36,670 nucleotides of DNA. Source: Myxococcales bacterium. Lineage in GTDB: Bacteria; Myxococcota_A; Polyangia; Fen-1088. The stretch spans positions 1 through 36,670 of the forward strand of contig JANXXE010000042.1 in NCBI GenBank assembly GCA_025350815.1. Reading direction: 5' to 3'. Below the pieces are notes generated by a model. It did no database searches, was not told the origin of the DNA, and was given only the letters and a program-made list of their open reading frames with translations. Position 1 is the first letter of the stretch; every line of letters begins with the position of its first letter. This document shows positions 1 to 36,670 of this stretch, one piece after another. Both the position numbers and the translations under genes were made by a program.

Positions 1-2
1 GG

Positions 3-971
3 TTCCACGTCGAGATCAACGAGCGCAGGATCAATTGGCTTGCCGGTGGCAGCAATTACGGGGCGCTGGTCACGCAGGCCATCGACGAAGCGGCCGGACA
101 CGCCTTCGTGACCGAGTACGCGGGGCCAAGCAGCATCATGAAGGGGACGCTGTATACGCCCGGGCGCTGGAATCTGGAGGCGCTGCGTGGAATCACCGAT
201 CCCGCGCGTTTGGTCAGCACGATTGCGCAAATGGGGTATCCGCGGGATCAGACGATGCTGGCGCTGTTTCGGACGTACATTCCCGAGCCGCAGTTGCTGG
301 TCGACAAGGGGGTCAGCGAGACCGCGTTCTATAACGGCATCGCAAATTACAAGACAGAGCTTGCCGGCTTTCAGGTGAATATCGATGCTTTCATCGCGGC
401 CCTGGACGCGGCCGTTGTTCAGCCGGCCAAGGGGGCGCAGGCGATGTTCGACGGCAAGCCCTATCTGACGCGCCTGTATTCGACGGTATCGCCCGATGAG
501 ATGACCCGCGATCCCCTGTTCCACATGAACCCCGACCTGCCGCCTGTCTCGAACGTGCACACGGCCCGGGGCACAGGCACGTGCTCGGCAGATGGGCAGT
601 TGCAGAACATCATGCTGACCCTGCCCGGCGGCGACCGCATCTTGCTGGACCAGCCGTGGCGGCCCTATAGCAGCAACACGATGTGGACCTACGCGGCTTC
701 CGAGTCGGCCGCGCGCACGATTGAACTGGTGGGAACTTCCGGAAAGCCCATTCGTTATACGCGTGCCCAGGCCAAGGTCGCCGACGTGTACCTCGACAAG
801 GAATCACCCGAGTTGGTGCGGGGCAGGGTGCCGGCTGGGTTGATTTCGATGCCTGCGTCCACCTCGGGCGGGTGTCGCGTGACGGGGCGGGCCGATTCGG
901 CCGACCCGCTGGTCCTGCTTCTTCTGTCGGCCCTGGTGGGTGCTGTCATCCGGGAGCGCCGTCGAAGGTAG
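3..971 (+). CDS. DUF2330-like secreted protein with MYXO-CTERM-like tail (5' truncated)
   Basis: The reading frame is open from the left edge, so the N-terminus is missing; 322 residues are visible. The early part (FHVEINERRINWLAGG, then a block ending in FVTEYAG) resembles DUF2330 proteins of myxobacteria, whose function is unknown; this family call rests on memory of the pattern. The last 34 residues start with a Cys after Gly-Gly, then about ten polar residues, a hydrophobic helix (PLVLLLLSALVGAVI) and RERRRR. That Cys-helix-Arg layout is typical of MYXO-CTERM tails processed by myxosortase, so surface or outer-membrane anchoring is inferred. An NHL lipoprotein gene starts 6 bases downstream on the same strand and may be co-transcribed. 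The tail is clearer than the family name. Confidence 0.7.
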   Translation, partial: FHVEINERRINWLAGGSNYGALVTQAIDEAAGHAFVTEYAGPSSIMKGTLYTPGRWNLEALRGITDPARLVSTIAQMGYPRDQTMLALFRTYIPEPQLLVDKGVSETAFYNGIANYKTELAGFQVNIDAFIAALDAAVVQPAKGAQAMFDGKPYLTRLYSTVSPDEMTRDPLFHMNPDLPPVSNVHTARGTGTCSADGQLQNIMLTLPGGDRILLDQPWRPYSSNTMWTYAASESAARTIELVGTSGKPIRYTRAQAKVADVYLDKESPELVRGRVPAGLISMPASTSGGCRVTGRADSADPLVLLLLSALVGAVIRERRRR

Positions 972-977
972 GTCTCA

Positions 978-2168
978 ATGTTGTCGCGCACAACGTTCGT
1001 TTGCCCCGTCGGCCTGCTGTGCGCGCTCGCCGTTCTCGGGGCGGGCTGTGGCGATGACACGGCCCCGTCGGCCCCGGCCCCGTGTGGCGGCTCGGGGACG
1101 ATATGCACCTGGGCCGGTACGGGCGAACGATCATTCAATGGTGACGGGCGGTCGCTGGCGGATACGTCTTTTTACTGGCCAATGGATCTCGAGATCGCGC
1201 CCGATGGCCGGGCCTATGTTCTCGACTGGCAGAATCACCGGGTCAGACGCGTCAACGCCGATGGCCGCGTGCAAACCGTGATCGGGACCGATTTCGTGGG
1301 CGACGGGCCGCCTGATGGTTCGGACGCCACGGCGGCCGGCGCGCCGGGAACCAAGGTCGAGCTGAATCATCCGACGGACATTCAGTTCTTCGCCGACGGT
1401 ACGCTACTGCTGGCGGCCTGGCACAACCACAAGCTGCGTCGCTTCGATCCGGTGACTGGCCGCGTGACGGTGATCTGCGGTGGCGCGGCCGGGGATCGGG
1501 GCGATTTCGGCCTGGCGTCCCGGGCGCAGCTGAACCAACCGAAGGCGATTGCCATCGATCCATCGGGCAACATCTACGTGGCGGACTCGCGGAATCAGCG
1601 CATCCGGCGCATTCAGGCGGACAGCCAGATGATCACGACGGTCGCGGGCAGCGGCAAGAAGGGCTTTGGCGGCGACGGGGGCGATCCCCTGCGCGCCGAC
1701 TTCTACATGCAGCTGGTCGACGAAAATCCTGAACCAGGTGGCGGCATCGCGCTGGACGCGACCGGGCGCCTGTATGTCGCCGATACATTCAACAACCGCA
1801 TTCGTCGCATAGATTTTTCGGCCAGCACGGTCGAGACCATCGCGGGCACCGGCGTGCCTGGCTTTGGCGGCGATGGGGGCCCCGCGACGCAGGCGCTGCT
1901 GATGCGGCCCCGCGATATCGAATTCGGAGCCGACGGACGCCTGTACATCGCCGACACCGATAACCACCGCGTTCGCGCGGTCGACCTTGCGACAGGAACA
2001 ATCGCGACAGTGGCGGGCGGGGGCATGGGGGCGGGTGGCGCTGGGGGGGACGGCGGTCGCGCGACGGCGGCGCAGTTGCAGCGGCCGTTCGGCATCGCTT
2101 TCGACGGCGCGGGAAATTTGTATATCGCCGACACCTTCAACAGCCGCATCCGCAAGGTTGTCCGGTGA
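978..2168 (+). CDS. NHL-repeat beta-propeller lipoprotein
   Basis: This 396-residue protein has a hydrophobic N-terminus ending in a lipobox (LGAGC, Cys at about residue 24), so it should be a lipoprotein. The rest consists of six NHL-type blades, recognisable by their endings: VLDWQNHRVRRV, LLAAWHNHKLRRF, VYVADSRNQRIRRI-like, LYVADTFNNRIRRI, LYIADTDNHRVRAV and LYIADTFNSRIRKV. Each is preceded by a TVAGxGxxGxxGDGG-type loop. Six blades make a closed propeller, usually a binding platform. No catalytic residues are evident and the ligand is unknown. Its TGA overlaps the GTG start of the next gene, a paralogue, so the two are probably translated together and arose by tandem duplication. Confidence 0.87.
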   Translation: MLSRTTFVCPVGLLCALAVLGAGCGDDTAPSAPAPCGGSGTICTWAGTGERSFNGDGRSLADTSFYWPMDLEIAPDGRAYVLDWQNHRVRRVNADGRVQTVIGTDFVGDGPPDGSDATAAGAPGTKVELNHPTDIQFFADGTLLLAAWHNHKLRRFDPVTGRVTVICGGAAGDRGDFGLASRAQLNQPKAIAIDPSGNIYVADSRNQRIRRIQADSQMITTVAGSGKKGFGGDGGDPLRADFYMQLVDENPEPGGGIALDATGRLYVADTFNNRIRRIDFSASTVETIAGTGVPGFGGDGGPATQALLMRPRDIEFGADGRLYIADTDNHRVRAVDLATGTIATVAGGGMGAGGAGGDGGRATAAQLQRPFGIAFDGAGNLYIADTFNSRIRKVVR

Positions 2169-3340
2169 CCCGCTGGGGCCGGCTGGTCGTACTGCTGGCT
2201 TCCGTCGGGCCTGGCTGTGGCGGCTCTGCGACGACGGAAGTGGCCTGCGCGCGCGCCAGCGGCGTCATTTGCACCGTCGCGGGCACCGGCGTCGCAGGTG
2301 ACGGTGCCGACGGCAGCGAGGCGCTCAAGACGATGTTGTACCTGCCGGCGGATGTGGCCTTCACGCCAGCCGGGGCGCTGGTTGTCGTCGACTGGAACAA
2401 CCACCGCATCCGGGCCGTCCAGCCCAACGGGATGTTGAAGATCGTGGCCGGCGAGGGGGAACTGGGCACAGGGATGTCCGTCGACGATGTGACGTCGCGT
2501 CTGAATCATCCAACGGACGTCACCTTCGATGCCCAGGGGCGCATGGTGATTGCGGCGTGGCACAACAGCCGCATCAAGCGTGTGGACATGACGACGGGAC
2601 ACGTCGAGGACATCGCCGGCACAGGAGCGCGGGGCTGGGGCGGTGACGACGGGCCGGCGTTGTCGGCCGTGCTGAACCTGCCTGCCAGCGTCGTCTACGA
2701 TCCGCAGGGCAACCTGTACGTGTCGGACCAGGCGAATCAGCGCATCCGCCGGATCGACACGGCCGGAACCATCACGACCGTCGCGGGTTCGGGCATGAAG
2801 GGTTTTCGCGGCGACGGTGGGCCGGCGCTGGCGGCATCGTTCAGCCTGCCCGTCGGGCAACAGGGGCATCCAGCGGCGCACATCACCCGCAGCGCAGCCG
2901 GCGACATCTTCCTGGCTGACACGGAAAATAGCCGCATCCGTCGCATCGACGGGACGACGGGCATCGTCGGCACCTTGGCTGGATCGGACATGGAAGGTTT
3001 CGCCGGCGAGGGCACGCTGGCCACCGAGGCGCGTTTGCTGAAGCCGGTCGACGTGGCCATCGGACCGGAAGGCGGCCTGTATTTCACCGATACAGAAAAC
3101 AACTGCGTGCGCGTGGTGCGCGATGGCGTCATCTCGACCGTCGCGGGGATCTGCGGCAGCTGCGAGGATTCGATCGAGCCGCGTTGCCTGTGCGATTCCA
3201 CCGATGGGGTTTGTCTGGGCGAGGGTAAGTCCGCCCGCGCGGCGTCCCTGAAGCACCCGTCGGGCATCGCCTTCGATCGCGAAGGGAATCTGTACATCGC
3301 GGACACGGTGCACCACCGCATCCGGGTGGTCTACCGCTGA
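2165..3340 (+). CDS. NHL-repeat beta-propeller lipoprotein, tandem paralogue
   Basis: The GTG start at 2165 sits in a 4-base overlap with the previous stop codon. The 391-residue product begins with a short signal peptide and a lipobox-like VGPGC. It carries six NHL blades with endings such as VVDWNNHRIRAV, VIAAWHNSRIKRV, LYVSDQANQRIRRI, FLADTENSRIRRI, YFTDTENNCVRVV and LYIADTVHHRIRVV, plus the same glycine-rich AGTG and GDGG loops as its upstream neighbour. A Cys-rich insertion between blades five and six (about residues 328-350, several Cys around CGSC and CLCDSTDGVC) is absent from the paralogue and could form disulfides outside the cytoplasm. The last 10 bases overlap the convergent permease gene. 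Function is unknown; a surface binding role is inferred. Confidence 0.86.
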   Translation: MTRWGRLVVLLASVGPGCGGSATTEVACARASGVICTVAGTGVAGDGADGSEALKTMLYLPADVAFTPAGALVVVDWNNHRIRAVQPNGMLKIVAGEGELGTGMSVDDVTSRLNHPTDVTFDAQGRMVIAAWHNSRIKRVDMTTGHVEDIAGTGARGWGGDDGPALSAVLNLPASVVYDPQGNLYVSDQANQRIRRIDTAGTITTVAGSGMKGFRGDGGPALAASFSLPVGQQGHPAAHITRSAAGDIFLADTENSRIRRIDGTTGIVGTLAGSDMEGFAGEGTLATEARLLKPVDVAIGPEGGLYFTDTENNCVRVVRDGVISTVAGICGSCEDSIEPRCLCDSTDGVCLGEGKSARAASLKHPSGIAFDREGNLYIADTVHHRIRVVYR

Positions 3341-4185
3341 CGGCGGGGACGCAAACGCGTTGCCAGTGCCAGCAGCAGCAGCGCGCTTAGCAGCACGGTC
3401 TGCGTGCCGCCGACGGGCAATTCGAAAAAGAACGCCAGGATGTAACCAGCGACCCCGGCCGCGGCGCCCAGGACCGCCGCCAGCGCGAAGGCCCACGGTA
3501 TCCGAAGGCCCAGCGTCAGTGCGACCGCAGGCGGCAAGATCGAGAAGGCGAAGACCGGCAATGCCCCCAGCGCGCGCGCCGAGACCCCAACCATCGCCCC
3601 CACCGATAGCAGGACGAAAGTGTTGAGGAAACGAACCGGCAGGCCCTGAACGGCGGCGGCCTCGGGGTCGAAGCTGGCGAACGCGATCCCACGGAACCAC
3701 CAAAGGTGAAGGACGGTGAGGACGCCCCCGGTGACCAGGACCATCTTCAGGTCGAGCGGACGCACCAGCACGGCCGAGCCAAACAGGATCGACTGGATGT
3801 CGTGCGCCTCTTGCGAGATGTGGTCGCCTACTATCAGCGTTGCTCCGCCGCTGAGCGCGAACGCAAATCCCAGCAGGGCCTCGCGCGGAAGCTTCAGACG
3901 TCCGGGGTCGATGGCCAGCAGCAGCGTCGCCAGCAGCGCCAGCACGACCGCGCCCAGCACCGGGTCGATGTTGATGCCCAGGTGAATTTCGCCGAAGAAG
4001 GCCAGTGCCACACCCAGTCCCGCGGATTGCGTGACGGCGGCGCTGACAAAGACCATCCGGCGCAGGACGATGTAGACGCCCAGAAATCCCAACACGGCAC
4101 CGGCGGCCAGGGCGCACAGGACGGGGTCACGGAACAGGTCCCAACCCGCGACAAAGGCCCGCCAGGTAATCGGTTCAGTGGGCAT
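3331..4185 (-). CDS. Metal ABC transporter permease (ABC-3 family, ZnuB/TroC type)
   Basis: A 284-residue, very hydrophobic protein with about eight membrane helices and the arrangement of ABC-3 permeases, which move Zn(II), Mn(II) or Fe(II) across the inner membrane. Features seen include an N-terminal helix followed by GVYIVLRRMVFVSAAVTQSAG and a C-terminal ELPVGGTQTVLLSALLL stretch. It follows the ATPase gene with an 11-base overlap, which fits translational coupling and a shared complex. No periplasmic binding-protein gene is present on either side, so the metal cannot be assigned; zinc is the usual default for this subfamily. The last 10 bases overlap the convergent NHL gene. Confidence 0.86.
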   Translation of the reverse strand: MPTEPITWRAFVAGWDLFRDPVLCALAAGAVLGFLGVYIVLRRMVFVSAAVTQSAGLGVALAFFGEIHLGINIDPVLGAVVLALLATLLLAIDPGRLKLPREALLGFAFALSGGATLIVGDHISQEAHDIQSILFGSAVLVRPLDLKMVLVTGGVLTVLHLWWFRGIAFASFDPEAAAVQGLPVRFLNTFVLLSVGAMVGVSARALGALPVFAFSILPPAVALTLGLRIPWAFALAAVLGAAAGVAGYILAFFFELPVGGTQTVLLSALLLLALATRLRPRRQR

Positions 4186-4936
4186 GGTGGATTCCCAGTT
4201 CGCCGTACTGGCTGCGAAATGCGGGGTGCGCGAAGATCTCGGCCGGGGTGCCGGCGACGGTCACGCCACCTTCGCGATCGAAGAACAGCACCTGATCGGC
4301 AAAACGCGCCACCATGCCCAGAAGGTGACTGACCACCACAACGGTCATGCCCCGCTGCCGAGTTAGATCCTTGAGGCATGTCATTGCGGTTGCCTCGGCG
4401 ACGGCGTCCATGGCGGCGGTGGGTTCATCGAGGAAGGCGACATCGGCGCCGCGGGCAATCGTCCGCGCCAGCAGCACGCGTTGCTTCTGGCCTTCGGACA
4501 GATCGCGGAACAACGTGTCGCCCAGTGCCGTGGCCTTGGTCGCAGTCAGCGCCTCGATGCTGGCGGCGCTGTTAGCGGCGCGGCGGCCAGCCCCGATGAA
4601 GTCCCAGTTGTCGAGGCGGCCCCATTCGACCAGATCGGCGGCGCGAATGGGCAGCAGGGGATCCAGGGTCATCACCTGGGGCATGTAGCCCAGGCGCAGT
4701 CCCGGTTTGCGCGTCAGGCGGCCACCGACGGGCCGCACCAGTCCCAGCATCGTGCGCAGCCATGTGCTCTTGCCCGATCCGTTGCGGCCGACGACCGCCA
4801 GAAATGTTCCGGGCCGCACCCCGAAGTGGATCGCAGGCAACAGGGGCCGGTTGCGGTGGCCAATGACCAGCCCATCACAGGTCAACAGGGGCGGGCTGCT
4901 GCCGCCTTCGAGTGCGTGTTGTTGATCGTCGCTCAT
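4175..4936 (-). CDS. Metal ABC transporter ATP-binding protein (ZnuC/TroB type)
   Basis: A 253-residue ABC ATPase that powers the adjoining permease. Walker A GRNGSGKST is at residues 50-58, a Q-loop (MPQ) near 85-87, the signature LSEGQ at about 146-150 and Walker B VAFLDEP at about 166-172. The tail ends in GIHHAH, and a His-rich end is common in zinc and manganese ABC ATPases. The start at 4936 was chosen because a GGGAGAGGGA sequence lies just upstream and the conserved domain begins soon after. The frame stays open to 5371, but that extension is Arg/Pro/Ser-rich and lies over another gene, so it is not used. The 3' end overlaps the permease start by 11 bases. Confidence 0.88.
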   Translation of the reverse strand: MSDDQQHALEGGSSPPLLTCDGLVIGHRNRPLLPAIHFGVRPGTFLAVVGRNGSGKSTWLRTMLGLVRPVGGRLTRKPGLRLGYMPQVMTLDPLLPIRAADLVEWGRLDNWDFIGAGRRAANSAASIEALTATKATALGDTLFRDLSEGQKQRVLLARTIARGADVAFLDEPTAAMDAVAEATAMTCLKDLTRQRGMTVVVVSHLLGMVARFADQVLFFDREGGVTVAGTPAEIFAHPAFRSQYGELGIHHAH

Positions 4937-5036
4937 GAATCGTCCCTCTCCCTGTCGGCGCACGGGGCGTCGCTGCGCTGCCGGCGCGTGTTGGCAAGTC
5001 CAGCCTGTCGGCGCGCGCGGGGTGCGCGCAGCCTGT

Positions 5037-5438
5037 TCAGACGGACGCGCAGGGGGGCGAGTTCTTGGGCGCGATGCGGATGACGGCCACCGACCGCCGA
5101 AGGGCGGCATCCCGGCGATGCGAAAGCTGATCGCGGGCAACCGGTGGGGGCGACGGCATCGTCGCGTTGGTTCGTGACGGAATCGAGTTCCGACGCTGCA
5201 CCGCCACCGCCAAACAATGATCATCGTTGTCCCGGTCGTCCGGGTCGGCGACGTCCAGTCGCGACTCCAGCGACGAATCCGCGCCTGGGCTGACCGTTCG
5301 CGGGGTGGCCTGGTGGATGATCTCGTCGTGCTCGGGACAGGTGGCGTGGCGCACGAGGGCCATGTGCGCAAAGCCCAAAAGGTACGCCGCCAGGCAGACG
5401 GCGGCCGTGGCCGTGGCCGTGGAGAAGACGCGCGTCAT
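5037..5438 (-). CDS. Small signal-anchored protein with Cys/His residues, possible metal-handling partner
   Basis: A 133-residue protein begins MTRVFSTATATAAVCLAAYLLGFAHMALV, a signal peptide or membrane anchor, and continues with HATCPEHDEIIH and, further on, DDHCLAVAVQ. The rest is polar and Arg/Pro-rich with no recognised domain. It lies about 100 bases upstream of the metal-transporter ATPase on the same strand, so a role in periplasmic metal handling is possible. That is inference from position and Cys/His content only. The start at 5438 puts the hydrophobic segment at the N-terminus; an AGGCAGGAT-like sequence precedes it. It might instead resemble small DUF2946-type exported metal-associated proteins, but the match is not convincing. 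Confidence 0.5.
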   Translation of the reverse strand: MTRVFSTATATAAVCLAAYLLGFAHMALVRHATCPEHDEIIHQATPRTVSPGADSSLESRLDVADPDDRDNDDHCLAVAVQRRNSIPSRTNATMPSPPPVARDQLSHRRDAALRRSVAVIRIAPKNSPPCASV

Positions 5439-5539
5439 TCCGAAAATCCTGCCTCTTGACGTACGAGACGGCCGGGATCGTGTCAAGTCGGCGGTAGTTG
5501 TTGACCTCGGGCGGCCCATTGCCTCTTATTGGCCACCTC

Positions 5540-6418
5540 ATGCGAATGGGTTTCACGGCGCTCATCTGCGCTGTCGTTCTGCTTGGCCCCAGCCGGGCCC
5601 GGGCCCTCGACAAACAGGGCAGCGCCCACGGCGGTGGGGTGGCGGAAGACACCGTCGGTCGCGCGCTGTCGGGCTCGCTGCTGCTGGGGGCGGCGCTGCA
5701 CAATCGATCCTACGCGGCCCGGCCGGATAACAGTGGCCTGGCGCTGATGCGCTATGCGGGTCACGCCGATGTCGATCTGGTTGATCGGAAGCTGTCCATC
5801 CCGATTGACGTGAATCTGCTGTCCGATCGCGAACGCACGGGCGGCCGCAAGTTGTCGCCCTGCGAACTGGATCTCATCGTGGGCCTCACCAGCACCTGGT
5901 CGGCAGGGTCCGGCGCGGTCGAGTTCGGCTCGCGCATCGAGCACGATCGCGCCCTGGACCGGTCGCCCGGCGCGCAGAGCTATGGCGACGTTCGCGCGCG
6001 CTATCTATTCTCGCTGGCGCGCAGTTTCCCGGGCCTGGCGCGCGCATTGGCAGACGGAGACGTTCGCGGCTGGGGCACCCTCGGATGGTTCGCCTACAAC
6101 CGCAGTTACTTCGCGCGGCCCGACAACTCGGGCCTGGCCTTCCTGCGCTATGCCCTGCACGCCGAGGTTTCGCTGTGGGGGGGCCGGATCGCGCTGGCCC
6201 TCGACGGCACGTCGTTCACCGATCGTCATGAAAACCCGCTGCGTCCGTCCGAATTGGATCTGACGCCGGAAATCATTGTGCGATTGCCCGGGATCTCCGA
6301 TGTCGAGTTGCACCTCGCGTGCGAGCGCGACATGCCCGTGGACAGCCGCGGTACGACGCCCGGCTACGTGCAGCAGTTCTGGTACGCGACGCTCGGCTGG
6401 AATTTTCGAGCGTTCTAG
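5540..6418 (+). CDS. Exported, probably beta-rich protein with an internal duplication
   Basis: A 292-residue protein with a clear signal peptide (MRMGFTALICAVVLLG, cleavage near RARA-LD). Two related modules are seen at residues 53-112 and 185-241, sharing NRSYxARPDNSGLA, RYAxHAxV and a closing xLxPxELDL. The spacing between copies is about 132 residues. Alternating polar and hydrophobic residues and a final aromatic (RAF) suggest an outer-membrane or periplasmic beta-barrel, but no family is recognised. It is divergent from the metal-transporter group across a 101-base gap. No Shine-Dalgarno sequence precedes the ATG at 5540; a possible TTGACC/TCTTAT promoter (5501-5506, 5524-5529) would leave almost no leader. 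The frame upstream to 5498 lacks signal-peptide character and is not used. Confidence 0.72.
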   Translation: MRMGFTALICAVVLLGPSRARALDKQGSAHGGGVAEDTVGRALSGSLLLGAALHNRSYAARPDNSGLALMRYAGHADVDLVDRKLSIPIDVNLLSDRERTGGRKLSPCELDLIVGLTSTWSAGSGAVEFGSRIEHDRALDRSPGAQSYGDVRARYLFSLARSFPGLARALADGDVRGWGTLGWFAYNRSYFARPDNSGLAFLRYALHAEVSLWGGRIALALDGTSFTDRHENPLRPSELDLTPEIIVRLPGISDVELHLACERDMPVDSRGTTPGYVQQFWYATLGWNFRAF

Positions 6419-6504
6419 CGGCCGTCGCGATCCTTGAACAACTGATAGCTGGCTGTTCGAACAGTCAGGTTGAAGGGGAGCCGCGACGACGGTACCGTTG
6501 TCGC

Positions 6505-7686
6505 ATGTCTGATCAGATTTTGCTGGCGACCAAGAAGGGCACGCTCATCCTCGACCGCAGGAGCGGGCGCTGGACACCGCGTCCGATCGCGCACGCAGGC
6601 ATGGCCGTAAGCTACACGGCACGTGACCCGCGCGACGGCACGATCTGGGCGTGCATGGACAACGCGCACTGGGGTCCGGCGCTGATGCGCTCGAAGGACA
6701 ACGGCGCGACATGGCAGGACGCAAGCCGAATCGTCTATCCGCAGGGCGCACGCTACATTGAGCAACTCATTCCCGACCCGAAAGTGATGGAGGACGCAGG
6801 CAAGCCCATCACGTACAAGCCGGCGGCGCTCATGAAGGTGTGGGGACTCGGCTTCGCAGGCAAGGACCAGCCGGGCGTGATCCATGCCGGCACCCTGCCG
6901 GGCGGGCTGTTCACCACGCGCGACGGCGGTGACAGCTGGGAGCTGAACCGGCCGCTGTGGAATCACGAAAGCCGCGGCGGCGACTTGTTCGGCCGAGAGG
7001 CGACGAGCAAGAACCGGTGGGGCGGCACGCCGGCTGCGATGGCCTACGGCGAGTTCGTGCCCGGTATCCACTCGGTCGTCGTCGACCCGCGCGACTCGAA
7101 CCATGTTTACGTGGCGGTGAGCTGCGCCGGGGTGGTGGAGACGCGCGACGGCGGCAAGACATGGGCGGGCTGCAACAAGGGGATGCTGAACGACTACCTG
7201 CCAAGCCCGGAGGCGGATTGGGGGCACGACCCGCACTTTGTCACGCTCTGTCCCGGGCAACCGGACCGGCTCTGGCAGCAGAACCACAGCGGCGTGTTCA
7301 CCAGCGACGACAGCGCGAAGACCTGGAAGCGCGTCAGCGGCCCGGACGTGCCGGTGCACTTCGGCTTTCCGATCGCCGCCGACCAGACCGATGGCAAGAC
7401 CGCCTGGGTCGTACCATTGCGCGGCGACCAAGAGCGCATGGCGATAGGCGGCGGGCTGTTCGTGGCGCGCACCAGCGATGGCGGATTGAGTTGGCAGACG
7501 TTTCGCGAGGGGCTGCCTCAGGAGAATTGCTACGACGTTGTGTACCGGCACGCGCTGGACGCAAGCGGCGACCGTGTCTGCTTCGGCAGCACCACCGGCA
7601 ACGTCTACGTGTCGGAGGATCGCGGCGAGACCTGGCGCTGTGTCGGCAGCAATCTGCCGCCTGTGCACTCGGTCCGATTCGCCTGA
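6505..7686 (+). CDS. BNR/Asp-box repeat beta-propeller protein (sialidase-like fold)
   Basis: A 393-residue protein without a signal peptide. At least six Asp-box motifs (S/T-x-D-x-G-x-x-W) are visible: SKDNGATW, TRDGGDSW, TRDGGKTW, TSDDSAKTW, TSDGGLSW and SEDRGETW. These mark the blade turns of sialidase- or sortilin-type propellers. The catalytic Arg triad of true sialidases cannot be confirmed, so glycosidase activity should not be assumed. Proteins of this type are usually annotated as exo-alpha-sialidase or WD40/YVTN/BNR-like. The ATG at 6505 begins MSDQILLATKKG, which starts the first blade; the frame extends upstream but overlaps the previous gene. A MoaD/ThiS-like gene follows after 8 bases and is probably co-transcribed. 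Confidence 0.84.
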   Translation: MSDQILLATKKGTLILDRRSGRWTPRPIAHAGMAVSYTARDPRDGTIWACMDNAHWGPALMRSKDNGATWQDASRIVYPQGARYIEQLIPDPKVMEDAGKPITYKPAALMKVWGLGFAGKDQPGVIHAGTLPGGLFTTRDGGDSWELNRPLWNHESRGGDLFGREATSKNRWGGTPAAMAYGEFVPGIHSVVVDPRDSNHVYVAVSCAGVVETRDGGKTWAGCNKGMLNDYLPSPEADWGHDPHFVTLCPGQPDRLWQQNHSGVFTSDDSAKTWKRVSGPDVPVHFGFPIAADQTDGKTAWVVPLRGDQERMAIGGGLFVARTSDGGLSWQTFREGLPQENCYDVVYRHALDASGDRVCFGSTTGNVYVSEDRGETWRCVGSNLPPVHSVRFA

Positions 7687-7694
7687 GCCACGCC

Positions 7695-7967
7695 ATGCCG
7701 CAAGTCAGCTTCACGCGGCATCTACTGCGGTTTTTTCCGACACTGGCCCAAGGAGAGATCCCGGGCGCGACGGTGCGCGAACTAATCGACCAGCTGGACC
7801 GGCGCTACCCGGGGCTGGCGGCGTTCATCGTGGACGAGACAGGACGGCTCAGGCGACACGTCAACATCTTCATCGGCGACGAGCCGATCGTCGACCGCGA
7901 TCGCCTGGCCGACAAGCTATCGCCCAGCGATTGCGTGTTCGTCCTCCAGGCCCTGTCAGGCGGATGA
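7695..7967 (+). CDS. MoaD/ThiS family ubiquitin-like sulfur-carrier protein
   Basis: A 90-residue beta-grasp protein. The pattern HLLRFFP near the start, [18 protein letters not shown] in the middle and a C-terminal LQALSGG match the MoaD/ThiS fold, whose terminal Gly-Gly is adenylated and converted to a thiocarboxylate. Its partner E1-like enzyme (MoeB/ThiF) and other molybdopterin or thiamine genes are not in this window, so the pathway cannot be named. It follows a BNR propeller gene by 8 bases, and a shared function is inferred. The 3' end overlaps the convergent leuD gene by 12 bases. The start at 7695 was chosen by family length; the open frame upstream lies over the propeller gene. Confidence 0.83.
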
Positions 7968-8534
7968 TCGCGCTTCGAACGTCTTGATGGCGTCGTCCTG
8001 CGACAGCAGGAACTGCAGTTCGTCGATGCCGTTCAGCAGGCAGTAGCGCGCGAAGGGCTCGACCGAGAACTTGGCGGTCGTCCCGTCGGGCAGCGCGATG
8101 GTCTGCGTTTCCAGGGAAATGGTCACGGTAGTACCCGGGGCGGCGACCAGGTGGCCGTGAAGGGCCTGGTCGACGATGATGGGCAGAAGGCCGTTCTTCA
8201 GCGCGTTGCTGCGAAAGATGTCTGCGATGGTGGTGCTGACGACCGCGCGAAAGCCATAGTCGTACAGCGCCCAGGGGGCGTGTTCGCGCGACGAGCCGCA
8301 GCCGAAATTGTCGCCGGCCACCAGCACGGAGGCGCCCTGGGCCTCGGGCCGGTTCAGGACGAAGTCGGCCTTGGGCTGGCCGCTTCCGTCATAGCGCCAG
8401 TCGGAGAAAAGCTGCTTGCCCAGGCCCTGCTTGGACGTGGTCTTCAGAAACCGCGCGGGGATGATCTGATCGGTGTCCACGTTCTCGATGGGCAGGACGA
8501 CGGTCTTCGACGAAAAGGTGCGAATGGCTTCCAT
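7956..8534 (-). CDS. leuD: 3-isopropylmalate dehydratase small subunit
   Basis: At 192 residues, the size and motifs are those of Leu[16 protein letters not shown] near residues 17-31, [17 protein letters not shown] near 90-106 and [16 protein letters not shown] near 118-133. With LeuC it isomerises 2-isopropylmalate to 3-isopropylmalate, and it can also convert citramalate to beta-methylmalate when a citramalate synthase is present, as it is here. It starts 5 bases after the leuC stop, consistent with one transcript and a heterodimer. The frame remains open upstream to 9266, but that part lies over leuC in another frame and is rejected. The end overlaps the moaD-like gene by 12 bases. Confidence 0.95.
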
Positions 8535-8539
8535 GTGAT

Positions 8540-9940
8540 TTATCCCAGAAGTGTACGGGCGTCCGTGATTTTGCCGGTGATGGCGGCGGCGGCGGCGGTC
8601 AGGGGACTGGCGAGGAAGGTCCGGCCCCCGGCACCCTGTCGCCCCTCGAAGTTGCGGTTGCTGGTGCTGACGGCGTACTGGCCCGGGGCCAGCTGGTCGC
8701 CGTTCATGGCGATGCACATCGAACAGCCCGCCTCGCGCCAGTCGGCGCCGGCGTCGCGGAAGATCTTGTCCAGCCCCTCGGCCTCGGCCTGCTTCTTGAT
8801 TCGCTGCGACCCCGGCACGATCAACGCGCGGACGTTCTTGGCGACCTTGTGTCCGCGGAACACAGTGGCGGCCTGCCGCAGGTCCGAGATGCGCGAATTG
8901 GTGCAGCTGCCGATGAAGACCACGTCGATGCCGTGGCCCAGCAGTGACTGATGGGCTTTGAGGCCCATGTACGCCAGCGCCTTTTCGTCCGAGGCGCCCT
9001 TCGGCGCAGGGACCGACGCACCGATGGCCATGCCCATTCCCGGATTGGTGCCGTAGGTGATCATGGGTTCCAGCGTCGCGGCGTCGAAGTGTTCTTCGCG
9101 GTCGAAGGTGGCGCCCTCGTCGCCCGGCAGCAGTTTCCATGCGGCCACGGCCTTGTCCCAGGCTGCGCCTTGCGGGGCGCGCGGCCGGCCGGCCAGATAC
9201 TGGTACGTGGTTTCGTCGGGGGCGATCATGCCCGCGCGCGCGCCGGCCTCGATTGACATATTGCAAACGGTCATGCGCTCTTCCATCGACAGCGCGCGAA
9301 TGGCCGGGCCACGGTATTCGATGACGTGTCCGGTGCCGCCGCCGATGCCAAGGCGCGCGATCACCGCCAGGATCAGATCCTTGGCCGTGACGCCGTGGCG
9401 CAGGGTGCCATCGACGGTGACCGCCAATGTCTTCGGCCGCTGTTGCAGCAACGACTGCGTCGCCAGTACGTGGGACACTTCGCTGGTCCCGATGCCGAAG
9501 GCCAGCGCGCCGAACGCACCGTGCGTGCTGGTGTGGCTATCGCCGCAGACGATGGTCATGCCGGGCTGGGTCACGCCCAATTCGGGGCCGATGACGTGCA
9601 CTATCCCCTGGCCGTCGCTGCCCAGCGCGTGCAGCTCGATGCCGAAGTCGCCGCAATTGGTCTCCAGCTGGCCGATTTGCTTGGCCGCCTGCGCGTCGAG
9701 AATCGGAATGCGGCCGTCAGACCCGCGTGGCGTGGTCGGCGTCGAGTGATCCATCGTCGCGACCGTCCGCTCGGGCCGGCGCACGCGCAGTTTGGCGTCG
9801 CGCAGAATCGTGAAGGCCTGGGGCGACGTCACCTCGTGAATCAGGTGCAGGTCGATATAAATGACGGCCGGGGTATCAGATGTCGCGGGGAGGACGACGT
9901 GGGCGTCCCAGAGCTTCTCGAACAGCGTGCGCGGTTTCAT
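8540..9940 (-). CDS. leuC: 3-isopropylmalate dehydratase large subunit
   Basis: A 466-residue aconitase-superfamily protein of the normal bacterial LeuC length. It begins [16 protein letters not shown] and has [14 protein letters not shown] near residues 30-43, [13 protein letters not shown] near 130-142, GSCTNSR near 345 and CSMCIAMN near 405. The Cys in GSCTNSR and the two in CSMC are the expected ligands of the [4Fe-4S] cluster. It acts in the cytoplasm with LeuD. It lies 30 bases downstream of cimA and 5 bases upstream of leuD, so the cluster is arranged for the citramalate and leucine branches. Nothing is missing from the active site. Confidence 0.96.
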
Positions 9941-9970
9941 TCGACTCCGTCCTGTGTTGCGGGTGCGACC

Positions 9971-11548
9971 CTAGGCCTTGGCGACCTGACGCGCGGCCGT
10001 CCGCGCGCGGGCAAGGGGCAGCTCTAATGCATCGGCGAGCGCTTCGCAACTGGCTTCGATGATGTTCGGCGACACGCCGATGGTGCTCCAGCGCTCATGG
10101 CCCAGCGTCGCCTCGACCAGCACGCGGGTCTTGGCGCCAGTCGCCGCCTCGGGGTCGAGGATGCGGACCTTGTAGTCGACCAGACGCACCTCCCGCAGCA
10201 GCGGGTAAAAGGCATCCAGCGCCTTGTGAAAGGCCTGATCCAGCGCGTGCACGGGGCCCGCGCCCTCGGCGACGGTGTGGACAGTCTCGTCGCCGACTTT
10301 TACCTTCAATGTGGCCTCGACGAACATCTCGCTGCCGCGCCGTCGCTCGGAAATCACGACGACGTCCAGGATCTCGAACGCCGGGGCGTACGCGCTGTTG
10401 CTGCGCCGAACCAGCAGTTCGAAGGATCCCTCTGCGGCTTCAAATTGATAGCCGCGGTTTTCCAGTTCCTTGACCCGCTTGAGCACCTCGCGCTCGTTGC
10501 CACCCGCGTCAGTGCCTAGCTCAGTCGCGCGCAGGCGCACATTGCCCCGGCCCGACAGCTCGGAGACCACGACGTGGCGCAGATTGCCGACCCGCTCGGG
10601 CGGGACGTGTTCATAACTTTCGGTCAGCTTCTCGACGGCCGCAACGTGCGCGCCACCCTTGTGCGCGAACGCCGAGCTACCGACGTAGGGCGCGTGCGCC
10701 CGCGGCCGGATGTTCGCTATTTCGCTGATGGTGCGCGACACCTCGGTCAGGCGCGACAGGTTCGCCTCCGAGACGCAGCGTCGGTCCATCTTCAATTGCA
10801 GGGCCGGGATGATCGAGATCAGGTTGGCGTTTCCGCAGCGCTCGCCCCAGCCATTGATCGTGCCTTGTACTTGCAGACAGCCCGCCTCGACGGCCGCCAG
10901 GGCGTTGGCCACCGCCATGTCGCTGTCGTTGTGCGTGTGGATGCCAAGGCGCGTGGGGAAGTTCTTCTTCACGACGCCGACGACCTCGGTGATGAAGCTG
11001 GGCAGGCTGCCGCCGTTGGTGTCACACATCGTCAGCCAATCGGCGCCGGCCTGAACCGCCGCCCGCAGCGAGGCCAGTGCATATTCCGGGTTGGCGCGGT
11101 AGCCGTCGAAGAAATGCTCGGCGTCGTAGATGACTTCTTTGCCGGCCTGCTTGAGGTGCGCGACCGTGTCGCCGATCATCGCCAGGTTTTCCTCGGCCGT
11201 CGTGCCGAGAACCTGAGTGACGTGCAGGATGGACGACTTGCCGTAGATGCACACCGCCGGGGTATGCGAATCCACCAGCGCTCTGACGTTGGGATCGCTT
11301 GCCGCCTGTCCGCCCGCCTTGCGCGTGCTGCCGAAGGCCGTCAGCTTGGCGTGCTTCAGCTTCAGGTCGCGGGCGCGCTGGAAGAATTCGATGTCCTTGG
11401 GGTTCGACCCCGGGTAGCCGCCCTCGATGAAATGAATGCCGAATCCATCCAGAATCCCCGTGATCTTCAGCTTGTCCTCGACCGAGAGGCTGAGGCCTTC
11501 ACTTTGGGTTCCGTCGCGCAGGGTGGTGTCGAAAAGATGGATGTTCAT
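9971..11548 (-). CDS. cimA: (R)-citramalate synthase
   Basis: A 525-residue member of the HMGL/isopropylmalate-synthase family. DTTLRDGTQSEG lies at residues 7-18, IEGGYPGSNPKD near 41-52, HTHNDSDMAVANAL near 209-222 and a LeuA-type regulatory domain occupies the last ~130 residues. The stretch YDAEHFFDGYRANPEYAL is characteristic of the CimA type (TIGR00977-like) and not of LeuA. The reaction joins pyruvate and acetyl-CoA to (R)-citramalate, the threonine-independent route to 2-oxobutyrate and isoleucine. Its location next to leuCD, whose products carry out the following step, supports this. The gap to thrC upstream is 74 bases. Substrate preference versus isopropylmalate or homocitrate synthase is inferred. 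Confidence 0.93.
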   Translation of the reverse strand: MNIHLFDTTLRDGTQSEGLSLSVEDKLKITGILDGFGIHFIEGGYPGSNPKDIEFFQRARDLKLKHAKLTAFGSTRKAGGQAASDPNVRALVDSHTPAVCIYGKSSILHVTQVLGTTAEENLAMIGDTVAHLKQAGKEVIYDAEHFFDGYRANPEYALASLRAAVQAGADWLTMCDTNGGSLPSFITEVVGVVKKNFPTRLGIHTHNDSDMAVANALAAVEAGCLQVQGTINGWGERCGNANLISIIPALQLKMDRRCVSEANLSRLTEVSRTISEIANIRPRAHAPYVGSSAFAHKGGAHVAAVEKLTESYEHVPPERVGNLRHVVVSELSGRGNVRLRATELGTDAGGNEREVLKRVKELENRGYQFEAAEGSFELLVRRSNSAYAPAFEILDVVVISERRRGSEMFVEATLKVKVGDETVHTVAEGAGPVHALDQAFHKALDAFYPLLREVRLVDYKVRILDPEAATGAKTRVLVEATLGHERWSTIGVSPNIIEASCEALADALELPLARARTAARQVAKA

Positions 11549-11596
11549 GGCGTATTCACCGAAGGGAAGCCCGTTAAGTTAGCAGACTTGGCCCCG

Positions 11597-11621
11597 GGGC
11601 GCGCCCTGTCGCTGCGCGCCC
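11597..11621 (-). other. GC hairpin just after thrC
   Basis: A 7-base perfect stem (GGGCGCG with CGCGCCC, 11597-11603 and 11615-11621) around an 11-base loop begins one base past the thrC stop codon in the direction of transcription. No U-run follows, so it is not a standard intrinsic terminator. It could weaken read-through into cimA or stabilise the thrC mRNA end. Confidence 0.3.
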
Positions 11622-11622
11622 G

Positions 11623-12957
11623 TCAGGCCTGCAGCAGGCGGCGGACATTTTCGCGCACCGCACCGTAGTCATTCGCCAGCAGCGTCGGGCGGTTGGCGTA
11701 GCGGCACTCGGGAACATCCGGCAGCTTCGATTCGTGGTAGCCGACCTTGAAGTCGGTGAATTTCAGGCCGTTGGCCGTGCTGATGACGACCACGGTTTCG
11801 CTTTTCTTGATGGTGCCGGCCGCCAGCAGCTTTTCCAGCGCGGCCAGTGCGACCCCGGTGTGCGGGCAGTTGAACATGCCCGTGGCGTCGGCGCGCGCGG
11901 CGGCATCCGCAAGTTCGGCTTCCGATGCCTGCTCGACGACACCGTTGACCTCTTTCAGGGCGCGAATCGCCTTGTTGATGCTGACCGGATTGCCGATCTG
12001 GATGGCCGAGGCCAGCGTGTTCTTGGGCACCATCGCCTCGAAGTGCGCGAAGCCGTTCTTGAACGATGCGTACAGCGGATTGGCTGCCTGCGCCTGCGCT
12101 ACGCAAATGCGCGGCATTTTCGTGATGACGCCCAGTTCCCGCATCATGTTCAACCCGGCGCCAAGCGCACTGACGTTGCCGAGGTTGCCGCCCGGGATGA
12201 TCAGCCAATCGGGCACGCGCCAGTCGAACTGTTGCACGATCTCGATCGCGACGGTCTTCTGCCCCTCGAGGCGCAGCGAGTTCATGCTGTTGGCGAGATA
12301 CACGCCCTCCTCGGCGGCGAGGCGCTGCACCAGGGCCATGCAGTCGTCGAAGTTTCCATCGATGGCCAGCACGCTGGCGCCGTTGGCCAGCGGCTGAACC
12401 AGCTGCGCGGTCGACACCTTCCCGCGTGGCAAGATCACGAGAGCGCGCACATTCGCCGCCGCCGCATAGGCTGCCAGCGCCGCCGAGGTATCACCGGTCG
12501 AGGCGCAGGCCACGGCGGACACCGGCTTGCCGTCGGCGATCATCTGCTTGACGGCGGACACCAGCACCGTCATGCCCAGATCCTTGAATGAACCGGTATG
12601 CGAGTTGCCGCAGAGTTTGATCCACAGGTCTTCGAGGCCCAACTCCCGGCCGTAGCGTTGCGCCCAGAACAGGTTGCTGCCGCCCTCGAACATGGACACG
12701 ACGTTTTCGTCGCGAATATGCGGGTGTACCCATTCGCGCTTGCCCCAGACACCCGAGCCGTGCGGCCACTGCGTGCGCTGGAAGCGATCCTCGAACAGCT
12801 TGATCCATTCGGCGGCCGAGCGCTGGCGCAGCGCCGCCAAGTCGTGGTGCACCTCCAGCAGGTTGCTGCAGCGGGGACAGCGGTAGATCACCTCGTCGAG
12901 GGGATACGTCCCGGCGCAACCGGCGATGCAACGAAAATGGGCGGCAAGGGGCAACAT
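11623..12957 (-). CDS. thrC: Threonine synthase
   Basis: A 444-residue PLP enzyme that converts O-phosphohomoserine to threonine in the cytoplasm. An N-terminal Cys pair (CIAGCAG, CPRC near residues 9-30) precedes the fold, as in the longer threonine synthases. [11 protein letters not shown] carries the PLP-binding Lys at residue 125, followed by [15 protein letters not shown] near 155-169. [13 protein letters not shown] and the C-terminal [16 protein letters not shown] stretch complete the pattern. It is divergent from the fused aspartate kinase-homoserine dehydrogenase gene across 89 bases and upstream of cimA on the same strand, so threonine and isoleucine supply are grouped here. Homoserine kinase is not present. 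Confidence 0.95.
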
Positions 12958-13046
12958 GGCGGGAATCTAACGACTGCCGGCGCAAAATCCCAGCGGGATC
13001 CGCCGAGGCGGCCGCATGATTTCCCGTCGCTCGCCCCGTCGTAGTA
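12958..13046. promoter_or_regulatory. Divergent intergenic region between thrC and the AK-HSD gene
   Basis: These 89 bases must contain the promoters for both genes. Two small inverted repeats are visible: ATCCC/GGGAT with a 3-base loop at 12987-12999, and CCGCC/GGCGG with a 2-base loop at 13000-13011. No leader peptide with repeated Thr or Ile codons is seen, so attenuation of the enterobacterial type is not supported. The repeats could bind a regulator, but nothing identifies one. Confidence 0.35.
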
Positions 13047-15605
13047 ATGTGGGCGCCCTTTTTCATGGCACGTACAACGCAAAAACGGACCGGGCGGGGC
13101 ATCGAGGTTTATAAGTTTGGCGGCGCCGCCCTGTGCGACGGTGCGGCCTTCAAGCACGCGGCCAGCATCGCCGCTGCCTGTACCGGGTCGCTGGTCACGG
13201 TGTGTTCGGCGCCCGCGGGCGTAACAGATCTGTTGCTGGAAGTTGCCGAGCGCGCGCGCCGTGGGGAAGAGCAGAAGGCGACCGCGGCGATCCGCGCCCT
13301 GCGCGACAAGTTCAACACCCTGCTGGGATCGCTGGGCGCGACGGGGTCGACGCGAAGCGACCTTTCGGCCGCCATCAAGGCGTCGATGGACGAACTTGCC
13401 ACCTTGGCGCAGGGCCTGCTGGTACTGCGCGAGTTGACGCCGCGAACCAGCGATCTGGTGGTGTCGCGCGGCGAGCGGCTGGGCGCGCAGATCTTCTGTG
13501 CGGCGCTGCGCGGGGCGGGATTGCAAGCCGAGGTCGTCGATGCCCTGGACGTCGTGATCACCGACGGTCCCTTCGGCGGCGCTGCGCCCAACCTGGACCT
13601 GACGGATCGCACGGCCCGGCGGCGGCTGCGGCCCCTCATCGCGGCGCGTGTTGTGCCGGTGGTACCCGGGTTCCTGGGCGCATTGTCGGCCGATGGCGAC
13701 GAGCACGGGCCGGCGGTGGCTACGCTGGGGCGCGGCGGAACCGACCTGACGGCGACGCTGATGGCGCGTGCCCTGGGTGCGTCGCGCGTGACGCTGTGGA
13801 AGGACGTGCAGGGCCTGCTGACCGCCGATCCGCGCGTGGTGCCCGACGCGCGCGTGATCCCGCAGCTGAACGTGCGCGAGGCGGCTGAACTGGCCTATTA
13901 CGGCGCCAAGGTCTTGCACCCGCGGGCGCTGGTCCCCATGACGGGGAAAAGCATCCCGGTGTTCGTACGGCCGTTTGCAACGCCGGACGCGCCGGGCACC
14001 GAGATATCGACGCGGCGCACGCTGGATCGTTATCCGGTCAAGGCCCTGTCGGCGGTGTCGGGGCAGGCGCTGGTGACTGTTGCCGGCCGCGGCCTTCTCG
14101 GGGTGCCCGGGGTGGCCGCGCGGACTTTCGCCACGCTGTCGGCGCACGGTATGTCCGTGTCGCTGATAACGCAGTCTTCGTCCGAGCAGTCCATCTGCTT
14201 CACCGTGCCCGAGCGCGACGCCCGCGCCGCCCACGATCACCTGGCGCGCGCGTTTCGCGAGGAGATCTCGCGGCGCGAGGTCGACAGCATCCAGGTCCAG
14301 CCCGGCATGGCCACCGTCGCCGTCGTGGGCCTGGGCATGGCGGGGACGCCCGGTATCGCCGCACGCGTGTTCTCGTCGCTGGTCGGCTCGGGCATCAATC
14401 TTGTCGCCATCGCGCAAGGGTCGTCCGAGCTGAACATCTCGTTCGTCGTGGCGGCAGCCCAGGCGGCCGAGGCGCAGCGGCGCATACACGCGGCTTTTCA
14501 GCTGGCGAAAATCGGCGGCGGCGCGGTGTCCGGTGCGCAGACGATGGACATCGTACTGCTGGGCTTCGGTCAGATTGGCCGCACGCTGGCGCCCATGCTG
14601 GCCCGCCGGCCAAAGGGCGTTCACACGCGCCTTGTGGCCGTTGTCGATCGCACGGGTTTTGTCTTCGGCGCCGCGGGTATTGCGGCTCGTCGACTGAAGC
14701 AACTTTCAGCCTGGAAGGTCGCGGGCCAGCCGCTGGCCGGGGCACCCGACGGACACAAGGCAACGGCCGCGCAAGCCATTGCCTTCCTGGCGCGGCACGC
14801 CCTGGCGCGACCGGTGCTGGTCGATGTGACCGCTGACGAGACGGGCGCGCTGCTGGTCAGTGCGCTTGAGGGCGGCATGGATGTCGTGATGGCCAACAAG
14901 AGGCCGCTTTCGGGCGCCCGCGCGGACGGGGCCCGCATGCGCGCCGTCGCCGAGGCGCACGGACGTCGGCTGCGCTTCGAGGCCACCGTCGGGGCGGGCC
15001 TGCCCATCCTCGACACCTATCGCAAGCTGGTCGAATCGGGCGATCGTGTGTTGAAGATCGAAGGTTGCGTGTCGGGCACGCTGGGATTCTTGCTGACCGA
15101 ATTGACGCGCGGGAGGCCTTTTTCGCAGTCGCTGACTGCGGCGATGGCCAAGGGTTTCACCGAGCCGGATCCCCGCGACGATCTGTCCGGGGCGGACGTC
15201 GGTCGCAAGGCGTTGATCCTCGGGCGCTTGTTGGGTTTCGCGGGCGAGCCGAAGGATGTCTTGGTGGAGAATCTGGTTCCGCCGGCGGGCCGCAACCTGT
15301 CGAAGGACGAATTCCTGGCCCGTCTGCCCACGTTTGATGGCGAGTGGGAAAAGCGCATCGCCGCCGCGCGGGCGAAGGGCGGCGTGTTGCGCTACGTGGC
15401 GTCCGTGACCAAGACCCGTATCCGCGTCGGCCTGACGGTGGCGGACAGCCACAGCCCCTTCGCGTCGCTGAAGGGCACGGATAACCAGGTTGCCTTCACC
15501 ACCAGACGGTACAGCAGCAGTCCCCTGGTCATCACAGGGGCGGGCGCCGGCCCGGCGGTGACGGCGGGTGGCGTCCTGAACGATGTCCTCGAACTTGCCG
15601 GGTAG
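13047..15605 (+). CDS. thrA: Bifunctional aspartate kinase / homoserine dehydrogenase
   Basis: The 852-residue fusion catalyses the first and third steps from aspartate to homoserine. The kinase occupies residues 1 to ~310: VYKFGGAAL (usual form KFGGTSV), SRGERLGAQ, GRGGTDLTA and LWKDVQGLLTADPR. Two ACT domains follow (~340-490), each with a GVPGVAARTF- or GTPGIAARVF-type ligand loop, so feedback control, probably by threonine, is expected. Homoserine dehydrogenase covers ~500-852: LLGFGQIGRTLAP binds NAD(P), and MANKRPLSG contains catalytic Lys 618. The start may instead be the ATG at 13065; neither has a good Shine-Dalgarno sequence. The ThrA-like architecture is complete, and divergent thrC supports the pathway. 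Confidence 0.94.
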   Translation: MWAPFFMARTTQKRTGRGIEVYKFGGAALCDGAAFKHAASIAAACTGSLVTVCSAPAGVTDLLLEVAERARRGEEQKATAAIRALRDKFNTLLGSLGATGSTRSDLSAAIKASMDELATLAQGLLVLRELTPRTSDLVVSRGERLGAQIFCAALRGAGLQAEVVDALDVVITDGPFGGAAPNLDLTDRTARRRLRPLIAARVVPVVPGFLGALSADGDEHGPAVATLGRGGTDLTATLMARALGASRVTLWKDVQGLLTADPRVVPDARVIPQLNVREAAELAYYGAKVLHPRALVPMTGKSIPVFVRPFATPDAPGTEISTRRTLDRYPVKALSAVSGQALVTVAGRGLLGVPGVAARTFATLSAHGMSVSLITQSSSEQSICFTVPERDARAAHDHLARAFREEISRREVDSIQVQPGMATVAVVGLGMAGTPGIAARVFSSLVGSGINLVAIAQGSSELNISFVVAAAQAAEAQRRIHAAFQLAKIGGGAVSGAQTMDIVLLGFGQIGRTLAPMLARRPKGVHTRLVAVVDRTGFVFGAAGIAARRLKQLSAWKVAGQPLAGAPDGHKATAAQAIAFLARHALARPVLVDVTADETGALLVSALEGGMDVVMANKRPLSGARADGARMRAVAEAHGRRLRFEATVGAGLPILDTYRKLVESGDRVLKIEGCVSGTLGFLLTELTRGRPFSQSLTAAMAKGFTEPDPRDDLSGADVGRKALILGRLLGFAGEPKDVLVENLVPPAGRNLSKDEFLARLPTFDGEWEKRIAAARAKGGVLRYVASVTKTRIRVGLTVADSHSPFASLKGTDNQVAFTTRRYSSSPLVITGAGAGPAVTAGGVLNDVLELAG

Positions 15606-15647
15606 CGTCGCGCTGGCCGGCATGGTAGGCAACCGGTTCTTAGCACC

Positions 15648-16424
15648 ATGACCAAGAAGGCTGTACCCAAGGCCGTCGCGTCCAAGCCCGCCGCCGCGCC
15701 GTCGCCCGACAAGGCCCCGCCGCACGTTTCGATTGTCATTCCCGTCTACAACGAGGAAGGCATTCTTCAGGGGTCGGTGCTTGAACTGCGTGAGAAACTG
15801 CGGCCCTTCGGCTTCACGTATGAGCTTCTGCTGTGCGAGAACGGATCGCGCGATCGCACGGTCGAGATCGGCAAGGAATTGCAGGCCGAGTACCCGGAAG
15901 TTCGCATGCTGTCCATCGGCCAGCCGAACTACGGCATGGCAATGAAAACCGGCATTCTGGAGGCGCGCGGCGTGTTCGTGATCTGCGACGAGATTGACCT
16001 GTGCGACACCGAATTCTACGCACGCGCGCTGGCGCTGCTGGAACGCACCGAGACGGATCTTGTCGTTGGCTCGAAGGCGATGGTCGGTTCGAACGATCAG
16101 CGGCCGTTGTTTCGCCGGGCCGCCACGCGTTTTTACAACGGCCTTCTTCGGGCGGTCTGCCAGTACCGGGGTACGGACACGCATGGCCTGAAGGCCTTTC
16201 GCCGCGACGTCCTGCTGGAAACCGCCCGGCGCTGCGTGCTGGATCGCGACGTGTTCGCCAGCGAGTTCGTGATCCGCGCCCACCGCGAGCGCAAGAAGGT
16301 CGTCGAGATCCCGTTCGCCGTTCGGGAAAAGCGCCCGCCGTCCATCAACCTGGTCAAGCGCGTGCCCCACGTCCTGCGCAGCGTGGCCAAGCTGGCCGTG
16401 TCCGTGCGCCAGAATCAGGTCTGA
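15648..16424 (+). CDS. Family 2 glycosyltransferase (dolichol-phosphate-mannose-synthase-like)
   Basis: A 258-residue GT-A protein. After a Lys/Ala/Pro-rich leader of about 25 residues comes [12 protein letters not shown] (27-38), ENGSRDRT near 65-72, and an acidic stretch CDEIDLCD (113-120) in the position of the metal-binding DxD. The downstream [11 protein letters not shown] and [14 protein letters not shown] resemble polyprenyl-phosphate glycosyltransferases of the DPM1/DpgS type. No membrane helix is seen, so it probably works at the membrane surface on a lipid carrier. It follows the AK-HSD gene by 42 bases but is unrelated in function. The 3' end overlaps the convergent flavoprotein gene by 10 bases. 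Sugar donor and acceptor are unknown. Confidence 0.85.
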
Positions 16425-17704
16425 GGCGCACCGGGCGCCCGCCAACTCGACGCAAGCGCGCGCGCCTCGACGATGTTGTCCTCGATCGAGCAGTAGGTCC
16501 ATCCGCCGTAGCGTCCGATCGAGAACACGCCCCGTGCCGCAAGCTGTTCCTTCAGGCGCCCGTGCTCCGCGATGGATTTTCGCGTGATGTGTACGTACGC
16601 CGGATCCATCACGACGGAATGGTGCGCGACCAGGTTGTGATCGGTGACGATGCCCTCGGCGCGCAGATCAGCCAGTACCCGCGCGCGCATGGCCTCGACG
16701 TCGACCGGGGCGCCGCGCGGGAATCCCAGTTCGACGTACAGGCTCATCCGATCAGTGTCGAAGATGTTGTCGTAAAAACCGATGCGGTAAAAAGACCGCT
16801 GCCGGTCCGGGTAGTACATCCAGTGCACGCCCGTCGGACCTTTTCGGTCAAAGCCCAGATTGAAGACAAGGACCTTGTTCCAGCTAAAGACCGACGCATC
16901 GTGGCCGAGGCCCGACATGCGCGCCAGGCGGTCGAAGGGCATGGATGACACCAGTCGCTCGAAGGCGATTTCGCGTTTTGTCGTGCGCACCACCTTGCGC
17001 TGCAGGTCGAGGCCGACCAGGGGCTCGTCGAGGGCCACGGCGCCGGGCCGCACCGCCGAGAACAGCGCCTTTACATACTCGATCGCGCCACCTTCAGGAT
17101 AAGTGAAGGTCGAGTTGTAGCTGCTGTTGTCGGGCTGTTTCATGTTGCGCACGATGTCCGTCAGGTTCGCGTGCGGGAAGAAGCGCCCCATGGCGTCCTT
17201 GTCCAGGGTGCCCAGATCACAGGCGTACAGCTTTTCGTTGTACGGAATAAGAAACTTTTCCGCGATCGAGCGGCCGAATCGCGCGTACAGCATTTCCTTG
17301 AAGTTGCGTTCGGGCGGCGGGGCACCATCGGGGCCGGGGGCTTGCGCGAAAAACAGATCGTGCAGGCAGTCGACGAATTCGTCCTGCGGCAGCTGGTGGA
17401 TGTTCTTCTGAAAGGGAAAATCGACGCGCCGGCCGCCGTAGGCCACGAAGGATTTCTTGTCGATGCGACGCACGCGCTGCCCGGGCATGCGCTCCGTGAG
17501 CCATGACTCGATGTCGGCGTGCTTGAAATGAAAGAAGTGACCCGAGTAGTCCCAGACGAAACCGTCGCGTTTGATGGTCTTGCAGTAACCGCCGATCTCG
17601 TGGTCGGCCTCGAGAACGACATAATCGGGATCGGGCGAGAACGCGGCGGTGGCCAGGCCACTGATCCCGGCGCCGACGATGACGGTGCCCGCGTGTTCGG
17701 TCAC
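16415..17704 (-). CDS. FAD-dependent amine-oxidase/UDP-galactopyranose-mutase-like protein
   Basis: A 429-residue flavoprotein. The N-terminal [15 protein letters not shown] (about 8-22) is a Rossmann FAD site, followed by [14 protein letters not shown], and a C-terminal [18 protein letters not shown] closes the FAD pocket. The segment [10 protein letters not shown] and [14 protein letters not shown] are typical of UGM-like and protoporphyrinogen-oxidase-like proteins found in sugar and surface-polysaccharide loci. The substrate is not determined. The GTG start at 17704 overlaps the stop codon of the upstream aminotransferase by 3 bases, which indicates translational coupling. The convergent glycosyltransferase, with a 10-base overlap, makes a carbohydrate role more plausible than haem synthesis. 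Confidence 0.82.
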
Positions 17705-18876
17705 GCGCTGTAGACCTTGGTCGCCGCCGCAACGGCCCCCGAATTGGTCGATGCCCCACCTTCCTCGCCAAGCAGCGTTTCAAGCGCCGCCAGCAAGGTC
17801 GTGACGTTGCGGCGGCTGCTGGACGCGCCCATCAGGCCGATGCGCCAGGCCTTGCCCTTGAACGGTCCCAATCCGCCGCCAATCTCGATGCCGAATTCCT
17901 CCAACAGCCGCGTCCGGATGCGGGCGTCGGGAATGCCATCGGGGATGTGAACGGCGTTCAGCGACGTCAGGCTACGCGCGGGTATGTACGTCAATCCCAG
18001 GGCCTGCAGCCCTGCGCGCAAGGCGCGGTGGTGCAGCCCGTGGCGGGCGATGCGCGCGTCGAGTCCCTCGGTGATGACCGTCGCGAGGGCGGCGTGCAGC
18101 GCATAGGTCATGTTGACGGGCGCGGTATGGTGGTACACGCGGTCCGAACCCCAGTAGTTTCGTATGAGGGCCATGTCCAGGTACCAGCTGCCGACCTTGG
18201 TCTTGCGCGCGTCCATCGCCGCCAGGGCCGCCGCGCTGAACGACACGGGCGCCAGGCCCGGCGGGCAGGACAGGCATTTTTGGGTCCCGCTGTAACAGGC
18301 GTCGATGCGCCAGTCGTCGACCCGCAGCTCCAGGCCGCCGAGCGACGTGACGGCGTCGACCAGCAACAGGGCGCCCGCGTCGTGAACCAGCGTCGAGATT
18401 TCTTCCAGCGGCTGGTGCGCGCCCGTCGAGGTTTCCGCGTGAACGATGCCCAGAACCTTGGTCCGTGGGTGTGCTGCCAGTGCGGCGCGCACCGCTTCAG
18501 CCTCGATGGTCGCACCCCAGGGCGCGTCCACGGTGTGCACCTGCGCGCCATAGCGTTCGGCCACGTCCTTCATCCGGCCGCCAAACACGCCGTTGACGCA
18601 GACGATCACCTCGTCACCGCGCTCGACCAGGTTGGCCACGCAGGCCTCCATGCCGGCCGATCCCGTGCCCGATATGGCCAGCGTCAGCTGGTTCTGCGTA
18701 CGAAACACCTGCTGCAACATCTGGCGGGTCTCGTCCATGATCCGCAGGTACACCGGGTCAAGGTGCCCCAGGGTTGGGGCGGCCAGGGCGGCCAGTACGT
18801 GTGCGGGTACATCGCTTGGCCCGGGGCCCATGAGGATGCGTTGGGGCGGCGCGAAGGGGGCTAAGGTATTGGTCAC
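17701..18876 (-). CDS. Class V aminotransferase (alanine-glyoxylate / serine-pyruvate type)
   Basis: A 391-residue fold-type I PLP enzyme. It opens with [16 protein letters not shown] near residues 16-31 and has [10 protein letters not shown] near 70-79, VDAVTSLGG near 172-180 and [12 protein letters not shown] with the PLP Lys at 200. This is the pattern of alanine-glyoxylate and serine-pyruvate aminotransferases and serine-glyoxylate relatives; phosphonate aminotransferases are an alternative. The GTG at 18876 is preferred because GCAGGAG lies about 7 bases upstream; a start at 18912 would add 12 residues without conservation. A TAGAAT -10-like hexamer lies about 58 bases upstream. The downstream flavoprotein gene overlaps its stop codon. 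Confidence 0.88.
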
Positions 18877-19017
18877 GAGGCGGCTCCTGCGGTGCGGGGC
18901 GCCAATTCGCACGCCCGGATCAACGGGACGCGGATTCTAGGGCAAGTTGCCGCCACGGGCGATGGGGCAGGGCGCCATTTATTGTTTGGGTAAATATGTC
19001 GATGCCCGGCATTGCAT

Positions 19018-20235
19018 ATGGCAAACAAAAATGTCCAGGGGTTTTCCCGGCTCGTGGCGGCGTTGGCGGTTGCGGCCGCCGGGGCCGGGGCGTGTACGGT
19101 CAGCACCGCAGGTCTGCCCAATGCCGGTGGCGAGGATCCAGTGCTGGAGGACGGCTCGGCATCCGCCCCGGCATCCGCCCCGGCATCCGCCCCGGATGGT
19201 CCGCCGGGAGCGGATCGTCCGCGCGATCAGAGCGATCCGCCCCGGGACGCGCCGTCGAACGCCAATCCGGACGCCCCCGTGACCGTGGGACCCAAACTGG
19301 CCAACGGGGCGCCATGTGCCGGCGCTGACGCGTGTGCCTCGCATTTCTGCACCGACGGTGTCTGCTGCGACCTCCTGTGCGCTGGTCCCTGTCAGGCGTG
19401 CGTGATGACCAAGACCGGGCAAGCGAACGGTCGTTGCGTGCCGGTTCCGGTTGGTACGGATCCGGACGATGAGTGTGCCGATGACGGTGCCATGTCCTGC
19501 AAGCGGGACGGAAAATGCGACGGCGTCGGTGGCTGTCATCTATACGGCGCCGGCACCGCCTGCGGGCCTGCTGCTTCGTGCGCGGTAAATACTTACACGG
19601 CCGCCACCCGGTGCAGCGGCGCCGGGACCTGCGTCGAACCGGCGCCCGCACCGTGTCCCGGCAATTTTGCCTGCGACAACGCGACCGCGTGCAAGGTGAC
19701 ATGCACGTCTGCGGCCGGTTGTTCCGCAGCCAACTATTGTCTGTCGGGAACCTGTGTGCCCCGAAAAGCCAACGGGGCCAAGTGCGACGCCGGCATGTCC
19801 GGAACAGACTGCGCCTCGCGCCAGTGCGTGGACGGCGTATGTTGCGAATCGGCCTGCGCCGGGACCTGTCGCGCCTGTAGCAACGCGAGGACAGGTCAGG
19901 TAGACGGCAAGTGCGCCAACGCCCTGGCCAACACCGATCCGCACGATCAATGCGCGCCCGAGGATCAGTCGACCTGCGGGCGGGACGGCATGTGTGACGG
20001 CCTCGGTGCCTGTCGAAAGTACGCGGACAACACGGCATGTGGTAGCGGATGTTGCACCAGGAACAGTAACACCTCTCGGCGATGCGCGATGGAGTGCTCG
20101 GCCGGTCGGTGCGTGGAAACGAACCTGGCCATCGAGACCTGTTCGGGCGGACTTGGGTGCTGCTGTCCGAACGGTGGCGGCATGGGTGTCGCGACCTGCG
20201 AGAACTTGAGGACCTGCCCCACCATGTGCCAGTAG
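19018..20235 (+). CDS. Cys-rich secreted lipoprotein with repeated CVDGVCC-type modules
   Basis: A 405-residue protein with a signal peptide ending in AGAGAC (lipobox-like). A low-complexity linker (Ala-Ser-Ala-Pro, then Pro/Asp/Arg) follows, then more than 45 Cys in the mature part. Two long modules are alike: FCTDGVCCDLLCAGPCQAC with GRC...CKRDGKCDGVGGC, and QCVDGVCCESACAGTCRAC with GKC...CGRDGMCDGLGAC, about 150 residues apart. This style is common in myxobacterial surface proteins of unknown function. The ATG at 19018 is used; a TTG two codons upstream is less likely. It is divergent from the aminotransferase gene across 141 bases and ends 12 bases before the convergent SDR gene. Confidence 0.8.
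   Translation: MANKNVQGFSRLVAALAVAAAGAGACTVSTAGLPNAGGEDPVLEDGSASAPASAPASAPDGPPGADRPRDQSDPPRDAPSNANPDAPVTVGPKLANGAPCAGADACASHFCTDGVCCDLLCAGPCQACVMTKTGQANGRCVPVPVGTDPDDECADDGAMSCKRDGKCDGVGGCHLYGAGTACGPAASCAVNTYTAATRCSGAGTCVEPAPAPCPGNFACDNATACKVTCTSAAGCSAANYCLSGTCVPRKANGAKCDAGMSGTDCASRQCVDGVCCESACAGTCRACSNARTGQVDGKCANALANTDPHDQCAPEDQSTCGRDGMCDGLGACRKYADNTACGSGCCTRNSNTSRRCAMECSAGRCVETNLAIETCSGGLGCCCPNGGGMGVATCENLRTCPTMCQ
19159..19194 (+). repeat. Three tandem 12-base repeats in the linker of the Cys-rich lipoprotein
   Basis: Three perfect copies of gcatccgccccg stand head to tail, encoding Ala-Ser-Ala-Pro repeats. The identical copies suggest recent slippage, which would change linker length in steps of four residues without a frameshift. 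Confidence 0.9.
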
Positions 20236-20247
20236 CGGACGCGCGGG

Positions 20248-20982
20248 CTACAGGCCCCAGCCACCGCTGACGTGCAGGCTGGTCCCGGTCACGTAGGACG
20301 CCTCGTCCGCCAGCAAGTACAGCACCGCGTTCACGGCGTCCTTCCGCGCGCCCACGTACCCGGCGGGAATGTTCTTCACCATGGCGGCCAGTTCCCCAGG
20401 ATCCATCGACCCCGAGTCGATGAAACCAGGCGATACCGCGTTCACTGTGATGGCGTGCTTCGCCAGGGTTCGGGCCAGGCTGCGCACCAGACCGAGGACG
20501 CCCACCTTGGCCAGGTAATGCGCCGTGATCATCGTTTGCGAGACCGCGCGGTCGGCGTTCGCGATCGAAAACGCAATGATGCGCCCCCCACCCTGCGCGA
20601 TCATGATCGGCGCCACCAGGCGGGCCAGGTAGAACAGGCTGTCGAGGTTGCCGGCGAACATGGCGCGCCATCCTTCTGGTGTCTCGTCCAGCAACGACAC
20701 CCGGTGGTAGGGACCGGCACAGTGAATGAGGGCGTCGATGCGCCCGAAGCGCCCCACCACGTCCGTCACCAGTGTCGCGCACGTCTCGGCATTCGACACG
20801 TCGGCGCGCACCGATAGGGCTGTGCCGCCCCGCTGTTCGATGTCCGCGCAGGTGCGCGCGGCGGCATCCTGGCTTGTTCGGTAGCACAGGACCACGGTCC
20901 AGCCCGCCGCACCCAGCGCCAGACCCAGTTCGCGCCCGATGCCTTTGGCGCCCCCGGGGATCAATGCGACTTTTCCAGGCAT
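20248..20982 (-). CDS. Short-chain dehydrogenase/reductase with atypical active site
   Basis: A 244-residue SDR. The NAD(P) motif is PGGAKGIG (residues 9-16) where TGGxxGIG is usual, and AGPYHRVSLLDE lies in the NAG-like region (here CAGP near 89-92). The catalytic Lys 159 has Tyr 156 only three residues before it, and His 155 occupies the usual Tyr position (HYLAK instead of YxxxK). The FSIANA stretch supplies a candidate Ser. The C-terminal VTGTSLHVSGGWGL is typical of FabG-like members. It begins 13 bases after the M28-peptidase stop, so both genes are probably co-transcribed. The substrate is unknown. It may be a non-canonical oxidoreductase or a binding-only protein. Confidence 0.86.
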   Translation of the reverse strand: MPGKVALIPGGAKGIGRELGLALGAAGWTVVLCYRTSQDAAARTCADIEQRGGTALSVRADVSNAETCATLVTDVVGRFGRIDALIHCAGPYHRVSLLDETPEGWRAMFAGNLDSLFYLARLVAPIMIAQGGGRIIAFSIANADRAVSQTMITAHYLAKVGVLGLVRSLARTLAKHAITVNAVSPGFIDSGSMDPGELAAMVKNIPAGYVGARKDAVNAVLYLLADEASYVTGTSLHVSGGWGL

Positions 20983-20995
20983 GCCTTCTCCTAAA

Positions 20996-23815
20996 TTAGT
21001 GCTGCGGGCGGGCTTCCTGGAAGGTGGGATTTAGCCGAATTTCTTTTCCATCCCGCAAGATCACCGCGGTGACGGTGTCGCCGGCCTTGCTGTTGTTCAG
21101 GGCGAACATCAGATCCTCGACGCTGCGAATGGCGTGCGTGCCCAGGCGAATCAAGATGTCACCGCGCTGCATGCCGGCCTTCTCGGCGGCCCCGCCGGTG
21201 CGCACCCCCGACAGCAACACCCCGGGTGCGCCTCCGGGCGGCCCCGCGTAGTCGGGGATGGTCCCCAGTGACACGCTGAAGCTGCGCGCGTCTCCGCCGG
21301 TCATCTGTGTGCCTGTGCCCTTGTGGTAGGTCAGCCGGAAGCTGGCGTCGAGCGAGACGATCACGCGGTTCACAAGTGCCGCGATGGCGGCGGCGCCCGC
21401 GGCGTTGATCTTGTCGGCGGTGTCGCTGGGCTTGTGATAGTCCGTGTGCGATCCCGTGAAGAAGTGCAACACGGGCAGCCCCGCGCTGTAGAACGCCGCC
21501 TGGTCGCTGGGACCGTAGCCGTCCCCCGCGACCGTGCACAGAATTCTCTGCCCGGCGCACGCGGCCGTGACCAGCGCCGCCCACTCGGGTGCGCTGTCAC
21601 TGCCCAGGATCTCGGCGTGGTTGTCGCGCAGGCGCCCGACCATGTCGAGGTTCAGCATGGCAAGTGCGCTGTGGACGGTGTCCGCCCGCGCGCGCACGAA
21701 ATGCGTCGATCCCAAGAGGCCCGTCTCCTCGCCCGAGAACAGCACCACCAGAACATCCCGGCCGAGGTCCGCGCGGCTGGCCATCAGCGCGCGGGCGATT
21801 TCCAGAACCGCGGCGGTGCCCGACGCGTTGTCATCGGCGCCGCCATGGGGGACCGTTTGATCGGGGGCCAGTGAAAACCGACCGCCGTAACCCAGGTGGT
21901 CGTAGTGTGCGCCCAGAATGACCGCGCCCGCGCCGGCCTTCGTCGCCTTGCCCGCGGGGATGCGCCCGACCACGTTGAACGCCTCGGTTTTACGCAGCGA
22001 CAGCGACACCTCCAGCGTCGTCGTGACAGGGGCGTGCGCCAAAAGCCGGGCGGCAAGGGGCTCGATGACCGCTCGCTTGACCATGAAGACGGGGATCCCC
22101 GCATCGCCCGCCCCCTGTGGGGCAGGTGCCACGAGGGGCGCTTCGACCGGCGGCTTCCAGTCCGCTGGCGCTGAACGCGGTGGCAAGGGCCAGTCGGTGA
22201 CCAGCAGCGCCGTCGCCCCGTGTTCGGCCGCAAGCCAGGCCTTCTTACGCAGATCGCCCGCCTGTCGCTTCACACCGGCATCGTCCGTGTTCGCCCCGTC
22301 GGGAACAAAGCGTCGGACCAGCACGACCTTGCCCTTGACGTTCAGCCCCGCGTAGTCGTCCACGCCGAGGGTCTTGTCCGCCAGGCCATACCCCGCCAGC
22401 ACAACGGGGCCGCGCGCCTGGCCCGACGCCGAAAATCCCAGGATCGAGAAATCAGCAGCCCCGACGGCCTTTCCGTCGAGGACAAGCCGCGGGCTGGGGG
22501 CGACATCCACGCCCGTCGTCACGGAAAACTTTTGGCGGAAGCCCCCCTCGTCACCGGCCGGTTGCAGCCCCAAGGTGGCGAGCTGGGATTCCAGCCAGGC
22601 GCCTGCCCGTGCCAGGCCCCCCGTACCCACGCCGCGGCCCTCGCGTTCCGGGTCGGACAGCCAGGTCACAGAGTCGCGAATGCGATCCGCCGCGCCCGCC
22701 GGCTGTTCCGGGAACGGGCGGCCGCGCCAGTGGGCGATGAAGATGTTGGTGTCGTGTTGTCCGGGCGCCGTCGCCCGGTTCGACGAGAACGCCAGGGTGG
22801 CGCCGTCGGGCGAGAAATGTGGGAAGCCGTCAAACCCAGCCGCAAGCGTGATGCGTCTCAAATCCGTGCCATCCGGACGGATGGCCCACAAGTCGAATTC
22901 GCGGCCCTTCGGATCGCCGTAGTTCGAAGAAAACAGAATCGTGTTGTCGCGCGGATGGAACGACGGCGCGAACGACGCCGCGTCGAGATACGTCAGCTGC
23001 ATGGGGTTCGACCCGTCGGCGTCGGCAATCCACAGCTCAAGCTTCGATGGGCGGACCAGGCCCCGCGCAAGCAGTGCGCGGTAGTCGTCCAGTTCCTTGC
23101 CCGGGCGAGGGCGGCTGGCGCGCCAGACTATCTTGCTGCAGTCCCGGTTGAAAAAGGCGCCGCCGTCGTAGCCCGGGGTGTGGGTCAGTCGCTTGACGTG
23201 ACCGCCGTCGCGGTCCATGCGGTAAAGGTCGATGTCCCCGTCGCGCGTCGAGGTGAAGATGACAGAACCGTCCTGACCACAGACCGTCGCTTCGGCGTCG
23301 TAGCCCTTTTCGTGCGTCAGCGGCCGCAGGTGGGAACCATCGGGCGAGGCCGCGAAGATGTCGTAGGAATCGTGAAGGCCCCATACGTAGCCCTGGCTTG
23401 CGTCGGGTCGGGGCGGGCAGGCGTCGCCCGCCAGATGCGTCGACGAGAACAGTAGATCCCCCGAGGGGAAGAAATGCGCGCAGGTCGTCGCGCCCTTGCC
23501 CGACGACACCGGCACGAACACGGGCCGGGCGGTGCTTGCCGGGCTCATGCGGTAGATGCGGTCGCATCCGGCCGTATCAAGGCGCGCCTGGAACGACAGT
23601 TGGGTGCCGTCGAAGGACCAGTAAGCTTCGGCGTTTTCGCCACCAAAGGTCAGCTGGCGCAGGTCGGTCAGGTACGGCGTCTCGCCTGGCAACAACCGGG
23701 CCCCCACGGGTGCGGGGCCGGCGGGCACCGATGGGGACAGTCCGCGCGCGGCGCAGCCGCCCATGCAAGCCGCCCAGATGGCAGCCCGCACAAGCGAAAA
23801 GGGGAGGTGTGGCAT
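20996..23815 (-). CDS. Secreted lipoprotein peptidase: PD40 propeller + PA/M28 zinc aminopeptidase + PDZ
   Basis: A 939-residue lipoprotein (lipobox-like CMGGC near residues 17-21). Residues ~50-360 hold TolB/PD40 propeller repeats such as SFDGTQLSF, VIFTSTRDGDIDLY and FSPDGATLAFSSNR. Residues ~370-800 are an M28 aminopeptidase with a PA-like insertion. The zinc ligands are visible: GAHYDHLG (~636), GADDNASG (~660), the general base Glu in SGEETGLLGS (~693), LNLDMVGRL (~723) and HTDYHKPSD (~795). A C-terminal PDZ domain (~840-930, GVLLSGVRTGGAAEKAGM then GDILIRLG) completes it. It likely degrades peptides outside the inner membrane. The SDR gene follows 13 bases downstream. Confidence 0.92.
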   Translation of the reverse strand: MPHLPFSLVRAAIWAACMGGCAARGLSPSVPAGPAPVGARLLPGETPYLTDLRQLTFGGENAEAYWSFDGTQLSFQARLDTAGCDRIYRMSPASTARPVFVPVSSGKGATTCAHFFPSGDLLFSSTHLAGDACPPRPDASQGYVWGLHDSYDIFAASPDGSHLRPLTHEKGYDAEATVCGQDGSVIFTSTRDGDIDLYRMDRDGGHVKRLTHTPGYDGGAFFNRDCSKIVWRASRPRPGKELDDYRALLARGLVRPSKLELWIADADGSNPMQLTYLDAASFAPSFHPRDNTILFSSNYGDPKGREFDLWAIRPDGTDLRRITLAAGFDGFPHFSPDGATLAFSSNRATAPGQHDTNIFIAHWRGRPFPEQPAGAADRIRDSVTWLSDPEREGRGVGTGGLARAGAWLESQLATLGLQPAGDEGGFRQKFSVTTGVDVAPSPRLVLDGKAVGAADFSILGFSASGQARGPVVLAGYGLADKTLGVDDYAGLNVKGKVVLVRRFVPDGANTDDAGVKRQAGDLRKKAWLAAEHGATALLVTDWPLPPRSAPADWKPPVEAPLVAPAPQGAGDAGIPVFMVKRAVIEPLAARLLAHAPVTTTLEVSLSLRKTEAFNVVGRIPAGKATKAGAGAVILGAHYDHLGYGGRFSLAPDQTVPHGGADDNASGTAAVLEIARALMASRADLGRDVLVVLFSGEETGLLGSTHFVRARADTVHSALAMLNLDMVGRLRDNHAEILGSDSAPEWAALVTAACAGQRILCTVAGDGYGPSDQAAFYSAGLPVLHFFTGSHTDYHKPSDTADKINAAGAAAIAALVNRVIVSLDASFRLTYHKGTGTQMTGGDARSFSVSLGTIPDYAGPPGGAPGVLLSGVRTGGAAEKAGMQRGDILIRLGTHAIRSVEDLMFALNNSKAGDTVTAVILRDGKEIRLNPTFQEARPQH

Positions 23816-23925
23816 GGCAAGGGGAATCTACCGCACCCGGACCGTCCCGACCTTGGAACCAGTTCGGGGAACCACTGTGACCGCCAGTATTTGGCGCCCG
23901 CTGCGGCGGGTGTAGAACTGTGAGC

Positions 23926-25623
23926 ATGAAGGTGACTGCGCTGCTGGTCGGCGTGCTGGTGGGGGGACTGACGTGGACGGGCGGGCCGCGTGTGGCACCG
24001 GTCGGCGCGGCCCCGCTGGCGGTCAAAGCACCGAAACTGGTCGTCCTCATCGCCGTCGACCAGATGCGCGCCGATTACATCGAAACCTACGGCAAACAGT
24101 GGCAACACGGCCTGCGCCGCATGGTCGATCACGGGGCGTGGTTCACCCGGGCGGCGTACCCCTATTTGGGAACGGTTACCTGCCCGGGACACGCGACCTT
24201 GGGGACGGGGGCCTATCCAGCCAGCCACGGCATGATCCAGAACGGCTGGTGGGACAGGGGCGCCGCCAAGATCGTCGCCTGTACCGAGGATGGCGCGACG
24301 ACGTTGCTCAGCTACGGCACCCCGATCGTGCGGAATCCCAACGTCGGTGACAGCGCGAAAAACCTGCTGGTCCCCACGCTCGCCGACGAAATGCGCCGCC
24401 AGCTGTCCCCACCACCGCGCGTCGTATCGATGTCGATGAAGGCGCGCGCGGCCATCAATTTGGCGGGCCACCAGGCCGACGCCGTGACGTGGTTCGAAGG
24501 TTCGAACTGGGTGACCTCGACGGCGTACACGAACAAGGTGGTGGGTTTCATCAAGGCGTTCATCGACGCAAATCCGCTGGCGGCGGCCCTTGCGACGCCG
24601 TGGCAACTTTTGCGAGAGCCATCGGCCTACCTGCATGTTGACGACGCAGCCGACGAAAAGCCGCCGTTTGGTTGGGGCAAAACTTTTCCGCACCCGCTTT
24701 CGCGCAAGGGGCCGCCGCTTTTCGCCACGACGATCATCGACGGCGTGCAGGTGCCGTCGCCTTACTGGCTGTGGGAACAAAGCCCGGCCGCTGATCACTA
24801 CCTGGTCGGCATGGGCAGCGCCGCGGTGGCGGCGTTGAAGTTGGGCCAGGGCGCCGGCACGGACTATTTGGCCATCAGTTTTTCGACGCTGGACCGGGTT
24901 GGCCACGCCTTCGGTCCGCGCAGTCACGAGATTCAGGATGTCCTGCTTCGTCTCGACCTCGCCCTAGGCGAGCTTCTGACAGACCTGGACAAACGGGTCG
25001 GGCCGGATGGCTATGTCGTCGGATTCAGTGCGGATCACGGCGTCGCGACGCTGCCCGAGCAATCACGTGCCGATGGCGTGGATGCCGGGCGGATCGCCCT
25101 GACGCAGATTCAAGAACGACTCAACGCCGTACTCGGCAAGGTCCTCGGCCCCGGAAGTCACGTGTTGACGGTGCAGTATTCCGACATCTATCTGGCGCCC
25201 GGCGTGTACGCCCGCATCAGGCAGCGCCCCGAGGTCATCAAGGATGCGCTCGACGCCCTGCGCACGGTGCCCGGTGTGTTGCAGGCCTTTGCCAGCGACG
25301 ACATCAGCGATCGTGCCCAGGCCGCCCGGCTTCCCGATCCGCTGCGACGGGCGGCGGCTCTCAGTTATTTTGCCGGCCGCAGCGGTGACTTCGTGTTCGT
25401 GCCGAAGCCTCACTGGATAGCCGCGGCCACCGGGACCACCCACGGCAGCCAGAACGATTACGACCAGCGCGTGCCGGTCATCTTGCTGGGGGCGCGCATC
25501 AAGCCCGGGAAATACGATCGCCCCGTCAGCCCCGCCGATCTGTCGCCCACGTTGGCTCGTTTGTGCGGCATCCAGCTACCGCACGCCGAGGGCCAGCCGC
25601 TGGTCGAAGCTCTGCGAAAGTAG
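23926..25623 (+). CDS. Alkaline-phosphatase-superfamily phosphatase (PafA / NPP type)
   Basis: A 565-residue exported hydrolase with a signal peptide (MKVTALLVGVLVGGLTW, then APVGAAP). The first metal ligand is Asp 45 in AVDQMRADY. The nucleophile is probably Thr 85 in TVTCPGHATL, and the other ligands are Asp 323 and His 327 (STLDRVGHAFGP), Asp 370 and His 371 (SADHG) and His 506 (THGSQNDYDQRVP). A Thr nucleophile followed by PGH is typical of PafA-like alkaline phosphatases and phosphodiesterases, which act in the periplasm to release phosphate. The ATG at 23926 is chosen; a GTG at 23920 is in frame. It is divergent from the M28 peptidase gene, and its stop is 1 base from the end of the convergent kinase gene. 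Confidence 0.9.
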   Translation: MKVTALLVGVLVGGLTWTGGPRVAPVGAAPLAVKAPKLVVLIAVDQMRADYIETYGKQWQHGLRRMVDHGAWFTRAAYPYLGTVTCPGHATLGTGAYPASHGMIQNGWWDRGAAKIVACTEDGATTLLSYGTPIVRNPNVGDSAKNLLVPTLADEMRRQLSPPPRVVSMSMKARAAINLAGHQADAVTWFEGSNWVTSTAYTNKVVGFIKAFIDANPLAAALATPWQLLREPSAYLHVDDAADEKPPFGWGKTFPHPLSRKGPPLFATTIIDGVQVPSPYWLWEQSPAADHYLVGMGSAAVAALKLGQGAGTDYLAISFSTLDRVGHAFGPRSHEIQDVLLRLDLALGELLTDLDKRVGPDGYVVGFSADHGVATLPEQSRADGVDAGRIALTQIQERLNAVLGKVLGPGSHVLTVQYSDIYLAPGVYARIRQRPEVIKDALDALRTVPGVLQAFASDDISDRAQAARLPDPLRRAAALSYFAGRSGDFVFVPKPHWIAAATGTTHGSQNDYDQRVPVILLGARIKPGKYDRPVSPADLSPTLARLCGIQLPHAEGQPLVEALRK

Positions 25624-25624
25624 T

Positions 25625-26734
25625 TCAGCGCAGGACCAGCGCCAGCGCGATGGCGATGGCGACCAGCAGGACGGCCGCGGCCGCCGCCACGCGGGACCAC
25701 GGCATGTGCCTCTGGGGCGTTCGGGCCTTTCCGCTGGGGGCGGGCTCGGTGGTGCGTGCTGCGCCTGCTGCAACAGACGCAACCGGGATCTCGGTCGGGA
25801 CCGTGAACAGGCGTCGCGACACGCGGGGCAGGTCGCCCCCCAGGCGTCCCGCCAGGCGCGCCAGTGCCGGGGCCAGTTCTTCGGACGTGGGACGTCGTTC
25901 GCGATCCTTGTCCATCATGTCGGCAATCAGCCGGGCCAGCTCACCGTCGATGTTGGGTGCAAAGTTGCGCGGATCGGGTACGGGCGCCGTCAGGTGGGCA
26001 CGCATCACGTCCACGTAGCGCTGCATCTGCGTGCCCTCTTCGCACCGGAACGGCGGTTTTCCGGTCAGCAGGTGAAACAGCGTGCAGCCCAGCGAATAAA
26101 TATCCGCGCGCTCGTCCACGTCCTCGCCGCGCGCCTGTTCGGGGGCGATGTAATCCGCGGTGCCGACGACCATGCCCTTGCCGGTCAGACTTTTTTCGGT
26201 CGTGTCGGATTTGGCCAGGCTGAAGTCCGTGACTTTCAGAACGCCGTGGCGGGAGATGCCGAGGTTCGACGGCTTGACGTCACGGTGGATGATCCCGGCG
26301 CGCGCCGCCTCGCCGAGGCCCGCGGCGGCCTGCGCGCCTATCAGCGCCACGACGCCACTCGGCAGTGGCCCTCGCTCGTCGAGCAACTTGTGCGTGTCGC
26401 CCCCTTCAAGCAACTCCATCGCAAAATACGGCCGGTCGGCTTCCTCGATGTGGCCCGACTCGAAGACCGTGATCAGATTTGGGTGCGCCAGGCGCGCCAG
26501 GGCGCGGGCCTCGCGCAAGAAGCGCTCGCGCACCGTCGCGTTGCCCAGATGCTTCGTGCCCAGAAGCTTGATCGCCACCCGGCGACCCAAACTCTCATCT
26601 TCGGCCAGGTAGACCTCGCCCATGGACCCAACGCCGAGCTTCTTCAAGGAGCGGTAGCGTCCCACCATTGCCCCCGGTTCGAGGACGGGTTTTTCCTCAC
26701 GCACGCGCGGCTTGGGTCGGTCGGGCGTGCTCAC
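25625..26734 (-). CDS. Membrane-anchored Ser/Thr protein kinase (Hanks type)
   Basis: A 369-residue protein. The kinase domain (about 24-285) has LGVGSMGEVYLAED, VAIKLLG with the ATP Lys, HRDVKPSN with the catalytic Asp, and GTADYIAPEQARG. The metal-binding motif reads DFS (Asp 170-Phe-Ser) where DFG is the rule. A proline/alanine linker leads to one C-terminal helix (VAAAAAVLLVAIAIALALVLR), which should anchor it in the inner membrane with the kinase in the cytoplasm. No extracellular sensor domain follows. The GTG start at 26734 overlaps the dnaB stop by 3 bases, so its translation is probably coupled to the replicative helicase. Substrates are unknown. Confidence 0.92.
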   Translation of the reverse strand: MSTPDRPKPRVREEKPVLEPGAMVGRYRSLKKLGVGSMGEVYLAEDESLGRRVAIKLLGTKHLGNATVRERFLREARALARLAHPNLITVFESGHIEEADRPYFAMELLEGGDTHKLLDERGPLPSGVVALIGAQAAAGLGEAARAGIIHRDVKPSNLGISRHGVLKVTDFSLAKSDTTEKSLTGKGMVVGTADYIAPEQARGEDVDERADIYSLGCTLFHLLTGKPPFRCEEGTQMQRYVDVMRAHLTAPVPDPRNFAPNIDGELARLIADMMDKDRERRPTSEELAPALARLAGRLGGDLPRVSRRLFTVPTEIPVASVAAGAARTTEPAPSGKARTPQRHMPWSRVAAAAAVLLVAIAIALALVLR

Positions 26735-28164
26735 GAGAAGGGCTCCTCCATCTCCTCGGCGTAGTTCTCAAACCGCGTATATTCCTTGATGAACGTCAGC
26801 GGGACGGTTCCGGTGGCGCCATTGCGGTGCTTGCCGATGATGAGTTCGGCCTTGCCGCGTTCGGCTGACTCGGGATTGAACATCTCATCGCGGTGGATGA
26901 AGACGATCATGTCCGCATCCTGCTCGATCGCGCCCGATTCGCGCAAATCCGACAACTGTGGCCGCTTGTCGTCGCGCTTCTCCAGGCTGCGGTTCAGCTG
27001 CGAGACGGCGATGATCGGGATCTTCAGATCCTTCGCCAGCGCCTTGAGTCCGCGCGAGATGTCGGCTATTTCGCGCTCGCGTGAATCGTCGCGCTTGCCC
27101 CCGCCCCCGCGGGCCAGCTGCAAGTAGTCGATGACAATGAGGCCCAGGCCCGGTTTGGACGTTTCCTTCGCCTCGCCCCCGCCGCTGCGCAGCGGGAAGT
27201 ATTTTTGGTTTCCGCAAAAACGGCGGGCCTTGGCTCGCAGATCCATGATGGTGGGGGCCGCCGAATCGTCGATCAGAATGGGCGCGCCCTCCAGTCGGCC
27301 GCCTGCCGGGTAGATGCGGTTCTTCCAGTCGCCGTATTCGATGAAGCCGCGTTTCAGGCGTCCCGAATCGATGCGCGCCTCGCCTGCCAACATGCGTTCC
27401 ATCAGCTCGTACTTCGACATTTCCAGCGAGAAGATCAGCACGGGGATCTGGTGGTGCAGGGCCGCGTTCACCGCCACGTTGACCGCCCATGACGTCTTGC
27501 CCACGCCGGGACGCGCGGCGACGACGATGAGATTTTCGGGTTGCAGGCCGGCGGTCATTTCGTCGAATTTGGTGAATCCCGTGGGCACGCCGGTCACTGC
27601 CTTGCGTTCGCGGGCGCGCTCCTCGATGCTGCTCAGCACCTCGGCCATCATGTCGCCGACGGCACGGAAACTTTCGCGGCGGGTCTGCTGAGCGACCTTG
27701 AAGACTTTCGTCTCGGCCTCGTCGAGGAATTCTTCGTAGTTGCCGAATTCCCCGTAGGCGCGCGATTGCACCTCGGCGCACGTCGTGATCAGCCGCCGCA
27801 GCGTGGCCTTTTCCTTCACGATGCGAACGTAGTGCGAAATGTTCTCCGCGGTGGGCACCGAGTTCGCGAGGCCCACCAGATAGGCCTCGCCGCCTTCCAG
27901 GCGCGGCAGTGAGCCCCGCGTGCGCAATTCGTCGCCGAGCGAGATGATGTCGATGGGCTGGCGCCGCTTGTCGATCGTCACCATCGCCTCGTAGACCTCG
28001 CGGTGCGCGGGCAGGAAGAAATCGTCCGCGACCAGTTCGGTAAGTACTTCGTCGAAGGCGGCGGGCTTGAGCAAGACGCCGCCCAATGACGACCGCTCGG
28101 CGTCGATGTTGTGCGGCGGTGTCCGCCCCGACACGATGCCCTCGGCCGAAGAAAACTCTCCCAT
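26731..28164 (-). CDS. dnaB: Replicative DNA helicase DnaB
   Basis: A 477-residue RecA-fold hexameric helicase that unwinds the replication fork. It starts with PHNIDAERSSLGGVLL in the N-terminal domain and has Walker A ARPGVGKTSW at about 217-226, LIVIDYLQL as Walker B, and the C-terminal SQLNRSLEKR and SDLRESGAIEQDADMIVF blocks. The order rpsF-rpsR-rplI-dnaB is widely conserved in bacteria. No intein interrupts it. The ATG at 28164 is used; a GTG at 28224 is in frame but adds 20 poorly conserved residues, and neither has a clear Shine-Dalgarno sequence. The last codon overlaps the kinase start. Confidence 0.96.
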   Translation of the reverse strand: MGEFSSAEGIVSGRTPPHNIDAERSSLGGVLLKPAAFDEVLTELVADDFFLPAHREVYEAMVTIDKRRQPIDIISLGDELRTRGSLPRLEGGEAYLVGLANSVPTAENISHYVRIVKEKATLRRLITTCAEVQSRAYGEFGNYEEFLDEAETKVFKVAQQTRRESFRAVGDMMAEVLSSIEERARERKAVTGVPTGFTKFDEMTAGLQPENLIVVAARPGVGKTSWAVNVAVNAALHHQIPVLIFSLEMSKYELMERMLAGEARIDSGRLKRGFIEYGDWKNRIYPAGGRLEGAPILIDDSAAPTIMDLRAKARRFCGNQKYFPLRSGGGEAKETSKPGLGLIVIDYLQLARGGGGKRDDSREREIADISRGLKALAKDLKIPIIAVSQLNRSLEKRDDKRPQLSDLRESGAIEQDADMIVFIHRDEMFNPESAERGKAELIIGKHRNGATGTVPLTFIKEYTRFENYAEEMEEPFS

Positions 28165-28251
28165 CGGGGGCAAGTGTACAGTGTTTCCCAACCCGCCGGG
28201 GCGTGGGTCGGCGCCGCTAGGCACAAGAGACGCGGGAGGAAGAAAGCGGGA

Positions 28252-28698
28252 CTAGTCTTTTTTGACTACCCAGACCTTGATCTTGGCGGTGGCGTCCTTG
28301 CCCAGCTTGATGGGGACTTCCGCCATGCCCAGCATCTTGAGCGGCTCGTCGAGGATGATCTTCTTGCTGTCGACGGTGATGCCTTGCTCTTGCAGGGCGT
28401 CGCTGATGTCGCGGCTGGTGACCGAACCGAACAGTTTGTCCTCGTCGCCCACCGCGCGCGCGATGGAGATCGACACCTGGGACAGCTTGTCGGCCTGCGA
28501 TTGCAGTTCCTTGGCCAGCTTGGCGGTGCGGGCAGCGATGGTGCGCTTCTCGTGGTCCATGCGGGCCACGTCTTTTTCCGTCGCCGCTACGGCCAGGCCG
28601 CGCGGCAGCAGGAAGTTGCGGCCGTATCCGTCACGCACGCTTACCACGTCCCCGGCGGCGCCGAGGTTCTCCATATCTTCCCTGAGCATCAGTCGCAT
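28252..28698 (-). CDS. rplI: 50S ribosomal protein L9
   Basis: A 148-residue protein with the canonical L9 start MRLMLREDMENLG, a GDVVSVRDGYGRNFLLPRGLA block at about 16-36 and a long Lys/Ala-rich helix joining the N- and C-terminal RNA-binding domains (LFGSVTSRDISDAL near 90). It follows rpsR by 9 bases and precedes dnaB by 87 bases in the usual rpsF-rpsR-rplI-dnaB order. The length is normal. Confidence 0.97.
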   Translation of the reverse strand: MRLMLREDMENLGAAGDVVSVRDGYGRNFLLPRGLAVAATEKDVARMDHEKRTIAARTAKLAKELQSQADKLSQVSISIARAVGDEDKLFGSVTSRDISDALQEQGITVDSKKIILDEPLKMLGMAEVPIKLGKDATAKIKVWVVKKD

Positions 28699-28707
28699 GG
28701 CTGTCTC

Positions 28708-28989
28708 CTAGTTCCCGGTGACCGCGAAGGGCATGAGCGCAATCATGCGCGCCCGGTTCACGGCGACGGCGATCTCGCGCTGGTGCTTGGCACAGTTGCC
28801 AGACAGCCGGCGCGGGACCAGCTTGCCCCGATCGGTGATGAAGTACTTCAGCAGGCTGGCGTCCTTGTAGTCGATGCGGATCTTGTCGTCCGCGCAGAAC
28901 TTGCAAGGCTTGCGGCGACCCATGGTCTTCCGCTTGCCGCCGTCTGCCCCTTCGGCATCCTTGTCGCCACGCTCTTTTTCTTTTGCCAT
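28708..28989 (-). CDS. rpsR: 30S ribosomal protein S18
   Basis: A 93-residue protein with a Lys/Glu-rich N-terminal extension of about 25 residues, then [31 protein letters not shown] and a [25 protein letters not shown] end. Three Cys and one His could bind zinc, as in Zn-type S18 proteins. It starts 2 bases after rpsF and binds S6 in the platform of the small subunit. Confidence 0.97.
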
Positions 28990-28991
28990 GA

Positions 28992-29546
28992 CTAGCTGTT
29001 CCTCCGGTGATGGGGCTCGTCGACCGATCCGAAGACCGCCTCCTCGAAGTCGAAGGCCGCTTCTTCCTCATCGTCGCCGAACGGCCGGTGACCGGCCTGG
29101 CCCGTGGCGATGGCTTCCTCGTCGGGACCCGGCACGGACGCGTTCGTGAAGGCTTCGTCGGTCAGTTCAGCCGTGTGCGTGGCGGGATCGACGTTCTCGG
29201 CAATCTTCACCGAGTAATAACGAATGACCGAGTCGGACAGGCGCAGGTTGCGCTCGACCTCTTCGACCAGACCCGGGGTGCCGAGGTAAGACCAGAAAAG
29301 GTAGATGCCCTTGAGCTGTTTTTTGACCTCGTAGGCCAGCTTGCGACGGCCCCAGTTGTCGACCTTGATCAACCGCCCGCCGCCGGCCTCGATGACGCCG
29401 CGGATCTTGCTGTTGATGCCGCCGATGACCTCGTTGGGGATATCGGGACGCAGAATGAAGATGGTCTCGTATTCGCGCTTTCGTCCCGGGATGTCCCGAC
29501 TTGAAACCATTGCGCGCTGCTGTGTTCCTGCTGCTGTTGCTGCCAT
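28992..29546 (-). CDS. rpsF: 30S ribosomal protein S6 with long acidic tail
   Basis: A 184-residue S6, against about 95-135 in most bacteria. The core (about 25-120) shows [30 protein letters not shown] and the C-terminal [12 protein letters not shown] strand. About 60 extra residues follow, rich in Asp and Glu ([15 protein letters not shown]), and 24 precede the core. AGGGAGA precedes the start by about 9 bases. S6 pairs with S18, encoded 2 bases downstream. Such acidic tails are known to be lengthened in some S6 proteins by RimK-type glutamylation; here the tail is encoded. Confidence 0.95.
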
Positions 29547-29606
29547 TGTGCGGTCTCCCTATGGGCGTAAGTCCCAGGACGCCGGTCCCGAGCAAGGAGG
29601 TGAAGG

Positions 29607-29626
29607 GGGCAGATACGACCCTGCCC
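29607..29626 (-). other. Hairpin between pth and rpsF
   Basis: A 6-base perfect stem (GGGCAG with CTGCCC) and an 8-base loop lie 11 bases after the pth stop codon and about 60 bases before the rpsF start. The following bases are pyrimidine-rich but contain no U-run. It may be a weak terminator or part of an rpsF leader; the 91-base gap is the longest in the ribosomal part of the operon. Confidence 0.3.
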
Positions 29627-29637
29627 GGGCCCCGTTG

Positions 29638-30213
29638 TCAAGGCCCCTTGCGGCGATTGAACCGATTCATGGCCGCCGGCAGGCCGCTGCCGATGACGGT
29701 CTCGACGGCCAGGGCGGCTTCCGCCAGCACATCCGGCAGCCGGGACTGTTCGTCGCGCGAAAATGCCGTCAGGACGTAACCTGCGGCGTCCTGTCCCGCG
29801 GGGGGGCGGTCGATGCCCATGCGCACGCGCGCAAAGTCCGGCGTGCCCAGGCAGGCAATCAGGGATCGAACCCCGTTGTGGCCGCCGTGTCCGCCGCCGG
29901 TGCCCAGCTTCAACTGGCCGAAGGGCAGATCCAGTTCGTCGTGCACGACGATTGTTCGGGCAGCTTCGACCTTCCAGAACTGCGCCGCCCGGGCGACAGC
30001 CTGCCCACTGACGTTCATGAACTCCATCGGCTTGCAGAACAGCACCCGCTGTCCGGCAATATCGCCTTCCGCAATCTCGGCCCCCAGCTTGCTGCGCGCG
30101 GCGGGCGGCTGGCGCATGCGCCCCAGCAGCTCGTCGGTAGTTCGAAAGCCGATGTTGTGGCGGGTACCCACGTACTCGCCACCCGGATTGCCAAGCCCGA
30201 CGACCAGCCACAT
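29638..30213 (-). CDS. pth: Peptidyl-tRNA hydrolase
   Basis: A 191-residue protein with the classic Pth start WLVVGLGNPGGEYVGTRHNIGF, in which the His of TRHNIGF is catalytic. FCKPMEFMNVSGQAV (~60-74), HDELDLPFGQ (~92-101) and GGGHGGHNGVRSL (~107-119) follow. It rescues stalled peptidyl-tRNA by cleaving the ester bond. The position after rplY and before rpsF is a common bacterial arrangement. The length and residues are normal. Confidence 0.97.
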   Translation of the reverse strand: MWLVVGLGNPGGEYVGTRHNIGFRTTDELLGRMRQPPAARSKLGAEIAEGDIAGQRVLFCKPMEFMNVSGQAVARAAQFWKVEAARTIVVHDELDLPFGQLKLGTGGGHGGHNGVRSLIACLGTPDFARVRMGIDRPPAGQDAAGYVLTAFSRDEQSRLPDVLAEAALAVETVIGSGLPAAMNRFNRRKGP

Positions 30214-30272
30214 GGCCAGGACGGAACGCCCCCGTTACGAGGCGTTCCTGACCTTCCGCGTGGGGTGCCGGG

Positions 30273-30995
30273 TCACTTGCCCTTCTTGTCGTCCTTCTTG
30301 GCGGGGGCGGCGGCACCTGCCGCTGCCTTGTCGCCGCCGGCCGCAGCCGCAGCCGCGCCTTCGGCCGGAGCCGCAGCGCCCTCTGCCGCGACAGCACCTT
30401 CGGCCACAACCACCTCGGCTTCTTTTTCCGCGCGGGGCGCGACGACCGAGGCGATGGCTTCCTTGCCTTCCAGCAAGAGACGCACGCCGACCGGCAGCTT
30501 CAAATCGCTGACGTGAAGGGCATCACCGACGTCGAGGTTGGTGATGTCAATTTCAATCTTGTTGGGGATGGCGGCGGGCTTGGCGGCGATGGGCACCGCG
30601 TGCCAGCCCTGGTGCAGGTTGCCGCCGTTGGTCACGCCGACCGCAGTGCCGGTCAGGTGCAGGGGGACCGTCACCTTGATTTCCTCGTCGAGGCTGACGC
30701 GGATGAAATCGATGTGGACGACCCGGCGCGAGATCGGGTGAATCTGGACGTCGCGGATCATGGCCGTGATCTGCTCGGGCGCTTCCTTGCCACCGAGGGT
30801 CAGCGCGAAAACCGTGTTCCGCTTCTTGTCCTTGTCCAGCGACCGGATCAGCGCGGCCGGATCCAACGTCACCGAAACGGGGGCCGCCTTGTGACCGTAC
30901 AGCACGCCCGGGACCTTGCCGGCTGCGCGGTTTCTACGGGCCGGGCCTTTGCCGGATTGGGTACGAAGCTCTACGCTGACTTTTGCGAAATCCAT
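30273..30995 (-). CDS. rplY: 50S ribosomal protein L25/general stress protein Ctc
   Basis: A 240-residue member of the long (Ctc/TL5) type: the N-terminal 5S-rRNA-binding domain (about 1-95, with RRNRAAGKVPGVLYGHK and HIDFIRVSLDEEIKV) and a C-terminal beta domain (to about 185). A tail of about 55 residues, mostly Ala, Gly, Pro and Lys and ending in KKDDKKGK, follows. An AGAGGAA sequence precedes the start by about 7 bases. It follows prs by 47 bases; the prs-rplY-pth order is widespread. Confidence 0.95.
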   Translation of the reverse strand: MDFAKVSVELRTQSGKGPARRNRAAGKVPGVLYGHKAAPVSVTLDPAALIRSLDKDKKRNTVFALTLGGKEAPEQITAMIRDVQIHPISRRVVHIDFIRVSLDEEIKVTVPLHLTGTAVGVTNGGNLHQGWHAVPIAAKPAAIPNKIEIDITNLDVGDALHVSDLKLPVGVRLLLEGKEAIASVVAPRAEKEAEVVVAEGAVAAEGAAAPAEGAAAAAAGGDKAAAGAAAPAKKDDKKGK

Positions 30996-31042
30996 GGTGA
31001 GTTCCTCTGAAGGGGTCTTTCTAGAAGGCTATTGGCCCGGTA

Positions 31043-32035
31043 TCAAATGAAAAGAGAACTAATCGAGTCGCCGAGGTGAATTCGTTTGACCGCCTCGCCC
31101 AGTAGACGCGAGACCGACAGCACGCGCACCTTGGAGGACGCCCGGATGTCGGGGCGCGGCGCAATCGAGTCGGTGGTGATGAGTTCGGTCAGCGGTGACG
31201 CGGTGATTCGTTCCAGCGCCGGCCCCGATAATACGGCGTGCGTGGCGCAGGCAAACACCGACCGGGCGCCGTGGTCCATCACCGCCCGGGCCGCCGCGCA
31301 TAGCGTCCCGGCGGTATCGACCAGATCGTCAACGATGATGGCGTCGCGGCCCTTGACGTCGCCGATGATGTTGACCACCTCGGCCACGTTGGCCGACGGG
31401 CGGCGTTTGTCGATGATGGCCAGGCTGGTGTCGAGGCGCTTGGAGAAGGCGCGCGCGCGTTCCACGCCGCCGGCATCCGGGGACACGATCACGGTCTCGG
31501 GTGTGAAGCGAGATCGCAGGTGGTCCATCAGGACCGGCATCGCGAACAGATGATCGACCGGAATGTTGAAAAAGCCCTGGATTTGACCGGCGTGCAGGTC
31601 GATGGCCAGAACCCGATCGACGCCGGCCGCGGTCAATAGATCGGCGACCAGGCGGGCCGAGATGGGCGTTCGCGGCTTGCTTTTGCGATCCTGGCGCGCG
31701 TACCCGAAGTACGGGATCACGGCGACGATGGATCCGGCCGACGCGCGTTTCAGCGCATCGATCATGACCAGCAGTTCCATCAAGTTGTCGTTGACGGGGG
31801 TGCTGGTGGGCTGAACGACGAAGCAGCTGACGCCGCGCACGTTTTCGTTGATCTCGACGTAGATCTCACCGTCGGCGAACCGGGTTACCTGCGCGTTGCC
31901 AAGCGGGGTCTCCAGGTGCCGGCAGATGGCCTGGGCCAGTTCCCGGTTGGCGTTGCCGCTGAATATGCTGAAAGCCTTGAGCACAGGTTTGATCCCGAGG
32001 GCCGGGCCCCCGAAGGAGGGCGCGAATACTGCCAT
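31043..32035 (-). CDS. prs: Ribose-phosphate pyrophosphokinase
   Basis: This enzyme makes PRPP from ribose 5-phosphate and ATP for nucleotide, His and Trp synthesis. It shows FSGNANRELA, RFADGEIYVEI, PYFGYARQDRK (about 110-120), DLHAGQIQGFF and the PRPP-binding loop AIIVDDLVDTAGTL (about 230-243), so it is complete and class I. From the ATG at 32035 it has 330 residues, about 15 more than usual. A GTG at 31984 would give 313 residues starting at VLKAFSIFSGNAN and may be the true start; a TTGACA hexamer at 32050-32055 on the minus strand fits a promoter just upstream. It heads the run of rplY, pth and ribosomal genes. Confidence 0.95.
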   Translation of the reverse strand: MAVFAPSFGGPALGIKPVLKAFSIFSGNANRELAQAICRHLETPLGNAQVTRFADGEIYVEINENVRGVSCFVVQPTSTPVNDNLMELLVMIDALKRASAGSIVAVIPYFGYARQDRKSKPRTPISARLVADLLTAAGVDRVLAIDLHAGQIQGFFNIPVDHLFAMPVLMDHLRSRFTPETVIVSPDAGGVERARAFSKRLDTSLAIIDKRRPSANVAEVVNIIGDVKGRDAIIVDDLVDTAGTLCAAARAVMDHGARSVFACATHAVLSGPALERITASPLTELITTDSIAPRPDIRASSKVRVLSVSRLLGEAVKRIHLGDSISSLFI

Positions 32036-32166
32036 CCGGAGTGTGGACCTGTCAACGCGGCGGGCGCGGGTGCGGGTGGCGCGCGCGGTTACACGGCCAC
32101 TTGCGCGACTGGCCGTACACATCGCACCCGCGGATGCCCTCGACGAAGGCCGACGGGGGCGCGGAC

Positions 32167-32194
32167 TTGACAAGGTCCGGGTCATCATGAGAAT
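32167..32194 (+). promoter_or_regulatory. Predicted sigma-70-type promoter of the iron-type operon
   Basis: TTGACA at 32167-32172 is a perfect -35 hexamer. GAGAAT at 32189-32194, 16 bases later, matches the -10 consensus at four of six positions. Transcription would start near 32201 and run into the ATG at 32258. The -10 lies inside a Fur-box-like palindrome, so a bound regulator would block polymerase. Confidence 0.55.
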
Positions 32195-32207
32195 GATTCT
32201 GATTGTC
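32189..32207 (+). promoter_or_regulatory. Fur-box-like operator
   Basis: The 19-base sequence gagaatgattctgattgtc matches the classic 19-base Fur consensus (gataatgataatcattatc) at 14 positions by direct count. A second AT-rich gatt...aatc inverted pair continues to 32213, so two overlapping dimers could bind. It stands out from the GC-rich surroundings and covers the predicted -10. Zur or Mur are alternatives within the same regulator family. Confidence 0.6.
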
Positions 32208-32257
32208 ATAATCAGTACGTCCCCCTCAACCACCTCCACTTGTTCGGAGATCTCACC

Positions 32258-33055
32258 ATGACTTTCACCCGCAGCCTCGCGTTGGCCGTCATCTCGTCCT
32301 TTGTGCCCCTGGGGGTGTCCCTCGCCCTGGGCAACGAGCGGCACTTCACCTACACCTATGAAAGCGCCGTGCTGCCCAAGGACGGGCGAGAGATCGAGGT
32401 GTGGACCACGCCGGGCCTGGGCCGCGACCACTTCTACTCCCGGTTCGACGAGCGGGTGGAGTTCGAGGTCGGTCTGACGGACCGATTGCAAACCTCCCTC
32501 TATCTCAATTTCGGCGCACTGACCGCCGAGACCATGCCCGGCATGCGGCAGTCCTCGGTCGAGTTCCAGGGCATCTCGTCCGAGTGGAAGTACAAGCTGA
32601 GGGATCCGGTTGCGGATGCGCTGGGGTCGGCCCTGTACGCGGAGCTTCTGGCGGGGCCCACCGAGGTGGAGCTGGAGGCAAAGCTGATCGTAGACAAGCG
32701 AATCGGCAAGGTGCTTCTTGCAGCAAACCTTGTCGGTGAGCTGGGACTGGAGTTCGAGGAAAAGGCGACCGATCCTGCGGGCGTGGTCGAGTTGGATGCC
32801 GCGGCCACCTATTCGGTGAGGCCTGGGTTGTCGCTGGGGCTCGAGCTGCGCAGCCACAACCAGATCATGGAAGAGGCGTGGCGGACGTCCGTCCTGTTTG
32901 CGGGTCCCGTGGTGGCGTACGCAGCCTCATCCTGGTGGGTGGCGCTGTCGGTCATGCCGCAGCTGCCGGCGTTGAAGAAAGAAGGCGGCGGGACGTTCGA
33001 GCTGGCCGCACACGAAAGGTTCAATGCGCGGCTGCTGTTCTCGTTTCACCTTTAG
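32258..33055 (+). CDS. Exported beta-barrel-like outer-membrane protein under a Fur-type operator
   Basis: A 265-residue protein with a signal peptide (MTFTRSLALAVISSFVPLGVSLALG). The mature part has many short alternating strands, such as REIEVWTTPGLGRDHFYSRF, VEFEVGLTDRLQTSLYLNF, LAANLVGELGLEFE and a terminal ARLLFSFHL, which ends on an aromatic followed by Leu. This fits an outer-membrane barrel of about 10-12 strands. Similar proteins are usually annotated only as transporter or hypothetical. A Fur-box-like site lies about 50 bases upstream, so induction in low iron (or another metal) is inferred. The haem lipoprotein gene begins inside its last 32 bases. The ATG at 32258 is used instead of an upstream TTG. 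Confidence 0.75.
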   Translation: MTFTRSLALAVISSFVPLGVSLALGNERHFTYTYESAVLPKDGREIEVWTTPGLGRDHFYSRFDERVEFEVGLTDRLQTSLYLNFGALTAETMPGMRQSSVEFQGISSEWKYKLRDPVADALGSALYAELLAGPTEVELEAKLIVDKRIGKVLLAANLVGELGLEFEEKATDPAGVVELDAAATYSVRPGLSLGLELRSHNQIMEEAWRTSVLFAGPVVAYAASSWWVALSVMPQLPALKKEGGGTFELAAHERFNARLLFSFHL

Positions 33056-33359
33056 CCTGATCACCGGCGCGTTGCTGGTCGGATGCGCGGGGCTGATCCC
33101 CCCACCGACCGACGCGGACGCCTTGCGCGCCTCCGCACGCTGGCCGGGCACCACCGTCGGCGCCCTGACCGAGGCGCGGAGGCTGTACATCGACCACTGC
33201 TCAGGCTGCCACAACTTGTACACCCCCGCCTCTCACCCGGCGGACAAGTGGCCCAAGCTTGTGGCCAACATGGCTGTGCGCGCGAAGGTGGACAACCGTC
33301 AGTTGGACCGGATCGCCCTGTATCTGACGGTGATGGCCGAAACCTCGCCGCCGCCCTGA
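33024..33359 (+). CDS. Mono-haem cytochrome c-type lipoprotein
   Basis: A 111-residue protein. The N-terminus (SLITGALLVGC, Cys 21) is a lipobox, so a lipid anchor is expected. A single CSGCH motif at residues 59-63 binds haem c, with Met 83 in ANMAVRAKV as a likely sixth ligand. The C-terminal RIALYLTVMAET helix is typical of small cytochromes. It would carry one electron on the periplasmic side. The start lies 32 bases inside the upstream barrel gene in another frame, so both genes are surely co-transcribed. Its presence with a Fur-type operator suggests a role in redox-linked metal handling, but this is inference. Confidence 0.82.
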   Translation: MRGCCSRFTFSLITGALLVGCAGLIPPPTDADALRASARWPGTTVGALTEARRLYIDHCSGCHNLYTPASHPADKWPKLVANMAVRAKVDNRQLDRIALYLTVMAETSPPP

Positions 33360-33596
33360 TTGGGGATGGGCCGGGCTGGCGGCGCCGGTCGCCGGTCGCC
33401 ACGAGGTGAACGGGCGCCGCCGGGGGCGCCCCCGGCGCGGGGGCTTTGGGCCTGGACACCGGCGGTGAAGATCCCCAGCGCCAAAAGCCAGAAACGCGTG
33501 GCGCCCCCTGCACTTCGGCGGCCGGCGCTTCGGGCTGCCGGGTCCTGGTCGCCGCGCCCTCAAGGCCGTGGGCGATTCTTCCGAGGCCACAACAGG
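33360..33596 (+). other. Non-coding stretch between the haem lipoprotein and the C25 protease
   Basis: These 237 bases stay open in the frame of the C25 protease, but the translation is Arg/Pro/Gly-rich and has no signal or domain, so the segment is probably not coding. It holds short direct repeats (gccggtc twice, 33388-33401) and a perfect 18-base palindrome at 33419-33436. The protease promoter should be here, but none is recognised. Confidence 0.5.
33419..33436. repeat. Perfect 18-base GC palindrome
   Basis: gccgggggcgcccccggc equals its own reverse complement. As RNA it would fold into a 7-base stem with a GCGC loop, about 60 bases after the cytochrome stop codon. No U-run follows, so it is at best a weak terminator. 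Confidence 0.45.
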
Positions 33597-36017
33597 ATGC
33601 GTGCGCCCGGGCCACGGTCGTTGGCGGCAGCGCTGCTCATGCCGCTGCTTGGTGGCAATGCGCTGGCGGCTAGCGGCCGCCCGCCAATGTCCGCCGATCC
33701 CGACCTGCGTCTGACCGCCACCGAGGCGCCGTCGACCGTCGTGGGCCTGGGCCGTCAGGCCGTACTGACACAGCAACGGCTTGCGGCCGGGCCCGCCGTG
33801 AAAGTCAGCGTTCACGAGGCGGGCCCTGGCTGGTATCGGGTCACCGGCGCGGCCCTTGCGGCGATGGGCACAGCCAGCCCACTTTTGACGGCGGACCCAC
33901 GGCGTCTCCAGCTATTTCTGCACGGTCGCGAACAAACGATGGTCGTGCGCGCCGGTGAAGACGGCCGCCTGGACCCAGATGACAGCCTTGAGTTCTATGC
34001 GGCCGGCATGGATACGCCGTGGAGCAACGAGCACATCTACTGGCTTGTCGCCGGTGAAGAACCAGGTCGACGCGTCGGGATGGCTCTGGGCATGGGGACT
34101 GGGATCGCACCGGCTGCCGATCACACGGGCTTTCTCCACACCGTCGTGCGCCGGGACTCAAGCGCGTACTTCGCGGGGCTGCTCAATGGCGACTTGCCCA
34201 ATTTTTTTGGGCCCTTTATCGGCAAGGAGCCGGCCCAGCAGACCATCACCGTTCCCAACCCCGCCGAGCTTGCCGACGCCCAGCTTGAAGTCGCCTTTCA
34301 GGGAGTGGGTTTCGCACCCCACCAGATCTCCGTCACCTGGGGCACACGGTTGCTGGGCGCCGTTTCGTTCGCGAACAGAGCTCAAGCGTCCAAGGTGTTC
34401 ACGGTCCCGGCCGCTGCGCTTGTCCCGGGGGACAACAAGCTGATGGTCCGGGCGGAAGGGGGGCCTTCCGACACCTCCTTCGTCGACCACGTTCGTCTGA
34501 CGTACCTGCACAAGTATGTCGCGGACGACGGCATGTTGCTGTTCGACGCGGCGGCCGATGCCACCCGTCAGATCGGCGGCTTCGATTCGAAGGACATCCG
34601 GGTGTTCGATGTGACTCAAGCCGCGTCGGTGCAAGAGCTGCCGACCGTGGTATCGCCGGAGGCGCAGGGTTTTTCCGTCACGGTCAGGATCCCGGGGCCA
34701 GCGGATGGCACAGCGCCCGAACGCTCCCGGACCTTGCTGGCCGTGACACCGAAGGCCATTCGCACGCCGTCACTTGCCCCCAACCAGCCGTCGTCGTGGC
34801 ATAGCCCGGGCCTGGCGGCAGATCTCATCCTCATCACGCACCCCGAGTTCCTGGACGCGCTGGCGCCCCTGCTGGCCCGACGGCAACGCGAGGGATGGAC
34901 GCCCGCCTTGGTGACCGTCGACGATCTCTATGACGAGTTCAGCTTCGGTGAAAAGGATCCAGCCGCGATTCGTTCGTTCCTGGCCTTGCAGATGCGCGGT
35001 CGGCACGCGCCGCGGTCGGTGCTGCTGGTGGGCGACGCCACCTTCGATCCCAAGAACCTTCTGGGCAAGGGTTCGTGGGACTTTGTTCCCACCAAGCTCA
35101 TCGACACCGACGATCTCGAGACCTCATCGGACGACTGGTTCGTCGACTTCGACGACGACGGTATCCCAGAGATGCCCATTGGACGCCTGCCGGTGCGAAC
35201 CGTGGCGCAGGCGCGTGCGGTCGTTGCAAAGATAGTCGGCTTCATGCCCGGCCTGCCCGCGCAGCTCGCAGGCAACACGCTGCTGTTCGTCGGCGATTAT
35301 GATCCGCTTCCTGAACTTGATTTCGAAGGCGCCATTCGTGATATCCGCACGGCCATTCCTGCCGCCATTCCTGCCGCCCTTACGGTCGTCGAGATCTTGC
35401 GGCGTGGGCTGGGCGCGGACGCGGCCCACCGGGCTCTGGGCGAGGCCCTGATGGCTGGGCCATTTCTGGTTGACTACGTGGGCCACGGCAGCGTCGAGAC
35501 CTGGGGCGGTAGTTGGGTGCAAAGCAGTTTTCTGACGGGGATGCCCGCGGCGAAACCGATGTCGTTGCTGCTGGCCACCACGTGCCTCAACGGTTTCTTT
35601 CAGGACGTGTATACGACCAGCGTCACCGAGGCGATGCTGCTGGCGCCCACCGGCGGCGCAGTGGCCGCCATCGGCTCGTCGAGCCTGGGTGAGCTTGCGG
35701 ACCAAGTTGTCCTCAGCCGCGAACTGCTGCGCATGACCCTGCAAGAGGGTTTGCCCCTTGGCCTGGCGTTGCAGCGTGCGAAGGCCGCGATCAAGGATCG
35801 TGAGATCCAACAAACGTACATGCTCTTCGGTGATCCTTCGGCCCGCCTGGTGACCGTCTCCCCGGGAGCGGCCCTGGTCATTGAGGACGCCGCGCCGCCC
35901 GCCGTCACCGTCGGCTGCAGCGTCGCGGGAGCCCCCCACAAGGCACCGGCCGCCGCGTTCTGCCTGGGATCTGCGGTCGGGCTTTGCGCGATGCTGCGCC
36001 GCCGCCGGCGCCGGTGA
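33597..36017 (+). CDS. Gingipain-like (C25) cysteine protease with MYXO-CTERM-like tail
   Basis: An 806-residue secreted protein with a signal peptide (SLAAALLMPLLGGNALA). The N-terminal ~400 residues are beta-rich. The C-terminal half is a caspase-fold C25 peptidase: VLLVGDATFDPKN, DDWFVDFDDDGIPEMPIGRLP, catalytic His 630 in VDYVGHGS and Cys 663 in ATTCLNG, and a closing YMLFGDPSARL. The last 35 residues have a Cys (about 774, VGCS), a helix and RRRRRR, a MYXO-CTERM-like sorting tail, so surface attachment is inferred. The ATG at 33597 is chosen because it directly precedes the signal peptide; the frame continues upstream as a basic, proline-rich stretch. The tail resembles that of the first gene of this window. 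Confidence 0.88.
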   Translation: MRAPGPRSLAAALLMPLLGGNALAASGRPPMSADPDLRLTATEAPSTVVGLGRQAVLTQQRLAAGPAVKVSVHEAGPGWYRVTGAALAAMGTASPLLTADPRRLQLFLHGREQTMVVRAGEDGRLDPDDSLEFYAAGMDTPWSNEHIYWLVAGEEPGRRVGMALGMGTGIAPAADHTGFLHTVVRRDSSAYFAGLLNGDLPNFFGPFIGKEPAQQTITVPNPAELADAQLEVAFQGVGFAPHQISVTWGTRLLGAVSFANRAQASKVFTVPAAALVPGDNKLMVRAEGGPSDTSFVDHVRLTYLHKYVADDGMLLFDAAADATRQIGGFDSKDIRVFDVTQAASVQELPTVVSPEAQGFSVTVRIPGPADGTAPERSRTLLAVTPKAIRTPSLAPNQPSSWHSPGLAADLILITHPEFLDALAPLLARRQREGWTPALVTVDDLYDEFSFGEKDPAAIRSFLALQMRGRHAPRSVLLVGDATFDPKNLLGKGSWDFVPTKLIDTDDLETSSDDWFVDFDDDGIPEMPIGRLPVRTVAQARAVVAKIVGFMPGLPAQLAGNTLLFVGDYDPLPELDFEGAIRDIRTAIPAAIPAALTVVEILRRGLGADAAHRALGEALMAGPFLVDYVGHGSVETWGGSWVQSSFLTGMPAAKPMSLLLATTCLNGFFQDVYTTSVTEAMLLAPTGGAVAAIGSSSLGELADQVVLSRELLRMTLQEGLPLGLALQRAKAAIKDREIQQTYMLFGDPSARLVTVSPGAALVIEDAAPPAVTVGCSVAGAPHKAPAAAFCLGSAVGLCAMLRRRRRR

Positions 36018-36113
36018 GGCCGCGCCCGGCTCGCGTGCCCGCAGTCACGTGGCCCGGGCTTTTCAAGTGCCCCCACATGACGTGCGGCAGCGGCCTGTGC
36101 TAAGTAACTGGCC

Positions 36114-36452
36114 GTGCGTTCGGTTGTGCTTCTGGCCCTTTGGGGCGTCGTCATTGCAGGCTGCTACCAGCAGCCGGCCATTCCCCTCGACAAACCGCTG
36201 GCGTGCAGCGCCGCCGATCCGAACTGCCCGCTGGGCTATTCGTGCATAGGCGCGCGAATTTGCGCGCCCAAGGCCTGCGCCATGACCACGGACTGTCCCA
36301 CGGGTCTTGTGTGTACGCCCGGCCGGGGCTGCGGCCTGAAGCCCGAAGGCGAGGGCGGGGCCAGCGACAGCGGCACCAAGGACGGCGGCGCCACCGCGGA
36401 TGCGTCCGGCGATGTGTCTGCGTCCAACACCGATGCCCTGGGGAGCGACTGA
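36114..36452 (+). CDS. Small Cys-rich lipoprotein
   Basis: A 112-residue protein from a GTG start. The signal peptide MRSVVLLALWGVVIAGC has a lipobox with Cys 17. A Cys-rich core follows (CSAADPNCPLGYSC, CAPKACAMTTDCPTGLVC, GCGL), probably disulfide-bonded, then a Gly/Ser/Asp-rich tail. This layout is common in myxobacterial secreted proteins of unknown function. Its stop shares a base with the ATG of the next gene (TGATG). Confidence 0.65.
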   Translation: MRSVVLLALWGVVIAGCYQQPAIPLDKPLACSAADPNCPLGYSCIGARICAPKACAMTTDCPTGLVCTPGRGCGLKPEGEGGASDSGTKDGGATADASGDVSASNTDALGSD

Positions 36453-36670
36453 TGCGTTCACTGAGCCTTGTCGTCGTAGTGGCCTTACTCGGTGGGTGCG
36501 CCTCGGACGGGACGGCCCGATCCACCGCGCGCAATGTTCTTGTCGCCGTGGCGATTGGCAGTGCGGCCATCGCCGTGGGCTCGGCCGTCGCCGGGCGCAG
36601 TTCCCAGAATTCAGTGCACAATGACGTTGCCGGCGGCACCGTCACCGGCCACCAGTTCGTCGATCGCAAC
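36452..36670 (+). CDS. Lipoprotein, 3' truncated by the window edge
   Basis: An ATG overlapping the previous stop by one base opens a frame that runs to the window end with no stop (73 residues). It begins MRSLSLVVVVALLGGC, a signal peptide with a lipobox at Cys 16, then a short polar stretch and a hydrophobic Gly/Ala segment (NVLVAVAIGSAAIAVGSAVAG). No family can be named from the fragment. Confidence 0.6.
   Translation, partial: MRSLSLVVVVALLGGCASDGTARSTARNVLVAVAIGSAAIAVGSAVAGRSSQNSVHNDVAGGTVTGHQFVDRN

Follow-up and report, generated by a model that had tools for sequence, protein, structure and literature searches.

What do an outer-membrane barrel and a small haem lipoprotein accomplish together, and which metal do they serve? 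The question is raised by a locus in the window, which here means the whole stretch of DNA analysed, 36,670 nucleotides (36.7 kb) from a Myxococcales bacterium. A preliminary description of this locus suggested that the pair carries out a redox step in metal import. Its features, all discussed below, are the following.

32167..32194, plus strand: sigma-70-type promoter, TTGACA, 16-bp spacer and GAGAAT (10 of 12 positions)
32189..32213, no strand assigned: two overlapping Fur-type boxes covering the -10 element, recognised by consensus scoring and by the boxes upstream of relatives
32258..33055, plus strand: predicted exported 12-strand outer-membrane beta-barrel of the DUF6662 family with an acidic lumen (ATG start, 265 amino acids, signal peptide; Pfam, AlphaFold)
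33024..33359, plus strand: mono-haem cytochrome c lipoprotein (LLVGC lipobox, CSGCH, near-invariant W76 and M83)

Promoter and Fur-type boxes

The promoter consists of TTGACA at 32167-32172 and a -10-like GAGAAT at 32189-32194. It is the one promoter-like site found between 32000 and 33700, where shuffled sequences give 0.1 on average. The -10 element lies inside a Fur-type palindrome, just as had been described. Scored against the 19-position Fur consensus GATAATGATAATCATTATC, this palindrome matches in two overlapping frames, 32189-32207 and 32195-32213, at 14 of 19 positions on the plus strand, the figure given earlier, and at 15 of 19 on the minus strand. The matches beginning at 32189 and 32195 are the top Fur-consensus sites of the whole window, and a score of at least 14 on one strand occurs in about 0.7% of its GC-matched 200-bp stretches. 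The sole other place in the window that reaches 14 is 5213-5231, with 14 of 19 on both strands.

The genome to which the window belongs encodes one Fur-family protein. Its nearest relative among solved structures is Fur, and Fur is also nearest among NCBIfam models, at a score below strict cut-offs. A pattern search of the same genome, with a query built around the site in the window, found that site alone and is uninformative about a wider regulon.

The barrel

The gene after the promoter encodes a protein of 265 residues with a signal peptide, in agreement with the exported, beta-barrel-like product first proposed. AlphaFold, given an alignment of 54 sequences, predicts a barrel of 12 strands (pLDDT 91.8, pTM 0.85). 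This is the structure prediction of the barrel alone that had been named as a check, and it supports the barrel fold. The view that the pair has no named family did not survive a Pfam search: the cytochrome matches DHC, and the barrel matches DUF6662 (PF20367) with 34.1 bits against a cut-off of 27, the best stretch being residues 157-240. To our knowledge, no function has been assigned to DUF6662. It is the only Pfam family matched by the barrel at E values up to 1, at which the COG4313 family model is not matched.

The closest solved fold is that of FapF (PDB 5o65; Z 22.8 over 223 residues). The COG4313 channel (PDB 4rl8) gives Z 21.6 and an rmsd of 2.7 over 225 residues. From about residues 27-31 onward the model aligns to both chains, with an identity of about 10-12%; a sequence search of solved structures with the barrel gave no match.

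Eleven glutamates, 87-100% conserved, are assigned to the inside of the barrel: E45, E47, E68, E70, E129, E136, E138, E140, E161, E163 and E196, their inward orientation being judged from strand hydrophobicity rather than from model coordinates. Such a set is the signature that one would expect of a cation-binding lumen. In 4rl8, the nearest solved 12-strand uptake channel, an N-terminal segment occludes the lumen, which is 10-12 Å wide without this plug (PMC4493636). By analogy, a conserved ERHFTYTYE segment of the barrel may plug the lumen in the same way. Because the N-terminal segment of 4rl8 blocks its channel, passage of ions through the barrel is not assured.

The cytochrome

The second gene, whose first 32 bp lie within the end of the barrel gene, encodes a lipoprotein of 111 amino acids with one CxxCH motif, as expected of the one-haem cytochrome c lipoprotein reported at this place. 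It marginally passes the cut-off of Pfam DHC (PF09626; 23.6 bits against 22.2), over profile positions 1-56 of 116. DHC has two CxxCH motifs, and the protein in the window and its aligned relatives have one. A cytochrome profile picks up the DHC structures 2fw5 and 2fwt. The lipobox cysteine, the CxxCH motif, a proline, a tryptophan and a methionine are each present in at least 90% of 32 aligned cytochromes, and the conserved methionine suggests a His/Met-ligated haem.

Recurrence of the pair

A scan of a contig database with the barrel of the window alone returned no relative, which would suggest a rare gene. This impression is wrong, for the same database yielded 34 loci when an alignment of seven relatives served as the query. 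Relatives were gathered within the order, with Pfam across the class, and then with alignments as queries. They occur in 79 of the 318 genomes of the class (E <= 0.001) and in 60 of the 379 genomes drawn from the phylum (E <= 1e-20). The 34 named contigs carry the labels Deltaproteobacteria/Myxococcales, Latescibacterota, Eisenbacteria, Ignavibacteria/Bacteroidota, Elusimicrobia, FCPU426, Poribacteria, Nitrospira and Limisphaerales.

The pair itself, which the preliminary description proposed to look for across genomes, does recur, in Myxococcota and at least seven further phylum-level groups. A CxxCH lipoprotein accompanies the barrel in most of the roughly 60 homologues of the first set, across phyla, and in most relatives its gene has the same orientation and starts where the barrel gene ends or overlaps that end. 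Several barrels are followed by diverged cytochromes of the same type that BLAST had missed. A held-out set of 34 barrels, retrieved later from further classes of the phylum and new to the analysis, has a cytochrome downstream in 21 cases, to which inspection adds L116. On a tree of 54 barrels, several of whose forks are weakly supported, pairing with a cytochrome is found in both main halves and the state of the partner changes six times at fewest.

Some loci are arranged differently. One genome of the class has two barrel genes in tandem without a recognised cytochrome (L084). At L015:1-9000, a single cluster holds two DUF6662-like barrels, homologues of DHOR and imelysin, and a CxxCH lipoprotein, whose counterpart in L014 (L014:5520-6293) has no match in Pfam or NCBIfam. 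Downstream of the pair in the window, 33597-36017 encodes a peptidase family C25 protein (E 8.6e-63) that resembles PorU-type sortases and ends in an arginine-rich tail. Elsewhere, among the loci examined, no C25 peptidase was noticed beside the pair.

Fur boxes upstream of relatives

Conserved AT-rich palindromes upstream of homologues had been named as a further check. For each barrel, Fur-consensus scores were computed over the 200 bp upstream, and stretches of matching GC content from the same loci served as the control. Among the 60 barrels of the first set, 23 have a box of at least 13 of 19 (4.0 expected), 18 of at least 14 (1.75 expected) and 9 of at least 15 (0.33 expected), the top boxes being those of L048 (18/19) and L054 (17/19). 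Since related genomes are not independent, the count was repeated on the 34 held-out barrels, where 24 reach at least 13 of 19 against 4.5 expected, and 19 reach at least 14 against 3.65. The expected counts are conservative, because control windows can include parts of true boxes. The palindromes are far above chance in both sets. Paired copies without an upstream box also occur (L016, L018, L026 and L128-L131). As judged by scoring against the consensus, the locus has the marks of a Fur regulon, a Fur box over the promoter and its conservation in relatives.

One explanation of the pair that this regulation bears on is the oxidation or detoxification of ferrous iron, in which Fe(II) would enter the barrel and pass an electron to the haem. 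The design is broadly that of Cyc2, a fused cytochrome-porin Fe(II) oxidase in which an N-terminal cytochrome precedes a predicted 16-strand porin (PMC8406198), since both join a mono-haem cytochrome to an outer-membrane barrel. A cation-efflux gene adjoins one barrel (L050), which also fits. Fur boxes, on the other hand, predict that the genes are shut off at high iron, just where an oxidase or detoxifier would have to be made, and the neighbouring genes are import genes. We regard this explanation as quite improbable. Uptake is favoured over oxidation because Fur control implies use at iron shortage.

Metal genes nearby

Of the three metals first associated with the locus, iron, zinc and manganese, the neighbours support only iron. 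Genes for iron transport or its regulation adjoin several copies, and neither zinc nor manganese genes lie beside the cytochrome-paired ones. FeoB and FeoA are divergent from the pair in L027, and L029 has the same FeoB by clustering. In L038, the genes directly downstream are FeoB and a repressor of the DtxR type that carries a FeoA domain (both L027 and L038 by Pfam). A repressor of this kind is also found upstream in L026, and FUR-family genes are upstream in L014, L038, L044 and L051.

A minority branch in Ignavibacteria (L039, L040 and L043) has no cytochrome and is adjoined by CusA and CopZ-like copper genes. There the barrel has apparently been recruited to copper handling, and because of this branch the barrel family is not solely about iron. 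The same copper context, and the resemblance of Fur-family boxes to one another, could point to a general transition-metal barrel for copper, zinc or manganese, regulated by another member of the Fur family such as Zur or Mur. This appears highly improbable: the boxes reach up to 17-18 of 19 against the Fur consensus, the sole Fur-family protein of the window's genome is nearest to Fur, and it is iron genes that the cytochrome-paired copies adjoin.

Another set of neighbours would fit a role within a larger system. In L014 a di-haem oxidoreductase (DHOR) and an imelysin adjoin the pair, and L015 has homologues of both. Clusters that combine an imelysin with a DUF1111 haem protein have been described as Fur-regulated outer-membrane candidates for iron uptake (PMC3143127). 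The pair could accordingly be an accessory of a ferric system linked to imelysin and DHOR or to TonB, with the barrel as a structural part or a ligand-uptake channel and the cytochrome stripping iron from chelates in the periplasm. The genome of the window does encode five TonB-receptor plug domains. Most examined pairs, however, either are solitary or have Feo or regulator genes as neighbours, and neither imelysin nor TonB genes were noticed close to them. An accessory role seems unlikely.

Fusion and exchange of the redox partner

In L048, from candidate division FCPU426, a DUF6662-like barrel and a CxxCH cytochrome form a single protein (L048:3963-5042) under the 18/19 Fur box. The cytochrome comes after the last strand, at the C-terminus, and lacks a separate signal. 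An outer-membrane barrel with an even number of strands has both termini in the periplasm, so the haem of the fusion should be periplasmic as well, which would match the placement of the lipoprotein at the inner face elsewhere. When the fusion was folded with an alignment of the barrel only, its cytochrome part had a pLDDT of about 55-66 and the model gave no usable docking.

Elsewhere the haem is replaced by a flavin. An FMN-binding protein (FMN_bind) takes the place of the cytochrome in L051, L053 and L055, with ApbE confirmed in L051 and L053, and L132 looks by eye to have the same arrangement. The Fur boxes of the flavin versions L053, L055 and L132 score 13-15 of 19. Some of these loci also encode a small membrane protein, and NCBIfam offers no match for its L053 and L055 copies. 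Because haem and flavin are exchanged while the barrel and the regulator are kept, electron transfer appears to be the job of the partner. Interchange of flavin and cytochrome domains has been documented in other systems (PMC8238504).

To which side would the electrons go? They might pass outward from the haem via the barrel and reduce extracellular ferric iron or its chelates, the resulting Fe(II) entering by ordinary porins and the barrel carrying no iron. The pairing of a barrel with a haem resembles porin-cytochrome conduits, and the L048 fusion and the iron-type regulation are both compatible with such a role. A single haem and 12 strands are nevertheless unlikely to span the membrane in the manner of the 26-strand decahaem complex (PMC8406198), and a glutamate-lined lumen is better suited to cations than to a cytochrome plug. 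An outward conduit is therefore rather unlikely.

Proposed mechanism

The explanation that we prefer, and for which we see an even balance of chances, is an outer-membrane module that acquires iron by reduction and is repressed by Fur. When iron is scarce, Fur would leave the promoter, and the barrel and the lipid-tethered mono-haem cytochrome would be made. The cytochrome would be anchored on the inner side of the outer membrane, facing the periplasm, and the barrel, with its glutamate-lined lumen, would admit or hold iron cations. A periplasmic electron chain would feed the haem at the periplasmic mouth of the barrel, where Fe(III) would be reduced to Fe(II). The haem is placed at the mouth because a lumen as wide as that of 4rl8 is unlikely to admit a cytochrome domain. 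Finally, Fe(II) would be taken in by an inner-membrane importer, which could be FeoB where its gene adjoins.

Fur-type regulation, the pairing and the association with iron are well supported. Passage or binding of iron in the barrel, reduction of iron by the haem and the direction of electron flow are what we infer. The redox step in import that was suggested at the outset would be of the same kind, and both the L048 fusion and the exchange for a flavoprotein strengthen it.

Several observations count against reductive uptake. In the genome of the window, weak FeoB_N matches look like other GTPases and no FeoB_C was found, so that FeoB is rejected as the partner there, and NRAMP was not found either. 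The copper-linked branch without cytochrome and the paired copies without a box count against it as well. Given the TonB plugs, siderophore routes may exist beside the pair, which would then be one of several routes.

A more specific proposal, a dedicated reductive iron gate, is one that we hold tentatively and at somewhat less than an even chance. It would consist of a glutamate-lined 12-strand channel with an interchangeable redox module, whether haem lipoprotein, fused haem or flavoprotein, at its periplasmic mouth. If it is true, many little-studied bacterial groups have a Fur-controlled route for iron across the outer membrane that is independent of siderophore receptors. For most environmental phyla, little is understood of the way in which inorganic iron gets through this membrane without such receptors, or of the place where its reduction occurs. 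The pair is a compact, widespread and genetically defined candidate, which predicts induction by iron starvation, reduction of Fe(III) by the lipoprotein cytochrome and essential lumen glutamates. DUF6662 would also gain a function if the model is true. A literature search, whose coverage mostly excluded subscription papers and preprints, found no description of the barrel-cytochrome pair and no paper naming DUF6662.

Comparison with known systems

The barrel shares its 12-strand fold with the COG4313 channel and FapF, which are linked to hydrophobic uptake or amyloid export. We know of no redox partner for either. A TonB-dependent receptor has a plug and a 22-strand barrel, and the protein in the window has 12 strands and no Plug match in Pfam.

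The regulation and the partners recall two systems of iron assimilation. Extracytosolic flavinylation systems (PMC8238504) likewise have ApbE, FMN-binding partners, a link to iron and interchange of cytochrome and flavin, but the text of that paper mentions neither a porin nor a barrel, and neither DUF6662 nor the cytochrome lipoprotein was seen among the systems described. Fur-regulated clusters with imelysin or EfeB-like proteins (PMC3143127) resemble the pair in their Fur control, periplasmic haem protein and proposed iron uptake, and the two are linked in L014 and L015. In the part of that source drawn on here, these clusters include no DUF6662 barrel or mono-haem lipoprotein.

MtrAB and PioAB conduits also combine an outer-membrane barrel with a periplasmic c-type cytochrome. 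Theirs are a 26-strand barrel and a decahaem protein (PMC8406198), unlike the 12 strands and one haem of the pair, which is therefore not of the MtrAB type with its multihaem cytochrome.

The pair also resembles Cyc2 (PMC8406198), which likewise joins a mono-haem cytochrome c to an outer-membrane barrel, with iron as the proposed substrate and the haem expected in the periplasm. In the pair, by contrast, the cytochrome is a separate lipoprotein encoded by its own gene, or C-terminal in the L048 fusion, the barrel has 12 strands instead of 16, and the Fur boxes imply uptake. Each part is of a familiar kind and the overall plan is reminiscent of Cyc2, from which the pair differs in the number of strands, the order of domains, the separate lipoprotein and the control by Fur.
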